A program made the position numbers and the translations under genes. A DNA stretch of 64,000 nt from an uncultured Bacteroidota bacterium (GTDB lineage: Bacteria > Bacteroidota > Bacteroidia > Chitinophagales > Chitinophagaceae), in NCBI GenBank assembly GCA_903877645.1, contig CAIRES010000080.1, positions 1 through 64,000 on the forward strand, written 5' to 3'. The notes under the pieces were generated by a model. The model made no database searches. It worked only from the letters and a program-made list of their open reading frames with translations, and was not told where the DNA came from. Positions 1 through 64,000 of the stretch are shown piece by piece. Position 1 is the first letter of the stretch. The number at the start of each line of letters is the position of its first letter.

Positions 1-808
1 CCCCCTCCAGCCCATGGCCGATCGCCTCGTGCAGCAGGATGCCGGGCCAGCCGGCGCCGAGCACCACCGGCATGTCGCCGGCCGGGGCGGGTTGGCTGGA
101 CAGGCTGACAATGGCGGTGCGCAGCGCTTCTTCCACCGCGTGGTGCCAGGTGGCTGGGTCGATCAGGCGGTCATAGGCATAGCGGCCACCGGTGCCGTAG
201 CTGCCGGTTTCGCGGCGGCCGTTGTCCTCGACCACCACGGCGACGTTCAGCCGCACCAGCGGGCGCAGATCGGCGACGTTGGTGCCATCGGGGCGCATGA
301 TGCGCACCGCCTGAAACTCGCCGGAGATGGAGGCCATAACCTGCTTGACGCGGCTGTCGCGGCTGCGGGCATAGGCGTCAATTTCCGCCAGAATGCCGCT
401 GCGGGTGGCGAAGGGCATGCCGGCGAGGGGGTTGGCGTCGGTATAAAGCTGAATGTTGCGGCCGGTGGGCGGCTCCGCCATCGTGCCGGCATGGCCGGTG
501 GTGACGGCGGCGACGTTGGTGGCGGCGCGGGCCAGCGCGTCCTCGGTCAACTCGCCGGAATGGGCGTAGCCGGTCGCCTCCCCCGCCACGGCGCGCAGGC
601 CGAAGCCGAGGGTGGTGTCGAAGCTGGCGGAACGGATGCGGCCATCGTCGAGGCTGATCGCCTCACTTTCGCGGTATTCCAGGAACAGCTCGCCATCATC
701 GGAATTCGCCAGGCCTTGCGCGGTGAGCCGGTGGGCGGCGTCGCGGTCCAGGGTGGCATCCGGGCGATCGAAAAACAGTTTGTCGGTGACTTCAAGCGCG
801 CTCGACAT
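1..808 (-). CDS. tldD: TldD/PmbA-family metalloprotease, N-terminal fragment (foreign DNA)
   Basis: Read from the ATG at 808 down to the window edge, the minus strand gives about 269 codons with no stop. It starts MSSALEVTDKLFFDR, passes LFLEYRESEA and FDTTLGFGLRAV, and ends at HEAIGHGLEG, the metal-binding HExxxH stretch of TldD. TldD works with TldE/PmbA in peptide maturation and degradation in the cytoplasm. The C-terminal half lies outside the window. Base composition is strongly GC-rich (46 of the first 60 bases are G or C) and codon use is alphaproteobacterial in style, unlike everything to the right. The frame stays open for a short way upstream of 808, so the exact start is not certain. 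The fragment is most likely contaminant or chimeric sequence rather than a gene of this organism. Confidence 0.85.
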   Translation of the reverse strand, partial: MSSALEVTDKLFFDRPDATLDRDAAHRLTAQGLANSDDGELFLEYRESEAISLDDGRIRSASFDTTLGFGLRAVAGEATGYAHSGELTEDALARAATNVAAVTTGHAGTMAEPPTGRNIQLYTDANPLAGMPFATRSGILAEIDAYARSRDSRVKQVMASISGEFQAVRIMRPDGTNVADLRPLVRLNVAVVVEDNGRRETGSYGTGGRYAYDRLIDPATWHHAVEEALRTAIVSLSSQPAPAGDMPVVLGAGWPGILLHEAIGHGLEG

Positions 809-862
809 CAGGGGTTCCAATTCAGGGGCGGCGCTGCGGATGCAGCGCAATCAGGGCGCCGG
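809..862. other. Probable chimeric junction between two genomes
   Basis: GC-rich, tldD-upstream-like sequence ends here and Bacteroidota adhesin coding sequence begins, within about 50 bases and with no mobile-element ends, integrase or target duplication. To the right, the adhesin reading frame (PATSLSATTGTSVTASPTS...) starts in the middle of a domain. To the left is the beginning of tldD. Both genes are cut without regard to gene boundaries, as in assembly or library chimeras. The exact break cannot be placed by eye; 850-862 is the best guess. Confidence 0.7.
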
Positions 863-3800
863 CAACATCACTGTCTGCAACAACAGGCACATCAGTAACT
901 GCAAGCCCTACATCAAACATTACATATACCGTTACCGGCACCGATGCATTAGGGTGCTCTAATACCGGAACAGTTACAGTAAATACCATCACGGCTCCTA
1001 CAGCTATTACAGGCACTCCTATAGTATGCGTACAAACCACATCTCCACTCGGCAATGGTGTATCGGGCGGCACATGGACCAGCAGCAATATCTCTTTAGC
1101 TACGGTAGGTATCACCGGAGGTTTACTTACCGGCTATGGCGCAGGCAATCCAACGATCACTTATACTTTAAGCAATGGCTGTTTCAAAACGGTTACTGCA
1201 ACTGTAAATCCTTTACCGGATTCTACGTTTACTATCACTCCAAATCATGTATGTCTCGGCAATTCTTCAACATTTGCCCCGGTAGTTTCGGGCGCAACTT
1301 TGTATAGCTGGAATTTTGCAGATGGCAATACTGGTACCGGCAATCCTTCAGTACATACTTATACTGTAGCTGCCATTTACACACCTACACTTACTGTAAC
1401 CAATTCATTCGGTTGTGTTTCTAATTTCAGGATGCAGACAACGATCAATGCATTACCGGTAGCTATTACCGGCACTGCATCAGTATGCGTTGGCCTTAAC
1501 ACTACATTGAGCGATGCTACAGGCACAGGCTCATGGACCAGCAGCGCACCGGGCACAGCAACAGTTGGCTCTGTTACGGGTGTGGTTAATGGCGTAGCAG
1601 CAGGCAATGCTAATATCACTTATACCACATCAGCGGGCTGTACCACTTTCCGCACAGTAACGGTAAATGCCTTACCCGGAGCAATCGGCAGCCTTGCAGG
1701 TATCTGCCCCGCTACATCTATTACGTTGACGGATGGTACCGCAGGCGGCACATGGACGAGCAGCAATACTGCTGTAGCTACCATTGTGGGCTCTACAGGC
1801 ACAGTGACCGGGGTATCTTCGGGATCCTCTACTATTACTTATACGTTACCAACAGGCTGTATCATCACTGCCCTTGAAACAGTGAACCCGAACCCGCCCG
1901 CGATCACCGGTGCAGGCGCTATCTGTTCTGGCTCGTCGTTAACGCTTGCGGACGGCATTGCCGGTGGCACGTGGAGCAGCGGCACCACCTCTGTGGCTAC
2001 AGTTGGCACATCTGGTGTAGTGCTGGGTGTATCAGGCGGTAGTTCTGTGATCAACTATACATTACCAACTACCTGTACAACAGCGGCAACGGTTACCGTA
2101 AATGCGTTGCCTAATGCGATAACCGGCACACCATTTGTTTGTACCGGCAGCACCACGGCATTGTCCACTACATCTACGGGCGGCACCTGGAGCAGCAGCA
2201 ATATACTACAAGGGTCTGTTAGCCCGTCAGGCACAGTGGCCGGCATATCAGCAGGCATTCCTAATATCAGCTATACATTGCCAACAGGTTGCTTTATCAA
2301 CATACCGGTAACTGTAAGTGCTACACCGGCAGCCATCACCGGCGCAAACAATGTTTGCGCAGGGTCTAATACTTCCCTTGCTAATGCTACTCCCGGCGGC
2401 ACCTGGAGCAGCTCCAATACTGCATTGGGCACTATCAGCACATCAGGTGTGGTAACCGGCATTTCTAATGGCACATTGAACATATCATATACTTCAGCAG
2501 CAGGCTGCGGTGTTGCATTGCCGTTCACTGTGAACATTACTCCTTCAGCAATTACCGGTACTGCTACTGTTTGTACAACAACTACCACAACACTCAACAG
2601 CACTCCTTCGGGCGGCGCATGGACCAGCAGCAATACTGCTCTGGCTACAGTTATTTCGGGTACAGGAGTAGTAACAGGCGTAGCAGCAGGCATACCGATC
2701 ATTGCTTATACACTTTCGGCGGGAAGCTGTAAAGCAACTATACCTGTTACTGTATTGGCTACCCCTGCTGCAATTGCAGGATCCAATAACGTATGTACCG
2801 GAACCAGCACCACACTTACCGATGCCACCGGCGGAGGCACATGGACCAGCGGAGCTACCGGCACTGCTACCATCGGGCTCACATCCGGCATTATGAATGG
2901 TGTAGCAGCAGGGACAACGGTCATTACGTATACCTCAGCAGCAGGTTGTAATAACTTCCTGAATGTGACAGTGAACACATCACCTTCAGCAATATCCGGC
3001 AGCGCAAATGTTTGCCTGGGTACCAGCAACTTATTAACTAATACATTATCCGGCGGTGCATGGACCAGCAGCAATACAGCCATTGCAACAGTTGGCACTA
3101 CAGGAAGCGTTTCTGGTATAACTACGGGCAATGCAACAATTACCTATACTGTAAATCCCGGGGCTTGTATCGCTATACTTCCAGTAACAGTGAACATGGC
3201 ACCAGCGTCCATAGGCGGATTAAACTTTGTATGTACCGGGTTGACGACCGTACTCACAGATGCCACAGCAAGTGGCTTATGGAGCAGCAGCACCACTGCA
3301 AATGCTACAGTAGGCTCAGGCACGGGTATCGTATCCGGCCTTACAGCAGGCACAACAACAACCATCAGCTACACATTAGCTAATGGCTGTAGCGCTATAT
3401 TGCCGATGAGTGTGAACCTGCAACCGGCAGCACTTACAGGTACTATGAATGTGTGTACAGGCCTTACAACAACACTGACCGAAACAACAACAGGCGGCAC
3501 ATGGAGCAGCAGCAATACTGCGCTGGATACCGTTAACACATCAGGTGTGGTAACCGGCATCTCAACAGGAACACCGACGATCAGCTATACGCTTTTAGGT
3601 TGCGCAGCCACACAGGTGGTTACCGTTAACCCCAGCCCGGCAGGCATTACAGGTTCTTCCGCAGTTTGCACTACCCAGACCATCACCCTTAGCGATGGCA
3701 CAACGGGCGGCTTATGGAGCAGCAGCATACCGGCTACAGGCAGCGTAGGAGCTACCACCGGTGTCGTTACCGGCATAGCAGCCGGCAATATCGTTATATC

Positions 3801-6800
3801 TTATACACTCGCTACAGGTTGTACTGCAACGAAAAACGTTACCGTAAATGCAATGCCTAATACGTATTCTATTAGTGCCGGCGGCAGCTATTGCTCCGGT
3901 GGCCCAGGAATAGATATTACCCTTTCAGGCTCAGATGCAGGCATCAGCTATCAATTGTACAATGGCACTACCGCATCAGGCAGCGCTGTAACAGGTGGCG
4001 GCAGCACTATAGACTTTGGGTTTAAAACTGCCGCAGGCACCTACACCGTAGTTGCTACTAATACGGTTACGGGTTGTACAAAAAATATGTCCGGCAGCTC
4101 CATAGTATCCATTAACCCGCTCCCTACTGCGTACTCTGTTAACGGCGGCGGTGGCTACTGTACAGGCGGCACAGGTGTGCACGTAGGCCTCAACAACTCT
4201 AATATCGGCATCAGTTATCAATTACTCAATGGCGGGTCTCCAACCGGCCTGCCATCAGTAGCAGGTACAGGTATTGCTCTTGATTTCGGGTTGATGACCA
4301 CGGCAGGCACGTATACTGTATTAGCGACTAATTCATCAACAAGCTGTACCAATACTATGTTGGGCAGCACAGTGGTGACCATCAACCCATTGCCTACTGC
4401 CATTACCGTAACAGGTGGCGGCAGCTATTGCATCGGCGGCACAGGGGTAGATATCGGACTGGCCACCCCTACTACTACCGGTGTCAACTACCAGTTGCTG
4501 AGAGGCACGACAGCAGTTGGCTTACCAATTGCAGGTTCAGGCTCTACTATTGACTTTGGCCTGATTACTACAGTTGGCACTTATAGTGTTTTTGCTACTA
4601 ATACAACAACGACCTGTTCCAATACTATGGCCAATACAGTTGTTGTCACTATCAATGCACTCCCTGTTTCTTACCTTGTATCGGGTGGCGGCGGCTATTG
4701 CCCCGGCACCGCAGGCAGCGTGGTTAACCTGAGCAACTCTACGCTTGGCGTTAACTATAACCTGATCCTGAGCGGAACAACTGTAGCTACAGTTGCCGGC
4801 AGCGGCAGCGGCATCAGTTTCCCCGCGCAAACTACGGCAGGCACCTATACCGTTAGCGGTACAAACGGCACATCATGCACCAATGCGATGACCGGCAGTG
4901 TCACTATTTCCGTTAATCCATTGCCAACCACATTCAGTGTTACAGGTGGTGGTGGTTATTGCACAGGCGGCACAGGTGTTCATTTACGCCTTAGCGGTTC
5001 TGCGCTCAGCACGAGCTATCAATTATATAACGGATCAACAACTACAGGCACCGCAGTTATTGGCTCAGGTGGCCCGCTTGATTTCGGCATATTCACAGCA
5101 GTAGGTACTTACACCGTATCCGCTACCAGCTCTGTTACATCCTGCAGCACCGGCATGGCCGGCAGCCAGGTAGTCACCATCAATCCTTTACCGGCCACAT
5201 TCAGCATGTCTGCCGGCGGCGGTTTCTGCGTTGGCGGATCAGGCATTGACGTACGGTTGCTTGGATCAGCTACAGGAGTCACCTACCAATTATACAGGGG
5301 TACTGTACCCGTAGGCATACCGGTTGGCGGCACAGGATCGGCTATCGACTATGGCAACCAAACTATCGGCGGCACTTATACCGTTACTGCTACCGTTACG
5401 GCCACAACCTGTAGCAGCGCAATGACCGGCAGTACCACAGTAACCGCTAACCCGTTACCGACAGCATTCACAGTTACGGGCGGCGGTAGCTATTGTGCTT
5501 CAGCCACAGGCGTGCATGTGTTCTTAAGCGGATCTTCAACCGGCGTTACTTACAGCCTGATCAATTCGAGCACTACCGTTGCAACTGCAACCGGAACAGG
5601 CACTACACTTGACTTCGGCTTACAAACTGCAACAGGCGGATATACTGTTACTGCACTAAGCACAGCGGGATGTTCGAATAACATGACCGGAAGCGTAAGC
5701 GTAAGCATCAACCCGCTGCCTACAGCCTATGTGGTAGGCGGTGGTGGCAGCTACTGTGCTACAGGCACAGGCAGCCACATTACGCTTGGCGGCTCTAATA
5801 CAGGCATCAATTACCAATTATATTATGGCACTACACCACTTGGCAGCGCTGTTGCAGGCGGAGCATCCACTATTGACTTCGGCGCCGTGACAGGTGTTGG
5901 GGTGTACAGCGTTTCTGCTACCAACCCTGCTACCGGCTGTACTAAGAATATGACCGGCACAGTATCAGTATCGATCAACGCATTACCAATCCCTTATCCG
6001 GTAACAGTGGGTAGCGGCGGCCTTTACTGCGCAGGTGGTGTTGGTGTACCGGTTGGTGTATCTATTACTACTTCAGGTACCAGCTACCAGCTATACCGCA
6101 ATGGCACGTCCATAGGCAGCTCTATCCTTAGTACAGGTGTTCCTATCAGCTTTGGCAACGAAACGCTTGCAGGCACCTACTCAGTTGTGGCTACAAGTGG
6201 CCCGGGCTGTACTAATAACATGGCAGGCACAGTAACTGTAAGCACTAATCCTTTACCCACTACCTATTCTATAGCCGGCGGCGGCGGTTATTGCCCAGGC
6301 AGCACCACAGGTGTTCATGTCACCCTGAGTGGCTCTAACACAGGCATCAATTACCTGTTATACAAGTCAGGCACAAGTGCAGGCACTTTCATCGGGTCAG
6401 GTTCCACCATCGACTTTGGCGGCATCACTGCTACCGGCACTTATACTGCCATAGCGATGAACCCCGTTACTTCCTGCACAGTAAATATGCTCAGCAGCGT
6501 GACTGTATCGACCAATATTCTCCCGACTGCATATACCATGACAGGTGGCGGCTCTTATTGCATTGGCAGCACAGGAGTACCTGTGGGATTGAGCAATGCC
6601 CAGGGTGGCGTGAACTACCAGCTCTACAATGGCACCACACCTATTGGCGGCCTGTTCCCCGGCACTTCCGGTACACCGATCAACTTTGGTATGGAAACCG
6701 CAGGATCTTATTCGGTGATCGCATCTGATGCCACTACATCCTGTACGCAGGTGATGACGCTGACCATAGCCGTTACTGCGACTTCTCTGCCAACTCCATT

Positions 6801-9800
6801 TAATGTTACAGGTGGTGGCAACTATTGCGCAGGCAGTGGTGGTTCGGTGATTGGCCTCGACGGTTCCCTTGGCGGCATCTCTTACCAGCTTTATGTGAGT
6901 GGCACACCAACAGGCTTCGCTGTTCCGGGCGGTGGCGGTGCTATCTCCTTTGGCGCACAAACAACTGCAGGCACTTATACTGTAATGGCTACCGGCGCTT
7001 GCTCAGGCGCTATGGCAGGCAGTGTGAACGTGGGCATCAACCCTGTACCTGCTGATTATCCGGTATCCGGCGGTGGCAATTACTGCGCTGGCGGCACAGG
7101 TGTGCACGTAGGCCTCGGAGGCTCACAATCGGGCATTAAATATCAATTATATAACACAGGAGCTCCCGTTGGCGGCCTGGTGAGCGGCACAGGTACAGCA
7201 CTCGACTTCGGACTGCAAACAGCAGCCGGTTCTTACACAGTTGTGGCGACAAACCTTTCCACTACATGTGCTGATACAACAACAGGCGCAGGCGCTACGG
7301 TCGGCATCAATACGCCCCCTACAGCTTATCCATTGTCAGGCGGCAGCAGTTATTGCGCAGGCGGTGCAGGCATAACACTTAACCTAAGCTTTACAGACCT
7401 AAGTACCGCTTACCAGGTTTACGATGGCACTACAGCCATTGGCACCCCGGTAACAGGCATTAGCGCGGCACTTTCATTCGGCCCCTACACAGCAGCAGGC
7501 ATCTATAGTGTTGTTGCCACAGATCTGACAACGACTTGTAAGAATACAATGATCGGTAACGACACTGTAACTATCAACCCGCTACCCACTACATACATCG
7601 TCAGTGGCGGTGGCACCTATTGTGACGGCGGCGCGGGTATGGATGTTATGTTGAGCAACTCCAATACAGGCATCAGTTACCAGCTATACAATGGCACTAC
7701 ACCTGCAACCGGCGCAGTGGCCGGCACAGGTTCAGCAATTGACTTTGGCGACCAGGCTGCAGCAGGTGTTTATACTGTTATCGCTACCAACAGCGCCACA
7801 ACCTGCCACAGCAATATGGTGAGCAGCGCGGTAGTAGGCATCAACCCCGCACCGGCATCACACGCCATCATCAACGGCGGGAGCTACTGCGCAGGCGCAA
7901 GCGGCGTGCATATCGGCCTTGCCGGATCTGATGCAGGCATCAGCTACCAGCTATTCAATGGCTCCGGCACTGCTGGCAGCCCGGTATTTGGTACCGGTGC
8001 ATCAATTGACTTTGGCTTATTCGCTGCTACCGGCACGTACAAAGTTGTAGCTACCAACCTTACTACTGGTTGCGCTAACCATATCAACGACAGCACGGTC
8101 GTTTCGACTACTCCATTACCTATAGCGTATGCAGTAAGCAGCAGTGCAAGCTCATTCTGCGCCGGTGGTGCAGGGGTGCATGTATTCCTGAGCAATGGTG
8201 ATGCTACTGTTAGTTACCAGTTATACAGGGGTACAGTAGCTGTGGGCCCTGCGGTCATTGGCAGCAGTTCCATTATTGACTTCGGCGCGCAAACCGTTGC
8301 CGGCACATATACAGTAATGGCAACTAACGGCACAAGTTGCAGCACACGCATGACCGGCAGTGCAGTGATCACCATCAACCCCGCCCCGGACGCGTTCAGC
8401 ATCACAGGTGGTGGCAGTTATTGCACAGGCGGCACAGGAGTGCATGTTGGCCTTGCAGGTTCATCAATAGGTACATCTTACCAGTTGAACTTAGCCAGTG
8501 TAGCAGTTGGCATCCCGGTTCCGGGCACAGGTTCGGCTCTTGATCTCGGTGTACAAACCGCATCAGGCGCCTACACCATCACAGCTACTAATACCACAGG
8601 TTGTGTGGCCACTATGACCGGCAGCGCATCTGTAGGCATCAATACATTACCTGCTGTGTTTACAGTAACCGGTGGTGGCAATTATTGCGCAGGCACTACT
8701 GGCATCCCATTAAGCCTCACAGGATCTTCAACCGGCACTAAGTACCGGCTTTACCTCGGCACTACAGCCGTTGGCAGCATGGTAACAGGCACCGGATCAG
8801 CGATCAGCTTAGGCACAGAAACTGCTGCCGGCACATATACTGCCGTGGCTGTTAATGACACCACAGGCTGCACCAGCACTATGACCAGCAGTGCAGTAGT
8901 GGGTATCAATCCATTACCCGGCACTTATGCAATTACCGGTGGCGGCAACTTCTGCCCGGGCAGCGCCGGCGTGCATATCGGGCTGAGTGGTTCGCATACA
9001 GGTATTACTTATCAGTTGTTCGATACTTCATCGGTTATCGGCGCAGCAATAACAGGTACAGGCCTTCCTATCGACTTTGGCTTGCTTACAGGCACAGGCC
9101 ATTATACTATCGTTGCCACCGATGCATCTACTATGTGTACGGCCAACATGACCGGCACAGCGATAGTATCACTCAACGTGCTTCCTTCAGTGTATACTGT
9201 TTCAGGCGGTGGCGGCTATTGCGCAGGCACAGCAGGCGTACATATCGGCCTGAGCAACTCAAGTATAGGAGTGGTGTACCAGTTGCACAACGGTACCAGC
9301 ACAGCAGGATCGCCACTGGCAGGCACCGGCAGCGCTATCGACTTCGGTACATTTACCACAGGTACTTATACTGCGGTTGCAACCAGCAGCAGCACATCAT
9401 GCACCAGCAATATGACAGGCACTGCTACAGTAAGTGTTAACCCAACAGTTACACCATCTGTAAGCATTGCGTCCGGAACAAGTGATACCGTATGCTCCGG
9501 CACACTGATCACCTTCACAGCCGTACCGGTAAATGGAGGTACAACTCCTGCTTACCAATGGACAATTAACGGTGTGTCTATATCAGCAGCAAGTTCTTAT
9601 GCTTACCTGCCTGCAAATGGCGATGTAGTGAGTGTAACACTTATCAGCAGCGCACTCTGTCCGTTCCCTGCTACAGCAAACAATGCTGTCGAAATGACGG
9701 TATTGCCGCAACTGATGCCTTCTGTAACAACAACTGTTGATCCCGGCACCACGGTTTGCCAGGGTACTGCAGTTACGTTCACTGCTGCTGTCACCAATGG

Positions 9801-10539
9801 TGGCACCACACCGGTCTATGTATGGAAGCTGAACAGCATAACTACTGCCAGCACTTCTGCCGCTTACACATTCACACCGGCTAACGGGGATGTAGTATAT
9901 TGCCAGGTGACCAGCAACTACCAGTGTGCACTTGTAAACACCGTGGCCAGTACGCATACTGCTATTGAAGTAGATATTCCTACTACTCCTATAGTGGCCA
10001 TCAGCGCCAACCCCGGCACTCATCTTGCTAATGGGCAGAATGTGGTATTTACGGCCAATGTGACCAACGGAGTGAGTGCTGTGAGTTACCAATGGAGTGT
10101 GAATGGTGCTGCTATAAACGGCGCAACAACACAGGTATACATCACTAATACCCTCGGCAACCTCGACAACGTAAGCTGCACGGTAACCACTACCGGTAGT
10201 TGCTCAGGCCTCGCCGGCAGTGCAAGTACCCAGGTATTTGTGAGTAATGTAGGTGTGCAGCAAGTGTCCACCGGTAATGATGCTATTATCCTCGTTCCTA
10301 ACCCGAATAAGGGCATCTTCACCCTGAAAGGCTCACTGGCAAATACTATGGAACAGGAAGTGACTATTGAGATCACCAATATGCTGGGCCAAGTCATCTA
10401 CAACGGCAAGGCTGCTGTGCATAACGGGGATATAGATGAGAAAATACAACTGGGCAATAACACAGCCAACGGTATGTATCTGCTCAACCTCCGCACAGCA
10501 TCAGGAAATAAAGTGTTCCATATGGTTGTGGAACAATAA
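862..10539 (+). CDS. Giant repeat adhesin with T9SS type A sorting domain, 5' truncated
   Basis: The frame is open from the junction to a TAA at 10537-10539, about 3,225 residues, and has no real start here; a TTG at 1300 is internal. Order of parts: the end of an Ig-like domain, one ~72-residue Ig-like unit (1000-1218), a PKD domain (1219-1458, with SWNFADG), eleven more units of the same Ig-like type, 21 units of an ~88-residue module, three ~89-residue Ig-like units, and a C-terminal tail (10246-10536) with VPNPNKGIF and NGMYLLNL, as in T9SS type A sorting domains. It should be exported by the Sec and type IX systems and fixed to the cell surface as an adhesin or filament. The signal peptide is lost with the 5' end. 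Long Thr/Ser/Gly-rich repeats make this stretch prone to misassembly. Confidence 0.88.
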   Translation, partial: ATSLSATTGTSVTASPTSNITYTVTGTDALGCSNTGTVTVNTITAPTAITGTPIVCVQTTSPLGNGVSGGTWTSSNISLATVGITGGLLTGYGAGNPTITYTLSNGCFKTVTATVNPLPDSTFTITPNHVCLGNSSTFAPVVSGATLYSWNFADGNTGTGNPSVHTYTVAAIYTPTLTVTNSFGCVSNFRMQTTINALPVAITGTASVCVGLNTTLSDATGTGSWTSSAPGTATVGSVTGVVNGVAAGNANITYTTSAGCTTFRTVTVNALPGAIGSLAGICPATSITLTDGTAGGTWTSSNTAVATIVGSTGTVTGVSSGSSTITYTLPTGCIITALETVNPNPPAITGAGAICSGSSLTLADGIAGGTWSSGTTSVATVGTSGVVLGVSGGSSVINYTLPTTCTTAATVTVNALPNAITGTPFVCTGSTTALSTTSTGGTWSSSNILQGSVSPSGTVAGISAGIPNISYTLPTGCFINIPVTVSATPAAITGANNVCAGSNTSLANATPGGTWSSSNTALGTISTSGVVTGISNGTLNISYTSAAGCGVALPFTVNITPSAITGTATVCTTTTTTLNSTPSGGAWTSSNTALATVISGTGVVTGVAAGIPIIAYTLSAGSCKATIPVTVLATPAAIAGSNNVCTGTSTTLTDATGGGTWTSGATGTATIGLTSGIMNGVAAGTTVITYTSAAGCNNFLNVTVNTSPSAISGSANVCLGTSNLLTNTLSGGAWTSSNTAIATVGTTGSVSGITTGNATITYTVNPGACIAILPVTVNMAPASIGGLNFVCTGLTTVLTDATASGLWSSSTTANATVGSGTGIVSGLTAGTTTTISYTLANGCSAILPMSVNLQPAALTGTMNVCTGLTTTLTETTTGGTWSSSNTALDTVNTSGVVTGISTGTPTISYTLLGCAATQVVTVNPSPAGITGSSAVCTTQTITLSDGTTGGLWSSSIPATGSVGATTGVVTGIAAGNIVISYTLATGCTATKNVTVNAMPNTYSISAGGSYCSGGPGIDITLSGSDAGISYQLYNGTTASGSAVTGGGSTIDFGFKTAAGTYTVVATNTVTGCTKNMSGSSIVSINPLPTAYSVNGGGGYCTGGTGVHVGLNNSNIGISYQLLNGGSPTGLPSVAGTGIALDFGLMTTAGTYTVLATNSSTSCTNTMLGSTVVTINPLPTAITVTGGGSYCIGGTGVDIGLATPTTTGVNYQLLRGTTAVGLPIAGSGSTIDFGLITTVGTYSVFATNTTTTCSNTMANTVVVTINALPVSYLVSGGGGYCPGTAGSVVNLSNSTLGVNYNLILSGTTVATVAGSGSGISFPAQTTAGTYTVSGTNGTSCTNAMTGSVTISVNPLPTTFSVTGGGGYCTGGTGVHLRLSGSALSTSYQLYNGSTTTGTAVIGSGGPLDFGIFTAVGTYTVSATSSVTSCSTGMAGSQVVTINPLPATFSMSAGGGFCVGGSGIDVRLLGSATGVTYQLYRGTVPVGIPVGGTGSAIDYGNQTIGGTYTVTATVTATTCSSAMTGSTTVTANPLPTAFTVTGGGSYCASATGVHVFLSGSSTGVTYSLINSSTTVATATGTGTTLDFGLQTATGGYTVTALSTAGCSNNMTGSVSVSINPLPTAYVVGGGGSYCATGTGSHITLGGSNTGINYQLYYGTTPLGSAVAGGASTIDFGAVTGVGVYSVSATNPATGCTKNMTGTVSVSINALPIPYPVTVGSGGLYCAGGVGVPVGVSITTSGTSYQLYRNGTSIGSSILSTGVPISFGNETLAGTYSVVATSGPGCTNNMAGTVTVSTNPLPTTYSIAGGGGYCPGSTTGVHVTLSGSNTGINYLLYKSGTSAGTFIGSGSTIDFGGITATGTYTAIAMNPVTSCTVNMLSSVTVSTNILPTAYTMTGGGSYCIGSTGVPVGLSNAQGGVNYQLYNGTTPIGGLFPGTSGTPINFGMETAGSYSVIASDATTSCTQVMTLTIAVTATSLPTPFNVTGGGNYCAGSGGSVIGLDGSLGGISYQLYVSGTPTGFAVPGGGGAISFGAQTTAGTYTVMATGACSGAMAGSVNVGINPVPADYPVSGGGNYCAGGTGVHVGLGGSQSGIKYQLYNTGAPVGGLVSGTGTALDFGLQTAAGSYTVVATNLSTTCADTTTGAGATVGINTPPTAYPLSGGSSYCAGGAGITLNLSFTDLSTAYQVYDGTTAIGTPVTGISAALSFGPYTAAGIYSVVATDLTTTCKNTMIGNDTVTINPLPTTYIVSGGGTYCDGGAGMDVMLSNSNTGISYQLYNGTTPATGAVAGTGSAIDFGDQAAAGVYTVIATNSATTCHSNMVSSAVVGINPAPASHAIINGGSYCAGASGVHIGLAGSDAGISYQLFNGSGTAGSPVFGTGASIDFGLFAATGTYKVVATNLTTGCANHINDSTVVSTTPLPIAYAVSSSASSFCAGGAGVHVFLSNGDATVSYQLYRGTVAVGPAVIGSSSIIDFGAQTVAGTYTVMATNGTSCSTRMTGSAVITINPAPDAFSITGGGSYCTGGTGVHVGLAGSSIGTSYQLNLASVAVGIPVPGTGSALDLGVQTASGAYTITATNTTGCVATMTGSASVGINTLPAVFTVTGGGNYCAGTTGIPLSLTGSSTGTKYRLYLGTTAVGSMVTGTGSAISLGTETAAGTYTAVAVNDTTGCTSTMTSSAVVGINPLPGTYAITGGGNFCPGSAGVHIGLSGSHTGITYQLFDTSSVIGAAITGTGLPIDFGLLTGTGHYTIVATDASTMCTANMTGTAIVSLNVLPSVYTVSGGGGYCAGTAGVHIGLSNSSIGVVYQLHNGTSTAGSPLAGTGSAIDFGTFTTGTYTAVATSSSTSCTSNMTGTATVSVNPTVTPSVSIASGTSDTVCSGTLITFTAVPVNGGTTPAYQWTINGVSISAASSYAYLPANGDVVSVTLISSALCPFPATANNAVEMTVLPQLMPSVTTTVDPGTTVCQGTAVTFTAAVTNGGTTPVYVWKLNSITTASTSAAYTFTPANGDVVYCQVTSNYQCALVNTVASTHTAIEVDIPTTPIVAISANPGTHLANGQNVVFTANVTNGVSAVSYQWSVNGAAINGATTQVYITNTLGNLDNVSCTVTTTGSCSGLAGSASTQVFVSNVGVQQVSTGNDAIILVPNPNKGIFTLKGSLANTMEQEVTIEITNMLGQVIYNGKAAVHNGDIDEKIQLGNNTANGMYLLNLRTASGNKVFHMVVEQ
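1459..3858 (+). repeat. Eleven tandem ~72-residue Ig-like modules
   Basis: Each unit reads roughly (A)ITG..xVC.G..T.L......GGTWSSSNTA.ATV....GVVTG...G...I.YTL..GC....VTVN..P. I count eleven in a row after the PKD domain, and a twelfth copy precedes it at 1000-1218. Most units keep one Cys near the start and one in the GC near the end, so each could be closed by its own disulphide. Units differ at many positions, so this is an old array, not a recent expansion. Confidence 0.85.
3859..9444 (+). repeat. Twenty-one tandem ~88-residue Gly/Cys modules
   Basis: Each unit begins with a form of Y.VTGGGSYCAGGTGVHV and continues GLSGS..GISYQLYNGTT, then G(S/T)AIDFG, AGTYTVVATN, a second Cys (TGC or TSC), NMTGS and V.INPLP. 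I count 21 starts with GGG.YC or a close variant; unit 17 is the most divergent there (SSSASSFC). The two conserved Cys per unit suggest one disulphide per module. The module type changes abruptly at 3859 from the shorter Ig-like units. I do not recognise the module as a named adhesin domain. Confidence 0.83.
9445..10245 (+). repeat. Three ~89-residue Ig-like modules before the T9SS tail
   Basis: Three units share a pattern of P.V.I....GT.VC.GT.VTFTA...NGG, then Y.W..NG, then ANGD.V.C..T. They look like the Ig/PKD-like spacers that often precede T9SS tails in Bacteroidota surface proteins. The third unit lacks the first Cys and reads HLANGQNVVFTA. Confidence 0.75.
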
Positions 10540-10551
10540 ACAGTAAAAAAA

Positions 10552-10597
10552 CCGAAAGCAGAACGCCCCGGCAGAAGCCGGGGCGTTCTGCTTTCGG
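10552..10597 (+). terminator. Strong hairpin terminator after the adhesin
   Basis: A perfect 21-bp stem, 10552-10572 pairing with 10577-10597 around the loop AGAA, lies 12 bases after the adhesin stop. It is very GC-rich (core CGCCCCGGC) and has no T-run downstream on the plus strand. On the minus strand it is followed by a T-run complementary to AAAAAA at 10545-10551. Confidence 0.8.
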
Positions 10598-10728
10598 GGG
10601 ATCTGCAACTATGCAGCAATTTTCACACCAGATATACCGCATCTTACCTGAAAAAAAAGAAGTAATTTAGCACCTAACTTTTCGGCTTCAATTATATTTA
10701 TTAGTTTTAGGTTTTAAACATCTGCTAA

Positions 10729-11490
10729 ATGAAGAAATACTTAATATTATCCTTGTCACTAATACTGCTTTTTGCTGCCTGCAATAAGAAGCCGGGAGCA
10801 AGTGCGCCTACCCGCGAGGATATGCTCCGTAGTGGCAAATGGAAGATAACCAGCGGCACTCTTACCGTTACGCTACCTAATGGAAAAGACACAACCCTTA
10901 ATTACATGGACTGGATCCCGTCTTGCAGACAAGACGATTATATTGTTTTTGATTCAGGCATTCATGCCGCCCTGTTTAGCAATAGCACCAAATGCAACGT
11001 ATCCGATCCTGACTCTATTTCCTTTCAGTGGTTATTTACCAGCAACTATAGTTATCTCACAATGGATCATGGATTCGACTTTTTCTATGGCATCTCTGAT
11101 TCCGTACTCCCCTTCCGGTTCGACACGCTACAGCAATCGCCTTTAGTGCTCGATACCGTACATGGCGTGCTGGATACTGATGCCGCTGCCCTTGCAGCAG
11201 GCTACACAAGGGTTCTTATTGTACTTGACACAGTATGGAAACTGCAATTTGACACCGTAGCCATGCCTACAACAGCTATATATAATGCACAGGTAACCAA
11301 TTTCACCGAAAGTTCGTTCACGATCAGTTATTCCCTGACGCAGCCACCAATCACATCCCGTCCTGATACGACCGGGTTTCATACCGGCTGGATCATTGAT
11401 AATACGACAACCCCACCTGATACTGCCGACTTCCAACCCATTTACAGGCCGGATGTTTTCAGGTATAAAGTTACTTACACAAAGTATTAA
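10729..11490 (+). CDS. Hypothetical lipoprotein
   Basis: The 253-residue product starts with a lipoprotein signal, MKKYLILSLSLILLFAAC, with Cys18 in the lipobox LFAAC followed by NKKPG. It should be exported and lipidated. The start of the mature part (REDMLRSGKWKITSG) resembles the lipocalin-like start of many Bacteroidota lipoproteins of unknown function. The rest is rich in beta-type segments and aromatic residues and I see no catalytic motif. It stands alone between two terminators, downstream of the adhesin and upstream of thrS. Function is unknown. Confidence 0.75.
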   Translation: MKKYLILSLSLILLFAACNKKPGASAPTREDMLRSGKWKITSGTLTVTLPNGKDTTLNYMDWIPSCRQDDYIVFDSGIHAALFSNSTKCNVSDPDSISFQWLFTSNYSYLTMDHGFDFFYGISDSVLPFRFDTLQQSPLVLDTVHGVLDTDAAALAAGYTRVLIVLDTVWKLQFDTVAMPTTAIYNAQVTNFTESSFTISYSLTQPPITSRPDTTGFHTGWIIDNTTTPPDTADFQPIYRPDVFRYKVTYTKY

Positions 11491-11508
11491 TATTACTCAA
11501 CCACATTT

Positions 11509-11534
11509 AGCCACCGGTTGAATAACCGGTGGCT
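11509..11534 (+). terminator. Terminator between the lipoprotein gene and thrS
   Basis: AGCCACCGGTT (11509-11519) pairs perfectly with AACCGGTGGCT (11524-11534) around the loop GAAT, followed by TTTATTTTTG. This is a standard Rho-independent terminator. Confidence 0.85.
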
Positions 11535-11559
11535 TTTATTTTTGATGCAGCATTGTTCG

Positions 11560-11567
11560 TACCTTTG
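11560..11567 (+). promoter_or_regulatory. Bacteroidota -7 box of thrS
   Basis: TACCTTTG matches the phylum's TAnnTTTG -7 element and lies 20 bases before the thrS ATG. A second match, TATTTTTG, lies just upstream at 11537-11544. Confidence 0.6.
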
Positions 11568-11587
11568 CCACCTATTTTTACCATATT

Positions 11588-13528
11588 ATGATACACATTA
11601 CACTACCCGACGGATCAGTAAGAGACTATGCCGAAGGAACTTCTTCAGCAGACATTGCTAAGTCAATAAGTGAAGGGCTTGCCCGTAAAGTGCTTGCTGC
11701 CGAAGTAAACGGACAGATATGGGATTCTTCCCGCCCTATTGAAACAGATGCCTCTGTGCGCCTGCTAACCTGGGATGATAAAAATGCAAAAGCCACTTTC
11801 TGGCACTCTTCTGCACACCTTATGGCCGAGGCCCTCGAGTTGTTATATCCCGGTGTCAAATTCGGTATAGGGCCTTCTATTGAGCATGGTTTTTATTATG
11901 ACATAGACCTCGGCGACCGTACCATCAGCGACGAAGACCTGAAGAAGATCGAAGATAAAATGAAGGAGCTGGCTAAAACCAACAGCAGCTATAAAAGAGA
12001 AGATGTATCCAAGGATAAAGCAATAGCATACTTCTCAGAAAAAGGCGACCAGTACAAACTGGAACTACTGGAAGGCCTTGCTGATGGCTCTATTACGTTT
12101 TACACACAAGGCAACTTCACCGATCTGTGCCGTGGACCACACATCCCTGCCACAGGCGTTATCAAAGCCGTGAAGCTAACCAACATTGCAGGCGCTTACT
12201 GGCGTGGTGATGAAAAAAATAAAATGCTCACCCGCATTTATGGCATCACTTTCCCTGCACAAAAAGAACTGGACGAATATCTCGCCCTGCTCGAAGAAGC
12301 TAAGAAACGTGACCACCGTAAACTGGGCAAAGAGCTGGAGCTTTTTACCTTCTCAGAGAAAGTAGGCAGCGGGCTGCCTTTGTGGCTACCCAAGGGCGCT
12401 ATGCTGCGCGAAAGATTGCAACAGTTTTTGCAAAAAGCACAGACAGAATCCGGCTACCTGCCGGTTATCACCCCGCACATCGGCAGTAAGCAGTTATATG
12501 TAACATCGGGCCACTGGGAAAAGTATGGCAAGGATAGTTTCCGCCCCATCACCACCCCACAGGAGGGCGAAGAATTCATGCTGAAGCCTATGAACTGCCC
12601 GCACCATTGCGAGATATATAAAGCCGCTCCCCGCTCCTACCGCGACCTACCGTTGCGCCTTGCGGAGTTTGGTACTGTATACCGTTACGAGCAATCGGGC
12701 GAGTTGCATGGCCTCACCCGTGTGCGTGGTTTTACACAAGACGACGCACATCTGTTCTGTATGCCCAACCAGGTGAACGATGAGTTCAAAAAAGTTATTG
12801 ACCTGGTTCTTTATGTATTTGAATCGCTTGGTTTTACAGAGTATACCGCACAGATATCCCTGCGCGATAAAGAAGACAGGAGTAAATATATAGGCACTGA
12901 AGAAAACTGGCAGATAGCCGAACAAGCCATTATAGAAGCTGCTGCTGAGAAAAATCTAAAAACCGTCATAGAATATGGCGAAGCGGCATTTTATGGCCCT
13001 AAACTTGATTTTATGGTCAGGGATGCGCTGGGACGCAAATGGCAGCTCGGCACCATACAAGTGGACTACAATCTGCCAGAGCGCTTCGACCTGGAATATG
13101 TAGACAGTGACAATACCCGCAAGCGCCCGGTAATGATACACCGCGCTCCGTTTGGGTCTATGGAACGTTTCATTGCTGTATTGCTGGAGCATTGCGCCGG
13201 CAACCTGCCGTTGTGGCTTGCGCCTTTGCAGGTAATGGTACTGCCTATAAGCGACAAATACAGTGAATATGCCCACAAAGTAGCGTCAAAACTCAAAGGA
13301 GCCGGCATAACCGCTGAAGTAGACGACAGAAACGAAAAAATAGGGCGTAAGATCAGGGATACAGAACTCATGAAAACTCCTTTTATGCTGGTAGTAGGCG
13401 AAAAAGAAATGAATGAGGGCATGGTATCAGTTCGTAAACATGGCGAAGGGGATAAAGGCGCTGTAACCCAAGACACCTTTATACACGATCTGCTAAAACT
13501 GATCAATGAACATACACGTAAGCTATAG
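11588..13528 (+). CDS. thrS: Threonyl-tRNA synthetase
   Basis: A full-length class II ThrRS of 646 residues that charges tRNA-Thr in the cytoplasm. An N-terminal TGS domain (about residues 1-62, [13 protein letters not shown]) is followed by the editing domain ([21 protein letters not shown]), the catalytic core ([10 protein letters not shown] with zinc-site Cys and His; [32 protein letters not shown]) and the anticodon-binding domain from about residue 545. A TAnnTTTG box precedes the ATG. infC follows after 84 bases, the usual order in this phylum, but infC has its own promoter box. Confidence 0.97.
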
Positions 13529-13583
13529 GTAAGGAACTAAACAAAATTTATCATATCATTGAGCAAATGATAAACAAATAGAT

Positions 13584-13591
13584 TATTTTTG
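13584..13591 (+). promoter_or_regulatory. -7 box of infC
   Basis: TATTTTTG fits TAnnTTTG and lies 21 bases before the infC ATG, which would give a leader of roughly 17 bases. Confidence 0.5.
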
Positions 13592-13612
13592 CGGGTATTT
13601 TAAAAACAATTA

Positions 13613-14170
13613 ATGCAGAATAGACCAAAACCAAAACCATTTTTCAGGCCACGGGTTCCGCAGAATGAACACCGTTTGAACAACGAGATCACCGCACTGG
13701 AAGTACGTGTAATAGGTGACGATATTGAGCCGGGTATATACCCTGTTGCTGATGCAATAAAGATGGCCATTGCTAAGGAAGTGGATCTTGTAGAGATATC
13801 GCCTAACGCAGTACCACCTGTATGCAGGATCATTGACTATAAAAAATTCCTTTACGAAAAGAAGAAAAAAGATAAGGAGCAGAAGGCAAAGGCAAAACAA
13901 TCTGAAGTAAAGGAAATACGCTTTACACCAAATACCGATGACCACGATTTTGATTTCAAAGCAAAACATGCCGAAAAATTCCTGCAGGATGGCAATAAAG
14001 TGAAGTGCTATGTGCAGTTCAAAGGCAGGGCCATCATGTTTCAGGAGCGCGGTGAATTGCTCCTCCTGAAGTTTGCTGAGCGTATGGCCGAATATGGCGC
14101 ACTCGAATCGATGCCTAAAATGGAAGGAAAACGAATGTTGGCTATGTTTTCACCTAAAAAGAAAAAATAA
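13613..14170 (+). CDS. infC: Translation initiation factor IF-3
   Basis: The 185-residue product has the IF-3 N-domain ([15 protein letters not shown]), the Lys-rich linker helix ([19 protein letters not shown]) and the C-domain ([31 protein letters not shown]). IF-3 binds the 30S subunit, keeps it free of 50S and checks the initiator codon. The start is an ordinary ATG, not the rare AUU used in enterobacteria. In most Bacteroidota rpmI and rplT follow directly. Here they do not: the next 330 bases hold two tandem promoter/hairpin units and then an unrelated secreted protein. Confidence 0.96.
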
Positions 14171-14244
14171 TAAGTATTCCTCTGATTAACATGTCTTTTT
14201 ATTAAAAAGTTGTTATCATTTCAACAAAAAGTAATGAAATATTT

Positions 14245-14275
14245 TTTGTTTTAACTAAAAGTCATATTATCTTTG
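14245..14275 (+). promoter_or_regulatory. Full consensus promoter of RNA unit 1
   Basis: TTTG (14245-14248), exactly 19 bases, then TATCTTTG (14268-14275). This is an exact fit to TTTG-N19-TAnnTTTG, the -33/-7 promoter described for Bacteroides. No open reading frame of note starts behind it before the hairpin at 14351-14372. Confidence 0.75.
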
Positions 14276-14279
14276 TAAC

Positions 14280-14379
14280 GGTTAAAATTATCAAAAAGAT
14301 CATTATCTTTTCAGCATAAAGAAGTTTTCATGGTGATAGGGTTTATAGGGGCTGGCCTGTTCTCAGGCTGGCTTTTTTA
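14280..14379 (+). ncRNA. Putative small RNA 1 of a tandem pair
   Basis: Transcription from the promoter at 14245-14275 would start near 14280 and stop at a hairpin (14351-14359 with 14364-14372, nine pairs including two G-U, loop UUCU) followed by six T. The predicted RNA is about 100 nt. Its last ~57 nt (14326-14383) are almost identical to the second unit at 14441-14497. No ORF fits. The alternative is that both units are untranslated leaders or attenuators of the gene at 14531. The ends are estimates from the promoter and hairpin. Confidence 0.5.
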
Positions 14380-14403
14380 TTTTCACTGTTCCCGAAAATT
14401 GTT

Positions 14404-14434
14404 TTTGTAGTTACTAAAGGACATGCTATTTTTG
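14404..14434 (+). promoter_or_regulatory. Full consensus promoter of RNA unit 2
   Basis: TTTG (14404-14407), exactly 19 bases, then TATTTTTG (14427-14434): the same perfect -33/-7 architecture as unit 1. The predicted transcription start falls at about the first base of the repeated unit. Confidence 0.75.
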
Positions 14435-14438
14435 TAAA

Positions 14439-14494
14439 AGTTTCATAGTGATAGGGTTTATAGGGGCTGGCCTGTTCTCAGGCTGGCTTTTTTA
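14439..14494 (+). ncRNA. Putative small RNA 2 of a tandem pair
   Basis: The predicted RNA of about 55 nt runs from just after the box at 14427-14434 to the U-run of the hairpin 14466-14474 / 14479-14487. The repeated part contains GTGATAGGGTTTATAGGGG followed by the hairpin, the same as in unit 1 apart from one or two substitutions. The hairpin ends 37 bases before the start codon at 14531, so read-through could also feed that gene, which would make the unit an attenuator. Repetition together with a fresh promoter each time favours a small-RNA gene pair, but this is inference. Confidence 0.5.
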
Positions 14495-14530
14495 TTTGAT
14501 AAAATGCTTATTTTCACAAAAAACTCTTTT

Positions 14531-15607
14531 ATGAGGTCAACTGTACTTAGCCTGTTATTTATTTTGTCGGTTGCTACTTCGGTAAAGGCACAGTTAGCCG
14601 AATATACTGATATTCAAAATCAGCTCATGGTGTGGGACCACGGCAATATCCATAAAGTAGATTTCATGCCGCCCACTGACATTAAAACGGGCCGCACTGC
14701 AATTCCATATCTCGACAACTCCCGCTCGTTCAAAATATACTACAATGGCAGCGTACAAAACCTTAATGCGGGGTTCACCAATGCTTTTTTTGCTACCGAT
14801 AATCTTGTTGGCTACCTGAATCAAAAATCCCTGAATGTATTTGACAGGGGCGTAAATAAAAACCTTTCCGGTGTTTGCGATCAGTATTTCATTTCAGATA
14901 GTGTTATCCTTTTTCTCGATAGCTATAAAAGCGAATACAGGGCCTATTACAACGGCCAAACCTACACCGTGGAGTCGTATATACCAGACAGCGTATTATC
15001 GCACGTAAAGGTTAAATGTAACGTCATTGCTTACGACAATTTTGCGAGCCAGTTCAGGATATTCTATCACGGGGCTGTAATATCGCAGGAAGAGTATCCT
15101 GTGCATAGCTTTGATGCGGGCAGAAATACAGTGGCCTACGTAGACATAGATCACAAATTCAAAGTATTTCACAGCGGACAAACTTTTGTACTTGATGACT
15201 ATGCCCCTTTATCCTACAAGGCAGGAGATAACCTGGTGGCCTATGTATCCGGAGATGGTTACTTCAAAGTATTTTATGGCGACAGCCTCCATACTATTGG
15301 CTATATGAACCCCACTTACCAGGTAGGCGAGAATGTAGTAGCCTATAAAGACCCGGGAGGCATGTTCAAGATATTCTATAAAGGAGATGTTACCGAAATG
15401 GAAAGCTACTACCCTACCGGATATTTCATACAATACAATTCAGTAGCGTATATCAACTCAAGCGGCACACTACGCCTGTTTACTGAAGGTGAAGCGTATG
15501 ATGTAACAAATGCAGAACTGGCCAACTGGAGCCTCAATTATGATGTGATCACCTACCAGATAGGCCAGGGCATCTTCAAGGTATTCTATAAAGGGAATGA
15601 GTATTAG
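14531..15607 (+). CDS. Secreted protein made of ~40-residue beta repeats
   Basis: I chose the ATG at 14531 because it begins a clean signal peptide (MRSTVLSLLFILSVATSVKAQ); an upstream in-frame ATG at 14504 sits almost on the terminator hairpin. The 358-residue product is built of about eight units of the form N.VAY.D..G.FK(V/I)FY.G......Y.P..Y, for example FKIYYNGSVQNL, FRIFYHGAVISQ, FKVFHSGQTFVL, FKVFYGDSLHTI and FKIFYKGDVTEM. This would fold as a repeated beta structure such as a propeller. No catalytic motif is seen. Its stop overlaps the stop of the convergent glycosyltransferase gene by four bases (TTAG). Confidence 0.72.
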   Translation: MRSTVLSLLFILSVATSVKAQLAEYTDIQNQLMVWDHGNIHKVDFMPPTDIKTGRTAIPYLDNSRSFKIYYNGSVQNLNAGFTNAFFATDNLVGYLNQKSLNVFDRGVNKNLSGVCDQYFISDSVILFLDSYKSEYRAYYNGQTYTVESYIPDSVLSHVKVKCNVIAYDNFASQFRIFYHGAVISQEEYPVHSFDAGRNTVAYVDIDHKFKVFHSGQTFVLDDYAPLSYKAGDNLVAYVSGDGYFKVFYGDSLHTIGYMNPTYQVGENVVAYKDPGGMFKIFYKGDVTEMESYYPTGYFIQYNSVAYINSSGTLRLFTEGEAYDVTNAELANWSLNYDVITYQIGQGIFKVFYKGNEY

Positions 15608-16356
15608 CCTTTGCCCTTCCCGTATAATTTACTTTTCACGATTCCCCATTTATGCAGGCGGTGCGCAAATGAAACACGCAACACACCACGGCCATACTTC
15701 ATACTCCTGCTGAAGTTGATGCTGGAAGCTTCTTCAAAATACTTTGTTGGGCAAGTGACCTCAGCGATCTCGAAGCCATTCATAAATATCTGTGAGATCA
15801 TTTCGTTATCAAAAACAAAGTCATCGCTGTTGTGTGTAAAATCTATTGACCGAAGTACCTCAGCACTAAATGCCCTGTACCCTGTATGATACTCGCTGAG
15901 CTTTTCCCAGAGCATGATGTTCTCAAACAGGGTGAGCATGCGATTAAAGATGTACTTGTATACCGGCATGCCGCCCCTGAGCGCGCCCTGCCCAAGTATC
16001 CTTGAAGCAAGCACCACAGGATAAACTTCCATTGCTATGATAGACGAGATAGCATGTATGAGTTTTGGGGTGTACTGGTAATCAGGATGTAACATGATGA
16101 CTATATCAGCACCCAGATCAAGTGCCTTTTTATAACAACTCTTCTGGTTGCCGCCGTACCCTTTGTTTACCTCGTGCTTGACAATGTGATTAATGCCCAG
16201 GCGCTTTCCCTCGCCTACAGTATCATCGCGGCTGTTGTCATCTACTAGCACTACATCATCCACAATATCAAAAGGAATCTCCTTGTAAGTACGTTCCAGC
16301 GTGAGTGCAGCATTATATGCAGGCAGCACTACTACTATTTTTTTACCGTTGAGCAT
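15604..16356 (-). CDS. Family 2 glycosyltransferase (dolichyl-phosphate mannosyltransferase-like)
   Basis: The 250-residue GT-A fold enzyme starts KKIVVVLPAYNAALTLERTY and has VLVDDNSRDDT (nucleotide site) and IVIMLHPDYQYTPK, where the usual DxD-type motif reads HPD. TGYRAFSAEVL and FDNEMISQI follow, as in DPM1-like and polyprenyl-phosphate glycosyltransferases. It has no membrane helices. It probably moves a sugar from a nucleotide donor to a lipid carrier or another envelope acceptor at the cytoplasmic face. It stands alone; two response regulators lie further upstream on the same strand. Confidence 0.85.
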   Translation of the reverse strand: MLNGKKIVVVLPAYNAALTLERTYKEIPFDIVDDVVLVDDNSRDDTVGEGKRLGINHIVKHEVNKGYGGNQKSCYKKALDLGADIVIMLHPDYQYTPKLIHAISSIIAMEVYPVVLASRILGQGALRGGMPVYKYIFNRMLTLFENIMLWEKLSEYHTGYRAFSAEVLRSIDFTHNSDDFVFDNEMISQIFMNGFEIAEVTCPTKYFEEASSINFSRSMKYGRGVLRVSFAHRLHKWGIVKSKLYGKGKG

Positions 16357-16466
16357 AATTATACGGCCAAAAATAATAAGTTATGGGTACATATCACAGG
16401 ATTATATTGCCGGGGCAGGCATTTTTTATAACTGAATAGATGGGTTAGCCAAAAATCAAGTTGCGA

Positions 16467-16820
16467 TCAGGCATTTGCAAACTGTTTATCGAGGTCAGAA
16501 AACCGGATCGGTTTCTCTATGATGCGAAAGTGGGAACCTGCGGGCATTTCGGGTTTTTTAGGATGAAATGCACTAACAAGGACTATATAAGTAGCCGGGA
16601 AGTCGGCTGCAATCTGGGGAGCAATACCCCACCCTGAGCCATCGGGCAGGTTATTATCAAGAAAAAGAATATCAGGCTTTGCGTATTCTAAGAGATGTGT
16701 ACCCTCCATGAGTGTATGCGACAAAATGACCTCGTAATGCTTCTTAACAAAGTACTCTTTAAGTAAAAGACAAAGGTCGGTCTCATCATCAATTATCAGG
16801 ATCTTCTTATTCTCGGGCAT
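16467..16820 (-). CDS. Stand-alone response regulator receiver domain
   Basis: The 117-residue product is just one CheY-like domain: KILIIDDETDLCLLLKEYF (acidic pair), the phosphoacceptor Asp in DILFLDNNLPDGSG, the switch Ser in VLVSAF and the Lys in IIEKPIRFSDL. There is no output domain, so it must act through a partner protein. The next gene upstream (16902-17345) is another single receiver domain. No histidine kinase lies nearby. Confidence 0.9.
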   Translation of the reverse strand: MPENKKILIIDDETDLCLLLKEYFVKKHYEVILSHTLMEGTHLLEYAKPDILFLDNNLPDGSGWGIAPQIAADFPATYIVLVSAFHPKKPEMPAGSHFRIIEKPIRFSDLDKQFANA

Positions 16821-16901
16821 GATCTAATTTTCTCTTATCCATTAATAAATAAACAAAAATAGTGCCGTCTGCACCTCATCCGCCTCGGGGCCATATTAAA
16901 T

Positions 16902-17345
16902 TCATCTCACCATATCTGCTAATATGGGTATGCTTGTCGTATTTATCCAGTAGCTGCGCAAAGCGGCAACCGTTTTGATAAGGTTATCGAAGCTATTGGG
17001 CTTAGTTATGTATGAATTAGCGCCCAACTCGTAGCACCTTTTCATTTCCTGCTCATTATTGGTGGTACTGAAAATAATGACAGGGATATGCTTTAATACC
17101 TCATCCTGCTTGATCTCTTTAAGCACTTCACGTCCGTCTTTCTTGGGCATATTCAGGTCGAGGAGTACAAAACGAGGTAGTTTTGCCCCATAATCACCTG
17201 TTGGATTGCGGAGGGATTCCATCAATTCTATACCATTCTCTACAAAGCACAACTTGTCTTTATAGCCATTTTCTTCAAAAGCCGATTGCAGGAGGAACCT
17301 GTCATCGGCATCATCTTCTGCGATAAGGATAAAAATCTCTTCCAT
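16902..17345 (-). CDS. Stand-alone response regulator (CheY/Rcp1-like)
   Basis: The 147-residue receiver domain has ILIAEDDADDRFLLQSAF, the phosphoacceptor Asp in FVLLDLNMPKKDGREVL, the switch Thr in VIIFSTTNNEQEM and the Lys in SYITKPNSFDNL. The long loop between helix 2 and the Asp (SLRNPTGDYGAKLPRF) is typical of Rcp1-type single-domain regulators paired with phytochrome-like or hybrid kinases. It is in tandem with the shorter receiver at 16467-16820, 81 bases apart. No kinase is adjacent. Confidence 0.9.
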   Translation of the reverse strand: MEEIFILIAEDDADDRFLLQSAFEENGYKDKLCFVENGIELMESLRNPTGDYGAKLPRFVLLDLNMPKKDGREVLKEIKQDEVLKHIPVIIFSTTNNEQEMKRCYELGANSYITKPNSFDNLIKTVAALRSYWINTTSIPILADMVR

Positions 17346-17420
17346 TCTCCTGTTTAGGACGCTAAAGGTAGTGAATTACCTAATAATTTAAAAAACAGCC
17401 ATCCGGTACAGAAACAGACA

Positions 17421-17442
17421 AAAGCCACCTATTGGTGGCTTT
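17421..17442 (-). terminator. Terminator after the rpmB-rpmG-DUF4295 operon
   Basis: AAAGCCACC (17421-17429) pairs with GGTGGCTTT (17434-17442) around the loop TATT. It lies 54 bases beyond the stop of the DUF4295 gene on the minus strand and upstream of the response regulator genes. Confidence 0.8.
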
Positions 17443-17495
17443 GTAATAGTTTATAAGTCCCGGCTGAAATTGTGCTTAGGGATAAAGGGGATGGC

Positions 17496-17669
17496 TTATT
17501 TTGTATTAGCTAAGAATTCTTTAACCTTGTCTTTATGTACCATACCTTCCTTGAAGGTATAAGAACCTGATTTAGGGCTACGGATAGCTTTGATCACTTT
17601 AGTGTAATTCTTAGCTTCGAGGGCCTGTTTAGGGTCTTTCTTTATCGCGGTTTTAGCTGCTTTTGCCAT
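17496..17669 (-). CDS. DUF4295 small basic protein
   Basis: This short gene (57 residues) reads MAKAAKTAIKKDPKQ, then ALEAKNYTKVIKAIRSPKSG, then SYTFKEGMVHKDKVKEFLANTK. It matches my memory of the DUF4295 family, a Bacteroidota-only small Lys-rich protein encoded right after rpmB and rpmG, thought to be associated with the ribosome though its role is not established. The gap to rpmG is 21 bases, consistent with one operon. In many relatives ftsY follows; here a terminator does. Confidence 0.88.
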   Translation of the reverse strand: MAKAAKTAIKKDPKQALEAKNYTKVIKAIRSPKSGSYTFKEGMVHKDKVKEFLANTK

Positions 17670-17690
17670 TGCTTAAGTATTTAAAAAATA

Positions 17691-17873
17691 TTATTTAATT
17701 TCTTTGTGAACAGTTACACGTTTCAGGATCGAGTTGTATTTCTTCAACTCCAGACGCTCTGTCGTGGTTTTTTTGTTTTTGGTGGTAATATAACGGCTGG
17801 TACCGGGCATTCCGCTATTTTTATGCTCGGTGCATTCCATTATAACCTGTACGCGGTTTCCTTTCTTAGCCAT
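17691..17873 (-). CDS. rpmG: 50S ribosomal protein L33
   Basis: Sixty residues, [17 protein letters not shown], then [20 protein letters not shown] and [10 protein letters not shown], typical of L33. Only one Cys remains, so this is the zinc-free form. It sits between rpmB and the DUF4295 gene in one minus-strand operon. Confidence 0.95.
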
Positions 17874-17903
17874 TGGTTATTGTTATTTTTCTTTACTGTT
17901 AAT

Positions 17904-18140
17904 TTAGATAGTAACTCCTTTTTCGCGAAGCTCTTTTACTACACTGATCAATCCATTTTTATTAATGGTACGGATAGCATCTGTTGAGAGCTTCAATGTG
18001 ATCCAACGGTCTTCTTCTGCAAAGAAGAAACGTTTTGTCTGCAGATTAGGCAGAAAACGACGCTTCGATTTCTTGTTAGAGAATGATACCTTGTGGCCTA
18101 CAACTGGTTTCCTACCTGTTACCTGACAAACGCGAGCCAT
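17904..18140 (-). CDS. rpmB: 50S ribosomal protein L28
   Basis: Seventy-eight residues, MARVCQVTGRKPVVGHKVSF, then SNKKSKRRFLPNLQTKRF and DRWITLKLSTDAIRTINKNG, the normal L28 pattern. It is the first gene of the rpmB-rpmG-DUF4295 operon, with a TAnnTTTG box 26 bases upstream. Confidence 0.96.
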   Translation of the reverse strand: MARVCQVTGRKPVVGHKVSFSNKKSKRRFLPNLQTKRFFFAEEDRWITLKLSTDAIRTINKNGLISVVKELREKGVTI

Positions 18141-18165
18141 GATTTTTAGATTTTTTTTGGGACTG

Positions 18166-18173
18166 CAAAGGTA
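18166..18173 (-). promoter_or_regulatory. -7 box of the rpmB operon
   Basis: On the minus strand this reads TACCTTTG, matching TAnnTTTG, 26 bases before the rpmB ATG. The -33 position is A/T-rich but not an exact TTTG. Confidence 0.6.
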
Positions 18174-18320
18174 GGAAAGTAAATTAAAAATAAAAAATAA
18201 TTTCAGCCTTTTTTCCCGTTATTTTAATAATAAGGTTAATCCAGACACTACTACACACCATTTATTGCTGCTACAAAGGCGCAAAGACGCTAAGTGAAGC
18301 CATTTGTGAGCTATTTCTTT

Positions 18321-19052
18321 TTAAGGCAATTCCGGTAGCACCAAATTATCCAGTGAGCTAATGCCAGGTATCTGTTCTGTGACAAAGCCCTCACCATACT
18401 GCACTCCTATCCTCTTCCCCACTACAGCATCGCGGTAACGGATCTGGTCGAGGAAGTGCTCGGTGGCGATGTAGGTGATGGGCTCCCCTGATTGCGGATC
18501 GTGAAACTGGCTTTTGTAGCAGCGTATAGCGGCCATCTTCTGCTCAAAAGTGGCTGATATATCTACAATGAATGAGGGCTCCATGTGGCGGTCCTGTATC
18601 ATGTGGTATACCTTGCGGGGCCGCCATGGCTGCTGCGATACACCATCCCGCTCCGTTTCTATTTTGCGCAGGCCGGCATAAAAACACGCATCGGCGATAA
18701 GCCTGCCGCCGCGGCCATGATCGGGGTGCCGATCGGCGATGGCATTGGCTATGATGATCTCAGGCCGGTAATGACGGATATAAGTGATCAGTTTGCGCTG
18801 GTGTTCTTCATCGTTTTTAAAGAAGGCATCGGCCATGCGGGCATTCTCGCGGACTTTTACGCCCATTACTACTGCTGCTTCCTGCGCCTCTTTAAGTCGC
18901 AGCTCTGCGCTGCCCCTTGTGCCGAGCTCGCCCATTGTAAGATCAACAATACCAATGGATTGCCCGGCCTGTGCATGCTTAATGAGTGTGCCAGCGCAAC
19001 TGAGCTCTATATCATCGGGATGGGCAGCTATGGCGAGTATGTGTAGTTTCAA
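18321..19052 (-). CDS. bshB1: Bacillithiol biosynthesis N-acetylglucosaminyl-malate deacetylase
   Basis: The 243-residue LmbE/PIG-L-type zinc deacetylase has AAHPDDIELSCAGTL (zinc His and Asp-Asp), DLTMGELGTRGS, RHPDHGRGGRLIADACFYAG and PSFIVDISATFEQKMAAIRCYKSQF. This combination is that of BshB1, which deacetylates GlcNAc-malate in bacillithiol synthesis. The start is a TTG, chosen because the family begins MKL.ILA at this point and no ATG is near. No bshA or bshC is next to it, as is common. The neighbouring ribosomal genes are unrelated. Confidence 0.92.
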   Translation of the reverse strand: MKLHILAIAAHPDDIELSCAGTLIKHAQAGQSIGIVDLTMGELGTRGSAELRLKEAQEAAVVMGVKVRENARMADAFFKNDEEHQRKLITYIRHYRPEIIIANAIADRHPDHGRGGRLIADACFYAGLRKIETERDGVSQQPWRPRKVYHMIQDRHMEPSFIVDISATFEQKMAAIRCYKSQFHDPQSGEPITYIATEHFLDQIRYRDAVVGKRIGVQYGEGFVTEQIPGISSLDNLVLPELP

Positions 19053-19224
19053 AAGTGAAGATGTTTGCCTGTTAGTTAATAGTGATGTAAAGATAGGTGT
19101 AGTTACACTGATAGATAAGCGAACTTGTAAATAATAATTTAACCTAAATAAAACAGTGGACTTGGTATTTTTATGCAGTAGCAGGGTAAATCATTTGATT
19201 AAAAAATTTATTTGTTAACAATAC

Positions 19225-19232
19225 TACTTTTG
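19225..19232 (+). promoter_or_regulatory. -7 box before a small hypothetical gene
   Basis: TACTTTTG fits TAnnTTTG and ends 18 bases before the ATG at 19251, supporting expression of that short ORF. Confidence 0.4.
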
Positions 19233-19250
19233 TTTGTTATTCAGTTGTTA

Positions 19251-19667
19251 ATGAATAAATTTGTAGAAATCATTCTACTTATGGGACTTATTACTACCAA
19301 ATCAGAATGCAAGACGCACCACCCCGGTGCCCTTGTGAAATCTAAAAGAGAAGTATCCAAAAGGCTGCACAATGATCATGTGATCAACTATTCTATCATT
19401 GTGAAGTCGCACCATGTGAGTGTGAGCACCATGGAAGCAATAGCTTATGCAGGCGCGCTGACCGAGAAGGTGTTTTATACCAACTATGGTAAATACCAGA
19501 GTATAAATTCCAAATCCCATGTAACAAATTCCAAGTTCCAAATCCCAGGTAACAAATTCCGGGCTCCAAACTCCAATATCCAAATAACAAATTCCAGGTT
19601 CCAAACTCCAATATCAACAATAGCGATTCCGGGTTCCAATATCCAAATAACAAATTCTTTTTTTTAA
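19251..19667 (+). CDS. Small hypothetical protein with a repeat-derived tail
   Basis: The ORF gives 138 residues. The first ~85 (MNKFVEIILLMGLITTKSE, then KREVSKRLHNDHVINYSIIV and SVSTMEAIAYAGALTEKVFY) look like an ordinary short protein. From about residue 86 the sequence is a translation of the AAATTCC repeat (NSKSHVTNSKFQIPGNKF...). The gene either ran originally to about 19505 and has been extended by the repeat, or is a chance ORF. The promoter box upstream argues that the first part is real. I recognise no domain. Confidence 0.4.
   Translation: MNKFVEIILLMGLITTKSECKTHHPGALVKSKREVSKRLHNDHVINYSIIVKSHHVSVSTMEAIAYAGALTEKVFYTNYGKYQSINSKSHVTNSKFQIPGNKFRAPNSNIQITNSRFQTPISTIAIPGSNIQITNSFF
19504..19664. 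repeat. Degenerate AAATTCC-type tandem repeat
   Basis: About 160 bases of imperfect copies of CAAATTCCAGGTTCCAAA and variants, including two related longer stretches (CTCCAAACTCCAATATC at 19564-19580 and TCCAAACTCCAATATC at 19600-19615). Similar short, irregular repeats are common between genes in Bacteroidota and are of unknown role. A single related piece (CCAAATTCCAGGG) also lies at about 48851. Confidence 0.75.
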
Positions 19668-20180
19668 AGTCAGCTTCAGCTCCACATTGAAGTTCATATT
19701 TTCCGATCGCTCGTCTTCATGTCCCATTCAGTTTTCGCTTTTCTTTGTGGAAAACTTTCTTGTGTCAAAATTGAAATCCTTTAACAGTAAGGCTTTCAGG
19801 CAAATATAATTTTCCAGATGTCCCATTGAATGTCCCATTTTTCTGTCGTGGGACATTATGCCTCGTCCTGAAATAGGTTTACACGTTGGTTAGATAATCC
19901 TGATTTTTGTTTACTGCCATTTTGTTAGCCCTGTTTTTACTTTACAATCTGAATTTAATTGCCGAGGCGCGTCATTTTACACACAAGAAACACGGATGCC
20001 ACAAGGCTTAAAGATGGCATAAAGGTCTTAAAGAAAAGAATGCGCCCCAACACCTTTTAACTATAGGGGGTTTTATAAAATAGATATTGTGGGTTTTATA
20101 AGATAAAAGGCTGCCAACAAAACGGACACTGCTTTGAAGTTGGGTACTCATCTATTATCTTCACTCCAAAATATATACTT
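19668..20180. other. Gene-poor stretch
   Basis: About 500 bases with no convincing gene, RNA or long hairpin. Two near-identical short phrases around ATGTCCCA (near 19719, 19818 and 19829) are the only repetition noticed. The last 20 bases are the A/T-rich leader of the next gene. Confidence 0.5.
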
Positions 20181-21842
20181 ATGAAAAAGACATGGTTACT
20201 CGTTATAGCTTTTCTGTTGTTCACTGGCGCCAGCATGGCGCAGCAATTCAGCGTAGAAAAAAGTGCAGAGTTTGATGAGCCGGAATATGGCTGGAACAAG
20301 TTGCTGCAACTAAGGAATGGCAATACCTTTTACTTCCACAGCACTAAGAAGGACGGGATAGAACTTACAGTATATAACAAGCAGCGCAAGCAAACCGCTC
20401 AAAAGACACTCGTGAGTAGAAAATGGGACGTAGAACAAATGAGATCGTCGTCGATAAAAGGGCTTTATGAGATCAATGGCGAACCAGTATTGTTTGTGGT
20501 ACAGACCAACGACAATGATCAACCTACACTCTACCGAATGAGACTGAACGGCAATAACGGAGCCATAGTAAAAGAAGATGAACTGGGGAAACTACCTAAA
20601 ACTTCGGTATGGGCGGGGCTGGGAAATGCCTATGGTAAATGGGATTTATCCAACATTTTCATAGAAAAAGACCCCTCATCCGGCAACTATGCGGCAGTCT
20701 TTTTTAACACTCAGGCGCACAACAGATCAGAACGTATAAGAGTTGTACATTATGATAGCACCCACACTATTTTGAATAACGCATTTTACGACTCCCCCAA
20801 CGGATCGTTCAAATACCTGAGCTACATAGGATGTGTAGTCGACGGGAACAAGAGGGTATTTATAGCCACATACGGACATAGCGGAGCAACCGAAGACGTA
20901 TCATCGAAAGTGATCGTGTCTGTATTGAACAATGGCGATACCACCTTCAAACATAAATTACTGGAATTCTCGGAGGATTTTAAGGATACCAAATCCGTAA
21001 TGTTATATAACAGAGGCTCCAACAGGATACAGTTGCTGACAATAACCTACGTAAAGACAAAGGGTGGTTTTTTAGGCAAATCAAAGTCGCTGTATGAGAC
21101 CGCGCTGACATACATAAATCCCGAAACCCTTGAAACGATCAGCACAAAAGCTGTAGCGGGTGAAAAAATAGCAGCATATGCAGAAAAAAACATCGACAAG
21201 GATTATGAATACCATGGCCTGCCCCAGAACATGATCATCAATAAAGACAATACTACAACTTTATTAATGGAAGACCATACGACTGTAACAGAAACCCACA
21301 CTTCCGGCCATATGATGGTAACAACCAGCTATGTATTACTCGGAGCAGTGGGCGTATCCGAATTAAGTGATACGGGCGCAGAGCTAACGGGCTATGCGAT
21401 CAACAAAAAGCAGAAAGCATCCGGGGCTTTTCCTTTGCTTTACCTGGCACGTAGAAATAAGGGGATATTCTCCTATCCGCCAAGCAAGGGTTTTACGCGA
21501 GGTAATACAGATGAATTCCTGTCTTACGACTATATAAATGCGCCCAATGGCCACTACGTTCTTTTCAATGACTTGCCTGGCAACTTTGACAGAGACGAGG
21601 ATGAGACTAAGCGAAAGACCACAACAAGCATATCAGCTACCAATACTATATGCTTTAAACTGGGAGGAGATAAAATAGATAAATATTACCTGTTTGGAGA
21701 ACCTGACGGAAAACGAAGTGCTACGTTCAGTTATATCGAATCATCGGACTACGATAAGGAAAACAACACCTATGCCACGCTTATCGTTGAAAAAGATGGC
21801 AGAGATAAATCGGCGAGGGTAGCCTGGGTGAAATTTCAGTAA
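20181..21842 (+). CDS. Exported protein of unknown function
   Basis: The 553-residue product has a clear signal peptide (MKKTWLLVIAFLLFTGASMAQQ). The rest is soluble and rich in alternating beta-type segments (VLFVVQTNDNDQPTLYRMRL; GDTTFKHKLLEFSEDFKDTK; TATLIV-type strands), compatible with a periplasmic beta-propeller, but I see no named repeat or catalytic site. There is no T9SS tail and no lipobox. It is monocistronic, followed by 176 bases and then the CDP-sugar genes. Role unknown. Confidence 0.75.
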   Translation: MKKTWLLVIAFLLFTGASMAQQFSVEKSAEFDEPEYGWNKLLQLRNGNTFYFHSTKKDGIELTVYNKQRKQTAQKTLVSRKWDVEQMRSSSIKGLYEINGEPVLFVVQTNDNDQPTLYRMRLNGNNGAIVKEDELGKLPKTSVWAGLGNAYGKWDLSNIFIEKDPSSGNYAAVFFNTQAHNRSERIRVVHYDSTHTILNNAFYDSPNGSFKYLSYIGCVVDGNKRVFIATYGHSGATEDVSSKVIVSVLNNGDTTFKHKLLEFSEDFKDTKSVMLYNRGSNRIQLLTITYVKTKGGFLGKSKSLYETALTYINPETLETISTKAVAGEKIAAYAEKNIDKDYEYHGLPQNMIINKDNTTTLLMEDHTTVTETHTSGHMMVTTSYVLLGAVGVSELSDTGAELTGYAINKKQKASGAFPLLYLARRNKGIFSYPPSKGFTRGNTDEFLSYDYINAPNGHYVLFNDLPGNFDRDEDETKRKTTTSISATNTICFKLGGDKIDKYYLFGEPDGKRSATFSYIESSDYDKENNTYATLIVEKDGRDKSARVAWVKFQ

Positions 21843-22005
21843 GACCTCTACTTCGCCCTCTCCTGCGGAGTGAGTGAAGCAAAGTGCGATAAGCACAGGC
21901 ATCTTATTAACAGATAGTTTAATCTCAATATCCTCGTTAACCACAATTAACGGAGAGCGGGTAATTAACTTATTGTCATGCAGTAAACTTATCAACCTAT
22001 CAACT

Positions 22006-22013
22006 TATATTTG
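22006..22013 (+). promoter_or_regulatory. -7 box of rfbF, leaderless spacing
   Basis: TATATTTG matches TAnnTTTG and ends only five bases before the rfbF ATG at 22019, so the transcript would start at or within a base or two of the start codon. Confidence 0.55.
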
Positions 22014-22018
22014 TTGCC

Positions 22019-22792
22019 ATGAAGGTAGTCATATTCGCAGGGGGCAGGGGCACCCGTATATCCGAAGAATCGTTGCTGAAGCCAAAGCCTATGATAGAGA
22101 TAGGCGGCAAGCCCATATTGTGGCATATTATGAAGATCTATGCCGCATACGGGCATACGGAGTTCATTGTGTGCCTGGGGTATAAAGCCCATGTGATCAA
22201 GGAGTATTTTGCCAACTATTTTCTGCATAACGCAGATATGACCGTGGATCTGTCGAACAACTCAGTAGAGATACACCGCACTAATGCGGAGCCGTTTAAG
22301 ATATCACTGATAGATACGGGGCTGGACACGATGACAGCAGGCAGGCTGAAACGTGTATTGCCTTATGTGGGCAATGAGCGTTTTATGCTGACCTATGGCG
22401 ATGGGGTGGCTGATGTGAACATAGACGAACTGGTGAAATTTCATGAGCAGAGTGGCAAGATATGCACCATGACGGCGATACAGGCGACGAGCAGGTTTGG
22501 TGTGATCAAAATGGAAGATACCGGGGTTATAGATGCCTTTGAAGAAAAGCCCGCCGACTCGGGCACGTGGATCAATGGCGGGTTCTTTGTGATAGAGCCG
22601 GGGATAGCCCAATACCTGAATAATGAAGCAGATGATATGATGTGGGAGCGCCAGCCGATGGACGACCTGGCCCGCGACCGCCAGATAGCGGCATACAAGC
22701 ACCACTCCTTCTGGAAGTGCATGGACACACTGCGCGATAAGGAAGAATTAGAAAACATGTGGCAAACTGAACCTTTATGGAAAAAGTGGTAA
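22019..22792 (+). CDS. rfbF: Glucose-1-phosphate cytidylyltransferase
   Basis: The 257-residue nucleotidyltransferase carries the family signature MKVVIFAGGRGTRISEESL, then KPKPMIEIGGKPILWHIMKIY. Further landmarks are FIVCLGYKAHVIKEYF, MLTYGDGVADVNID and WINGGFFVIEPGI. It makes CDP-glucose from glucose-1-phosphate and CTP, the first step to CDP-linked deoxysugars for O-antigen or other glycans. Its end overlaps the start of rfbG by 16 bases, so the two are translationally coupled. Confidence 0.95.
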   Translation: MKVVIFAGGRGTRISEESLLKPKPMIEIGGKPILWHIMKIYAAYGHTEFIVCLGYKAHVIKEYFANYFLHNADMTVDLSNNSVEIHRTNAEPFKISLIDTGLDTMTAGRLKRVLPYVGNERFMLTYGDGVADVNIDELVKFHEQSGKICTMTAIQATSRFGVIKMEDTGVIDAFEEKPADSGTWINGGFFVIEPGIAQYLNNEADDMMWERQPMDDLARDRQIAAYKHHSFWKCMDTLRDKEELENMWQTEPLWKKW

Positions 22793-23862
22793 GCGCAGAA
22801 TACCTGCGTTCGATATATAGCGGCAAGCGTGTGCTGCTGACAGGCCATACAGGCTTTAAGGGAGCTTGGATGCTGCAGATACTGCACTGGCTGGGCGCTA
22901 ATGTAAAGGGCTACTCGCTTGCCCCCGAAAAAACGAATGACCTATATCACCAGATAGACGGCGACAGCCTGTGCTACAGCAGTGTGATCGCAGATATATG
23001 CGATAAGCAGAAGCTACAGACCGAGATAGTGCGGTTTGAGCCGCATTTTATATTTCACCTGGCGGCGCAGCCGCTGGTGCGGAGAGGCTATGACCTGCCG
23101 GCATATACCTTTATGGTGAATGCGCAGGGTACGGCTCATGTGCTGGATGCGATGCGTACCCTGGTGCCACCGGCGGTAGGTGTGATGATCACTACCGACA
23201 AAGTATATGACAACCCGGAGCGTGGATTGCCTTTTAAAGAAGATGATAAGCTGGGTGGGTATGACCCGTACTCGGCGAGCAAGGCTGCTGCAGAAATAGT
23301 GATAGATTCTTACAGGAGGTCTTTCTTCAACCCTAAGGATTATTCGAACCATGAGAAAGCTATATCAGCCGCAAGAGCGGGTAATGTGATCGGTGGCGGC
23401 GACTACTCTGATGATAGGATAGTACCGGATATTGTGCGGTCAATCGCCTTTGGCGAAACCGTAGGATTGCGTAACCCGAACAGTATACGGCCATGGCAAC
23501 ATGTACTGGAACCACTGGGCGCTTACTTGTTGCTGGGCGCCAAGATGACAGAAGACAATACCAAGTATAGCACGGCATACAACTTCGGGCCCAACCCGGA
23601 AGATATGCTGACCGTGGAAGACCTGACCAAGACCTTTATAGAAGCATACGGCGCAGGCAGCCACAAGAGCTTTCCGCAAGAGGGTGCACCGCATGAAGCT
23701 AACCTGCTGCTGCTGGACAGCAGCAAGGCCATGGAACACCTGGGATGGAAGTCGCAAATGGATGCACGCACAGCTATAAAATGGACGGCAGAATGGTATG
23801 CAGATAAGCACCACACAGCGCATGAGAAATGTATGAAGCAGATAGAAGCCTATTTTGGATAA
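22777..23862 (+). CDS. rfbG: CDP-glucose 4,6-dehydratase
   Basis: The 361-residue short-chain dehydrogenase/reductase has an NAD-binding start (VLLTGHTGFKGAWMLQ), MITTDKVYDNPERGLPFKED, the catalytic YDPYSASKAAAE (Tyr and Lys) and RAGNVIGGGDYS. It converts CDP-glucose to CDP-4-keto-6-deoxyglucose. It overlaps rfbF by 16 bases and lies 15 bases before the epimerase gene, forming a three-gene operon. No rfbH (the 3-dehydratase needed for 3,6-dideoxy sugars) follows within the window. Confidence 0.95.
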   Translation: MEKVVSAEYLRSIYSGKRVLLTGHTGFKGAWMLQILHWLGANVKGYSLAPEKTNDLYHQIDGDSLCYSSVIADICDKQKLQTEIVRFEPHFIFHLAAQPLVRRGYDLPAYTFMVNAQGTAHVLDAMRTLVPPAVGVMITTDKVYDNPERGLPFKEDDKLGGYDPYSASKAAAEIVIDSYRRSFFNPKDYSNHEKAISAARAGNVIGGGDYSDDRIVPDIVRSIAFGETVGLRNPNSIRPWQHVLEPLGAYLLLGAKMTEDNTKYSTAYNFGPNPEDMLTVEDLTKTFIEAYGAGSHKSFPQEGAPHEANLLLLDSSKAMEHLGWKSQMDARTAIKWTAEWYADKHHTAHEKCMKQIEAYFG

Positions 23863-23877
23863 GAGGAGGAAAGATCA

Positions 23878-24411
23878 ATGGTAGCGAATAACATACTTAA
23901 TGGAGCGTACATCTTTACGATGCCCTCTTCGGAGGATGACAGGGGGACGTTCGTGAAGACATTCCAGGAGAGCAGGCTGAAGAAGGCAGGAATAGACTTT
24001 GTGCTGCGGGAGAGCTATTTTTCCTCATCGAAGAAGGATGTAATACGGGGCATGCACTTCCAACTGCCGCCACACCAGCACAGCAAGGTGGTCTTTTGCC
24101 AGCAGGGGGCAATACTGGATGTGATCGTGGATATGCGCAAAGACTCTCCTACATACGGAGAATACTTTGCCGACGAACTATCCGCAGAGAATAATAAGGC
24201 CTACTACATACCTGAAGGATTTGCGCATGGCTTCAGAGCCCTTACTGATAATGCAGTGACGTACTACCTGGTGTCGTCGGAATACAACAAAGAGCATGAT
24301 ACAGGCATACGCTTTGATAGTATCGGGTTTGACTGGGGTGTAACTAACCCTATTGTATCGGCAAGGGACAGATCGTTTGTGGGGTTGGAGGAATTTGAGA
24401 GCCCGTTTTGA
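23878..24411 (+). CDS. RmlC-like NDP-sugar 3,5-epimerase
   Basis: The 177-residue cupin has the RmlC landmarks: DRGTFVKTF near the start, VLRESYFSSSKKDVIRGMHFQLPP (catalytic His in RGMHFQ), GAILDVIVDMRKDSPTYG, YIPEGFAHGF and DTGIRFDSIGFDW. Such enzymes epimerise 4-keto-6-deoxy sugars. Its place right after rfbF-rfbG suggests a CDP-4-keto-6-deoxyglucose substrate rather than the dTDP form. An AGGAGGAAAG ribosome binding site (23863-23872), unusually strong for this phylum, stands before the ATG. Confidence 0.88.
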   Translation: MVANNILNGAYIFTMPSSEDDRGTFVKTFQESRLKKAGIDFVLRESYFSSSKKDVIRGMHFQLPPHQHSKVVFCQQGAILDVIVDMRKDSPTYGEYFADELSAENNKAYYIPEGFAHGFRALTDNAVTYYLVSSEYNKEHDTGIRFDSIGFDWGVTNPIVSARDRSFVGLEEFESPF

Positions 24412-24452
24412 TTTTCACAAATACTTTAAAAATAATTCAGTAATTTTATATT

Positions 24453-24674
24453 ATGACATACGAGCTGACCATAGAGGGCAATAAAGAAAAGCAAGTGATT
24501 GCTTTTCTAAAGCAGCTTGATTTTGTGCAAATAAAAAAAGTACAAAAGAAAACTGCTGAAAAAAAACGTGAAGTTAAAGACCCAACATATTTTGATGCCT
24601 GCCCCGATTGGGATCTTGATGTCAAAGAATTGCGGGAAAAAAGTTCAAAAAACAGGCTCGCGGGATGGTTATAA
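24453..24674 (+). CDS. Putative antitoxin of a PIN-domain toxin-antitoxin pair
   Basis: The 73-residue product, MTYELTIEGNKEKQVIAFLK then QLDFVQIKKVQKK and a charged tail, has the look of small Bacteroidota antitoxins encoded before PIN toxins. The C-terminal half is Lys/Glu-rich and probably disordered, suited to wrapping the toxin. Its last 10 bases overlap the toxin gene, the classic coupled arrangement. Assignment rests mainly on the partner. Confidence 0.7.
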   Translation: MTYELTIEGNKEKQVIAFLKQLDFVQIKKVQKKTAEKKREVKDPTYFDACPDWDLDVKELREKSSKNRLAGWL

Positions 24675-25036
24675 TTGACACAGATGTGATCATTTCGTCT
24701 ATCAGAGGCAATGAAATAGCAAAGCAATTAATCAGGAAATACATTGATGTGGCTCATGTGTCGGTCATTACCGAAATGGAATTATATGTTGGAGCTACCA
24801 ATAAACTGAAGAAAGATATCGTTGATCAAGTGTTGAAAAGCCATGAGATCATCCCAATCAATAAGGCAATATGTGAAATTGCTACCCGATTAGTAAAAAC
24901 ATATAATACTGCAAACAAAAGCCTATTATTCCCTGATGCTCTTATCGCCGCCACATGCATTCATGAAAATTGCCGGCTGGTGACTTTCAATGTCAAAGAC
25001 TACAAATTCATTAAAGGATTGCATCTTGCCATGTAA
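24665..25036 (+). CDS. PIN-domain toxin (VapC-like ribonuclease)
   Basis: The 123-residue PIN domain has the acidic active site: Asp in MVIIDTDVIIS, Glu in VSVITEMELYVGA, Asp in LLFPDALIAATCI and a C-terminal acidic region around VTFNVKDYKFIKG. Members are Mg-dependent endoribonucleases, often cutting tRNA or rRNA. It overlaps the antitoxin by 10 bases. The locus sits between a sugar operon and tgt, with no integrase, so it may have arrived by small-scale transfer. Confidence 0.88.
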   Translation: MVIIDTDVIISSIRGNEIAKQLIRKYIDVAHVSVITEMELYVGATNKLKKDIVDQVLKSHEIIPINKAICEIATRLVKTYNTANKSLLFPDALIAATCIHENCRLVTFNVKDYKFIKGLHLAM

Positions 25037-25064
25037 TTCTAAACTCATTATTTAAACAATCTCA

Positions 25065-26195
25065 TTGACATTCGAATTAACAGCAAAGGATAGTAATTCA
25101 TCGGCCCGGGCGGGAGTGATGACTACGGGACATGGAGTGATAGAGACACCTATCTTTATGCCCGTGGGCACTGTGGGCAGCGTGAAGGCAGTGACACAGC
25201 AGCAACTGGAGCAGGAGGTGAAGGCGCAGATCATACTGGGTAATACGTATCACCTGTACCTAAGGCCGGGAGTAAAGATCATAGAAGAAGCAGGAGGGCT
25301 ACACAAATTCAATGGCTGGAACAGGCCCATACTTACGGACAGTGGCGGCTACCAGGTGTTTTCGCTGGCGGCTAACAGGAAGATAAAAGAGGACGGTGTA
25401 GTGTTTCAATCGCATATAGATGGGTCGAAGCATTTGTTTACACCTGAGAATGTGATGGATACACAGCGGAGTATAGGTGCAGACATCATTATGGCTTTTG
25501 ATGAGTGTCCTCCCTACCCTTCGGAATATGAATATGCAAGGAAATCGATGGAACTCACTCACAGGTGGTTGGCAAGATGTGTGCAGCATTTTGGAGAAAC
25601 GGAGCCTAAGTATGGCTACAGCCAATCACTGTTCCCAATAATACAGGGCAGCACCTTCAAAGACCTGAGACAGGCATCTTCGGAGTTTGTGGCCGGTATG
25701 GAGTGCGACGGCAATGCGATAGGTGGATTATCAGTAGGTGAACCAGAAGAGATGATGTACGAGATGTGCGGCCTATGCTGCAGCTACCTGCCTGAAGATA
25801 AGCCCCGCTACCTGATGGGCGTGGGCACACCATGGAACATACTGGAGAACATAGCACTGGGCATAGATATGTTTGACTGCGTAATGCCTACCCGTAATGG
25901 CAGGAATGGCATGTTGTTTACCAGTAAGGGAGTGATCAATATAAAGAACAAGAAATGGGCTACAGACTTCAGTGTAATAGATGAAGACCTGGATTGCCCT
26001 ACCAGCCAGTATTATTCAAAGGCCTATTTGCGCCATCTGTTTGTGGCCAAAGAGCTATTGGCGCTTACAATAGCCAGTATCCATAACCTTGCCTTTTACC
26101 TGCAGTTGGTAAAAGAAGCGAGGGCTCACATCATACATGGTGATTATACCTCTTGGAAGAATGAGATGATACCGAGGCTGAAGCAAAGATTATAG
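25065..26195 (+). CDS. tgt: tRNA-guanine transglycosylase (queuosine pathway)
   Basis: The 376-residue enzyme swaps guanine-34 for preQ1 in tRNAs with GUN anticodons. It has MTFELTAKD at the start, PIFMPVGTVGSVKAV, LTDSGGYQVFS (active-site Asp), SHIDGSKHLFTPEN, MAFDECPPYPSEY and FDCVMPTRNGRNG (nucleophile region). The start codon is a TTG; the family start fits here and no ATG is close. The zinc site is odd: where the classical bacterial enzyme has CxCxxC, this one reads DLDCPTSQYYSKAYLRHL with a single Cys, although the later His in SIHNLAFYLQLV is kept. Confidence 0.95.
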   Translation: MTFELTAKDSNSSARAGVMTTGHGVIETPIFMPVGTVGSVKAVTQQQLEQEVKAQIILGNTYHLYLRPGVKIIEEAGGLHKFNGWNRPILTDSGGYQVFSLAANRKIKEDGVVFQSHIDGSKHLFTPENVMDTQRSIGADIIMAFDECPPYPSEYEYARKSMELTHRWLARCVQHFGETEPKYGYSQSLFPIIQGSTFKDLRQASSEFVAGMECDGNAIGGLSVGEPEEMMYEMCGLCCSYLPEDKPRYLMGVGTPWNILENIALGIDMFDCVMPTRNGRNGMLFTSKGVINIKNKKWATDFSVIDEDLDCPTSQYYSKAYLRHLFVAKELLALTIASIHNLAFYLQLVKEARAHIIHGDYTSWKNEMIPRLKQRL

Positions 26196-26247
26196 TTAGC
26201 AAACCACCACCTTGCTTATTTTTAGATACTTTTAGCGTTTGAGTGTT

Positions 26248-26255
26248 TACTTTTG
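26248..26255 (+). promoter_or_regulatory. -7 box of lptG, very short leader
   Basis: TACTTTTG matches TAnnTTTG and ends seven bases before the ATG at 26263. It rules out the longer TTG start at 26239, which would lie upstream of the transcription start. Confidence 0.55.
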
Positions 26256-26262
26256 GTCGGCC

Positions 26263-27339
26263 ATGAAGAAAATAGACTGGTATATCGTCAAAAAATTCTA
26301 CAGTACCTTTTTCTTTTCGATCTTGGTGCTGGCGGTAATATCCTGCGTGATCGATTATTCGCAGAAGGTGGATGATATTGTTGCTAAAAAGGCATCGTTT
26401 GCTGCTGTGATGAATTATTATAAAGACTTTGTGCCGCACATCACGGCACTTCTTTTCCCATTGTTCATTTTTATTGCGACGATCTTCTTCACCTCGAAGA
26501 TGGCGTACAAATCGGAGATCATTGCTATTCTATCGTCGGGCGTATCTTATGAGCGGTTTTTGCGACCCTATTTTATAGCAGGGGGTTTTCTTTGCATCTT
26601 CTCGCTGATAGCTAACCACTGGCTGATACCTATAGCCAATAAGGGACGTATTGCTTTTGAGGATAAGTATATTAATGATGAAAACTTTAAGTATGCCAGT
26701 GATAATATGCACCTGGGCATATCGAAGGATACGTATGTGTACCTGCAGAACTACAACTACAGTAATAATACGGGGTCGCATTTTACAGAAGAAAAAATAA
26801 GTGGTACGCTGCTGAAAGAGAAACTGATGTCGGACTATGTAACGTACGATACATCTAAGAAGATATGGCACCTGCACAATGTGGTGATCCGCACGAACGA
26901 TAGCAATAAAGAAACGCTGCAAAGAATGCCTGAACTGGAAAAAAAGTATGCCTTTTCGCCCGGCGACCTCAACAGGACAGATGCGATAAAAGAAGCGCTG
27001 ACCACACCTGAACTAAACCATTACATAGCTACGGAAAAGTTGCATGGGCGTGAGAACCTGAATTTTTATTATGTGGAGAAGGAACGAAGAACGGCACAAC
27101 CATTTGCGGCCATCATACTTACCGTAATAGGCGCATGTATAGCCAGCCGTAAAGTAAGAGGAGGCAGCGGGTGGCACCTTGCACTTGGCATCATACTGAG
27201 CGCTGTATATGTAATGTTCCTTCAAACGTCGACAACGTTGTCTACAAAAGCCAGCCTGAACCCTACGATAGCGGTATGGATACCTAATATAGTGTTCGCT
27301 ATGCTTGCTTTTTATCTATATAGAAGGCAGGTGAAATAA
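26263..27339 (+). CDS. LptF/LptG-family LPS export permease (shorter paralog)
   Basis: A 358-residue inner-membrane protein: MKKIDWYIVKKFYSTFFFSIL (TM1), IDYSQKVDDIV, FPLFIFIATIFFTSKMAYKS (TM2-3 with the conserved EIIAILSSGVSYERFLRPY loop), a soluble periplasmic jellyroll-type middle and three C-terminal membrane segments (FAAIILTVIGACIASRK onwards). LptF/G with LptB drive LPS from the inner membrane to the periplasmic bridge. A second, longer member is at 43458-44915; Bacteroidota normally carry two such proteins apart. I cannot tell from sequence alone which is LptF and which LptG. Confidence 0.9.
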   Translation: MKKIDWYIVKKFYSTFFFSILVLAVISCVIDYSQKVDDIVAKKASFAAVMNYYKDFVPHITALLFPLFIFIATIFFTSKMAYKSEIIAILSSGVSYERFLRPYFIAGGFLCIFSLIANHWLIPIANKGRIAFEDKYINDENFKYASDNMHLGISKDTYVYLQNYNYSNNTGSHFTEEKISGTLLKEKLMSDYVTYDTSKKIWHLHNVVIRTNDSNKETLQRMPELEKKYAFSPGDLNRTDAIKEALTTPELNHYIATEKLHGRENLNFYYVEKERRTAQPFAAIILTVIGACIASRKVRGGSGWHLALGIILSAVYVMFLQTSTTLSTKASLNPTIAVWIPNIVFAMLAFYLYRRQVK

Positions 27340-27355
27340 ATCAGCAGGCTTTTCT

Positions 27356-27363
27356 TATTTTTG
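27356..27363 (+). promoter_or_regulatory. -7 box of the broken TPR kinase gene
   Basis: TATTTTTG fits TAnnTTTG and ends 12 bases before the ATG at 27376. The promoter is intact although the gene behind it is interrupted. Confidence 0.5.
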
Positions 27364-27375
27364 AGAACGGCCAGC

Positions 27376-27861
27376 ATGAAATATACTAAGCTATTCTCTT
27401 TTATTACAAAAGCAGGTTTTGCGATAGTGCTTATCCTATCCCAACTTCCTACTACACTATATGCGCAGAATTTCGACAGCCTATATTCGGTTTTGCGTGC
27501 TCACCCAGGAAAGGATACTACCCGTGTAAATGCGCTTTGGAAACTTGCGCAGAGCTACGAAAATAAGAGTACTGATTCTATGATACGGATAGCCAATGAG
27601 GGGCTGGCAATATCCAAAGACATCAATTACGAAAAAGGAGAGGCATTATGCAACCAGTCGATCGGGCTGGCCTACCTGCATTTGAGTGAATATGACAAGT
27701 CGCTTGAGCATTATAAAATATCGCAAGCGCTGTTTGAAAAAGAAGACAACAAGAGAAAACTGATCAATATTTATCTTTCAATGGGCGATGTTTTCATTGG
27801 CCACCGGGGTGAAGTAGCGGCGAAAGGGAAGGGGATGATGAAGATGTATTATGTGGGGTGA
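27376..27861 (+). pseudogene. TPR histidine kinase, 5' fragment
   Basis: It starts with a signal peptide (MKYTKLFSFITKAGFAIVLI, then LSQLPTTLYAQ) and continues with TPR-type helices (TTRVNALWKLAQSYENKSTD; GEALCNQSIGLAYLHLSEYD; KLINIYLSMGDVFIGHR). After FIGHR, at about 27808, the homology-like sequence stops and about 17 unrelated codons lead to a stop at 27861. The matching continuation, with more TPRs, a membrane helix and the kinase core, begins at about 30622. The two pieces together would be a normal periplasmic-TPR sensor kinase of roughly 590 residues. Confidence 0.82.
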
Positions 27862-27894
27862 TTGGCAAACAACTGCTATTATCGCTTACTTATT

Positions 27895-27963
27895 GCCGTA
27901 AAATACGCTTAACCTTTTCAAGATTTCCATCAATTGGTTCGATAACCTTCCCGTCTGGGGCAC
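27895..27963. repeat. 69-bp direct repeat, left copy
   Basis: This copy and the one at 30261-30329 align without gaps over 69 bases with about 11 mismatches. The end reads GGTTCGATAACCTTCCCGTC then TGGGGCAC, close to the 3' part of a tRNA (T-arm GGTTCGA, acceptor CTGGGGC). Read on the minus strand, both copies also give similar peptides (APDGKVIEP.DGN.E.V.R.LR) with several silent differences, so the pair may instead derive from the 3' end of a gene. Both copies are followed at once by an A...T inverted repeat. Confidence 0.75.
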
Positions 27964-27970
27964 TTAGTTT

Positions 27971-27995
27971 AAAACCCGCGCTAGTCGCGGGTTTT
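27971..27995. terminator. Hairpin next to the left 69-bp repeat
   Basis: AAAACCCGCG (27971-27980) pairs with CGCGGGTTTT (27986-27995) around CTAGT, flanked by A and T runs, so it could end transcription from either side. It is the centre of a larger imperfect palindrome: TTGGTTCGATAACCTTCCCG at 27934 finds its inverted partner, ACGGGAAAATCGAACCAA, at 28009-28026. Confidence 0.7.
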
Positions 27996-28070
27996 AATTT
28001 TTACCCTAACGGGAAAATCGAACCAAGACTTCCAGGAAGGAAATTTAGTCCCTTATAACAGTCGAAAATC

Positions 28071-28078
28071 TATCTTTG
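28071..28078 (+). promoter_or_regulatory. -7 box of the araC-type gene
   Basis: TATCTTTG matches TAnnTTTG, 16 bases before the ATG at 28095. The inserted genes thus carry a promoter of host phylum type. Confidence 0.5.
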
Positions 28079-28094
28079 TGGTCTCGATTAAACA

Positions 28095-28970
28095 ATGGCG
28101 GACCAAATAAAGAAGCTTAAATTTAAACAGAATGCCTCGCTTCAAATTGAAGTAGTACCGTTGAACACGTTGACAACGGTTAATAAAGAACATCTTGTAA
28201 CCCCGCACCGCACAAATTTTTATCACATCTTTCTGTTTGAAAATTGCCAGCCAACTCATTTTGTCGATTTTGAACCTATACGAATAGAGCCCTACTCTCT
28301 TTTTTTTATTGACAAAGATCGGGTACATCAGTTTGACCAGCTGCTGAAATATGAAGGACGTGTTTTGATTTTTACCGATGACTTTTATTGTACAACAGAA
28401 AACGATACCAGATTTTTGAGAAGTAGTATCTTGTTTAATGACTTTGTAGGCTCACCAACTATTACACTTAATCGAACTGATTTTGAAAAATATAAAAATA
28501 TTTGTGACGGTATTACCGAAGAATTAGGTTTTCCAGACGACAACTCAAAGCCTACTCTGTTAAAGAATTTACTCCATAATTTTTTGCTTCTTGCAGAAAG
28601 AGAGAAACGAATGCAAGGTTTCACTGAGTTGAAAAAAGGTGCTGATCTTGATTATACTCTGCTGTTTAGGGATTTATTGGAAGATAAATACACTAGATTA
28701 AAGAGTGTACACGATTATTCTAAAATTATCTGTATATCCGAAAAGCGGCTGGGGCAAGCTACTTCAAAAATTTTAGGCAAATCGCCAAAGGAAATAATTA
28801 ATGATAGAATACTATTAGAAGCAAAACGCCTTCTGGTAAATTCTCATTTATCTGTTAAAGAAATAGGGCAAGAATTGGGATTTGAAGACCCAGCATATTT
28901 TGTTCGCTATTTCAAAAAGAATACAGAAGCTACACCCGTAGAATTCAAAGAAAGTCACCTCAAAATCTAG
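28095..28970 (+). CDS. AraC-family transcriptional regulator
   Basis: The 291-residue product has an N-terminal cupin-like sensing domain (YHIFLFENCQPTHFVDFEPI; PYSLFFIDKDRVHQFD) and a C-terminal pair of helix-turn-helix motifs (KIICISEKRLGQATSKILGK; LSVKEIGQELGFEDPAYFVR, then YFKKNTEATPVEFK). It probably controls the three genes that follow on the same strand. The gene is distinctly more A/T-rich than lptG or the kinase fragments on each side, supporting recent arrival as part of the insert. Confidence 0.92.
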   Translation: MADQIKKLKFKQNASLQIEVVPLNTLTTVNKEHLVTPHRTNFYHIFLFENCQPTHFVDFEPIRIEPYSLFFIDKDRVHQFDQLLKYEGRVLIFTDDFYCTTENDTRFLRSSILFNDFVGSPTITLNRTDFEKYKNICDGITEELGFPDDNSKPTLLKNLLHNFLLLAEREKRMQGFTELKKGADLDYTLLFRDLLEDKYTRLKSVHDYSKIICISEKRLGQATSKILGKSPKEIINDRILLEAKRLLVNSHLSVKEIGQELGFEDPAYFVRYFKKNTEATPVEFKESHLKI

Positions 28971-29069
28971 AGGTCCTAAAAGTGCCATACAAAGGCTGAT
29001 TTGTCCATTGTGCAAAGTTTGAAACCCACTCATCTTTGCATCATAATTAATCACATCAATCTTCTTAAA

Positions 29070-29480
29070 ATGGACAAGAATAGAGACGCTATAACAGCAT
29101 TTTACAAAAGAGCACTAACCGTAAACACAGAAACCACACCAACGGCTGTCTTGACAGAAGTTTTAGCCGATGACTTTCTTTCAAGCGGTTCGGTAGAGAC
29201 CAAAGGAAAACCTGCACTAATCGGACAAGTTGAGTTCTTTTGGAAATTAATTCCTGACTTGAAATGGGAACCGCAGGACATTGCCAACGATGGCAATAAA
29301 TATGTAGTTCGAAGCTTGGTTAGTGGAACACCCAATGGCGACTTTATGGGAACGCCGACAGACGGTACAAAATCGTTCAAAATTATGTCGATTGATTTTC
29401 ACACCGTTATTGATGGCAAATTGACTTCTGTACATCATTTAGAAGATTGGGGAACTGCGATGAAACAACTGAAATCCTAA
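29070..29480 (+). CDS. SnoaL-like (NTF2-fold) protein
   Basis: From the ATG at 29070 the product has 136 residues: MDKNRDAITAFYKRALTVN, LTEVLADDFLSSGS, GKPALIGQVEFFWKLIPDLK, VVRSLVSGTPNGDFMG and FHTVIDGKLTSVHHLEDW. This is the pattern of SnoaL-like polyketide-cyclase/ester-cyclase proteins of the NTF2 fold. Substrate unknown; relatives are often small stress or detoxification proteins. The upstream reading (from 29001) lacks a good start and is not used. It lies 4 bases before the DoxX-like gene. Confidence 0.85.
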   Translation: MDKNRDAITAFYKRALTVNTETTPTAVLTEVLADDFLSSGSVETKGKPALIGQVEFFWKLIPDLKWEPQDIANDGNKYVVRSLVSGTPNGDFMGTPTDGTKSFKIMSIDFHTVIDGKLTSVHHLEDWGTAMKQLKS

Positions 29481-29484
29481 TCCT

Positions 29485-29892
29485 ATGAGCAAAGCATTAG
29501 AGCCCAAATCAGGCGATAGAAAATTTCAGGTCATTGCATACATTTTAGGTGTTGCACATTTAATTTTTGGTGCAACCAAACTAATGGGACAAGCAGATTT
29601 GACCAAAGAGTTTACAGAAATCTGGCATTTCCCATTATGGTTTATGTACTTCGTTGGCATAGCACAAACATTAGGAGGTATTGCACTATTTACACGCCAG
29701 TTGCGTATGCCAGCATCGTTGGCAATGGCCTTGATAATGATTGGGGCAATTGCAACTACTTTCATTTCCGGGCAATGGATAAATGTAGTTATTTGTTTTG
29801 TGGTAATGTTTGTTTGCATCATCACATTTGTAGCAAGGTTAAAAGATTTGGCTATTGAATTAGCAATAGAACAAGGTTACACAAAAAAATAA
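29485..29892 (+). CDS. DoxX-like four-helix membrane protein
   Basis: A 135-residue integral membrane protein with four hydrophobic segments (FQVIAYILGVAHLIFGATKL; FPLWFMYFVGIAQTLGGIAL; MPASLAMALIMIGAIATTFI; VVICFVVMFVCIITFVARL), as in the DoxX/DoxD-like family. Such proteins often travel with AraC or TetR regulators and small oxidoreductase-type partners. It is in tight series with the SnoaL-like gene upstream and the small ORF 13 bases downstream. Confidence 0.82.
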   Translation: MSKALEPKSGDRKFQVIAYILGVAHLIFGATKLMGQADLTKEFTEIWHFPLWFMYFVGIAQTLGGIALFTRQLRMPASLAMALIMIGAIATTFISGQWINVVICFVVMFVCIITFVARLKDLAIELAIEQGYTKK

Positions 29893-29905
29893 ATCAGAAA
29901 ACAAA

Positions 29906-30205
29906 ATGGAATATATAGAGATAATTAAATATAAATTAAAAGAAAACTTCACGGATGCTCAATTTTTGGAAGCCGAAACTGAACTTAGAAAAGGCAGCAT
30001 TAAAAACGTCAAAGGATACATAGGGCGTGAACTCTACAAGAGTGATGAAAACGAATGGGTCTTAATACTACGTTTTGATTTGAAAGAAAACATGGATGCT
30101 TTTTTGCTTTCGTTGAAACAAGAACGCCCCGAAAGCTTTAAAGCGTATGCATCAATGATTGATTGGCAAACAATGTGGACGGGCTTTTATGATAAAAAAA
30201 TGTAA
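29906..30205 (+). CDS. Small protein, possibly ABM/dimeric alpha-beta barrel
   Basis: The 99-residue product, MEYIEIIKYKLKENFTDAQF, then AETELRKGSIKNVKGYIGRE and WVLILRFDLKENMDAF, has the beta-alpha-beta rhythm and length of antibiotic-biosynthesis-monooxygenase-like (ABM) dimeric barrels, but no decisive motif. It is the last gene of the inserted group, 13 bases after the DoxX-like gene, so probably co-transcribed. Confidence 0.65.
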   Translation: MEYIEIIKYKLKENFTDAQFLEAETELRKGSIKNVKGYIGRELYKSDENEWVLILRFDLKENMDAFLLSLKQERPESFKAYASMIDWQTMWTGFYDKKM

Positions 30206-30260
30206 AGAAATGAACGACCGAATTTTCAAGTGCAAGGAAATAACATTACACTTTGGTAAA

Positions 30261-30329
30261 GTCGTAATTTCCGCTCAACCGCTTCAAAATTTCCATCATC
30301 TGGTTCGATAACTTTCCCGTCTGGGGCAC
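30261..30329. repeat. 69-bp direct repeat, right copy
   Basis: The ungapped partner of 27895-27963, in the same orientation, ending in the same CCCGTCTGGGGCAC. The two copies enclose the AraC, SnoaL-like, DoxX-like and ABM-like genes (2.3 kb). They could be the product of, or substrate for, recombination that moves this block. Confidence 0.75.
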
Positions 30330-30413
30330 AAAAATGAAAGCGGAGAAACAGGGCGGAGCGAGCTGGCCTTTCTCCTCTTTCATTTTTCCCTCCGCTCTCC
30401 GCGCTGTTTCTCT
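30330..30413. repeat. Compound inverted repeat with GCGGAGAAACAG core
   Basis: AAAAATGAAAGCGGAGAAA (30330-30348) pairs with 30369-30387 at 18 of 19 positions. Overlapping it, CGGAGAAACAGGGCGGAGCG (30341-30360) has an inverted partner at 30394-30413. A related copy of the core lies at 36004-36033. It could form a terminator-like hairpin or be a REP-like element. Confidence 0.65.
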
Positions 30414-30621
30414 TTCTGTTTTCTGCGCTTTTTTGAGAATCGTACAGTGTTCCATATTTTTATTTTGTACAGATTTATATTGATTTTCAATGGTTTAGCT
30501 TTAAAAATTGTACAATTTCCGTACGCTTGTCAAATTCAAAATTTGTGAAGATTTTTCACGCTGCAACACGATTCCGATTTCTGTAGAAGGCTTTTCCGGG
30601 TCCGGTTTTGGAGGTGCCAGC

Positions 30622-31965
30622 TGATCGCAGACTCTACAGGGGATGACATATGGAAAAATCAATTTGATGCCAATATTGCTGATGTTTACCTGGGGATGAA
30701 GCAATATGACTCTGCATTGCAGATGTATACCAATGTGCTGAAACTGACCGCAAAGATCCCAGACCCATTAGTGATACTGGATGCCTGTAATGGGATAGGC
30801 AACATACTTACAGAAAGGCACCAAACCAATGAGGGGATCAAATATTTCTTAAGGTCGTTGGATGTGGCGCAAAAGAATCACATGAAGCAGGCGATATCAG
30901 AAACCGCGAGATACCTTGAAGAGTCGTATGAGCAAGTGGACGACGACAAAGACGCACTGAAATACAACAAACTATACCTTGAATACAGGGACAGCGTGTA
31001 TAATGATAAAAGTACAGTCGAGATCCAGCAAATGCAGTTTGATTACGAACTTGGCAAAAAGGAAACCCAGATAGCATTACTCAATAAAGACAAAGCAATA
31101 GAACGAAGCAGCCTGGAGAAACAAAAAAGTTATTGTTTGGGCTTTATTAACCGGATTGGGCCTTCTTGCAATTATATCCATATTACTATATCGCAATATC
31201 CGCAATGAAAAAAGAAGTAAGGACGAAATAGTAAAACAAAAAGAAGAGATACTGCTGCAATCAGCCCGACTGGAAGACCTGAACAAGTTTAAAGACAAAA
31301 CATTTTCCGTCCTTTCGCATGACCTGCGTGGCCCAGTGACGGCGATCACCGCAGCCATGGCCCTGCTTGATGACAAGGTGATTTCGCCGGAAGAATTCAC
31401 CTCATTGACGCCTGACATCAACAAGCAATTAGGGACACTCAACCTGTTGCTGGACAACCTGCTTAACTGGGCGAAGAGCTATATGCAGGGCACAATAGCT
31501 GCGAACCCTGAGCGCACTAACCTGAACAAGCTGGTGGATATGAACATATACCTGGCAAAAGATGCTGCGGACAAAAAGAATATAGCTATAGAGAACAAGT
31601 TGCCAAACGAGGCATTTGCATATTACGACCCGGCACAGTTAGACATCGTGATTCGCAACCTGTTAAGCAATTCGATAAAGTTCACTAACACAAATGGGAC
31701 CATCAGTATATCTGCAATTGCTGAAAACGGACGCATGCTGCTGTCAATCGCAGATAATGGCGTGGGCATGAGCCCGGAGCAGCTGAATAAACTGTTCACC
31801 CTATCAGTGGACAACAACACCTATGGCACCGGCGGGGAGAGAGGAACCGGCCTTGGCCTGCTGCTTTGCTACGAATTTATTATTGCTAACAAGGGCCAAA
31901 TCTCAGTAACGAGCGAGCCGGGCAAAGGCAGTACGTTTACGCTATCGCTGCCTGCTGGACAGTAA
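30622..31965 (+). pseudogene. TPR histidine kinase, 3' fragment with a frameshift
   Basis: It resumes in frame with LIADSTGDDIWKNQFDANIA and TPRs (DVYLGMKQYDSALQMYTNVL; ACNGIGNILTERHQTNEGIK), then a coiled coil. At the A-run 31123-31128 the frame shifts by one base; with five A's instead of six the sequence would continue KVIVWALLTGLGLLAIISIL (membrane helix), then the kinase: H-box FSVLSHDLRGPVTAI, N-box NLLSNSIKF, G1 DNGVGMS, G2 GTGLGLLL. The kinase core itself is intact. The gene is thus hit twice, by the insert and by this slip, which could also be a sequencing error. Alone, the 3' piece has no promoter box near 30622. Confidence 0.82.
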
Positions 31966-32003
31966 GGCTATTCATTACTATTCATCAAAAACTATCCGAA
32001 TTG

Positions 32004-32048
32004 ATAAAATCAAAAGCCATCACGATGTGTGATGGCTTTTGATTTTAT
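32004..32048. terminator. Bidirectional terminator, perfect 20-bp stem
   Basis: ATAAAATCAAAAGCCATCAC (32004-32023) pairs with its exact complement at 32029-32048 around GATGT. It lies between the convergent kinase fragment and tktN. A and T runs on both flanks allow it to serve both strands. Confidence 0.9.
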
Positions 32049-32062
32049 AAGAAGGTTTATCA

Positions 32063-32905
32063 TCAATAATCGCCCAAAGAAGTTACAGGTAGTTGGGTGA
32101 GTGCTTCTTCGAGTTGCTTATCACTTGGAGCGCTCCCATGCCATTCGTGGGTACCTTCCATGAAGCTGATGCCTTTGCCCATGACGGTATGCATGACGAT
32201 GCAAACGGGTTTGCCCTTGCCGGTTGCTGCTTTTGCCTTGGCAAGGCCATCGATCACGGTGTCCATATTGTGACCTTCCATTTCCAAGACGTGCCAACCA
32301 AATGCTTCAAATTTATCCTTAATAGACCCCAGCCCCATTACGCGATCGGTAGGGCCATCGATCTGCTGGCCATTAAAATCTATAGTAGCGATGAGGTTAT
32401 CAATCTTGTGGTGGGCGGCAAACATGATGGCTTCCCAGTTCTGGCCTTCTTGTAGTTCACCATCGCCATGCAATGAGTAGACAATGTGATTATCGTTATT
32501 CATTTTCTTGGCAAGGGCTGCGCCGCAAGCAACACTCATACCCTGACCCAATGAGCCGCTGGCAATGCGCACACCCGGCAGGCGCTCGTGAGTAGCGGGA
32601 TGGCCTTGCAAGCGGGAATTGATATGCCTGAAAGTGGCCAATTCGCTTACCGGGAAATACCCTGAGCGCGCAAGTACACTATAGAATACAGGAGAGATAT
32701 GCCCATTGGATAAGAAGAAAATATCTTCGCCGGTGCCATTCATATCAAAACCGGGCTTGCGGTCCATAGCTTTGAAGTAGAGGGCTATAAGAAAATCCGT
32801 ACAGCCAAGCGAACCGCCGGGATGGCCACTTTGTACTTTATGCACCATCCTTACTATATCGCGGCGCACCTGGGTGGCCATTTCCTGTAAATGCTGAGTA
32901 TCCAT
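32063..32905 (-). CDS. Transketolase N-terminal subunit
   Basis: From the ATG at 32905 the product has 280 residues, half of a normal transketolase: VQSGHPGGSLGCTDFLIALYF, FFLSNGHISPVFYSVLARSG, RIASGSLGQGMSVACGAALA and the TPP/Mg site YSLHGDGELQEGQNWEA...IDFNGQQIDG. Bacteroidota often split transketolase into N- and C-subunits encoded side by side. Here no C-subunit gene is adjacent on either side. The enzyme moves two-carbon units in the pentose phosphate pathway. The longer start at 32929 is excluded because it overlaps the -7 box. Confidence 0.93.
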   Translation of the reverse strand: MDTQHLQEMATQVRRDIVRMVHKVQSGHPGGSLGCTDFLIALYFKAMDRKPGFDMNGTGEDIFFLSNGHISPVFYSVLARSGYFPVSELATFRHINSRLQGHPATHERLPGVRIASGSLGQGMSVACGAALAKKMNNDNHIVYSLHGDGELQEGQNWEAIMFAAHHKIDNLIATIDFNGQQIDGPTDRVMGLGSIKDKFEAFGWHVLEMEGHNMDTVIDGLAKAKAATGKGKPVCIVMHTVMGKGISFMEGTHEWHGSAPSDKQLEEALTQLPVTSLGDY

Positions 32906-32926
32906 TATTTTTTGCGAAATTATGCG

Positions 32927-32934
32927 CAAAAGTA
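32927..32934 (-). promoter_or_regulatory. -7 box of tktN
   Basis: Read on the minus strand this is TACTTTTG, fitting TAnnTTTG, 21 bases upstream of the ATG at 32905. Confidence 0.55.
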
Positions 32935-33012
32935 TATGATTAAAGGCATTTTATGCAAGAAAAATATCCACAGTGATTTTCTAAACTTTCCTTGCGTAAT
33001 TTGCAATGTAGT

Positions 33013-34089
33013 ATGGAAACCAGTGATAGCTCAAAAAAGTATTTTACGAAGCGGCTTACTGCCTGGCATCAAACAGATAACGACCGCAGCCTGCCCTGGA
33101 AAAGTGAAAAAGACCCATACAAGATCTGGTTATCGGAAGTGATATTGCAACAAACGAGGGCATTGCAAGGACTACCCTACTACCTGCGATTCGTGGAGGC
33201 ATTCCCTACTATAAAGGATATGGCCGCAGCCAATGATGATGATGCATTCAGGCTGTGGCAGGGACTCGGTTATTATAACCGCTGCAAGAATATGCTGAAT
33301 ACGGCGCGTTTCATAACAAATGATCTCAATGGCACATTTCCCGATACTTATGAGGGGCTTCTTGCCCTTAAAGGGATCGGACCATACACTGCTGCTGCTG
33401 TTGCGTCTTTTGCATACGGCGCACCTAATGCCGTAGTGGACGGAAATGTGTACAGGGTGCTTGCCCGCTATTTTGGAATAGAGGAGCCGTTTGATACCAC
33501 AAAAGGCAAAAAGGTCTTTGCACTGCTTGCGCAGGAATTACTGGATAAGAAAGACAGCGCTGCCTATAACCAGGCTATTATGGACCTTGGCGCTACAGTG
33601 TGTACTCCGCGCAACCCTTCTTGCAACGACTGCCCGTTACAGAAAAAATGTGTTGCTTTCGAACAGGGCCTTACCGGGTTGCTGCCGGTGAAGAGCAAAA
33701 AAACAATAGTCAAAAAAAGATACTTTAATTACCTGTTATTGCAGTGGAAGGATACAATATGGGTACATAAAAGAACCGGCAATGATATATGGCAAAACCT
33801 GCATGAACCATTCCTGATAGAAAGCGAAGCACCGCTCGATGCAAACGAGGTTTTAAGTCATGAATTATTTAAAAAAGAGGCATTCATCCATAAGGATATT
33901 AGCTATACGGGAGAAGTTAGCCAAAGATTGACGCACCGAATCATAGAAAGCCGTTTTTTTATTGTTCCCTTGTTAAAAAAAACGGATATAAGCGATAAGG
34001 AGGGCAAATGGCTGAGTATTAATAATTTAAAAAAAACAGCCTTCCCTAAGACATTTCTTTCTTTTTTAGAAAAAAAACTATACTTTTAG
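33013..34089 (+). CDS. mutY: A/G-specific adenine DNA glycosylase
   Basis: A 358-residue MutY that removes A opposite 8-oxoG. It has LPWKSEKDPYKIWLSEVILQ (catalytic Glu in SEVILQQT), the helix-hairpin-helix GLLALKGIGPYTAAAVASFA, the catalytic Asp in AVVDGNVYRVLARYFG, the 4Fe-4S ligands in CTPRNPSCNDCPLQKKC (spacing C-6-C-2-C-5-C) and a NUDIX-like C-domain for 8-oxoG. I use the ATG at 33013. mutY-ssb-gldE in this order is a familiar Bacteroidota cluster. Confidence 0.96.
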   Translation: METSDSSKKYFTKRLTAWHQTDNDRSLPWKSEKDPYKIWLSEVILQQTRALQGLPYYLRFVEAFPTIKDMAAANDDDAFRLWQGLGYYNRCKNMLNTARFITNDLNGTFPDTYEGLLALKGIGPYTAAAVASFAYGAPNAVVDGNVYRVLARYFGIEEPFDTTKGKKVFALLAQELLDKKDSAAYNQAIMDLGATVCTPRNPSCNDCPLQKKCVAFEQGLTGLLPVKSKKTIVKKRYFNYLLLQWKDTIWVHKRTGNDIWQNLHEPFLIESEAPLDANEVLSHELFKKEAFIHKDISYTGEVSQRLTHRIIESRFFIVPLLKKTDISDKEGKWLSINNLKKTAFPKTFLSFLEKKLYF

Positions 34090-34131
34090 AATTATTAGTT
34101 ATGATTTTTCATTTAAAAATTAGAAACTGTT

Positions 34132-34554
34132 ATGCGAGGTCTAAACAAAGTGATGCTGATAGGTAATATAGGAAAGGAGCCGGACGTGCAGTACCTGGAA
34201 GGGAATATTGCTGTAGCGAAGTTCCCATTGGCAACAACAGAAACATATAAGGATAAGAATGGCACACTTATTTCGCAAACAGAATGGCATACGATAGTGC
34301 TGTGGCGCGGGCTGGCCGAACTGGCACAAAAACATTTGCATAAAGGGAGTCTCATATATTTGGAAGGGCGCATAAGAACACGCAACTGGGAAGATAAAGA
34401 TAAGAACCGCCGCTCGAGCACCGAGATAACCGGGGACAACCTGGTGATGCTGGACAAAAGAAAAGAGCAAAGTGAGCAGGGTGCAGAAAATGCAACAATA
34501 CCTGATATGAACTTTGAAGCCGGGAATATGCATAAAGATGACCTTCCTTTTTAA
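34132..34554 (+). CDS. ssb: Single-stranded DNA-binding protein
   Basis: The 140-residue SSB starts MRGLNKVMLIGNIGKEPDVQ and has the OB-fold core (VAKFPLATTETYKDKNG; EWHTIVLWRGLAELAQKHL; GSLIYLEGRIRTRNWEDKD) and the acidic tail tip DDLPF that binds partner proteins. It lies 42 bases after mutY. A terminator hairpin follows. Confidence 0.96.
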   Translation: MRGLNKVMLIGNIGKEPDVQYLEGNIAVAKFPLATTETYKDKNGTLISQTEWHTIVLWRGLAELAQKHLHKGSLIYLEGRIRTRNWEDKDKNRRSSTEITGDNLVMLDKRKEQSEQGAENATIPDMNFEAGNMHKDDLPF

Positions 34555-34575
34555 GTTGGCATATTATTTTTAATA

Positions 34576-34614
34576 GAAAAACAGGAAGAACATGGGTATG
34601 TTTGCCTGTTTTTC
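34576..34614 (+). terminator. Terminator after ssb
   Basis: GAAAAACAGG (34576-34585) pairs with CCTGTTTTTC (34605-34614), with an inner AACAT/ATGTT pair. It ends exactly where the gldE promoter box begins. Confidence 0.75.
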
Positions 34615-34622
34615 TAACTTTG
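34615..34622 (+). promoter_or_regulatory. -7 box of gldE
   Basis: TAACTTTG matches TAnnTTTG. It abuts the ssb terminator and lies 25 bases before the TTG start of gldE. Confidence 0.55.
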
Positions 34623-34647
34623 ATACGATCACCAAACTACAATTCAC

Positions 34648-35997
34648 TTGGAAAGCACAGAAGGCGAGGCGAATATCAGTACATTACTCTTACAGGTATC
34701 CGCGGGTAATTTTTCAGCGCCAAACGTCACCATACTCATTATAGCCATTCTGATCCTTTTGCTGATGTCGGGGATAATAGCGGGAGCAGAAACTGCTTTT
34801 TTTTCGCTTTCAGCAAAAGACATTAACTACCTTAATGCCAAAGAAAAGACCAGCGCACGTATAGCGAGCCAGCTATTGGAGCACCCAAAAATGCTACTGG
34901 CCACCATACTTGTGGCCAACAATTTTATCAATATCGCGATAGTGATCTCTACCAATGTACTGATCAATTCGCTGATGGCACCAGGGTTGAACCCGGTGCT
35001 TTCTTTCCTGATACAGGTGGTGAGCGTTACGTTTTTACTGGTACTATTTGGAGAGGTACTCCCGAAAGTATACGCTACGCAAAACAACCTGCGGATGGCA
35101 TTACTTTCTTCTTCTTTCATCAGGATATTGTTCTCTATCTTCAAACCGATCAGCAGGACATTAGTGAACTCTACCAGCTTTATAGAAAGCAAGCTGGGCA
35201 ATAAAATCAACAAGAACATCAGCAACGAAGATTTTGAGCATGCGATAGAGCTGACGGTAGGGCATACAGCCACGAAAGAAGAAGTAAATATTTTTAAAGG
35301 AATCCTGAAATTCGGCAACATCTCTGCCAAACAGGTAATGCGCACCCGCATGGATGTAAGTGGCATAGACCACGACATGACGTTTGCGGAAGTGCGCAGC
35401 TACTGCCTGGAAGCAGGCTATTCCCGCCTGCCGGTGTATAAAGAAAGCCTAGATAAAATTGCAGGCGTTATTCATACTAAAGATTTTTTGCCCCACATCA
35501 ATAAAGATGATTTTGCCTGGCACACCCTCATCCGCAGTGCGTACTTTGTGCATGAGGGCAAGCTGATTGAAGACCTGCTGAAAGAGTTTCAGCAAAAGCG
35601 CATCCACTTTGCTATTGTGGTGGATGAGTTTGGCGGCACATCGGGCATCATCACGCTGGAGGATATAATGGAGGAGATCATCGGCGATATAAAGGATGAG
35701 TTTGATGAAGAGGACCTGCAGTATAAAAAAATAGACGACAACAATTTCATTTTTGAAGGCAAGACACTGATCAATGATGTGTGCCGTATCATAGGCATCC
35801 CTTCAGACACCTTTGAAAAAGCACGTGGAGAGAGCGACTCACTGGCGGGGCTAATACTGGAGATCTCGGGTAGATTCCCTAAGGTCAACGAGGTCATTAA
35901 GCATGAGCATTTCGAATTTACGGTAATGGCACTGGATAAAATGAGGATTCAGCGCGTGAAGATGACTATTCATCCGCCAGTGGAAGAAGAAGAGTAA
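34648..35997 (+). CDS. gldE: Gliding motility-associated CNNM/CBS membrane protein GldE
   Basis: The 449-residue protein has a CNNM-type membrane domain (ILIIAILILLLMSGIIAGAE; FFSLSAKDINYL; LLATILVANNFINIAIVIST; LVLFGEVLPKVYATQNNLRM), a CBS pair (VMRTRMDVSGIDHDMTFAEV; VIHTKDFLPHI; FAIVVDEFGGTSGIITLEDI) and a C-terminal CorC/HlyC domain (EIIGDIKDEFDEEDLQYKK). Its place after mutY and ssb identifies it as GldE, which supports gliding and T9SS function. gldD, the usual next gene, is absent here. The start is a TTG; no ATG precedes the first membrane helix. Confidence 0.9.
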   Translation: MESTEGEANISTLLLQVSAGNFSAPNVTILIIAILILLLMSGIIAGAETAFFSLSAKDINYLNAKEKTSARIASQLLEHPKMLLATILVANNFINIAIVISTNVLINSLMAPGLNPVLSFLIQVVSVTFLLVLFGEVLPKVYATQNNLRMALLSSSFIRILFSIFKPISRTLVNSTSFIESKLGNKINKNISNEDFEHAIELTVGHTATKEEVNIFKGILKFGNISAKQVMRTRMDVSGIDHDMTFAEVRSYCLEAGYSRLPVYKESLDKIAGVIHTKDFLPHINKDDFAWHTLIRSAYFVHEGKLIEDLLKEFQQKRIHFAIVVDEFGGTSGIITLEDIMEEIIGDIKDEFDEEDLQYKKIDDNNFIFEGKTLINDVCRIIGIPSDTFEKARGESDSLAGLILEISGRFPKVNEVIKHEHFEFTVMALDKMRIQRVKMTIHPPVEEEE

Positions 35998-36241
35998 TTT
36001 GACAGCGGAGAAACAGAGCGAAGAGCGGAGGGAGCGGCCCGCCCAATCGTCCGGTAGAAAAGCACAGAATCTAAAGGGGAAAGTTTGGTTGAGTTATCTG
36101 TCCTGCTCAAGACAACCCCTACCCTAAAGGGGAAAGTTTGGTTGAGTTATCTGTCCTGCTCGAACCGGCGAGTCCTCGCTGAAGGAGCGAGAGATGTCGC
36201 CAGAAACACGGAATAGTAATGAGTACAGTAGATTATCAATA
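35998..36241. other. Repeat-bearing intergenic region
   Basis: Lies between gldE and the convergent synthetase gene. It holds a copy of the GCGGAGAAACAG element (36004-36033) and a pair of 38-bp direct repeats. No gene is seen. Confidence 0.6.
36071..36161. repeat. Two identical 38-bp direct repeats
   Basis: The unit CTAAAGGGGAAAGTTTGGTT plus GAGTTATCTGTCCTGCTC occurs at 36071-36108 and again at 36124-36161 with no mismatch, 15 bases apart. It resembles the dispersed CTAAAGGGGAA-type repeats common between Bacteroidota genes. Function unknown. Confidence 0.85.
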
Positions 36242-39200
36242 TTAAGCCGGCTTTACAGGACTACCACCCCAACTACTGTTGGATTGAAGGTTCTCCCCCT
36301 TCATGAGCAGTGAGAGTGGTTCTATGTTTACATTATTGCCTATTTCGCTGTCGTAAAGAATGATGGTGCGTGCGCCAATGCTGCAACGCTCACCGATCTT
36401 TACGGGGCCCACTTTCATTACCCGGTCTTCGAACAAGTGTGTCTGCGGGCCACAATCTTCATTGAGCGCTGAATCGTCGCCGATGTTGACCATATCATAC
36501 TCGGTGATGTCGGTAGTGTTCATCCATACGCGCCTGCCTGTTTTAACGCCCAGAAAGCGGAGCATGATGGAAACCCAGGGGGTACCCCTCATAAAATCGA
36601 GGAGAAAGGGCACAGACAGAGCTTCGTAGGTAGAGGTGATGCCTTCGCTACGCCACACCTTGAAATTCCACATTGGCTTTTGTTCCGGCTTATACTTACC
36701 TACCACCAGCCACTTTAGCGCAACAGTAACAAAGAATGTGGGCAGCCCCATATAGAACAAATAATAGAATGGGAACTCAAGAACGACCACCCACCATTTA
36801 TTATTGACCACCAGGTCATGACCGTATGCGATGAAGAAAATACTGCAAATTAGGATCACCGTTTCAGGGATGAGTATCCTGATGAACTCGACAATACTAC
36901 GGGCAAGCACTTTTCCGGCTGATGGTTTAGCTGTAAGCTCTGTGGCAAAAGCACGGCTGGCCTGCCGGCGAGGCAATGCGATGGCAGGAGAACCAAACCA
37001 ATCACGGGCACTACTTTGCTGCCCCAGTTGCTCTGCGGATGGCGGCGTAGACAACACCCCGATCAGCATACGATTGGGCAGTACATAGCCTTGGGGGATC
37101 AGTGCACTGTTGCCAACGAAGCTATTGTTACCAATAACAGTGTTGTCAAGTATCAATTGCTGACCACGCACATCGGATTCGCCGAGCGTAACGGCATCAG
37201 CCACAAAGGAGCCCTTGCCGATGGTGAGCAATGGATGCGTAACACTACTGGCGGTAGATATTTCGGTATTCTTGCCCACTTTGGCCCCAAGCGCACGGAA
37301 CAACAGGGATATATATACCGTGGCATAAATAGGATGCAGCACAATAAGTGATAAAGACATCAGCTGATCTGCGAACCACTTACGCACATAAAACCAACTA
37401 TAGATAGGATACTTGCCGGGCTTAATGCCCCACTGAAACAGCCTGGTAAGCACAACGGTAACCAATGTAAATACAATGATATAGCTCAGCGCTAATGAAG
37501 GGGTAACGATGAGATAACTAAAGTCGTAATCGCCAGTGGAGTTGTCGAGGTTATTGATGATGATGATGGTAGGCAATAACGGCAACAGCACTACAAACGG
37601 GAAGACCAAGAGGGAGACTGTAAAAATAAATGAGTACCTCTTGCGCTTACCATCGGATACGGGAAGTGGCTGTGGCATATCGGCCAGCGTCTTGGTTTCT
37701 TTGAGGACAGCAGGGCTGCCATACCATACTTCAAAACTTTTGATCGTTTTGCCTTCCTGCAAATAGCTAAGGTCCTGTAGTTCGCCCCATTCCTGTATGT
37801 GGGCACCACCGGCTATTACTGCACTACTTCCTATATAAGCGTGGTCGCCAAGCGTAACGCGGCGGAGTTTAAGCAGGCCATCCTCGACATAAGCATTGTT
37901 AATGACTGTTTGTGAGCTGATACTTACATCGCTACCTATTGTGACAAGATCTTCGGCACCGATAGTAAAGGCACTTAGCTGAGCATCTTTGGCCACTTTT
38001 ACACCCATACGGCGGAGGTAGCCATTGTATAAAGGAGTACCGTTCAGGAATTGTGCCGGCAACAGGCGTTGCAAAGTTTTCACAAACCACCACCTGAAGT
38101 AATAACTACCCCACAGCGGATAATCCCCTTCCTTCATCCTGCCGATCACCAGCCACTTCATACCGATAGTGAAGGCTGCGAATAAAGGAGGGATAAAGCA
38201 AAACATACACAGCGCCGTGGTGATGCCATAAGTGATATTCTTTGTATCCTCGGCAACATAATAATAACCGAGGTATGGAAAGAATATCTGCACGGCAAAA
38301 AGGCCATAGATAAAGAGTAATGAAAAAGTCTGAGCCAGCCAGCAGAGCATGAATCTTGACTTAGGCACAGGATTAAAAACACGAGTAGCCCTTGGTTCGG
38401 TTACGGGCTTGCTTTCCCAATGCTTGGTCAATTCGCTGAGTGGCCGGTGCAGGTAAATATCCTTTAAAGAAGCCTGCGGAATATTGGCCTCGCGCCTGCA
38501 ACGTGACACAAAGGCCGCAGCCAGCAGCGAGTGGCCACCGAGATCGGTAAAGAAATCGTTTTGCAGTTCTATATTCCTATTAGGGAAAAACTTACGGAGG
38601 GCTGCAATGAGCCTGTCTCCGAGTGGAGCATCGAGATCTATAACTTCATTGGTGATGGCCACAGCATTCTCCAGCAACATAGCCGGCACAGGCAACGCCT
38701 TCCTGTTTATCTTACCACTGGGCAGGCGGGGCATATCCGGCAACTGCATGATCACGCTCGGCACCATATAGGCAGGTAACACCTTGGCCAGTTCATCGCG
38801 AATGTGCTGCTGATTCATCTTCACAGGGTCGTCGCAAACAATGTAGCCGGCAAGGTGATCTTGCCCGTTGACATCCTTTTTCACGGCGACTGCTGCTGCT
38901 GTAACATCGGGCAGGTTGCTTAACTTAGTTTCTATCTCGCCAAGCTCAATACGATAACCCCGTAGTTTGACCTGGTCATCGAAACGACCATGAAAATCGA
39001 CCGTACCATCGGCATTGATGATAGCTGCATCTCCCGTTTTGTATATTACTGATCCGGGAAGATCGGCCAGCGCTGCAGGCTTTATTATAAATTTCTGGGC
39101 GGTAAGCTCGGGCAGGTTGATGTAGCCTTTGCATACACCGGCACCTGTAATGACGAGTTCCCCTTTCTCCCCTCTTGGTAAGATTTTTAGATGCTCATCT

Positions 39201-40204
39201 ACAATAGCCAGATTGTAATTGGGCAAAGGCGTACCAATAGTGATGGCATCACCGGGCTTTAGGGCAATGAGTGAAGATGTAACAGTGGTTTCGGTAGGTC
39301 CGTAGCTATTGTAGAAACGCCGCTCAGGAACTGACCAGCGAGCCAACACCTGGGTGGTACAGGCCTCACCACCTGCATTGACTATACGGAGCAATGGTAC
39401 ATCATCTTCCATTACCGCCAGCAGGCTGGGTACAGCATGTAACACGGTGATGCGATGCCGCCTCAGTACCACATCCAGCTCATCAATAGATTTTGCGGTA
39501 GCGGCATCGGCCACATAGAGTGTGGCCCCGGCGAAATAACTGATCCAAACCTCTTCGCACCACATATCGAATGATACCGAAAAGCCCTGGTATACTCTAT
39601 CATCGCTATTCACTTCCAACACCGAATTTTCGGCACGTACAAGGTGGCATATCTGTCGGTGTGCAATTGGAATCCCCTTTGGCTTACCCGTGCTGCCGGA
39701 TGTATACAGTACATAGGCATTATCGTCGGGGCGGGCACCGGGTGTGATGTATATTAATTCGTCAGTTTTTGGGGGCGGTACTACGGTAAAGATCGGGCAG
39801 GCAATATTCAACTTACCCTGGCTGATGCAGCCTTTAGCTCCTACTTCATTCATTACGGTCTCTACACGTTCAGCAGGCATCTCAAAATCGAGTGGCACAT
39901 AGGACGCCCCGGCTTTGACTATGCCCAAAACTGCCACATGCAGCTCGAGGCCACGAGGCCACCAAATACCTACGGGATCGCCTGGCTTAATACCGTTCTG
40001 ATAGAGGTGGTCGGCCATGGCATCACTCCAGCGGTCGAGTTCGGCATAAGTGAGCGATGTATCATTAAAAAAGAGGGCTGCTTTTGAAGCATGCACCTGA
40101 GCGGATGCACGAAAAATATCTGCAAGCGTTTCTTCACGTAAAAAATCGGGACGATGGGCTCCAGGTACTATACTTAGGGATATATGCTCGGCTTCGGGGG
40201 TCAC
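36242..40204 (-). CDS. Membrane NRPS-like poly-amino-acid synthetase (A-T-3x[2TM-C])
   Basis: A 1,320-residue protein with a GTG start. Adenylation domain at 1-~510: A3 YVLYTSGSTGKPKGIPIAH (~164-182), A4 FDMWCEEVW (~212, with the Asp that holds an amino group), A5 NSYGPTETT (~299), A7 YKTGD, A8 GRFDDQVKLRGYRIELGEIE (~406), A10 PSGKINRKAL. Carrier domain at ~530-590 with DLGGHSLL (phosphopantetheine Ser ~559). Then six membrane helices in three pairs (~618-650/660-690, ~857-886/897-925, ~1110-1132/1138-1168), each pair followed by a hexapeptide-repeat (left-handed beta-helix) C-type domain (~720-840, ~955-1080, ~1205-1320). No thioesterase. This is the layout and almost the length of epsilon-poly-L-lysine synthetase and of the NRPS terminal-domain family. 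It probably activates one amino acid and links it into a homopolymer at the membrane. No accessory gene is adjacent. Confidence 0.88.
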   Translation of the reverse strand: MTPEAEHISLSIVPGAHRPDFLREETLADIFRASAQVHASKAALFFNDTSLTYAELDRWSDAMADHLYQNGIKPGDPVGIWWPRGLELHVAVLGIVKAGASYVPLDFEMPAERVETVMNEVGAKGCISQGKLNIACPIFTVVPPPKTDELIYITPGARPDDNAYVLYTSGSTGKPKGIPIAHRQICHLVRAENSVLEVNSDDRVYQGFSVSFDMWCEEVWISYFAGATLYVADAATAKSIDELDVVLRRHRITVLHAVPSLLAVMEDDVPLLRIVNAGGEACTTQVLARWSVPERRFYNSYGPTETTVTSSLIALKPGDAITIGTPLPNYNLAIVDEHLKILPRGEKGELVITGAGVCKGYINLPELTAQKFIIKPAALADLPGSVIYKTGDAAIINADGTVDFHGRFDDQVKLRGYRIELGEIETKLSNLPDVTAAAVAVKKDVNGQDHLAGYIVCDDPVKMNQQHIRDELAKVLPAYMVPSVIMQLPDMPRLPSGKINRKALPVPAMLLENAVAITNEVIDLDAPLGDRLIAALRKFFPNRNIELQNDFFTDLGGHSLLAAAFVSRCRREANIPQASLKDIYLHRPLSELTKHWESKPVTEPRATRVFNPVPKSRFMLCWLAQTFSLLFIYGLFAVQIFFPYLGYYYVAEDTKNITYGITTALCMFCFIPPLFAAFTIGMKWLVIGRMKEGDYPLWGSYYFRWWFVKTLQRLLPAQFLNGTPLYNGYLRRMGVKVAKDAQLSAFTIGAEDLVTIGSDVSISSQTVINNAYVEDGLLKLRRVTLGDHAYIGSSAVIAGGAHIQEWGELQDLSYLQEGKTIKSFEVWYGSPAVLKETKTLADMPQPLPVSDGKRKRYSFIFTVSLLVFPFVVLLPLLPTIIIINNLDNSTGDYDFSYLIVTPSLALSYIIVFTLVTVVLTRLFQWGIKPGKYPIYSWFYVRKWFADQLMSLSLIVLHPIYATVYISLLFRALGAKVGKNTEISTASSVTHPLLTIGKGSFVADAVTLGESDVRGQQLILDNTVIGNNSFVGNSALIPQGYVLPNRMLIGVLSTPPSAEQLGQQSSARDWFGSPAIALPRRQASRAFATELTAKPSAGKVLARSIVEFIRILIPETVILICSIFFIAYGHDLVVNNKWWVVVLEFPFYYLFYMGLPTFFVTVALKWLVVGKYKPEQKPMWNFKVWRSEGITSTYEALSVPFLLDFMRGTPWVSIMLRFLGVKTGRRVWMNTTDITEYDMVNIGDDSALNEDCGPQTHLFEDRVMKVGPVKIGERCSIGARTIILYDSEIGNNVNIEPLSLLMKGENLQSNSSWGGSPVKPA

Positions 40205-40315
40205 TCGTTAATTTTATGTCGAAAAGTACAACAATTATCAGGTATTTAGGTAGTAAAAACATGCCAAGTCCAAATTAGGACCGATAACTATCATTCATTT
40301 TTACAGATGCCTTCG

Positions 40316-40323
40316 TATTTTTG
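40316..40323 (+). promoter_or_regulatory. -7 box of trmH
   Basis: TATTTTTG fits TAnnTTTG, 16 bases before the ATG at 40340. Confidence 0.5.
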
Positions 40324-40339
40324 AGGCACAAACAAAGAT

Positions 40340-40927
40340 ATGACACCCGAAAGAGCGGAAAGAATACAGAAAGTACTGAGTTACCGCCAGCCGGGCCTGG
40401 TGGTAGTGATGGAGAATGTACATGACCCACATAATATATCGGCCGTAATGCGTACCTGCGACGCAGTGGGGGTGCAGGATATTTTTGTGCTGATGACAAG
40501 AACACCCAGGCACATGGAGTATGGTAAGAACAGCTCATCGGGAGCAAAAGGATGGCTGACCATACATGAATATGATAATACAGCGGCATGTATGCATGCA
40601 GTGAAAGAAAAATGTAAGCATATCTATGCCACTCACCTGGGCGTGGAATCGCATTCGCTTTATGAATTGGACCTGACGGGCAGTGTGGCGCTGGTATTCG
40701 GGAATGAACATGACGGGGTAACAGAGGAGTGCCTGAGCTATTGCACGGGCAATTTCATCATTCCACAGGTGGGGATGGTTAAGTCACTAAACATCTCTGT
40801 AGCCTGCGCTATAACGCTGTATGAGGCATTCAGGCAGCGGCAGATAGCTGGCAGCTATTCCGGAGTACCACAATTGCCGGAAGGTGAACAAACAGAATTA
40901 TCTAAAAAATGGGGAGTGCTGGATTAA
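40340..40927 (+). CDS. trmH: SpoU-family tRNA (guanosine-2'-O)-methyltransferase
   Basis: The 195-residue SPOUT enzyme has all three motifs: ENVHDPHNISAVMRTCDAVG (motif 1 with the catalytic Arg), LVFGNEHDGVTEECL (motif 2) and IPQVGMVKSLNISVACAITL (motif 3, knotted SAM site). The N-terminus RAERIQKVLSYRQPGLVVVM is typical of TrmH, which methylates G18 in the D-loop of tRNAs. Its stop codon overlaps that of the convergent fic gene (TTAA). Confidence 0.9.
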   Translation: MTPERAERIQKVLSYRQPGLVVVMENVHDPHNISAVMRTCDAVGVQDIFVLMTRTPRHMEYGKNSSSGAKGWLTIHEYDNTAACMHAVKEKCKHIYATHLGVESHSLYELDLTGSVALVFGNEHDGVTEECLSYCTGNFIIPQVGMVKSLNISVACAITLYEAFRQRQIAGSYSGVPQLPEGEQTELSKKWGVLD

Positions 40928-41736
40928 TATGCGTCAATGTCCTTGCCAGCGATAGCATCAAGCTGTATTTGCAGAGACCGTAGCAATAACCCCGCCATAT
41001 AATCATAAAACAGATCGGTGTTACCGCCGTATGCTTGTATGTCCCCCAGATATTGGTAATAAGCCAGGCGTTCGCTCTCTTTAATATAGAATGGCGGATA
41101 GCCATTTGCAATCAGTATCATGTTTGATAATATTCTCGACATTCTGCCATTACCATCATAAAAAGGATGGATCGTTACAAAATCCAGATGAAAACGGGAG
41201 GCAAGGACTAAAGGATGGACACTGTCCTTATCACCCCTTGATATCTTTTCCTGAGCAGCATTCAGCTTATTTACCAGGTCGTGCATGAGAACAGGCACAT
41301 CTTCTGGAGGAGCAAAATCTATACGCTCTTTTTTGTAGCTATACAGGTAATTATTGACTTTTTTCCAATTGCCCGGCATATCTCTTTTAGCCGGATCATC
41401 TTCATTCATAATAACCTTATGTATCTCCCTGATCCGTCGCTCTGAAATATTCAATTCGCCCTTACCTATCCTGAGAATATCGACAATCACCTCGTCATGG
41501 CCCTTTATCTCCAATATATCTTTCAGAGGTTTCCCATCAACGGTAATGTTACCAACCATTACACTACGGGTTTCGCTTCGGGTAAGGGAATTACCTTCCA
41601 TGCTATTGGACGTATAATTCCATTCCAGCCGAAATTTATAGTTTATCTTCTTCAGCACGTCAACAGGTATTTTACCATAAACATTTATGGCATCCTGTAA
41701 TTCATCTATTTGCTGAAGTTTTTCTTTAAAGGACAT
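40924..41736 (-). CDS. Fic-domain AMP-transferase, self-inhibited type
   Basis: I take the ATG at 41736 (MSFKEKLQQIDELQDAINVY), giving 270 residues. The Fic motif is complete: HPFYDGNGRMSRIL. Before it, SNSMEGNSLTRSET matches the (S/T)xxxE(G/N) inhibitory helix, which in class II Fic proteins lies N-terminal and blocks the ATP site. Such enzymes attach AMP (or other nucleotide parts) to protein side chains. No separate antitoxin gene is present, consistent with the built-in inhibitor. A short C-terminal helical part follows. Confidence 0.92.
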   Translation of the reverse strand: MSFKEKLQQIDELQDAINVYGKIPVDVLKKINYKFRLEWNYTSNSMEGNSLTRSETRSVMVGNITVDGKPLKDILEIKGHDEVIVDILRIGKGELNISERRIREIHKVIMNEDDPAKRDMPGNWKKVNNYLYSYKKERIDFAPPEDVPVLMHDLVNKLNAAQEKISRGDKDSVHPLVLASRFHLDFVTIHPFYDGNGRMSRILSNMILIANGYPPFYIKESERLAYYQYLGDIQAYGGNTDLFYDYMAGLLLRSLQIQLDAIAGKDIDAY

Positions 41737-41760
41737 AACTATTGTAAAATTAATAAAAAA

Positions 41761-41793
41761 CAAACGCCCTACAGTATTGTTGCAGGGCGTTTG
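41761..41793 (-). terminator. Terminator after rpoD
   Basis: CAAACGCCCT (41761-41770) pairs with AGGGCGTTTG (41784-41793). It lies 24 bases beyond the rpoD stop on the minus strand, just upstream of fic. Confidence 0.85.
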
Positions 41794-41816
41794 CTAAAAA
41801 TCATTAATGTAGATGT

Positions 41817-42686
41817 TTAATTGCCGAGGTAAGTTTTTAGTAACTGGCAGCGGCTGGCGGTGCGCAGTTTGGTGATGGCTTTGTCTTTTATCTGGCGTAC
41901 ACGCTCGCGGGTAAGGGAGAATTTCTCACCTATATCTTCGAGGCTCATAGGATTTGCTACACCTATACCGAAATACAGTTTGATCACATCACGCTGACGA
42001 TCCGTGAGGGTGCTGAGTGAGCGGTCGATCTCGCAACGGAGTGATTCGCCATGATAGAGTGCAGAATCAGCAGATTCAGAGTTCGGATTTTCGAGGATAT
42101 CGAGCAGGGTATTGTCTTCGCTGTCCACAAAAGGCGCATCGACAGATACGTGGCGTGCGGCCACGCCCAGCGTGGTTTCCACCTCTTCGGTTCCTATTTC
42201 CAGGAGTTCTGCAAGCTCTTCGGTAGATGGCTCCCGCTCATACTCCTGTTCGAGCTGAGAGTACGCTTTGCTGATCTTATTGGAAAGGCCCACTTTATTG
42301 AGCGGTAAGCGAACGATGCGTGATTGCTCAGCGAGTGCCTGTAGTATGGATTGGCGAATCCACCAAACTGCATAAGAGATGAATTTGAAACCGCGGGTCT
42401 CATCAAATCTTTGTGCAGCTTTGATAAGGCCGAGATTACCTTCATTGATCAGATCGCTTAAAGACAGGCCCTGATTTTGATACTGTTTTGCAACGGATAC
42501 TACGAAACGGAGGTTGGCCTTAGTGAGCTTTTCGAGTGCGCGCTCATCGCCCTGCTTAATACGGATAGCTAACTGAACTTCTTCTTCGGGGGTAATGAGA
42601 TCAACTTTGCCAATTTCCTGGAGGTATTTTTCCAATGACTGGCTTTCCCTGTTGGTAATAGATTTCGTGATCTTCAACTGACGCAT
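41817..42686 (-). CDS. rpoD: Primary RNA polymerase sigma factor (Bacteroidota type)
   Basis: From [11 protein letters not shown] at 42686 the product has 289 residues; two further in-frame starts lie just upstream. It has region 1.2 ([20 protein letters not shown]), region 2 ([40 protein letters not shown]), region 3 and region 4 ([33 protein letters not shown]). Region 1.1 is missing, as in primary sigma factors of this phylum, which read the TTTG/TAnnTTTG promoters seen throughout this window. Confidence 0.95.
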
Positions 42687-42925
42687 AGACATAGGCAAAG
42701 ATTTGAGTGGTTTGGAAATGGTGAGTCACAGTGAAGGATAGAAAAGTGTGTTGTTTCAAGGCAAAACTAAGGGTCTTGGCAATCAGACCCAAAAAAAATT
42801 TAGGAATACATTAACAGCTTTTATATTGATTGGCCGAATGTGTTTAAAATAAATATCAGATAATCAATAATAAAATTTTGATTGTAGCTTCCTTTTTTTA
42901 TTATTGCACCCAAACTGATTAAAAA

Positions 42926-43321
42926 GTGAATAGTTCTACGACGAAAAAGAAGATAATGTACTCCGTTGAGTTCCCTATACGTTGCTCCCCTGCGATCTTA
43001 TATGAATTTCTGGCTACACCGGTGGGCTTGCAGGAGTGGTTTGCGGATAAGGTAGACCAACGGGAGAATGTATATTCGTTCAGTTGGAACGGGAGCGTAG
43101 ATACTGCGCAGATACTGGAACACGTTGAAAATGAATTTATCAGGTACCGCTGGGACCATTATGCGAAGGACGAATTTTTTGAATTCAGCATAGAGCAAAG
43201 CCCGGTGACCAATGAGACCATACTGAGGATAACGGATTTTGCGGATAAGAACGATATGAAAGACCAACAGCAGCTATGGAGTTCTCAGGTGAATGACCTG
43301 AAGCACCGTATAGGCGCTTAA
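42926..43321 (+). CDS. START-like/SRPBCC domain protein
   Basis: The 131-residue product (GTG start; an ATG at 42956 would give the shorter form) has VEFPIRCSPAILYEFLATPV, GLQEWFADKV, VYSFSWNG and FIRYRWDHYAKDEFFEFSIE, which fit the AHSA1/START-like helix-grip fold common in Bacteroidota. Ligand unknown. It is monocistronic, closed by a terminator. Confidence 0.8.
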   Translation: MNSSTTKKKIMYSVEFPIRCSPAILYEFLATPVGLQEWFADKVDQRENVYSFSWNGSVDTAQILEHVENEFIRYRWDHYAKDEFFEFSIEQSPVTNETILRITDFADKNDMKDQQQLWSSQVNDLKHRIGA

Positions 43322-43339
43322 TATGCTTAAATGACTATT

Positions 43340-43369
43340 AAGGCTTGCTTCTGACCGGAAGCAAGCCTT
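43340..43369 (+). terminator. Terminator after the SRPBCC gene
   Basis: AAGGCTTGCTTC (43340-43351) pairs exactly with GAAGCAAGCCTT (43358-43369) around TGACCG, 19 bases after the stop codon. Confidence 0.85.
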
Positions 43370-43428
43370 TCTGTATAATAAAAGGTTAATCCCTCAGCTA
43401 CAATAAAAGAATAGCAGGTGTTTTTATG

Positions 43429-43436
43429 TAGGTTTG
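43429..43436 (+). promoter_or_regulatory. -7 box of the second LptF/G gene
   Basis: TAGGTTTG matches TAnnTTTG. It contains the TTG at 43434, which therefore cannot be the start codon; the TTG at 43458 is preferred. Confidence 0.5.
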
Positions 43437-43457
43437 TACCTTAAAGCCATAGCCATA

Positions 43458-44915
43458 TTGATAAAGAAGCTGGACATATTGATCATCCGTAGTTTCATCG
43501 GGCCATTCATCGTCACCTTTTTCGTATCCCTGTTTGTGCTGGTGATGCAATTCTTCTGGCTGTATATGGATGAGCTGATCGGCAAAGGGATTGGGATATG
43601 GCCCATTCTGCAACTGCTCATCTATATGTCTACAACGCTGGTACCGCTGGCGTTACCGCTGAGCATATTACTGGCCTCCATCATGACATTTGGTGATATG
43701 GGCGAGAATTTTGAGCTGGTGGCCATAAAATCATCCGGTATATCGTTGCTGCGGTTCATGCGGCCATTGGTGATCTTTATGATCTTTGTGGCAGGGACTG
43801 CATTTATTTTCAGTAATAATGTGATACCTGTGGCCAACCTTAAAGCCTTGTCCCTGCTGTATGATGTGCGCAACTCGAAGCCAACGCTCAATATCCGCCC
43901 TGACCAATTCAATAACGAGATACATGGCTTCTCTATAAGGGTGGGCAGCAAGGATGAGGATGGCAATACCATACATGACGTGATGATCTATGACCATAAC
44001 GATATGGCCGGCAATACCAAGCTGATATTGGCGAAAGAGGGGCAAATGATCGCATCACCAGACAAGCAATCCCTCATTTTCAAATTAAAAGATGGCTGGC
44101 GTTATGAGGAAGGTTACAACCATGGCATTAATGACATGACCCAAACAAGGATGCACTTTGCACATTGGGATAAAGTGTTCGACCTGTCGTCTTTTAAGTT
44201 TACACGCACTAATGAGGACATGTTCAAAAATGCATACCAGATGATGAATGTATCGCAACTATCGACAACCATCGATAGTCTGCGTCGGTACAAAACAAGG
44301 GTATTTACTACTGTAGGCACAGGCATTGCACCCTATATTACTTACAACAATACCTCTAAGGAAAGTAAACAGATAACAACAACGATCAAACAAAAAGGAC
44401 ACATACGCACGTATGACTCTTCTTTCCTGCAACTGGTGCCTGACTCATCGCGTGTAGCTGTCTTGCAAACGGCCGCCAATAATCTGCACAGCTTTAAATC
44501 GCTGATGGATATTAACTCATTAGACAAGATGTTGCAGCAGGAAAATTTTATAAAATACGATATTGAATGGCATAAGAAATTCACGCTGTCGTTTGCCTGC
44601 ATATTGCTGTTCCTTATCGGCGCACCGCTTGGGGCCATTATCCGCAAGGGCGGCCTGGGTATGCCACTGATCATTGCCATTATATTCTTCATGCTGTTTT
44701 ATGTCTTGAACATAGTGGGCGAAAAACTGGCCAAAGCAGGCTCAGTGATCCCATGGATAGGTATGTGGATGTCTACTATTCTGCTGCTGCCTATAGCGCT
44801 GTTCCTGATCAATTCGGCAAGAAATGATTCGAGGATATTTACCAAAGAATTGTATTTGAAAATATTTCAGTTTTTTAAAAATATCTTTGTACCCAAAAGC
44901 AGCACAGTTGAATAA
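43458..44915 (+). CDS. LptF/LptG-family LPS export permease (longer paralog)
   Basis: From the TTG at 43458 (MIKKLDILIIRSFIGPFIVT) the product has 485 residues. It shares the family plan with the protein at 26263: N-terminal membrane helices (FFVSLFVLVMQFFWLYMDEL; TLVPLALPLSILLASIMTFG, ENFELVAIKSSGISLLRFMR), a periplasmic domain of about 230 residues, larger than in the other copy, and C-terminal helices (FTLSFACILLFLIGAPLGAI, IRKGGLGMPLIIAIIFFMLF). It forms the LPS export pump with LptB. The next two genes follow closely and also act on the envelope. Confidence 0.9.
   Translation: MIKKLDILIIRSFIGPFIVTFFVSLFVLVMQFFWLYMDELIGKGIGIWPILQLLIYMSTTLVPLALPLSILLASIMTFGDMGENFELVAIKSSGISLLRFMRPLVIFMIFVAGTAFIFSNNVIPVANLKALSLLYDVRNSKPTLNIRPDQFNNEIHGFSIRVGSKDEDGNTIHDVMIYDHNDMAGNTKLILAKEGQMIASPDKQSLIFKLKDGWRYEEGYNHGINDMTQTRMHFAHWDKVFDLSSFKFTRTNEDMFKNAYQMMNVSQLSTTIDSLRRYKTRVFTTVGTGIAPYITYNNTSKESKQITTTIKQKGHIRTYDSSFLQLVPDSSRVAVLQTAANNLHSFKSLMDINSLDKMLQQENFIKYDIEWHKKFTLSFACILLFLIGAPLGAIIRKGGLGMPLIIAIIFFMLFYVLNIVGEKLAKAGSVIPWIGMWMSTILLLPIALFLINSARNDSRIFTKELYLKIFQFFKNIFVPKSSTVE
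44882..44889 (+). promoter_or_regulatory. -7 box inside the end of the LptF/G gene
   Basis: TATCTTTG matches TAnnTTTG, with a TTTG at 44855-44858. It may give the PAP2 gene its own start in addition to read-through. Confidence 0.45.
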
Positions 44916-45561
44916 AAGCCGTGAGCTACCATACAACCCGTTCTTCATCATTCCGTTTTTGGCTTGGGTGCTTGCCGGGGGTATTCTATTGGCTTGCTTC
45001 AGCAGAGTGGAACTGTTCGCGTTCATCAACCTGCACCATTCGCCTTTTGCAGACGGGCTGATGTATTACGCCACTTATATGGGCCAGGTAGAAGTGATCA
45101 TACCCGGACTGCTGCTGGTAAGTTTGATAAAGAAAAACCGGAACTGGTGGTATTTTGTAACCGCAGCACTGTGCAACCTCGTGCCTTTGCTGATACAGCA
45201 GTGTTTCAAATCTTATTTTGACGCTATACGTCCGATGACCTATTTCCATAAAGCCGCATGGATACATGTATTGCCGGACTGGCCTATACTTTTCAATCAT
45301 AGTTTTCCATCGGGGCACAGCCAGGGGGCATTCAGTTTTTTTTGTTTCCTGTCTTTGCTTCTATCCGGCACAAATAAAAAGGCCGGGATATTATTCTTTT
45401 TACTTGCCATTACCACCTGCTATTCGCGGGTATACCTGACTGCTCATTTTTTTGACGACATTTATGCCGGCAGTATCATAGGCACAGTGACCACAACAAT
45501 TATCTTTGCTGTGATGCTCAAATACAAGAAGCACTTTTTCAAAAAAGGCACTTTTGCATAG
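44908..45561 (+). CDS. PAP2-superfamily lipid phosphatase
   Basis: A 217-residue membrane protein, start taken as the TTG at 44908 (MNKSRELPYNPFFIIPFLAW). The three PAP2 motifs are present: KSYFDAIRP, FPSGHSQ and SRVYLTAHFFDD, with catalytic His residues in the second and third. Such enzymes remove phosphate from undecaprenyl pyrophosphate or from lipid A at the periplasmic face. Its place between an LPS permease and an ArnT-like transferase points to lipid A or carrier-lipid processing. Confidence 0.9.
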   Translation: MNKSRELPYNPFFIIPFLAWVLAGGILLACFSRVELFAFINLHHSPFADGLMYYATYMGQVEVIIPGLLLVSLIKKNRNWWYFVTAALCNLVPLLIQQCFKSYFDAIRPMTYFHKAAWIHVLPDWPILFNHSFPSGHSQGAFSFFCFLSLLLSGTNKKAGILFFLLAITTCYSRVYLTAHFFDDIYAGSIIGTVTTTIIFAVMLKYKKHFFKKGTFA

Positions 45562-45565
45562 ACGT

Positions 45566-47236
45566 ATGCCGAACTATTTACGATACAGCATCATTATTGC
45601 AGCAGGAAGCCTGTTGTTCTTCCCCTTGCTGGGGCACGTGCATTTATTTGACTGGGATGAGATCAATTTTGCGGAATGTGCCAGGGAGATGATCGTATCC
45701 AAGGACTATTTGCGGGCACAAATAGATTTCATGCCTTTCTGGGAGAAACCACCTTTGTTCATCTGGATGCAGGTATTGGCAATGAAAATATTTGGCGTTG
45801 GCGCTTATGCGGCCCGGTTCCCTAATGCGTTGATAGGCGTAACGACGCTTGCAACGCTTTTTTATGCCGGCAAGCGGGTGATGAACGAAAAAATGGCATC
45901 GTGGTGGGTATTGCTTTATGCGGCTACCTGGTTACCACATTTTTATTTCAAGTCAGGCATCATTGACCCTACCTTCAATTTCTTTATTTTTCTTTCTTTT
46001 TTCCAGGTACATCTTACCGGATTTGCAACCCGCAAGAAGCTGCACGCAATATTAGCGGGCCTTTTCCTGGGGCTGGCTGTATTAATTAAAGGACCCGTAG
46101 CGATATTGGTAGCTTTACTGGCATTTGTTGTTTACGTTATTGTGAACAGGGGATTGAATTACCTAAAAGGCATCTACCTGTTATTGATAGCAACGTTTGC
46201 TCTGCTTCCTGTGCTTTTGTGGCTGGGAACAGCAGTGATTCATTATGGTGCAGATTACGGGAGCTGGTTCCTGAAGGAGTTTTTGTCTTACCAGGTAAGA
46301 CTGTTCAGCACAGAGGATGCAGATCATGGCGGGCCGTTCTATTACCATTTCATTGTGCTGCTGCTGGGTTGTTTTCCTGCGTCTATATTCCTGTTTCAGT
46401 ATAACAGGAAAAGGGTCAGTCATAATGCGCATACACATGACTTCACCCGGTGGATGTGGATATTATTCTGGGTGGTACTTATTTTGTTTTCGATAGTAAA
46501 GACCAAGATTGTACATTATTCTTCACTGTGCTACTTCCCGCTTACCTACCTGGGCGCTCTACAGCTATACCACCTGGGCAATGACAGTGCACAGCTAAAG
46601 AAAGGTATAAGGGTACTATTGCTTTCTATTGGTTCGCTATTGGCTGTAGTGATCACCTTGCTGCCGGTTGTAGGGCTGAATAAGGAAAGACTGACCCCAT
46701 ACATCCAAGACCCTTTTGCCGTGGGTAATTTACAGGCTAATGTATCCTGGAGCTATACGGAATGCGGCTGGGGAATAATTTATCTCATTGGTATATGGGT
46801 AGCAGCGGCAATGATCAGAAAAGATTTTCGTAAGGGTATGATCGTTTTATGTTTGCTACAGGTAATGATCATACAGGTAACCGTACTTCATTTTACACCA
46901 AAAATAGAAGCCTACTCCCAAGGGGCAGCAATAGATTACTTTAAACGATTTGAAGGCAAGGATGTATACGTTCAGCCCCTTGGTTATAAGAGCTACGCCA
47001 ATCTCTTTTATACCCAAAAAACAGCAGCGACAGACAGTAATTATTACACCTATAAGTTAGATAGCAAGGGTAGCCAAAAGGAACCAATACCGAATGAAGC
47101 ATGGCTGATAGGTGGAAAAACGGATAAGCCTGTATACTTCATCAGCAAAATACAGGACAGTGCCAAATATGCAAAATTGCCCGAATTGATCGTAACCGGC
47201 AGCAGTAATGGTTTTGTGTTTTACAAGAAAAAGTAA
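45566..47236 (+). CDS. ArnT/PMT-like GT-C glycosyltransferase
   Basis: A 556-residue polytopic protein with ATG at 45566, four bases after the PAP2 stop. The first periplasmic loop carries the GT-C signature LFDWDEINFAECAREMIVSK (acidic DE), then FMPFWEKPPLFIWMQ and FGVGAYAARFPNALIG, as in ArnT and related polyprenyl-phosphate-sugar transferases. About ten hydrophobic segments and a soluble C-terminal part follow. It probably adds a sugar from a lipid carrier to lipid A or another periplasmic acceptor. Confidence 0.88.
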   Translation: MPNYLRYSIIIAAGSLLFFPLLGHVHLFDWDEINFAECAREMIVSKDYLRAQIDFMPFWEKPPLFIWMQVLAMKIFGVGAYAARFPNALIGVTTLATLFYAGKRVMNEKMASWWVLLYAATWLPHFYFKSGIIDPTFNFFIFLSFFQVHLTGFATRKKLHAILAGLFLGLAVLIKGPVAILVALLAFVVYVIVNRGLNYLKGIYLLLIATFALLPVLLWLGTAVIHYGADYGSWFLKEFLSYQVRLFSTEDADHGGPFYYHFIVLLLGCFPASIFLFQYNRKRVSHNAHTHDFTRWMWILFWVVLILFSIVKTKIVHYSSLCYFPLTYLGALQLYHLGNDSAQLKKGIRVLLLSIGSLLAVVITLLPVVGLNKERLTPYIQDPFAVGNLQANVSWSYTECGWGIIYLIGIWVAAAMIRKDFRKGMIVLCLLQVMIIQVTVLHFTPKIEAYSQGAAIDYFKRFEGKDVYVQPLGYKSYANLFYTQKTAATDSNYYTYKLDSKGSQKEPIPNEAWLIGGKTDKPVYFISKIQDSAKYAKLPELIVTGSSNGFVFYKKK

Positions 47237-47353
47237 CAGATTTACACGGGTAAAACACCCTAAATTTGGTGAAATCTCAAAATATATTGATATTTATGAG
47301 GGGTAATTGATAATTTTCATATTTTTATCGCCTTATTAAAACGGAATACCTGC

Positions 47354-47932
47354 ATGCAGTTTGAAAAGGTCAAAAAATTTATCCTTGATAAGCTCAAGAA
47401 AGAACTGGCCAAAAACCTAACTTATCATAGCCTGGGGCATATAAAGGATGTGTTTGCAGCGGCCGAAAATATTGCGGGGTTAGAAAAGATAACAGGAGAA
47501 GACCTTACATTGCTTCTTACCGCCGTATTGTTTCATGATTCGGGATTTATTGAATCTCAAAAGGATCATGAGCGCCTGTCGTGTGAAATTGCCCAGGAAT
47601 ACCTGCCACAATTCGATTATACCCCCGGCCAAATAGATTGCGTATGCGGTATGATCATGGCTACACAAATACCACAATCACCAAAAAACAAATTGGAAGA
47701 GATCATTTGTGATGCCGACCTTGACTACCTGGGCAGGGATGACTTTTTCAAGATAGGCGATAGCCTTTATAGTGAATTGCGCATGTATGGCATCCTGAAC
47801 AACGAACTGGAATGGAATAAACTACAGGTGAAATTCCTGGAGAACCATCATTATTTCACGCCGTCAGCAAAGAAACTGAGAAAAGAAAAGAAAGCAGCCA
47901 ACCTGCTTATCGTGAAGTCTAAGATCAAGTAA
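47354..47932 (+). CDS. HD-domain phosphohydrolase
   Basis: The 192-residue product has the HD metal ligands in order: NLTYHSLGHIKDVF (first His), AVLFHDSGFIESQKDH (HD pair) and ICDADLDYLGRDDF (final Asp). HD proteins hydrolyse nucleotides or cyclic nucleotides; the substrate cannot be told here. It lies two bases before the YitT gene and is probably co-transcribed with it. Confidence 0.87.
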   Translation: MQFEKVKKFILDKLKKELAKNLTYHSLGHIKDVFAAAENIAGLEKITGEDLTLLLTAVLFHDSGFIESQKDHERLSCEIAQEYLPQFDYTPGQIDCVCGMIMATQIPQSPKNKLEEIICDADLDYLGRDDFFKIGDSLYSELRMYGILNNELEWNKLQVKFLENHHYFTPSAKKLRKEKKAANLLIVKSKIK

Positions 47933-47934
47933 TA

Positions 47935-48825
47935 ATGACCAAATTAATAAAACAACTCCCGCACAGCGTGCAGGATACTATATACGCCGTCACAGGTACG
48001 TTGATCACCGGCTTTGCACTTAAAGGGCTTCTTATACCTAATGATTTCCTTGATGGCGGAGTGACCGGCATCTCCCTTCTGCTGCATGAACTTTATCATG
48101 TGAACATAGCTTGGGTGATCGTAGCTCTGAATATCCCGCTTATCCTTGCCGGAGCGTATCATGTAAACAAGCGTTTTGCCTTAAAGACCCTGGCCTGTGT
48201 TGTAGGCCTGGGCCTTTGCCTGGCATTCATACATTACCCTGTGATCACTACTGAAAAATATGACAAAATACTTGTGGCGTTATTCGGCGGGTTCTTCCTC
48301 GGCATAGGCATAGGGCTTGCCATGCGTGCAGGCTGTGCTATTGACGGTATAGAGGTATTGGCATTGTATACACTCAAAAGGAGCAGTTTTACGATCAGCG
48401 AGATCATTCTCGGACTTAATGTGATCATCTTCCTGATCGCGGCTATGAAACTAGGGCTGGTGATCTCTTTTTATTCTATGCTCACCTATTATGTGGCATC
48501 CCGCACGATAGACTATGTGGTTGAGGGCCTTGAAGAATATACGGGAGTTACGATCATCTCAGGAAAAAGCGAAGAAATAAAAGAACAACTTGTAATAAAA
48601 CTGGGTAAAGGCATTACTGTATATAAAGGCGAAAGAGGCTTTCTGAAGGACAATTTCAAACATCATGCTGCCTGCGATATTGTATTCACAGTGGTGACGC
48701 GACTTGAAGTGCGCCGACTTAAGAACATGATCCATACGATAGACCCCAACGCCTTCGTTTTTACGAATACTATTAAAGAGGTAGCGGGCAGCGGCGGCGT
48801 GATCAAGCACCATAAAGGACATTAG
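47935..48825 (+). CDS. YitT-family membrane protein
   Basis: The 296-residue product has five to six N-terminal membrane helices (YAVTGTLITGFALKGLLIPN; DFLDGGVTGISLLLHELYHV; GGFFLGIGIGLAMRAGCAID, GIEVLAL) followed by a soluble C-terminal DUF2179 domain (GVTIISGKSEEIKEQLVIKL; RGFLKDNF; FVFTNTIKEVAGSGG). The family is widespread and its transport role is unproven. It starts two bases after the HD gene. Confidence 0.9.
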   Translation: MTKLIKQLPHSVQDTIYAVTGTLITGFALKGLLIPNDFLDGGVTGISLLLHELYHVNIAWVIVALNIPLILAGAYHVNKRFALKTLACVVGLGLCLAFIHYPVITTEKYDKILVALFGGFFLGIGIGLAMRAGCAIDGIEVLALYTLKRSSFTISEIILGLNVIIFLIAAMKLGLVISFYSMLTYYVASRTIDYVVEGLEEYTGVTIISGKSEEIKEQLVIKLGKGITVYKGERGFLKDNFKHHAACDIVFTVVTRLEVRRLKNMIHTIDPNAFVFTNTIKEVAGSGGVIKHHKGH

Positions 48826-48985
48826 AGTGGAAAAACCTGAGGGGCATATTCCAAATTCCAGGGTTTAAATGTCAAATACAAGCGACCACCGGAAGCATCA
48901 AATCCGAGGCTGACCTTCTCATCTATAGGCTAAACTCCCTGTGGCTTTACCTACATTAGTGAATTCATTTCCCAATCCAAACAAT

Positions 48986-48993
48986 TATCTTTG
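48986..48993 (+). promoter_or_regulatory. -7 box of glyA, leaderless spacing
   Basis: TATCTTTG fits TAnnTTTG and ends four bases before the ATG at 48998, placing the expected transcription start at the start codon. Confidence 0.55.
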
Positions 48994-48997
48994 CTGC

Positions 48998-50281
48998 ATG
49001 ACAAGAGATACCGCCATATTCGACCTGATAGACCAGGAACTGCTGCGCCAGCGCCGTGGCCTTGAGCTGATCGCTTCTGAAAACTTCACGAGCATGCAGG
49101 TAATGCAGGCTATGGGCAGTGTAATGACCAATAAATATGCCGAAGGGTATCCCGGAAGGCGTTATTATGGCGGCTGCGAGATAGTGGATATGAGCGAACA
49201 ACTGGCGATAGACAGGGCAAAAGAAATTTTCGGTGTAGACTATGCCAATGTGCAGCCCCATAGCGGCGCACAAGCCAATGCCGCCCTTATGCTGGCATTA
49301 TTGAATCCCGGCGATACGATCATGGGCCTGGACCTGAGCATGGGAGGACACCTGACGCATGGCTCTTCAGTGAATTTCTCAGGCAAGCTATATAAAGCAG
49401 TGCATTATGGGGTAAAGAAAGAAAATGGCCTCGTTGATTATGATATGATGGAGCAGCAGGCACATAAACATAAACCGAAGCTTGTTATCTGCGGTGCATC
49501 TGCCTATAGCCGCGACTGGAACTACATACGCATCCGCTCTATAGCAGACAGTATAGGAGCGCTAGTGATGGCAGACATCTCCCACCCTGCAGGGCTTATT
49601 GCCAAGGGATTGCTGAACAGTCCGTTCGATCATTGCCATTTTGTGACCACCACCACACATAAGACCCTGCGCGGGCCAAGGGGCGGACTCATATTGATGA
49701 AAACAGATTTCGAGAACCCCATGGGCCATAAAGGACCTAAAGGCGAGATCCGGATGATGAGCCAACTGATCGACCTTGCCGTATTCCCCGGCACACAAGG
49801 CGGCCCACTGGAGCATGTGATCGCAGCGAAGGCTGTATCGTTCCACGAAATTCTACAACCTGAATTCACAACCTATTCAAAACAGGTGATCGCAAACGCA
49901 CAGGCTTTGGCAAAAGCATTCACAGAAAAAGGGTATGACATTGTATCCGGCGGTACAGATAATCATTTGCTGCTTATAGACTTGCGCAACAAAAACATCA
50001 GTGGAAAAAAAGCGGAAAACACCCTGGTGCATGCAGACATTACTATCAATAAGAACATGGTGCCCTTTGATGATAAATCGCCCTTTGTGACGTCGGGTAT
50101 ACGCGTAGGCGTACCGGCGGTAACGACCCGCGGACTAAAGGAAATCGATATGCAGCAGATCGTGAACTGGCTAGACCGTGTACTGATGGCACCTGATGAC
50201 GAACAATTAATACACCGCGTAAAAGGCGAGGTGAATGAATTCATGAAAGGCTTTCCTATGTACCCGGAATGGGGTAAATAA
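48998..50281 (+). CDS. glyA: Serine hydroxymethyltransferase
   Basis: With the ATG at 48998 ([20 protein letters not shown]) the product has 427 residues, the usual length for the phylum. It shows [76 protein letters not shown] and the PLP-lysine stretch [14 protein letters not shown]. It makes glycine and methylene-THF from serine. The longer reading from 48941 would start upstream of the promoter box and is rejected. Confidence 0.96.
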
Positions 50282-50294
50282 CGGATCAACTATT

Positions 50295-50336
50295 AACACA
50301 AAGCCCTTGCAGGAAATACTGCAAGGGCTTTGTGTT
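50295..50336. terminator. Bidirectional terminator between glyA and kynA
   Basis: AACACAAAGCCCTTGCAG (50295-50312) pairs exactly with CTGCAAGGGCTTTGTGTT (50319-50336) around GAAATA. It serves two convergent genes. Confidence 0.9.
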
Positions 50337-50353
50337 ATACCTTATAAAACTGC

Positions 50354-51388
50354 CTACTTTGTGTAGCTGAGGTCTGTGACCAGTTTTTCGGGCAGTTTTG
50401 GAAGCATGTGCCTTGGCAGCAGGAAAGAGGTAAGCTCAGAAAGTTCTTTAAACACATAATGACTGTCGGCAGCGCCACGAAGATATTCGGCACCTGTGCT
50501 ACCACCTGTCCCTACCCTCTTGCCTATTGTACGCTGTACCATGTGAATGTGCCTGTGACGCCACATAGAAAGCTGCTCATCTATTTCCAGCAGTGTATTC
50601 AACAGCTCATAAGGCAGTTGCAACAAAGGATGATCCCTGTACAACATTATGAACAGGGCACTCCTCGAAGCATCAGCATTAAAAGACCTTCCCGCCGGAT
50701 AGGCGTCATCGTTGATGAACAACGCGTCAAACATTGTTAGATTCTGCTGCTCAGCGGGAGAAAGACTGAGTAGATATGCCTCTCTGTATTTTTTCCAGAA
50801 AGAGGCATTGCCATGCTCCTGCCAATAGGATGCATCTTTTACAAAAGGCATACGCTCCAGCCATTTATTGAGCAGCAACAACAAAGACTGCTCCTCTTCT
50901 GCCTTCTTTACACGAGCAATGTCTTCGGGAGTGAGTTGAGAAAGATAGTATGCCTTGCCGTGCCTGTTTTCATAATTCAGGCCAAGAGTTGCTTCTATCA
51001 TTTTGAACTGTATGCTTTGAAAGCCGGAGGCGGGGCGCAGCAAGTCGCGAAAGTCAAGAAAGTCTAAGGCTGTCATCGTTTCCAACACCCCCATCTGCGT
51101 AACCGCGATCTCGAGTATGCCGCATACCCGCTTCAGCCTGTGCAGGCTGTTATAAATATCGGGTGCATTGTTTTTGATATTCGGCTGTTTAAAAATATCT
51201 CTTACAATACCAAGTTCATGCAGTATTTGTTTGAACCATAATTCATAGGTCTGGTGTATAATGATGAACAGCATTTCATCGTCAGCCCTGATGCCTTCCT
51301 TTGCACTTTCAGGGTCTTGCGCATTGAGTATCTTACCCAATTGCAGGTAGTCGCTATAGTAAACGGGCCCGCGTTCCTTCTTTTCCAT
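50354..51388 (-). CDS. kynA: Tryptophan 2,3-dioxygenase
   Basis: The 344-residue heme dioxygenase opens the indole ring of tryptophan to N-formylkynurenine. Landmarks are MLFIIIHQTYELWFKQILHE (distal-pocket His), LRPASGFQSIQFKMIEATLG, WRHRHIHMVQRTIGKRVGTG (proximal heme His in this stretch) and GSTGAEYLRG. It is the first step of the kynurenine pathway used in many Bacteroidota for NAD synthesis. No other kyn gene is adjacent. Confidence 0.95.
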   Translation of the reverse strand: MEKKERGPVYYSDYLQLGKILNAQDPESAKEGIRADDEMLFIIIHQTYELWFKQILHELGIVRDIFKQPNIKNNAPDIYNSLHRLKRVCGILEIAVTQMGVLETMTALDFLDFRDLLRPASGFQSIQFKMIEATLGLNYENRHGKAYYLSQLTPEDIARVKKAEEEQSLLLLLNKWLERMPFVKDASYWQEHGNASFWKKYREAYLLSLSPAEQQNLTMFDALFINDDAYPAGRSFNADASRSALFIMLYRDHPLLQLPYELLNTLLEIDEQLSMWRHRHIHMVQRTIGKRVGTGGSTGAEYLRGAADSHYVFKELSELTSFLLPRHMLPKLPEKLVTDLSYTK

Positions 51389-51529
51389 GGGGTTAAATTA
51401 ATAAAAGTTGGCGCAAGCATAAAATTTTGATGGCTGATATATGTCAGGCACAATTTTTTAGCAGCTAATATGCAGTGTTTTTCGTGTTTTCATGATAATT
51501 TTATAGTGTTTTAAGTAAAGAAGAAAAAT

Positions 51530-52054
51530 ATGAATAGTGAATTTCTGCCGCCTGTCAGTATGCAAGCGATAAAAGATGCCCACGAGGCCGGAGATGAAGA
51601 TGCATTTTACGACTTATTGGCTCAGCCATTGCACGAAGAACTGTACAAACGAAAAACATTTGACTTCCTGGACGAATTGTCAGATGGCCAGCAGTTATTG
51701 ATAGCCTATGATTATTTGCGTATGCAAGTTGGGCAGGGTGGGTTTATACAGTTCATACAAAACGGGTATGTGGGGCTGCTACCCTCCATGATCGAGCAAC
51801 TCTACAAATTCAACATCGGTTATATGGCGCAGATATTGGACGATGTACTTAAAGTATACGTACTGAACAGAGAGCTGTTTGAAAAATCAACAACAGTAGA
51901 AGAGTTTGCGCGATTGTATGACGAGCTGAAAGAATTTGAAGAGTTGGATGCCCGTTTTGCAAAGCTTACCGATGCTACTGTAAAAAAAATGCTTACCTAT
52001 GCCTTATCACATTTAAGCGAATTTGCTGCACCGATCAACGATAAGAACCTGTAA
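51530..52054 (+). CDS. DUF4375/DMP19-like protein
   Basis: The 174-residue helical protein contains LSDGQQLLIAYDYLRMQVGQ followed by GGFIQFIQNGYVGLLPSM, the motif I associate with DUF4375/DMP19, a fold that binds histone-like or DNA-mimicking partners in a few cases. The rest is charged helix. It lies three bases before a small secreted-protein gene. Confidence 0.75.
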   Translation: MNSEFLPPVSMQAIKDAHEAGDEDAFYDLLAQPLHEELYKRKTFDFLDELSDGQQLLIAYDYLRMQVGQGGFIQFIQNGYVGLLPSMIEQLYKFNIGYMAQILDDVLKVYVLNRELFEKSTTVEEFARLYDELKEFEELDARFAKLTDATVKKMLTYALSHLSEFAAPINDKNL

Positions 52055-52057
52055 AAA

Positions 52058-52354
52058 ATGAAAGCAATCATCCTTCAGTCAATACTAGTTTTAAGCGCTG
52101 TACCCTGTTTTGCTCAGCAGCGACAACCGGTTATTGTTACAGATAGTATTTTCATCAGGCCATATTCATTCACAACTGCGATCGCAAAACCTGCAAATAC
52201 CTCTACAGCCATTCCGCAAAATCTTTACACTCAATATCTTCCCTTCTTTTGCCGGCAAGAGCTAAAGATGCAGCAGGCGCATGTCCCCATCACCTTCAGA
52301 CTGGGAAGTATGGAGAACTGCAACGTGCTGGAGCAAAAGCCGGGGTATAGATAA
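52058..52354 (+). CDS. Small exported protein, unknown
   Basis: The 98-residue product has a signal peptide (MKAIILQSILVLSAVPCFAQ) and a short mature part (QQRQPVIVTDSIFIRPYSFT and FFCRQELKMQQAHVPITFRL) with two Cys. It starts three bases after the DUF4375 gene, so the two are probably co-transcribed, and ends one base before the stop of the convergent TMTC-like gene. I recognise no family. Confidence 0.6.
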   Translation: MKAIILQSILVLSAVPCFAQQRQPVIVTDSIFIRPYSFTTAIAKPANTSTAIPQNLYTQYLPFFCRQELKMQQAHVPITFRLGSMENCNVLEQKPGYR

Positions 52355-52355
52355 G

Positions 52356-54029
52356 CTATAAATGAAAATGATCAAGTACCGCCTGTGGCACCTGTAGCCC
52401 CATATCCTTCATCTTCTTAGCCTGTTCTTTGGCTTTATCGTCATGATCGGTATCGAGATAAAGAACCAATAGATTATTATTGCCAGTCGCATCGTCTTTT
52501 TCCACTTTCAGATAGCGCTCCAGGTATGCAATTGCTGCAGTATAATCTTTGCGCTCTATAGCTACCCTTGCAAGATAAAAATCGCATTTGTAATAACCCG
52601 TGATCTTTTGCTCAGCCAGTAAGTATGGCTCCGATGCCTGAACTGAATCTTTATTCTGTAAGTCGACAGCATAAATATAATTCACATAGCGCTCCTTCGG
52701 GTTGAGCGAAAATGCCTTGTGAAATAGTTGATTCGATTTTTCAGGGTCCGTAACCCGTGCAGCGAGCATCATATTTGCATACGATGAATGAGGAGCAGTT
52801 TCGGCGGCCTGGGTCCAGAAAGCAAGTGGGTCTTTAAAACTTTGCTGGTAGCTGAAATTCAGGCCCGCAAACAAGCACATCATACCGATGCCACCTGCCA
52901 GCAATTGCCTGTCGGTGAGTTTATTCTGAAACAACGATGTTTGTGACAATAGCAGCAAAACACCGATCATTGGTAAGTACAAACGATATTCGTAAGTCTG
53001 CTCACTTAATTCTCTTGGCACAATGAATACAGGAAAAAGAAAAAGAAAAAAAACAGAGGATCCAGCAATGATCATTTTATTATTCCGGTTCGCATTGAGA
53101 TACAAGAGCACCCCTAATACCAGGGCAGCTATGATACCAAAATAATATACTGTATCCTCCTGTAAGGGAAACACGCTAAGATTAAATGGAAAGAATATCT
53201 TACCGAGGTATTGTAGCGACAAAGGCAAACGATGTAGGAAATCACGCGGCATATTGGCCACAGAAACCGCTGCATGGGAAGACAATACCAGTGACCTGGC
53301 AGTGAACCATACTGCATAACAAGCTACCCATACAATATACTGAATGAGCATCGCCCTGCTCTGCCATTTTTCCTGCAACAGCACAACCAGCAAAACAAAT
53401 GCTACCGGAGCTGCAGCAATAGCTGTTTCTTTAGTAAACAAGGCGAGGAGCAGAAATAAAGCAGCCAATATGAGGTGTTTTACCCTTTGGGTGTTTACAT
53501 AATCAACAGACTTGATGAAAAATAAAATTACAAATATGGCCAAAATGGTTTCCACCCTGGCACATATCCACGCCACAGCCTCAGTAAGCACCGGATGCAC
53601 CGCAAATAAAGCCGCGAGTATAAAGCTATGCATTTCCTTAACCCCCAGCTTTACCAGCAGCTTAAAAAGCAACGTAACACAGAGTACATGCAGCAATATA
53701 TTAACAAGATGAAATAAGGCAATATTCTTACCATGATCAGCGAGCTGGTAATTCAATATCATAGCATCTGTAGCAATGGGGCGGTAATATTGATCGGCCT
53801 GTGTACCGAAGATAGTATGTTGAAACGATGCGAAGACATTGGAGATGTCTTCATTGATATTGTGAAAAGTGTTGATCGCAATGCCGTCATCCAGGTCGGT
53901 TTCCCCCATTGATATGGTGGGTATGTAGATCGCAAAAGCAATGATCGCCAACCACAATAGCGGATATTTCAGCGTGAATTTCTTCGGCAGTTGAATAGAT
54001 GAAACTGACTTGGCTGCAATCTTGCTCAA
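52356..54029 (-). CDS. TMTC-like GT-C membrane protein with TPR tail (copy 2)
   Basis: The 557-residue protein starts with TTG (MSKIAAKSVSS). The first loop has the acidic pair in MGETDLDDGIAINTFHN, then DQYYRPIATDAMILNYQLAD, FAVHPVLTEAVAWICARVET and FTKETAIAAAPVAFVLLV, as in TMTC-type protein O-mannosyltransferase-like proteins. About ten hydrophobic segments are followed by a C-terminal TPR-like region (YANMMLAARVTDPEKSNQLF; YLERYLKVEKDDATGNNNLL). It is a clear paralog of the gene just upstream (54077-55780), with the same plan and many shared phrases. Substrate unknown. Confidence 0.85.
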   Translation of the reverse strand: MSKIAAKSVSSIQLPKKFTLKYPLLWLAIIAFAIYIPTISMGETDLDDGIAINTFHNINEDISNVFASFQHTIFGTQADQYYRPIATDAMILNYQLADHGKNIALFHLVNILLHVLCVTLLFKLLVKLGVKEMHSFILAALFAVHPVLTEAVAWICARVETILAIFVILFFIKSVDYVNTQRVKHLILAALFLLLALFTKETAIAAAPVAFVLLVVLLQEKWQSRAMLIQYIVWVACYAVWFTARSLVLSSHAAVSVANMPRDFLHRLPLSLQYLGKIFFPFNLSVFPLQEDTVYYFGIIAALVLGVLLYLNANRNNKMIIAGSSVFFLFLFPVFIVPRELSEQTYEYRLYLPMIGVLLLLSQTSLFQNKLTDRQLLAGGIGMMCLFAGLNFSYQQSFKDPLAFWTQAAETAPHSSYANMMLAARVTDPEKSNQLFHKAFSLNPKERYVNYIYAVDLQNKDSVQASEPYLLAEQKITGYYKCDFYLARVAIERKDYTAAIAYLERYLKVEKDDATGNNNLLVLYLDTDHDDKAKEQAKKMKDMGLQVPQAVLDHFHL

Positions 54030-54076
54030 ACAGGTTGAATTATACTTAGCCGAAATTACAATGTATAATCGAGATA

Positions 54077-55780
54077 TTAAAGCCCCAATTTCTGCAAAAG
54101 TTGGGGAGGAACGTCCAACCCGGCTAGTTTCATTTTTTTTGCCTGGGCTGTTGCCATGCCAGGTTGTTGCGTATCGATATATAAAAGCAGGAGGTTGTTA
54201 TTGGCGATCTTATTTGTCGGATCTGTTTTCAGGTAATCCTGCAAATACTTAACAGCTCCGTTAAAATCTTTCTTCTCAATAGCTACCCTGGCGAGATAAA
54301 AATCACATTGATAATAATTGGAGATACGCTTTTCGGTAAGCAGGTATGGCTCTGATGCCAGTACCGAGTCCTTCTGCTGCAGCATTTCGCCCATGTAGTA
54401 GTTGAGGTACTTCTCTTTCGGATTCAACTGATATGCCCTGCGAAATAGCTCACAGGACCGTGCAAAGTCGTCCTTGTCCAAACGGGAAGCGAGCATCATG
54501 GTTGCATAAGCCGAGTGGGGGGATGTAGCCATAGCGTCTGTCCAGAAAGTAAGCGGGTCTTGAAAATTTTTCTGGTGTCGGTAATTGAGCACAGCCAGAA
54601 CGCCTGCTAATGCAAGGCCGCCAATAAGCACTTGCTTGTCAGTAAATTTGTTACTTAATAAAATAGTTTGGGGAAGGAGCAATAAGATGCCTACTATAGG
54701 CAAGTAGAGGCGATGCTCAAAAGATTGCTCATTCAGATTATTGGGAACGAACAATACCGGCAATAAGAACAACAGGAATACAGCAACACCACTAAATATA
54801 ACCTGTGTATTTTTTTGTTTCGCAAGAAAAATGGCAGCAGCAAGCAACAGCAGGGCAGCGATACCATAATAATAAACAGTATCCTGCTGAGTAGGGAATA
54901 CACTTAAATTGACCGGCAATATTACCTTACCAAGGTATTGCAGGATCAGTGGCAACCTGCCCAAAAAATCATGCGCTACCTGTGCCGGGAATATTTGCGT
55001 TTGGATGGTTGCAGTGGACCTTACTGCATACCATAATACAAAGCACCCTGCCCATACCGCATACTGTATGAGATTATTCTTATCGTTCCATTTTTTCTGC
55101 AGTACAAATACGAGCAACACAAATGCTACCGGCGCGGCGAATACGGCTGTTTCTTTAGTGAAGTATGCGGGTATCAGGGACAGGGCCGCATATACCAGAT
55201 GCTTTGCTTTTCCGCCATCAGCGTAGGTGATCGAAAAGATGAGAAAGGAGAACACAAATATTGCGAGCAGCAGGTCGTTTCTGCCAGGTATCCATGCTAC
55301 GGCTTGCGACAGTACAGGATGAACAGCAAATACCAGGCATAAAAGAAAAGCATGCAATTCTTTGATAGCCAGCTTGCGAAATAACTTATAAAGTAACAAA
55401 ACAGAGCCAAGGTGCAGCAATACATTAATGACATGATAGCTGACTATGTTTTGTCCGTGATCGCTGACCTGGTAATTGAGTATCATGGAGTCCATGAACA
55501 GAGGACGGTAATATGGGTCTTTCACTGCATCAAAGAGTCCCCGGTGAAACGATGCCACCAGGTTTTGCAGATCCTCGTTGTATTGATGAAAGTCGCGAAT
55601 GAAAATGGAATCATCGAGCTCCGTAAGGCCAAAAGAAAATGAAGTAAAATATACCACGAATACTGCCAGTGCCAGCCATAGCATAGGATAAGGCACATTG
55701 AATGCAACAGGCGCAGTTGTTGCTATAGGCCCTGCAATTGGGGATTTAGCTATGGGTTGTTTTAATCTATTCTTGCTCAC
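54077..55780 (-). CDS. TMTC-like GT-C membrane protein with TPR tail (copy 1)
   Basis: The 567-residue paralog of the next gene starts with GTG (MSKNRLKQP). It shares GLTELDDSIFIRDFHQYNED, DPYYRPLFMDSMILNYQVSD, FAVHPVLSQAVAWIPGRNDL and YFTKETAVFAAPVAFVLLVF with it, and its C-terminal TPRs (ATMMLASRLDKDDFARSCEL; YLQDYLKTDPTNKIANNNLL). The pair comes from a tandem duplication that has diverged well. Members are thought to be GT-C glycosyltransferases using lipid-linked sugars; here the acceptor is unknown. The two are 47 bases apart and probably form one operon. Confidence 0.85.
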   Translation of the reverse strand: MSKNRLKQPIAKSPIAGPIATTAPVAFNVPYPMLWLALAVFVVYFTSFSFGLTELDDSIFIRDFHQYNEDLQNLVASFHRGLFDAVKDPYYRPLFMDSMILNYQVSDHGQNIVSYHVINVLLHLGSVLLLYKLFRKLAIKELHAFLLCLVFAVHPVLSQAVAWIPGRNDLLLAIFVFSFLIFSITYADGGKAKHLVYAALSLIPAYFTKETAVFAAPVAFVLLVFVLQKKWNDKNNLIQYAVWAGCFVLWYAVRSTATIQTQIFPAQVAHDFLGRLPLILQYLGKVILPVNLSVFPTQQDTVYYYGIAALLLLAAAIFLAKQKNTQVIFSGVAVFLLFLLPVLFVPNNLNEQSFEHRLYLPIVGILLLLPQTILLSNKFTDKQVLIGGLALAGVLAVLNYRHQKNFQDPLTFWTDAMATSPHSAYATMMLASRLDKDDFARSCELFRRAYQLNPKEKYLNYYMGEMLQQKDSVLASEPYLLTEKRISNYYQCDFYLARVAIEKKDFNGAVKYLQDYLKTDPTNKIANNNLLLLYIDTQQPGMATAQAKKMKLAGLDVPPQLLQKLGL

Positions 55781-55858
55781 CTTCGTATAAATAATTCAGT
55801 TGCCCCATTTTCATAAGGCAACTGAAATAATTAGAGTATAGCTATTATGCCTTTATGC

Positions 55859-56356
55859 TTAGTGTGTTCCTATATCAGAGTGTGTGCCATGCTCATCAAG
55901 CAGGCCTTTTGCGGTATTCACGTCGCTTTCGCTGCCGTGTATTACCACGAGAAATTTACCGGCGGCAAGGGCATCATGATATTTTTTTGAATCTTCATGC
56001 CTGATGCCCATGGTTGTAGATATTGCCGAAGCTATTCCACCTCCGATCAGTCCGAAATCGAACCCGGCTACAGCACCTACCAACGCACCTGCTGCATAAA
56101 GAAATCCAACGCCGGGAATGGCAAACATTCCAATACCCGTAAGCACGCCAAGGGTAGTACCTAAAACGGCACCTGTAGCCAGCCCACCGGCCTTTATGGG
56201 ATTATGCTCGGTAATGTGCATACTTTTATCTACATCTTCGGTATGCGTCAATCCTATAATAGAAACTTCATTTACCGGAAAATTCTGATCTTTTAATTTC
56301 TGCACGGCTTCCACTGCGAGGTCGTGATTATCGTATATACCAATAGTTGCATTCAT
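55859..56356 (-). CDS. General stress protein 17M/YflT-like, glycine-zipper type
   Basis: With the ATG at 56356 (MNATIGIYDNHDLAVEAVQK) the product has 165 residues. The N-terminal part (AVQKLKDQNFPVNEVSIIGL) is the heat-induced stress protein YflT-type alpha-beta domain. The middle is a Gly/Ala-rich hydrophobic stretch (GGLATGAVLGTTLGVLTGIG; GALVGAVAGFDFGLIGGGIA) like a glycine zipper, and the end (HDALAAGKFLVVIHGSE) repeats the domain's last strand. It is probably membrane-associated and stress-induced. The longer reading to 56404 starts with an unlikely tail. Confidence 0.8.
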   Translation of the reverse strand: MNATIGIYDNHDLAVEAVQKLKDQNFPVNEVSIIGLTHTEDVDKSMHITEHNPIKAGGLATGAVLGTTLGVLTGIGMFAIPGVGFLYAAGALVGAVAGFDFGLIGGGIASAISTTMGIRHEDSKKYHDALAAGKFLVVIHGSESDVNTAKGLLDEHGTHSDIGTH

Positions 56357-56490
56357 AGATTTAAAATTTGGATAAAAATAAGTTTTTTCAATCACTATAT
56401 TCATAGTTTTCCGAAAAAGTGATTTTAGTCATGTTTTGCTGAGATTTCATGGCATAATATTACTATCCAGAACAATAAATCTCCTTTATT

Positions 56491-56919
56491 ATGAAACGGA
56501 TCTGCATTGCGTTCCTATTTACTACCATATCAGTTCTGTCGTTTGCACAGGATAAGCCTACTACACATAAAAAACGCAAGCACAAAACCACACACATCGC
56601 TAAAAAAACGTTGCCGGGATGGGCAATAGCGCATAATTATGATGCGACGGCCCATGTATATTTTCCCGATTATTATACCTTTTATGACCCAACAAGGGGC
56701 GGCTATCTTTATTGGGAGAAAGGCAAGTATGTTTTCACCCCAGCCTTACCTCCATTCCTTGAAAAAGTGGATATGAATAAAAGCAGGGTACAAATTTTGA
56801 AAAACCTGAGCCTGGACCTGCACCCTGAGCGCGACTATCCGCATTATATGAAGCTATACCCTGCAGACCATGAAAATAATATGGTGCCTGTACCTATCCC
56901 GGGCAATCCGGCACAATAA
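56491..56919 (+). CDS. Small exported protein, unknown
   Basis: The 142-residue product has a signal peptide (MKRICIAFLFTTISVLSFAQ), a basic His/Lys-rich stretch (THKKRKHKTTHIAKKTLPGW) and an aromatic-rich part (VYFPDYYTFYDPTRGGYLYW). This resembles YXWD-like small periplasmic proteins but I cannot assign a family. It precedes the UPF0173 gene by 76 bases. Confidence 0.62.
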   Translation: MKRICIAFLFTTISVLSFAQDKPTTHKKRKHKTTHIAKKTLPGWAIAHNYDATAHVYFPDYYTFYDPTRGGYLYWEKGKYVFTPALPPFLEKVDMNKSRVQILKNLSLDLHPERDYPHYMKLYPADHENNMVPVPIPGNPAQ

Positions 56920-56959
56920 AGTAATTCTTTCTTTATTATTTTTGATGCACGCAAATGCT

Positions 56960-56967
56960 TAAATTTG
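56960..56967 (+). promoter_or_regulatory. -7 box of the metallo-hydrolase gene
   Basis: TAAATTTG fits TAnnTTTG, 28 bases before the ATG at 56996. Confidence 0.45.
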
Positions 56968-56995
56968 CGATAATTCCATTGCATCTACTTACATT

Positions 56996-57676
56996 ATGAA
57001 GTTTACATTTTATGGCCATTCCTGCTTCGGCGTCGAAACGGGAGGTGTGAAGATTTTATTTGACCCATTCGTTACCGGCAATGAGCTTGCCAAAGGCAAG
57101 GTTGATGTCGATAGTATTGAGGCAGATTATATATTAGTATCCCATGGCCATGGCGACCATGTAGGGGATCTAGTTTCTATTGCCAAGCGCACAGGAGCGA
57201 AAGTGATCGCGGCGTATGAAGTGATCAACTGGGTACAGGCGCAGGGAGTAACGAATATACACCCGATAAATTTCGGGTCGGCACATTTTGACTTCGGCAA
57301 ACTACACTTTTTACCTGCATGGCACAGCAGCGCAATGCCGGGCGGTGAGTATGGTGGTAATCCCGGCGGTTTTTTGGTGCATGGTAAGGAAGCTAACTTC
57401 TACTACAGCGGCGATACCTGCCTGATGATGGATATGCAACTGATACCCCACTACGCAAAGCTGGATTTCGCAATACTGCCGGTAGGCGGCAATTTCACCA
57501 TGGATGCTGATGATGCGGTGATCGCGGCAGATTTTATTAAATGCGGCAAGATCATTGGCGTGCATTTTGACACTTTCGGATACATTAAGATAGACCACAA
57601 CAAGGCCAGGGAAATATTCAACAAGACAGGCAAAGAATTAATATTACCGGAAATAGGAGAAACGATTACCTTGTAA
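56996..57676 (+). CDS. UPF0173-type metallo-beta-lactamase-fold hydrolase
   Basis: The 226-residue protein has FYGHSCFGVETGGVKILFDP (near the start), the metal site VSHGHGDHVGD (HxHxDH), further ligands in PAWHSSAMPGGE and YYSGDTCLMMDM, and the closing His in IIGVHFDTFGYIKID. This matches UPF0173, a general metal-dependent hydrolase family without a settled substrate. It is followed after 52 bases by parA. Confidence 0.93.
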   Translation: MKFTFYGHSCFGVETGGVKILFDPFVTGNELAKGKVDVDSIEADYILVSHGHGDHVGDLVSIAKRTGAKVIAAYEVINWVQAQGVTNIHPINFGSAHFDFGKLHFLPAWHSSAMPGGEYGGNPGGFLVHGKEANFYYSGDTCLMMDMQLIPHYAKLDFAILPVGGNFTMDADDAVIAADFIKCGKIIGVHFDTFGYIKIDHNKAREIFNKTGKELILPEIGETITL

Positions 57677-57728
57677 TTCTATTGAGCGATCATAAAACAA
57701 AAAATAACAACCCATAGCGGGAGTGTAT

Positions 57729-58553
57729 ATGGCTAAAGTAATAGCAATAGCTAATCAAAAAGGCGGAGTAGGCAAAACGACCACCGCAATAAACCTTGCG
57801 GCAAGCCTTGCCGTACTGGAATATAAAACATTGTTGGTGGATGCAGACCCCCAAGCCAACAGTACTACGGGAAACGGATTTGACCTGAAGAACATCCAGA
57901 TCAGCCTGTATGATTGCATGGTGAATGAAACTGCGGCAGCACAGGTGACGCTGGAAACGCAAACCCCTAACCTGAACCTGCTGCCCAGCCACCTGGACCT
58001 GGTGGGCGCCGAGATAGAACTGATCAACCATCCTAATCGTGAGTTCGTGCTGCGCAAAGCGCTGGAACCTGAGCTGGCCAATTATGATTTCATTATTATT
58101 GATTGCTCTCCGTCACTTGGCCTTATTACGGTAAATGCACTTGCGGCCGCTGATAGTGTAGTGATCCCCGTACAGTGCGAATATTTTGCACTTGAGGGAC
58201 TAGGCAAACTGCTAAATACCATTAAGATCGTGCAGACCCGCATCAATGCGAACCTGAAAATAGAAGGCATATTGATGACAATGTATGATGGCCGTCTGCG
58301 CTTGTCGAACCAGGTAGTAGAGGAGATCAAAAACCACTTTGGGGACCTGGTGTTCAATACTATACTTCACCGCAATACAAGACTGGGCGAAGCGCCAAGC
58401 TTTGGTATGCCTGCCCTGCTTTATGACGCAGAAAGCACAGGAGCGATCAACTACCTGAACCTGGCCAAGGAGATATTGCAGAAGAACAACATGACAAAAA
58501 TTAAAAACGAAGACAAAATATTAGAAACTGATGAGCACGGCGCCGACCAATAA
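57729..58553 (+). CDS. parA: Chromosome partitioning ATPase ParA
   Basis: From the ATG at 57729 the product has 274 residues: MAKVIAIANQKGGVGKTTTA (deviant Walker A with both Lys), LLVDADPQANSTTG (Walker A' with Asp), DFIIIDCSPSLGLITVNALA (Walker B) and VIPVQCEYFALEGL. It is the chromosomal Soj/ParA type that works with ParB at parS. parB overlaps its end by 23 bases. No exact parS palindrome was seen in the window. Confidence 0.95.
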   Translation: MAKVIAIANQKGGVGKTTTAINLAASLAVLEYKTLLVDADPQANSTTGNGFDLKNIQISLYDCMVNETAAAQVTLETQTPNLNLLPSHLDLVGAEIELINHPNREFVLRKALEPELANYDFIIIDCSPSLGLITVNALAAADSVVIPVQCEYFALEGLGKLLNTIKIVQTRINANLKIEGILMTMYDGRLRLSNQVVEEIKNHFGDLVFNTILHRNTRLGEAPSFGMPALLYDAESTGAINYLNLAKEILQKNNMTKIKNEDKILETDEHGADQ

Positions 58554-59457
58554 AAAACAAGGACTTGGCAAAGGTATCCGGGCACTGCTTGATACCATTG
58601 ACGACGAAATACAGGCACCAAAAAGCAATGTGCCCGCTGTATCGGGGCAAAATGCCAACGCCACTGCACGCATTCCGCTCAGCCTCATAGAAGTAAACCC
58701 AAAACAGCCGCGCCGTGATTTTGATGCGCATGCTCTGGCCGAATTGTCTGAAAGTATAAAGCTGCATGATATTATACAGCCTATAACTGTCATAAGGATC
58801 GGACAAAGCAAATACCAACTTATCTCGGGTGAGCGCAGGCTACGTGCAGCTACTATGGCAGGCCTGGCTGATATACCTGCATATATACGTACTGCAGACA
58901 GCCAGGGAATGCTGGAAATGGCCTTACTGGAAAACCTGCAACGGGAGAACCTTAATGCCATAGAAATAGCCCTCAGCTACCGCCAACTTATGGATGAGTG
59001 CGGACTGACGCAAGAGGTAGTAGCAGACAGGATGAAAAAAGAGCGGAGCACAGTGGCCAATTACCTGCGCCTGCTGAAACTGCCGCCTGATATACAAAAA
59101 GCAGTACGAGATGGAAAGCTGAGTATGGGCCACGCCCGTGCTATTATAGCCCTTGAGCATGTGGAGCAACAACTGCATGTGTTTCACGAAACGCTGGAGA
59201 AAGGCCTTTCGGTAAGGCAAGTGGAACAATTGGTAAAAGACGTAGCCGCCAATCATCATCACAACCAGACACCTGGATCAGTGAAGGTACCCGCAGCAAA
59301 ACTCCCCCCTGCGTATAAGCGTATAGAAGATAATATGGCTTCTCACTTTTCAACTAAGGTAAAACTGGACAGGAAGAAAAATGGCAAGGGTTCTTTACTG
59401 ATAGAATTCTACAGTGATGAAGACCTGGAGCGGATCATGGACAAAATGAGTATGTAA
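58531..59457 (+). CDS. parB: Chromosome partitioning protein ParB
   Basis: The 308-residue protein begins with a ParA-stimulating segment (KKQGLGKGIRALLDTI), then the CTPase/ParB-N domain (IPLSLIEVNPKQPRRDFDAH; ISGERRLRAATMAGLADIPA; ENLQRENLNAIEIALSYRQL), the helix-turn-helix (GLTQEVVADRMKKERSTVAN), DGKLSMGHARAIIALE and a dimerising C-terminus. The NPxQPRR and GERRxRA motifs are intact, so CTP binding is likely. A terminator follows directly. Confidence 0.95.
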   Translation: MSTAPTNKKQGLGKGIRALLDTIDDEIQAPKSNVPAVSGQNANATARIPLSLIEVNPKQPRRDFDAHALAELSESIKLHDIIQPITVIRIGQSKYQLISGERRLRAATMAGLADIPAYIRTADSQGMLEMALLENLQRENLNAIEIALSYRQLMDECGLTQEVVADRMKKERSTVANYLRLLKLPPDIQKAVRDGKLSMGHARAIIALEHVEQQLHVFHETLEKGLSVRQVEQLVKDVAANHHHNQTPGSVKVPAAKLPPAYKRIEDNMASHFSTKVKLDRKKNGKGSLLIEFYSDEDLERIMDKMSM

Positions 59458-59463
59458 AATATT

Positions 59464-59483
59464 AAAGCCCCGAAAGGGGCTTT
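59464..59483 (+). terminator. Terminator after parB
   Basis: AAAGCCCC (59464-59471) pairs with GGGGCTTT (59476-59483) around GAAA, with a T-run after it: a typical Rho-independent terminator just behind the parB stop. Confidence 0.88.
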
Positions 59484-59499
59484 TTTGTATAACGAGTTA

Positions 59500-60042
59500 A
59501 TGAGCAATATGGATGCTACGGAAGATATTTCAGGAGAGGTAAACCAATCGGGGATACCTGAGCACTGGGAGCGCGATGCCAAAGACCACCAGAAGGCCTA
59601 TAAATACCTGCTGGAGAAAGGTAATTTCAATAAAATGCTCCGTGTATTGCCCGACCTGCACGAGGAAGCTTTCGCCAAGATCGATTGCCTGCAATGTGCC
59701 AATTGTTGTAAAAACCACTCTCCACGCTTCAAGCAGCCGGATATAAAGCGCATAGCAAGAGTGCTGCATATAAAAGAAGGCGACCTTGTAAGCCAGTACC
59801 TGAAGATAGATGAAGAAGGCGATTATGTAACGAGGCAGAAGCCCTGTCCGTTTCTTGCTGACGACAATACCTGCAACATCTATGATGACAGGCCGAGCGA
59901 TTGCCGGCGCTACCCCTATACAGATGAAGATGTGCTGCTGAAACGTGTGCAACTTACATTAAAGAACACAACTGTGTGCCCAATCACCTTCACTGTGATG
60001 GAACAGTTGCTGCGGATGAACCCCACTCAAAACAAACCATAA
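59500..60042 (+). CDS. YkgJ-family cysteine cluster protein
   Basis: With the ATG at 59500 the product has 180 residues. Cys residues that would bind a metal or iron-sulphur cluster occur as CLQCANCCKNHSPRF, KPCPFLADDNTCNIYDDRPS and DCRRYPYTDEDVLL, the UPF0153/YkgJ pattern. Its function is not known for certain. The parB terminator lies between it and parB. Confidence 0.88.
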   Translation: MSNMDATEDISGEVNQSGIPEHWERDAKDHQKAYKYLLEKGNFNKMLRVLPDLHEEAFAKIDCLQCANCCKNHSPRFKQPDIKRIARVLHIKEGDLVSQYLKIDEEGDYVTRQKPCPFLADDNTCNIYDDRPSDCRRYPYTDEDVLLKRVQLTLKNTTVCPITFTVMEQLLRMNPTQNKP

Positions 60043-60046
60043 AAAA

Positions 60047-60072
60047 CCGCCCTGATATATATATCAGGGCGG
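60047..60072. terminator. Perfect palindromic terminator between convergent genes
   Basis: CCGCCCTGATATATATATCA then GGGCGG is a 26-base perfect palindrome flanked by AAAAAA on the left, between the YkgJ-like gene and the convergent Spy-like gene. Confidence 0.85.
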
Positions 60073-60095
60073 GAAAATTGATTGTTGTTTAAAAG

Positions 60096-60503
60096 TTAGT
60101 GTATTGCTGGCTGCGGAGCGCCTGCAGGCCTTGTTGGAGCCACAGGCCTTGTAGACTCATATTTTTTGTATTGATCCGCAGTAAGAATGGTTTTCATCTG
60201 CTGATCCTGGTACATGTGCATCTGCATTACCTGGCCTTCGCCTGGCTGTGCTCCTGCCGATCTCAAAGCCATCATTTGGTTAGACATATTCAGTTGTACA
60301 TCATAAACCTTCTTATATTGCTCCGCATTAAGACCCAATTGTTTTTCATACATCTTGGTGTTCTTTTCAGCCATGTGCTGAGCCATAACCTGGTTATTAG
60401 CTGCATTAGCTGATGCTGGCGCCGATGCACTTGCTGCGTGTTGCGCGTATGACATCACAGATGCTGATGCTACCAATGCGCAAGTAATGATCATTTTTTT
60501 CAT
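60096..60503 (-). CDS. Spy/LTxxQ-like small exported protein
   Basis: The 135-residue product has a signal peptide (MKKMIITCALVASASVMSYA), an Ala/Ser-rich linker and helices with the rhythm of Spy-like periplasmic chaperones (MYEKQLGLNAEQYKKVYDVQ; MYQDQQMKTILTADQYKKYE), where L.A.QY.K corresponds to the LTxxQ motif. The tail is Pro-rich. It probably acts in the periplasm; Met-rich segments could bind metal. Confidence 0.72.
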   Translation of the reverse strand: MKKMIITCALVASASVMSYAQHAASASAPASANAANNQVMAQHMAEKNTKMYEKQLGLNAEQYKKVYDVQLNMSNQMMALRSAGAQPGEGQVMQMHMYQDQQMKTILTADQYKKYESTRPVAPTRPAGAPQPAIH

Positions 60504-60737
60504 ATTTATGGATTTTAATGGTTTTTAATTAGATACTAAATTACTGCAATTATTCTAAAAACAAACAAAAGTAATTAAAAAAAATTATTAAATATTGCAC
60601 TCCACCACCAAAAACCAATACAGTAGCACCATACAGAGCTTTAACATCATTAACGCGAGTAACAGGTTTTTAAATTGCGAGTTAATATTTTTTATCTATA
60701 TTTAATAGCAGTCAGTTCTGTTTATTACCGAAAAAAG
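60504..60737. other. A/T-rich spacer between minus-strand genes
   Basis: Lies between the Spy-like gene and the NamZ-like gene. The left part holds the Spy-like promoter region; no gene, repeat or strong hairpin was seen. Confidence 0.5.
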
Positions 60738-61949
60738 CTAAAAATCAGGATATAACAAGTATTTTTTGCGGATCTTCTTAAAAGCCGAAATATCATCTTT
60801 CCATCCATCCCTTATATGCGATTCGCTATCACCATTGATAATCTGTGTTTTTAGTTTTGAAGTGCCGGAAAGCTTTACAAAAAATGGCGTGAAAAATTTT
60901 TCTTTGTCGGGATAGGCATTGTAAGCTTCTATAAGCCATTTCAAACAAAACTTGTTATTTATCTCGCGCAGCACTTCATTTTCATCATTGCCAATAAGAG
61001 TACCAAAACATTGCTTATTGTCGTAAGGAGGGCTTTTTGCGCCTGCTCCGGAATGAGGAGTGAACGAATAAGTAAACTTACCCTGAAACCCGGGGCAACC
61101 AAATTGCTGAAAAGGCAATAAAGTGCCTCGCCCTACACTAACAGGGGTACCCTCAAAAAGGCACAATGACGGGTAAGCATATACTGCAGCCATGGTACGC
61201 AGGTTAGGGGATGGCGCCACGGGCAAACGATATTTTTTGGGATGTGCATAGTTATAACATTTGATCACCGTGAGATCAAGTGAGTCTGCTTTGTGAAACC
61301 ATTGTTCTCCTTTTATCATTGCTGCATATTCGCCTGCCGTCATCCCATACACAACCGGTATTGGCTGCATACCCACAAACGATCTGTTCTCTTTTTCGAG
61401 TACAGGGCCATCCACGTAAAAACCATTCGGGTTGGGCCGATCCAAAACTATAAATTGCCTGCCTTGCTCAGCGCAAGCCTCCATGCAATATTCAAGCGTA
61501 GATATATAGGTATAGAACCGAAGCCCGACATCCTGCAGATCATAAACTACAATATCTACATCGGCAATATCCTTTTCTGTTGGCTTCTTATGGCTACCAT
61601 ATAAAGAGATGACAGGTATATTTGTTGCACTGTCTATTATATTATCCACCTTAACCCCTGCATCCTCTTTCCCCCTAAAGCCATGCTCAGGGACAAAAAT
61701 TTCTACTATATGGATATTATTCTTCAGCATCAGGTCAAGCAAAGAGACATTACCTATTACTGATGTCTGGTTGATGACAAGTGCCACTTTTTTACCTTTG
61801 AGCAGCGGCAGGTAGGCATCGGGCTTTGCATCTGCAGGAACAATAGTGGTGTCAAATATGCTGGCAGCATAGCCAATTGACGGCAGCAACAGAAATAAAA
61901 CGAAGAGATATTTGGTAAAATGCGGCCACATAACGCAACTATTTTTCAT
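60738..61949 (-). CDS. DUF1343/NamZ-like exo-beta-N-acetylmuramidase
   Basis: The 403-residue exported protein has an N-terminal signal segment (YLFVLFLLLPSIGYAASIFD) and the DUF1343 pattern: LKGKKVALVINQTSVIGN, VEIFVPEHGFRGKEDAGVKV (catalytic Glu region), YDLQDVGLRFYTYISTLEY, VLDRPNPNGFYVDGPVLE and CLFEGTPVSVGRGT. This family includes NamZ, which releases MurNAc from the ends of peptidoglycan chains. It fits cell-wall turnover. It is divergent from the FKBP gene. Confidence 0.88.
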   Translation of the reverse strand: MKNSCVMWPHFTKYLFVLFLLLPSIGYAASIFDTTIVPADAKPDAYLPLLKGKKVALVINQTSVIGNVSLLDLMLKNNIHIVEIFVPEHGFRGKEDAGVKVDNIIDSATNIPVISLYGSHKKPTEKDIADVDIVVYDLQDVGLRFYTYISTLEYCMEACAEQGRQFIVLDRPNPNGFYVDGPVLEKENRSFVGMQPIPVVYGMTAGEYAAMIKGEQWFHKADSLDLTVIKCYNYAHPKKYRLPVAPSPNLRTMAAVYAYPSLCLFEGTPVSVGRGTLLPFQQFGCPGFQGKFTYSFTPHSGAGAKSPPYDNKQCFGTLIGNDENEVLREINNKFCLKWLIEAYNAYPDKEKFFTPFFVKLSGTSKLKTQIINGDSESHIRDGWKDDISAFKKIRKKYLLYPDF

Positions 61950-62016
61950 AAAGATAACCCTGCAATTATGATATTAATGTACCTTGCACCCTTTATTTAT
62001 TTTTAAACGCAATTAT

Positions 62017-62445
62017 ATGCAACAAGTACAAAAGGGCGACCAGGTAAAGGTACACTACCACGGCAAATTAACGGATGGCACTACATTTGATAGCTCCCAG
62101 GGACGCGAGCCACTCCAATTCACAGCCGGAAGCGGACAGGTGATCAAAGGATTTGATGATGCCGTGATCGGCATGACGGCGGGTGATAAAAAAACTGTGA
62201 ACATTCCTGTGAATGAGGCTTATGGCGAGCGTGATGATAATATGACCATGGAGTATCCTGTCAGTGATTTCCCGGCTGACATGAAACCTGAAGTAGGCAT
62301 GGAACTGCAAATGGGCGATAATACAGGTAATGTTTTCCCTGTAGTGATCACCGAAGTAAATGGTGATATGGTAATGCTTGATGCCAACCACCCACTGGCT
62401 GGCAAAGACCTCATTTTCGACCTGGAACTTGTGGCGATTGGATAA
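62017..62445 (+). CDS. FKBP-type peptidyl-prolyl isomerase (SlyD-like)
   Basis: With the ATG at 62017 (MQQVQKGDQVKVHYHGKLTD) the product has 142 residues. VHYHGKLTDGTTFDSS, FTAGSGQVIKGFDDAVIGMT and NIPVNEAYGE are FKBP landmarks. The insert YPVSDFPADMKPEVGMELQM is the IF flap of SlyD-type enzymes, followed by ANHPLAGKDLIFDLEL. The metal-binding His tail of E. coli SlyD is absent. It is a cytoplasmic foldase and chaperone. Confidence 0.92.
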   Translation: MQQVQKGDQVKVHYHGKLTDGTTFDSSQGREPLQFTAGSGQVIKGFDDAVIGMTAGDKKTVNIPVNEAYGERDDNMTMEYPVSDFPADMKPEVGMELQMGDNTGNVFPVVITEVNGDMVMLDANHPLAGKDLIFDLELVAIG

Positions 62446-62470
62446 TCTCAAATTCAAAGAATTACACAAT

Positions 62471-62500
62471 AAAAATGGCGGTAGAAATACCGCCATTTTT
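62471..62500. terminator. Bidirectional terminator between FKBP and NHL genes
   Basis: AAAAATGGCGGTA (62471-62483) pairs exactly with TACCGCCATTTTT (62488-62500) around GAAA; it serves both convergent genes. Confidence 0.9.
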
Positions 62501-62526
62501 ATTATGTATCAATCTGTTGACCAGCA

Positions 62527-63873
62527 TTATTCCCTAACCAGTTGTGCGGTCATTTTTTTATTGCCTTCGCTATTCAACACCTGCAATATATACATTCCCG
62601 CAGCCAAGCCACTGACATGAAAAGCCTGTGTACCGTTTTGTGCCGCAGTCCATGTCGGACTTACCTGACGGCCTACTATATCATAAACAGCTACCTTATC
62701 TGATTCCATCAAACCTGAAACAGTAATATCTTCAACAAAAGGATTGGGCGTAATATCAATAGCCGGATTCAACTTAACGTCTTTTACGCCAACAGTAGGG
62801 TCATAAGTTTTGCGTATGCGCTCGTTATTGGCATCTGCAATAAATATACCACCATAAGCATCTATGGCAAGGCCATACGGATTATATAAGTTAGCTCCCA
62901 AGGCAAAGCCAAGATCGCCACCAAAACCAAGTGTGCCATTACCGGCAACAGTTGTGATGATGCCTGTATTATGATCCACTTTGCGTACCACATTGTTATC
63001 GGCATCAGCAATATACAAATTACCCACAGTGTCTACAGCAATTCCTTTAGGCGCATTCAACTCGGCACCAATAGCCAATGAACCATCGCCGGTATATCCA
63101 TAAGTACCCAGGCCGGCGACAGTAGAGATCGTTCCTGTAACATCAACCATACGGATCTTATTATTGCCGTAATCAGTGATGAACACATTACCTGACCTAT
63201 CAACAGCAACGGTATAAGGGGAATCCAGAGTAGCTGTCACAGCCGGGCCGCCATCACCTAAACTGCCTGCCACACCAGTGCCTGCAATAGTATTAATGAC
63301 CCCAAACGTATCTATTTTACGTACAGCATGGTTGCCTGCATCTGCAATATACAAGTTACCCGTATCGTCTATTGCGATACCATAAGTTTGACCGAATTGC
63401 GCACTTGTAGCAGGGCCGCCATCGCCGGTATACCCATACCCATGCCCACCGGCAACTGTACTGACAATACCAAGAGTGTTCACCTTACGAACCACACCAT
63501 AACTGGCATCAGTAAAGAAAATGTCGCCTTTTTTATCAACAGCCACCCCATGCGGAGACATGTTGGCGCTAGTAGCATAAGTACCATCGCCGGTATAACC
63601 GATAAGGCCGCTACCGGCAACTGTAGTGATAACGCCGGACGTATTTATTTTACGTATCCGGTTGTTATAAAAATCAACTACATACACATTATTCTGCCGA
63701 TCGAAAGTAACTGCTATCGGGCCGCTAAATTCGGCTGCACTCGCAGCGCCCCCATCACCAGTAAAGCCCACAAAGCCGTTTCCGGCAAACGTATATATGT
63801 TTTGTAATTGGGCATACGAAGAAAAAGAAAGGGCAACGAATAAAAAACTGAATAGTGAAATTTTATACTTCAT
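62527..63873 (-). CDS. NHL-repeat surface protein with T9SS sorting tail
   Basis: The 448-residue protein has a signal peptide (MKYKISLFSFLFVALSFSSY), then six or so NHL-type blades of the form GNLYIADAGNHAVRKID, each preceded by ITTVAGSG..GYTGDGG.A (for example VYVVDFYNNRIRKI; LYIADADNNVVRKV; IFIADANNERIRKT). The C-terminus (AIDITPNPFVEDITVSGL; AAGMYILQVLNSEG) is a T9SS type A sorting domain. It is therefore a secreted or surface-bound beta-propeller, likely for binding protein or glycan. It is the second T9SS client in the window. Confidence 0.92.
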   Translation of the reverse strand: MKYKISLFSFLFVALSFSSYAQLQNIYTFAGNGFVGFTGDGGAASAAEFSGPIAVTFDRQNNVYVVDFYNNRIRKINTSGVITTVAGSGLIGYTGDGTYATSANMSPHGVAVDKKGDIFFTDASYGVVRKVNTLGIVSTVAGGHGYGYTGDGGPATSAQFGQTYGIAIDDTGNLYIADAGNHAVRKIDTFGVINTIAGTGVAGSLGDGGPAVTATLDSPYTVAVDRSGNVFITDYGNNKIRMVDVTGTISTVAGLGTYGYTGDGSLAIGAELNAPKGIAVDTVGNLYIADADNNVVRKVDHNTGIITTVAGNGTLGFGGDLGFALGANLYNPYGLAIDAYGGIFIADANNERIRKTYDPTVGVKDVKLNPAIDITPNPFVEDITVSGLMESDKVAVYDIVGRQVSPTWTAAQNGTQAFHVSGLAAGMYILQVLNSEGNKKMTAQLVRE

Positions 63874-63955
63874 ACTAAATGTTTGCTCAAATATAATAAA
63901 AGTTGGCGAAAATAGAGGTATCGATACAGCGTAATGATCGCTTTAGGGCGTCAAT

Positions 63956-64000
63956 TTACTTTTTCAGAGTTTTCCCTACTTCATCAGCTAATCTTTCTGC
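63956..64000 (-). CDS. C-terminal end of an unidentified protein
   Basis: The minus strand reads AERLADEVGKTLKK and a stop, open to the window edge. Fourteen residues are too few to assign, but the A/T-rich spacer (63874-63955) between it and the NHL gene is as expected for separate genes on one strand. Confidence 0.45.
   Translation of the reverse strand, partial: AERLADEVGKTLKK

What the first reader, a model, noticed from the sequence alone, without database searches (positions are those of the whole stretch)
14245..14497. Two tandem promoter/RNA/terminator units after infC
Seen: two promoters, each an exact TTTG-N19-TAnnTTTG (14245-14275 and 14404-14434), each followed by an almost identical ~57-base segment ending in the same nine-pair hairpin and a T-run. 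No ORF lies inside. Known: this promoter layout is the consensus of Bacteroidota primary sigma factors. Inference: a duplicated small-RNA gene, or a pair of attenuators ahead of the gene at 14531. The position, where rpmI and rplT are usual, is itself odd.
Basis: partly seen in the sequence, partly recalled or inferred. Interest (0 to 1): 0.7.

Follow-up and report, generated by a model that had tools for sequence, protein, structure and literature searches.

The report
Tandem start-codon-seeded small RNA genes
Two small RNA genes sit side by side after the gene for translation factor IF3 in a Chitinophagaceae bacterium; they belong to an undescribed multi-copy family whose front end can pair with the start of messenger RNAs, much like the FopS gene-silencing RNAs of gut Bacteroides.

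Summary
Two exact promoters, a 57-nt repeat (98% identical) and a nine-pair terminator hairpin are present at the stated coordinates. The pair is kept downstream of infC across the genus and in related genera: 54 distinct tandem pairs, with the second promoter at a near-constant distance. The same RNA occurs in up to about 10 copies per genome elsewhere, after unrelated genes and in either orientation to the next gene. Hairpin pairs co-vary, while a 28-nt unpaired 5' arm (UUUUCAURGUGAUAGGGUUUAUAGGGG) is almost invariant. The variation does not follow codons. This supports small RNA genes and argues against attenuators.

The 5' end UUUUCAU is complementary to AUGAAAA, the commonest gene start here. 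In two gene sets the 5' arm pairs with translation starts better than 98/100 and 200/200 shuffled arms. The same seed is found in Bacteroides FopS (RF04319), in a second, undescribed family in about 40 other Chitinophagaceae genera, and in a bridge sequence from Taibaiella soli. Best reading: a FopS-like, trans-acting translational repressor family. It fails Rfam's FopS cut-off, so it is a new relative or variant rather than FopS itself. Expression, targets and protein partner are untested.

The parts
13613..14170 (+). infC (translation initiation factor IF-3), the conserved upstream neighbour
   Evidence: TIGR00168 equivalog 195.5 bits; PF00707/PF05198
14245..14275 (+). promoter of unit 1, TTTG-N19-TATCTTTG
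   Evidence: exact match; a TAnnTTTG box at this place in 43 of 54 tandem pairs, against 4.2 in shuffled sequence
14276..14324 (+). unit 1 leader: variable stretch ending in a conserved AGCATAAAGAAG
   Evidence: comparison of infC loci
14325..14334 (+). unit 1 seed UUUUCAUGGU, complementary to a start codon context AUGAAAA
   Evidence: conservation; start-region-specific duplex energies
14335..14350 (+). unit 1 invariant core GAUAGGGUUUAUAGGG
   Evidence: near-invariant in 187 distinct copies
14351..14378 (+). unit 1 intrinsic terminator: stem 14351-14359/14364-14372, loop UUCU, T-run 14373-14378
   Evidence: fold; covariation; model match 14323-14378, 85.7 bits
14404..14434 (+). promoter of unit 2, TTTG-N19-TATTTTTG
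   Evidence: exact match; a box at the fixed place in 34 of 54 pairs, nearly all exactly 16 nt before GATAGGG, against 1.4 in shuffled sequence
14441..14449 (+). unit 2 seed UUUCAUAGU (one U shorter than in relatives)
14450..14465 (+). unit 2 invariant core GAUAGGGUUUAUAGGG
14466..14493 (+). unit 2 intrinsic terminator: stem 14466-14474/14479-14487, T-run 14488-14493
   Evidence: fold; model match 14438-14493, 83.1 bits
14504..15607 (+). downstream neighbour: secreted 10-bladed beta-propeller protein (likely start 14531); not regarded as part of the RNA genes
   Evidence: PF21734, 1.2e-128

Best explanation
Two paralogous genes for short intrinsic-terminated RNAs (about 100 nt and about 57 nt), members of a multi-copy small-RNA family of the Flavipsychrobacter/Taibaiella part of Chitinophagaceae. 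Shown by sequence: each unit has its own housekeeping promoter, a nearly invariant unpaired 5' arm and a covarying terminator hairpin, and copies are dispersed and kept across genera. Inferred: the RNA acts in trans. Its 5' seed UUUUCAURGU pairs across the start codon (AUGAAAA...) of target mRNAs and blocks ribosome entry, as FopS does to susC mRNAs in Bacteroides. The GAUAGGGUUUAUAGGGG core serves another purpose, most likely binding a protein (the RRM protein encoded in this genome is a candidate) or protecting the RNA.
For: Both units and promoters are kept downstream of infC in nearly all genus members and in other genera. Copies are dispersed, up to about 10 per genome. Hairpin covariation: 99.5% of cells paired, 34 cells with changes on both sides against 7.0 in shuffles (0/500 as high), and slid controls fail. 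The 5' arm is almost invariant although unpaired. The variation is not coding-like. Start-region pairing: own genome, 599 genes, better than 98/100 shuffled arms; relatives, 583 genes, better than 200/200; inside genes the arm is ordinary (68/200). The effect sits in the 5' half (2/120) and not in the core (74/120), and the reversed arm is null. ATGAAAA is the commonest start (50/599). The FopS model matches both copies end to end, weakly. A bridge RNA in L343 aligns to unit 1 with no shuffle of 10,000 reaching its score and to FopS over 20 of 22 bases (1/10,000). FopS mechanism from PMC11697453. An RRM protein is encoded in this genome.
Against: No RNA-seq, Northern or target data. FopS bit scores (20.4, 15.8) are far below its cut-off of 56. 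No target with near-complete complementarity exists in this genome. The most conserved part of the arm is not the part that favours start regions, and short-form copies lack the seed altogether, so the core must have a further role. The gene starts used in the pairing tests are predicted, and an A-rich start context favours any UUUUCAU.
Confidence: 0.62

Rival explanations
1. Cis-acting attenuators or leaders of the downstream beta-propeller gene.
For: At infC the pair usually lies just ahead of a co-oriented beta-propeller gene, unit 2 often within 100 nt of its start.
Against: Elsewhere the next gene is opposite-stranded in 40 of 75 copies. Relatives keep unit 1 with a convergent gene behind it (L139, L029). 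No alternative antiterminator fold was seen; the arm upstream of the hairpin is unpaired in unit 2. In genus g18 the beta-propeller gene follows infC without any copy (L336).
Confidence: 0.08
2. Only a spreading strong-terminator element: a portable transcription stop copied around the genome, with no function for the RNA itself.
For: Several copies lie directly behind stop codons of HU, integrase and ATPase genes; the hairpin plus T-run is a textbook terminator; similar hairpins sit behind phage genes.
Against: A terminator needs no invariant 28-nt unpaired 5' arm, no private promoter at constant spacing, and no start-codon-complementary end.
Confidence: 0.15
3. A protein-binding sponge or decoy: the GAUAGGGUUUAUAGGGG core titrates an RNA-binding protein, and the start-codon seed is secondary.
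For: The core is more conserved than the seed, is kept in short-form copies that lack the seed, and shows no preference for start regions. FopS binds RbpB in Bacteroides (PMC11697453), and an RRM protein is encoded here.
Against: The seed is kept in most copies, at a fixed place near the predicted 5' end, and is shared with two other families. The two roles are not exclusive.
Confidence: 0.13
4. A tiny membrane peptide gene (MVIGFIGAGLFSGWLFYF...) instead of an RNA.
For: Unit 1 has an ATG in frame with a hydrophobic glycine-rich stretch; the same frame is open in most copies.
Against: Changes fall evenly on the three codon positions (54/42/59); W to R and G to D changes are common because they keep base pairs; four variants carry stops; unit 2 has no ATG; there is no stop codon before the terminator.
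Confidence: 0.02

Closest known systems
FopS, family of paralogous sRNAs of Bacteroides (Rfam RF04319; PMC11697453)
   Same: Multi-copy, intergenic plus 3'-UTR copies, housekeeping promoters, an unpaired 5' stretch with seed UUUUCAUrGU near the 5' end followed by one intrinsic terminator, and traces in a phage contig. The FopS model aligns end to end with both window copies.
   Different: Only 20.4 and 15.8 bits against a cut-off of 56; GGGUUUAUAGGGG core instead of AUUUAAGGUUAAU; found in Chitinophagaceae; some copies have no seed; no target or protein shown.
GibS sRNA of Bacteroides thetaiotaomicron
   Same: According to PMC11697453, shares the R1 seed with FopS and acts near start codons.
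   Different: Single gene with a second seed R2; GibS itself was not compared with the window here.
R2-model family found here: Chitinophagaceae RNA AAUUUUCAUAGGAUAAGGUUUAAUGGUUAAUGGUAUUUGAUUAG + terminator
   Same: Same seed and a matching second block (UUUUCAUAG-GAUA-GGUUUA); 3/5000 shuffles as similar.
   Different: Longer arm, usually one copy per genome (up to 10); found in 40 other genera and not together with the window family when strong matches are counted (28 and 52 of 147 genomes, overlap 0).
L20 leader (RF00558)
   Same: A weak match (24.3 bits, cut-off 58.7) from the terminator hairpin and A/U-rich spacer.
   Different: No rpmI-rplT behind it; no match in the diagnostic part of the model; not a member.

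Membership tests
FopS sRNA family (RF04319) | Score at or above Rfam's curated cut-off (56 bits) | tested here: not met
   20.4 and 15.8 bits; no own-genome match at E<=0.2
FopS sRNA family (RF04319) | Unpaired 5' stretch with R1 seed UUUUCAUrGU followed by a single Rho-independent terminator | tested here: met
   folds and alignments
FopS sRNA family (RF04319) | Multiple paralogous copies per genome (12-15 in Bacteroides) | tested here: met
   up to about 10 in relatives, but only 2 in this genome
FopS sRNA family (RF04319) | Seed pairs with translation initiation regions (susC and others) | tested here: inconclusive
   statistical preference for start regions; no single target shown
FopS sRNA family (RF04319) | Bound by the RRM protein RbpB | not testable with these tools
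   one RRM_1 protein is encoded in the genome; binding unknown
Transcription attenuator / cis leader | Stands upstream of, and co-directional with, the regulated gene wherever it occurs | tested here: not met
   35 same-strand against 40 opposite-strand next genes away from infC
L20 leader (RF00558) | Score above cut-off and rpmI/rplT downstream | tested here: not met
   24.3 against 58.7 bits; rplT on another contig
Small protein gene | Codon-like substitution pattern and a stop codon within the transcript | tested here: not met

The most novel reading that the evidence does not exclude
FopS of Bacteroides, the window family and the R2-model family are branches of one ancient Bacteroidota small-RNA superfamily built on an anti-start-codon 5' seed (UUUUCAURG) plus a clade-specific core and a terminator, each branch expanded and spread partly by mobile elements, and acting with RRM proteins as a phylum-wide post-transcriptional system.
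Probability: 0.45. Interest if true: 0.78.

Novelty: new variant of a known kind. Interest (0 to 1): 0.6.

Why it matters
Small-RNA regulation in Bacteroidota is known mainly from gut Bacteroides, where FopS was described as conserved within Bacteroidaceae. A second and third multi-copy family with the same start-codon seed in soil and freshwater Chitinophagaceae would mean that this mode of repression is much older and wider than glycan use in the gut. It also gives two covariance models, cultivable hosts (Taibaiella, Flavipsychrobacter) and simple predictions to test. These RNAs are not matched by any Rfam 15 family and so are missing from current annotation.

Tried and rejected
Rfam at curated thresholds: nothing in the window. 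At loose thresholds, L20 leader, PyrR and CyaR matches are carried by the terminator hairpin alone. Near-perfect complementary targets in the own genome with up to 3 mismatches: none apart from the RNA genes themselves. Small peptide: rejected. Named phages and plasmids: no match. Weak matches of the model elsewhere in the phylum are mostly ordinary terminators without the arm. A first script used wrong stem indices and rejected every copy; corrected.

Full report
Observation. Upstream is infC; downstream a secreted 10-bladed beta-propeller protein. rplT is on another contig of the same genome; in 19 other genera of the family that I read, only three have rpmI-rplT behind infC. The unusual position is therefore a shared rearrangement.

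Conservation. A search of 99 relatives with the second unit found it in most members of the genus and in genera g2, g6, g12 and g21, often at 95-100% identity, and in several places per genome. Reading behind infC shows both units in the same order and orientation. Among 54 distinct tandem pairs, the second unit's TAnnTTTG box is present in 34 (1.4 expected in shuffled sequence), nearly all exactly 16 nt before GATAGGG. The first unit has a box in 43 pairs (4.2 expected), 47-69 nt before it. So the predicted transcripts are a short one that begins near the UUUUCAU seed and a longer one with a variable leader. Spacing between the two cores varies from 103 to 449 nt, so this is not one rigid unit.

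Structure against coding. In an alignment of 46 distinct copies, 99.5% of stem cells pair, five of nine pairs show changes on both sides, and 34 cells carry such changes against 7.0 in shuffles (0 of 500 as high); slid controls collapse. The 5' arm is nearly invariant but unpaired. A hydrophobic peptide frame runs through the segment, but substitutions are spread over all codon positions, W-to-R and G-to-D changes are frequent because they preserve pairing, and stops occur.

Dispersed copies. Of 187 distinct copies in hand, 109 are at infC or the beta-propeller gene and 78 elsewhere. Elsewhere the next gene is on the same strand in 35 and on the opposite strand in 40, which excludes a general attenuator role. 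Some copies directly follow genes for HU, tyrosine recombinases or an ATPase (named from their sequences by eye). Others are a short form in which a promoter abuts GATAGGG, so that the UUUUCAU seed is missing. The window's own genome has only the two infC copies at a convincing score. One viral contig with terminase and integrase genes carries three weak matches.

Relation to FopS. With relaxed limits Rfam's FopS model aligns from end to end with both copies, but at 20.4 and 15.8 bits against a cut-off of 56. Scanning the family with that model uncovered a second RNA family in other Chitinophagaceae genera, AATTTTCATAGGATAAGGTTTAATGGTTAATGGTATTTGATTAG plus a terminator. Aligned arms are more alike than dinucleotide shuffles: window unit 2 against that family 3/5000, that family against FopS 7/5000, window unit 1 against FopS 43/5000. 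One RNA, in the genome that also carries the Taibaiella soli copies (L343, position 3726), aligns with unit 1 over GCATAAAGANGTTTTCATGGTGATA and matches FopS at 20 of 22 bases; 0 and 1 of 10,000 shuffles reach these scores. That RNA was found with the FopS model, so its likeness to FopS is selected; its likeness to the window is not. Strong matches to the two Chitinophagaceae models do not overlap: 28 and 52 of 147 genomes, overlap 0, about 10 expected, although shared ancestry inflates this contrast.

Mechanism. FopS RNAs block translation by pairing next to the start codon of susC mRNAs, and the RRM protein RbpB opposes them (PMC11697453). Here UUUUCAU is the complement of AUGAAAA, the commonest gene start in the part of the genome read (50 of 599). 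The arm pairs more strongly with start regions than 98 of 100 shuffled arms in this genome, and than all 200 in 583 genes of relatives, while inside genes it is ordinary, 68 of 200. The preference lies in the 5' half (2/120); the invariant core has none (74/120) and the reversed arm has none. I conclude that the seed is shaped for start regions and that the core has another task, probably protein binding; an RRM protein exists in the genome. Steps shown: gene architecture, conservation, covariation, dispersal, statistical start-region complementarity. Steps inferred: expression, trans action, repression, protein partner, common descent with FopS.

Verdict. It works like FopS on sequence evidence, but it is not filed as FopS because the curated cut-off was tested and not met.

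Noticed in passing
L295, L297, L298, L301, L305, L310, L314, L319, L323, L392, L395, L399, L400, L402 (match at about 1500; L314 at 244): A second undescribed small-RNA family, AATTTTCATAGGATAAGGTTTAATGGTTAATGGTATTTGATTAG plus a variable terminator, almost letter-identical in the arm across about 40 Chitinophagaceae genera and up to 10 copies in one genome (G443).
   Followed up: partly
L343:3650-3790: Bridge RNA in a genome with Taibaiella soli copies: unit-1-type leader and seed followed by a FopS-type ATTTAAG block and a terminator.
   Followed up: partly
L087, L093, L095 (about 2430-2530): Double-hairpin copies: a divergent CATAGGGTATATAG unit fused head to tail with a CATAAGGTTTATAGGGG unit behind a single promoter.
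   Followed up: no
L231:6439-6521, 10372-10408, 10642-10670: Viral contig (integrase, terminase, portal by eye) with three family-like hairpins, two of them behind its structural genes; suggests phage-borne spread.
   Followed up: partly
L138:1816, L054:2532: Copies directly behind what look like tyrosine recombinase genes, another hint of spread by mobile elements.
   Followed up: no
window 1300-10539: A 3079-aa secreted repeat protein with many similar modules and a C-terminal sorting-signal-like end.
   Followed up: no

What the first reader, a model, noticed from the sequence alone, without database searches (positions are those of the whole stretch)
36242..40204. Bacteroidota homologue-like form of a membrane poly-amino-acid synthetase
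Seen: A domain with the Asp of the A4 motif, one carrier domain, six membrane helices in three pairs, and three tandem hexapeptide-repeat C-type domains, in 1,320 residues with no thioesterase or condensation domain. Known: this is the plan of epsilon-poly-L-lysine synthetase (Pls) of Streptomyces, where the tandem C domains join amino acids iteratively. Inference: this bacterium may make a short homopolymer of one amino acid (a diamino acid such as lysine is a candidate). The exact product is not predictable from sequence alone, and the gene stands by itself with no degrading enzyme or exporter beside it.
Basis: partly seen in the sequence, partly recalled or inferred. Interest (0 to 1): 0.75.

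Follow-up and report, generated by a model that had tools for sequence, protein, structure and literature searches.

The report
Poly-ornithine-type synthetase in Chitinophagaceae-like bacterium
One bacterial gene encodes a membrane-bound enzyme that very probably strings ornithine (not lysine) into short positively charged chains; the enzyme family is known, but this branch in the Bacteroidota is untested and comes with a previously unremarked acetyltransferase partner.

Summary
The minus-strand ORF 40204→36242 (1,320 aa) is a full-length Pls/PosA-family synthetase: TIGR02353 667 bits (cut-off 423), AA-adenylation 386 bits (cut-off 317), carrier serine, and three membrane-helix pairs each followed by a hexapeptide beta-helix (homologue-guided AlphaFold model, pLDDT 92.6). 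The family call holds; the substrate guess needs changing. The pocket reads DMEHNGSVTK against DMEHNGTVSK in A. baumannii PosA (delta-poly-L-ornithine synthetase, solved with ornithine) and DAESIGTVVK in Streptomyces Pls. The two differences are Ser/Thr swaps that also occur among PosA-like relatives, and the tree puts the Bacteroidota clade on the PosA side. L-ornithine is therefore the best prediction. The 'C domains' are not NRPS condensation domains but beta-helix acyltransferase-like modules. Across 98 relatives down to about 25% identity, Q1254/H1256 stay essentially invariant in the third module, suggesting one catalytic centre. The gene stands alone here, but relatives carry it beside a phosphopantetheinyl transferase and/or a GNAT acetyltransferase. 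That GNAT co-occurs with the synthetase in Chitinophagaceae (18 of 21 GNAT genomes against 43 of 296 overall) and is encoded elsewhere in this genome. New member of a known kind; product untested.

The parts
36242..40204 (-). Pls/PosA-family synthetase gene, 1,320 aa (A domain - carrier - six-helix/three-beta-helix polymerisation domain)
38690..40135 (-). Adenylation domain, residues 24-505; closest solved relative is the PosA A-core 8G95/8G96
39278..39568 (-). Substrate pocket residues D213 M214 E217 H256 N276 G278 S300 V308 T309 (with K498 at 38711-38713): DMEHNGSVTK, ornithine type
   Evidence: PosA roles in PMC10522769
38405..38617 (-). Carrier (thiolation) domain, residues about 530-600, phosphopantetheine site S559
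36254..38335 (-). TIGR02353 terminal polymerisation domain, residues 624-1317
38147..38362 (-). Membrane helix pair 1 (residues 615-686)
37694..37969 (-). First beta-helix (LbH) module, residues about 746-837
37436..37654 (-). Membrane helix pair 2 (residues 851-923)
36983..37276 (-). Second beta-helix module, residues about 977-1074, with invariant D1003 and N1032
36701..36919 (-). Membrane helix pair 3 (residues 1096-1168)
36254..36550 (-). Third beta-helix module, residues about 1219-1317, with E1235 and the Q1254-T-H1256 motif
36437..36445 (-). Q1254-T1255-H1256, candidate catalytic motif, Q and H essentially invariant in 98 family members

Best explanation
The gene encodes a membrane-embedded, single-module NRPS-like homopolymer synthetase of the Pls/PosA (CHPA) family that most likely makes short delta-linked poly-L-ornithine. 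The A domain adenylates L-ornithine (alpha-amine on D213, side-chain amine on E217, S300 and T309, depth set by M214) and loads it as a thioester on the phosphopantetheine of S559. A three-fold pseudo-symmetric membrane domain, built from three beta-helix acyltransferase-like modules each preceded by two membrane helices, then joins residues by amide bonds between the carboxyl of one ornithine and the side-chain amine of another, with no thioesterase. Shown here: family membership, pocket residues, carrier Ser, fold model, conservation pattern, and co-occurring partner genes. Inferred: ornithine as substrate (about 0.8), delta-linked homopolymer as product (about 0.7), and a single catalytic centre around H1256 in the third module (about 0.5). 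An Sfp-type PPTase (C26) must prime the carrier. A GNAT acetyltransferase encoded elsewhere (C85) is probably a functional partner (for example acetylating the polymer or its end as self-protection or tailoring; the exact role is a guess).
For: TIGR02353 667 bits over the whole model, against 725 for A. baumannii PosA and 675 for a Streptomyces Pls. Full-length identity 38.1% to A. baumannii PosA over 1,310 columns and 31.9% to Pls over 1,266; A-core 44.7% versus 37.5%. Pocket DMEHNGSVTK versus PosA DMEHNGTVSK and Pls DAESIGTVVK; both Ser/Thr positions vary within PosA-like sequences, e.g. DMEHNGTVTK in Acinetobacter sp. WC-141, 97% identical to PosA over the pocket fragment. Tree: the Bacteroidota clade joins the PosA plus DLED clades with SH-aLRT 99, apart from Pls and DAB types. 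PosA was shown biochemically to make delta-poly-L-ornithine of 7-12 units from a stand-alone gene, and M218 was shown to restrict side-chain length (PMC10522769). PPTase next door in 10 distinct Bacteroidota loci and many proteobacterial ones; GNAT downstream in 7 Bacteroidota loci. GNAT and synthetase co-occur, odds ratio 60, p 2e-14 by genome and 5e-6 by genus. An arginase-like protein (207 bits, just under the cut-off of 227.6) could supply free ornithine.
Against: No member of the Bacteroidota clade has been assayed, as far as the held papers show. 38% full-length identity leaves room for a different product. Pocket codes are degenerate in this family (the Bdellovibrionales homologue activated arginine), and PosA itself adenylates some lysine. 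The Rhizobium DLED-type A-core is as close to the window's as PosA's is (46.9% versus 44.7%), although its pocket differs. This genome's arginine route uses an N-acyl-ornithine carbamoyltransferase-like enzyme (279 bits, under the cut-off of 288), so free ornithine may not be a main-line intermediate. The conserved GNAT may mean the finished product is not a plain cationic polymer. Fisher tests ignore shared ancestry; relatedness is only partly handled by the genus count.
Confidence: 0.75

Rival explanations
1. Same type of enzyme, but polymerising L-lysine (epsilon-poly-L-lysine).
For: Same family and plan; PosA adenylates lysine weakly (PMC10522769).
Against: Pocket position 2 is Met, which in PosA hinders substrates longer than ornithine (M218A raised lysine efficiency about ten-fold), whereas Pls has Ala; positions 4 and 5 are H and N as in PosA, not S and I as in Pls; the tree separates it from Pls; PosA gave no lysine polymer.
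Confidence: 0.06
2. A homopolymer or short oligomer of another basic amino acid (arginine, 2,4-diaminobutyrate, beta-lysine or other).
For: The Bdellovibrionales homologue activates arginine modestly (PMC10522769); codes in the family are degenerate.
Against: 2,4-DAB/DAP types carry Phe at position 2 (L124 DFECLSAVTK, beside DAB transaminase and aspartate kinase genes); the Bdellovibrionales code is DSECYGGVTK; no diamino-acid biosynthesis gene beside this gene.
Confidence: 0.08
3. The product is ornithine-based but not a free polymer: the membrane enzyme attaches or chains ornithine onto an acceptor (lipid, glycan or small molecule), or makes an acetyl-capped oligomer with the co-occurring GNAT.
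For: The GNAT co-occurs with the synthetase across Chitinophagaceae; the polymerisation domain is acyltransferase-like; membrane location.
Against: PosA with the same plan and pocket makes free polymer in vitro with no acceptor added (PMC10522769).
Confidence: 0.1
4. Chance or degenerate ORF, or a non-functional remnant.
For: None beyond an isolated position.
Against: 1,320-codon open frame; the window departs from 90%-consensus positions at only 2 places (an insertion residue and L to V), and keeps every residue conserved in at least 98% of 91 relatives; conserved in same-genus genomes at 74-81% identity.
Confidence: 0.01

Closest known systems
PosA, delta-poly-L-ornithine synthetase of Acinetobacter baumannii (PDB 8G95-8G98; PMC10522769)
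   Same: Full-length domain order; D/M/E/H/N/G/-/V/-/K pocket; stand-alone gene; TIGR02353 domain.
   Different: 38% identity; two Ser/Thr swaps in the pocket; belongs to a separate Bacteroidota clade; co-occurs with a GNAT in its family.
Pls, epsilon-poly-L-lysine synthetase of Streptomyces (PDB 7WEW for the A domain)
   Same: Domain plan and TIGR02353 domain.
   Different: 32% identity; pocket DAESIGTVVK (Ala at the length-setting position); in L120 the gene is followed by an M1 metallopeptidase, absent here.
Gamma-poly-DAB-type synthetases of Streptomyces (e.g. L124, beside DAB transaminase and aspartate kinase)
   Same: Domain plan.
   Different: Pocket DFECLSAVTK; operon with precursor genes.
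LbH acyltransferases (galactoside/maltose O-acetyltransferases) and gamma-carbonic anhydrases
   Same: The third module aligns with GAT-type LbH sequences (E about 3e-9); all three modules have beta-helix strands in the model.
   Different: Three modules in one chain with membrane helices; no solved structure covers the assembly (best listed TM-score by query length 0.15).

Membership tests
Pls/PosA (CHPA) synthetases, TIGR02353 | Terminal NRPS_term_dom over the curated cut-off | tested here: met
   667.4 bits versus 423.1, positions 2-695 of 695
Pls/PosA (CHPA) synthetases, TIGR02353 | N-terminal amino-acid adenylation domain with A4 Asp | tested here: met
   TIGR01733 385.6 bits versus 317.4; D213 aligned with PosA D217
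Pls/PosA (CHPA) synthetases, TIGR02353 | Glu at pocket position 3 binding the side-chain amine | tested here: met
   E217; Glu at this position in every code found among 91 members
Pls/PosA (CHPA) synthetases, TIGR02353 | One carrier domain with phosphopantetheine Ser | tested here: met
   GGHS, S559 conserved in at least 98% of 91 members; Pfam hit marginal, 20.7 versus 20.8
Pls/PosA (CHPA) synthetases, TIGR02353 | Six membrane helices in three pairs with three soluble segments | tested here: met
   Model pLDDT 92.6 and hydropathy
Pls/PosA (CHPA) synthetases, TIGR02353 | Homopolymer formation by isopeptide bonds | not testable with these tools
   Needs enzyme assay and LC-MS
PosA-type (ornithine) subgroup | Pocket D-M-E-H-N-G-[ST]-V-[ST]-K | tested here: met
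   DMEHNGSVTK
PosA-type (ornithine) subgroup | Grouping with PosA to the exclusion of Pls and DAB types | tested here: met
   Bacteroidota clade groups with the PosA and DLED clades, SH-aLRT 99; caveat: the DLED sequences are sister to PosA and have another code; quick tree, midpoint root
Pls (lysine) subgroup | Pocket D-A-E-S-I-G-T-V-V-K | tested here: not met
Canonical NRPS with condensation or thioesterase domain | Pfam Condensation or Thioesterase domain | tested here: not met
   One search lists only AMP-binding, AMP-binding_C, PP-binding and hexapeptide-type families

The most novel reading that the evidence does not exclude
A three-part Bacteroidota system (poly-ornithine synthetase, PPTase and GNAT acetyltransferase, linked in some genomes and scattered in others such as this one) makes an N-acetylated or acetyl-capped delta-poly-ornithine, an unreported product; and the 'three tandem C domains' of the whole Pls/PosA family are one pseudo-trimeric LbH acyltransferase with a single active site (H1256) in the third module.
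Probability: 0.2. Interest if true: 0.65.

Novelty: new member of a known kind. Interest (0 to 1): 0.42.

Why it matters
In the literature that could be read here, delta-poly-L-ornithine synthesis has been shown for one Acinetobacter enzyme. This finding places a distinct, untested clade with the same pocket in Chitinophagaceae, Sphingobacteriaceae and Weeksellaceae, several members being cultured (Chitinophaga eiseniae, C. polysaccharea, Pedobacter steynii). It also gives two concrete handles on open questions: which residues catalyse bond formation in the polymerisation domain (Q1254/H1256 in module three), and whether a co-occurring GNAT modifies the polymer or protects the producer.

Tried and rejected
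Lysine as substrate: rejected as lead on pocket and tree. Viral origin: a scan of viral contigs found no relative. A conserved operon at this locus: none; the neighbours (TrmH-like rRNA methyltransferase, CBS/hemolysin-type membrane protein, Ssb, MutY) are shared only with the nearest relatives. A PPTase remnant beside this gene: none found by tblastn in the window, although the same-genus relative L139 has a PPTase between the TrmH gene and the synthetase. A solved structure of the polymerisation domain: none by sequence or fold. Distances between conserved residues could not be measured because the model's coordinates are not exported.

Full report
Observation. The feature is a single open frame of 1,320 codons on the minus strand, 40204 to 36242. 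It matches TIGR02353, the Pls/PosA terminal domain, at 667 bits over the full model, and TIGR01733 at 386 bits. Pfam finds AMP-binding, AMP-binding_C, hexapeptide repeats and a marginal carrier hit, but no condensation or thioesterase domain. It is the only TIGR02353 match over the cut-off in this 3.84-Mb, 98%-complete genome, which holds just one other AA-adenylation match over the cut-off, a stand-alone A domain.

Relatives. In the same family, 43 of 296 sampled genomes carry the gene over the cut-off; in a wider sample of the phylum, 3 of 148 match strictly. The family itself is unnamed in the genome tool; I infer Chitinophagaceae or a close neighbour because the nearest named relatives are Chitinophagaceae MAGs and Chitinophaga. 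One scan of named genomes returned full-length homologues in Acinetobacter, Pseudomonas, Burkholderiales, Verrucomicrobiota, Chitinophaga, Mucilaginibacter, Pedobacter and Chryseobacterium. Plasmid records gave an A. baumannii PosA (L119), a Streptomyces gene annotated pls followed by an M1 metallopeptidase (L120), and a DAB-type synthetase beside DAB transaminase and aspartate kinase (L124).

Substrate. Of solved A domains, PosA 8G95/8G96 is closest over the pocket region: 159 bits against 98 for Pls 7WEW. Over the whole A-core PosA scores 365 bits; the LgrA chains rank just above it only because two of their domains are summed, at 197 and 177 bits each. In a 91-member alignment the pocket reads DMEHNGSVTK; A. 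baumannii PosA reads DMEHNGTVSK, Pls DAESIGTVVK, and the DAB type DFECLSAVTK. In PosA, D217 and E221 bind the alpha and side-chain amines, T304 and S313 hydrogen-bond the delta-amine, and M218 restricts length (PMC10522769). All of these are kept here except that T304 becomes Ser and S313 becomes Thr, swaps that also occur among PosA-like sequences. The tree (quick search, midpoint root) puts a single Bacteroidota clade next to the PosA and DLED clades with SH-aLRT 99. The prediction is therefore L-ornithine, not lysine. It remains a prediction: the DLED clade shows that pockets change within this part of the tree.

Mechanism. The terminal domain was modelled from 55 homologues (pLDDT 92.6, pTM 0.91): three pairs of long helices, each followed by short helices and a run of short beta-helix strands. 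No solved structure covers it; parts match LbH acetyltransferases and gamma-carbonic anhydrases. The third module alone aligns with galactoside O-acetyltransferase-type sequences. Among 98 members down to about 25% identity, the near-invariant polar residues are Q625, R704, R970, D1003, N1032, E1187, T1208, E1235, Q1254 and H1256; most of the potentially catalytic ones lie in or just before the third module. LbH acetyltransferases use a His as general base on a thioester acyl donor (own knowledge), and H1256 falls near that place in the alignment, within a few residues of gap uncertainty. I infer that one of three pseudo-equivalent sites is catalytic, probably at the interface of modules two and three. 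The published AlphaFold study already proposed that the three segments form one domain (PMC10522769); the single-site idea is my inference.

Partners. Beside this gene there is no operon, as for posA in A. baumannii. In relatives, an Sfp-type PPTase (two representatives scored 59 and 60 bits with Pfam ACPS) lies next to the synthetase in ten distinct Bacteroidota loci, divergent in most, and directly downstream in many proteobacterial loci. A GNAT follows the synthetase in seven distinct Bacteroidota loci. Annotated GNAT plus PPTase pairs also follow it in Sphingomonas and Aureimonas. This genome has the homologous GNAT at C85:14374-14859, on another contig than the synthetase, and an Sfp-type PPTase at C26. 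Across the 296 family genomes, 18 of 21 with the GNAT (E below 1e-20) have the synthetase, against 25 of 275 without it: Fisher p 2e-14, odds ratio 60; at genus level p 5e-6. Within single genera the two often vary together: in g8 only G179 has both, and in g22 only G119 and G238. The GNAT's role is unknown; self-protection or polymer capping are guesses.

Substrate supply. The genome has an arginase-like protein (TIGR01229 207 bits, cut-off 228) and an N-acetylornithine-carbamoyltransferase-like protein (279 bits, cut-off 288), suggesting an N-acyl arginine route with free ornithine coming from arginine. This is a weak constraint, not a contradiction.

Novelty. The enzyme kind and its presence in many phyla are known, and NCBIfam already names the family. 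No paper in the held library was found that tests a Bacteroidota member; supplementary tables of PMC10522769 were not readable here and may list some. The new points are the ornithine assignment for this clade, the GNAT association, and the single-site proposal.

Noticed in passing
window 1300-10539 (+): 3,079-aa protein made of many repeats of about 80 aa of the form GGGSYCxGGTGVHVGLSGSxTGxxYQLY, ending in a C-terminal region that looks like a secretion/sorting domain; probably a large surface protein.
   Followed up: no
window 36072-36162: Two near-identical direct copies of about 37 bases (AAAGGGGAAAGTTTGGTTGAGTTATCTGTCCTGCTC) in the intergenic space downstream of the synthetase, between convergent genes.
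   Followed up: no
own genome C85:14374-14859 (in L164): GNAT acetyltransferase homologous to the one downstream of the synthetase in related genomes; lies between a biotin-carboxylase-like gene and a CCG-type Fe-S protein gene here.
   Followed up: yes
own genome C35:60872-62101 (L132): Stand-alone amino-acid adenylation domain followed by a hexapeptide-repeat acyltransferase-like gene and preceded by a short-chain dehydrogenase; looks like a surface-glycan decoration cluster.
   Followed up: no
L126 and L155 (Streptomyces sp. CdTB01, Pseudonocardia sp. plasmids): Pls/PosA terminal domains in proteins annotated at about 800 aa that are too short to carry an A domain; in Pseudonocardia a separate AMP-binding gene lies just upstream, suggesting a split synthetase.
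   Followed up: partly
window 52356-55780 (-): Two adjacent paralogous membrane proteins with repeat-rich C-terminal halves (glycosyltransferase/TPR-like).
   Followed up: no
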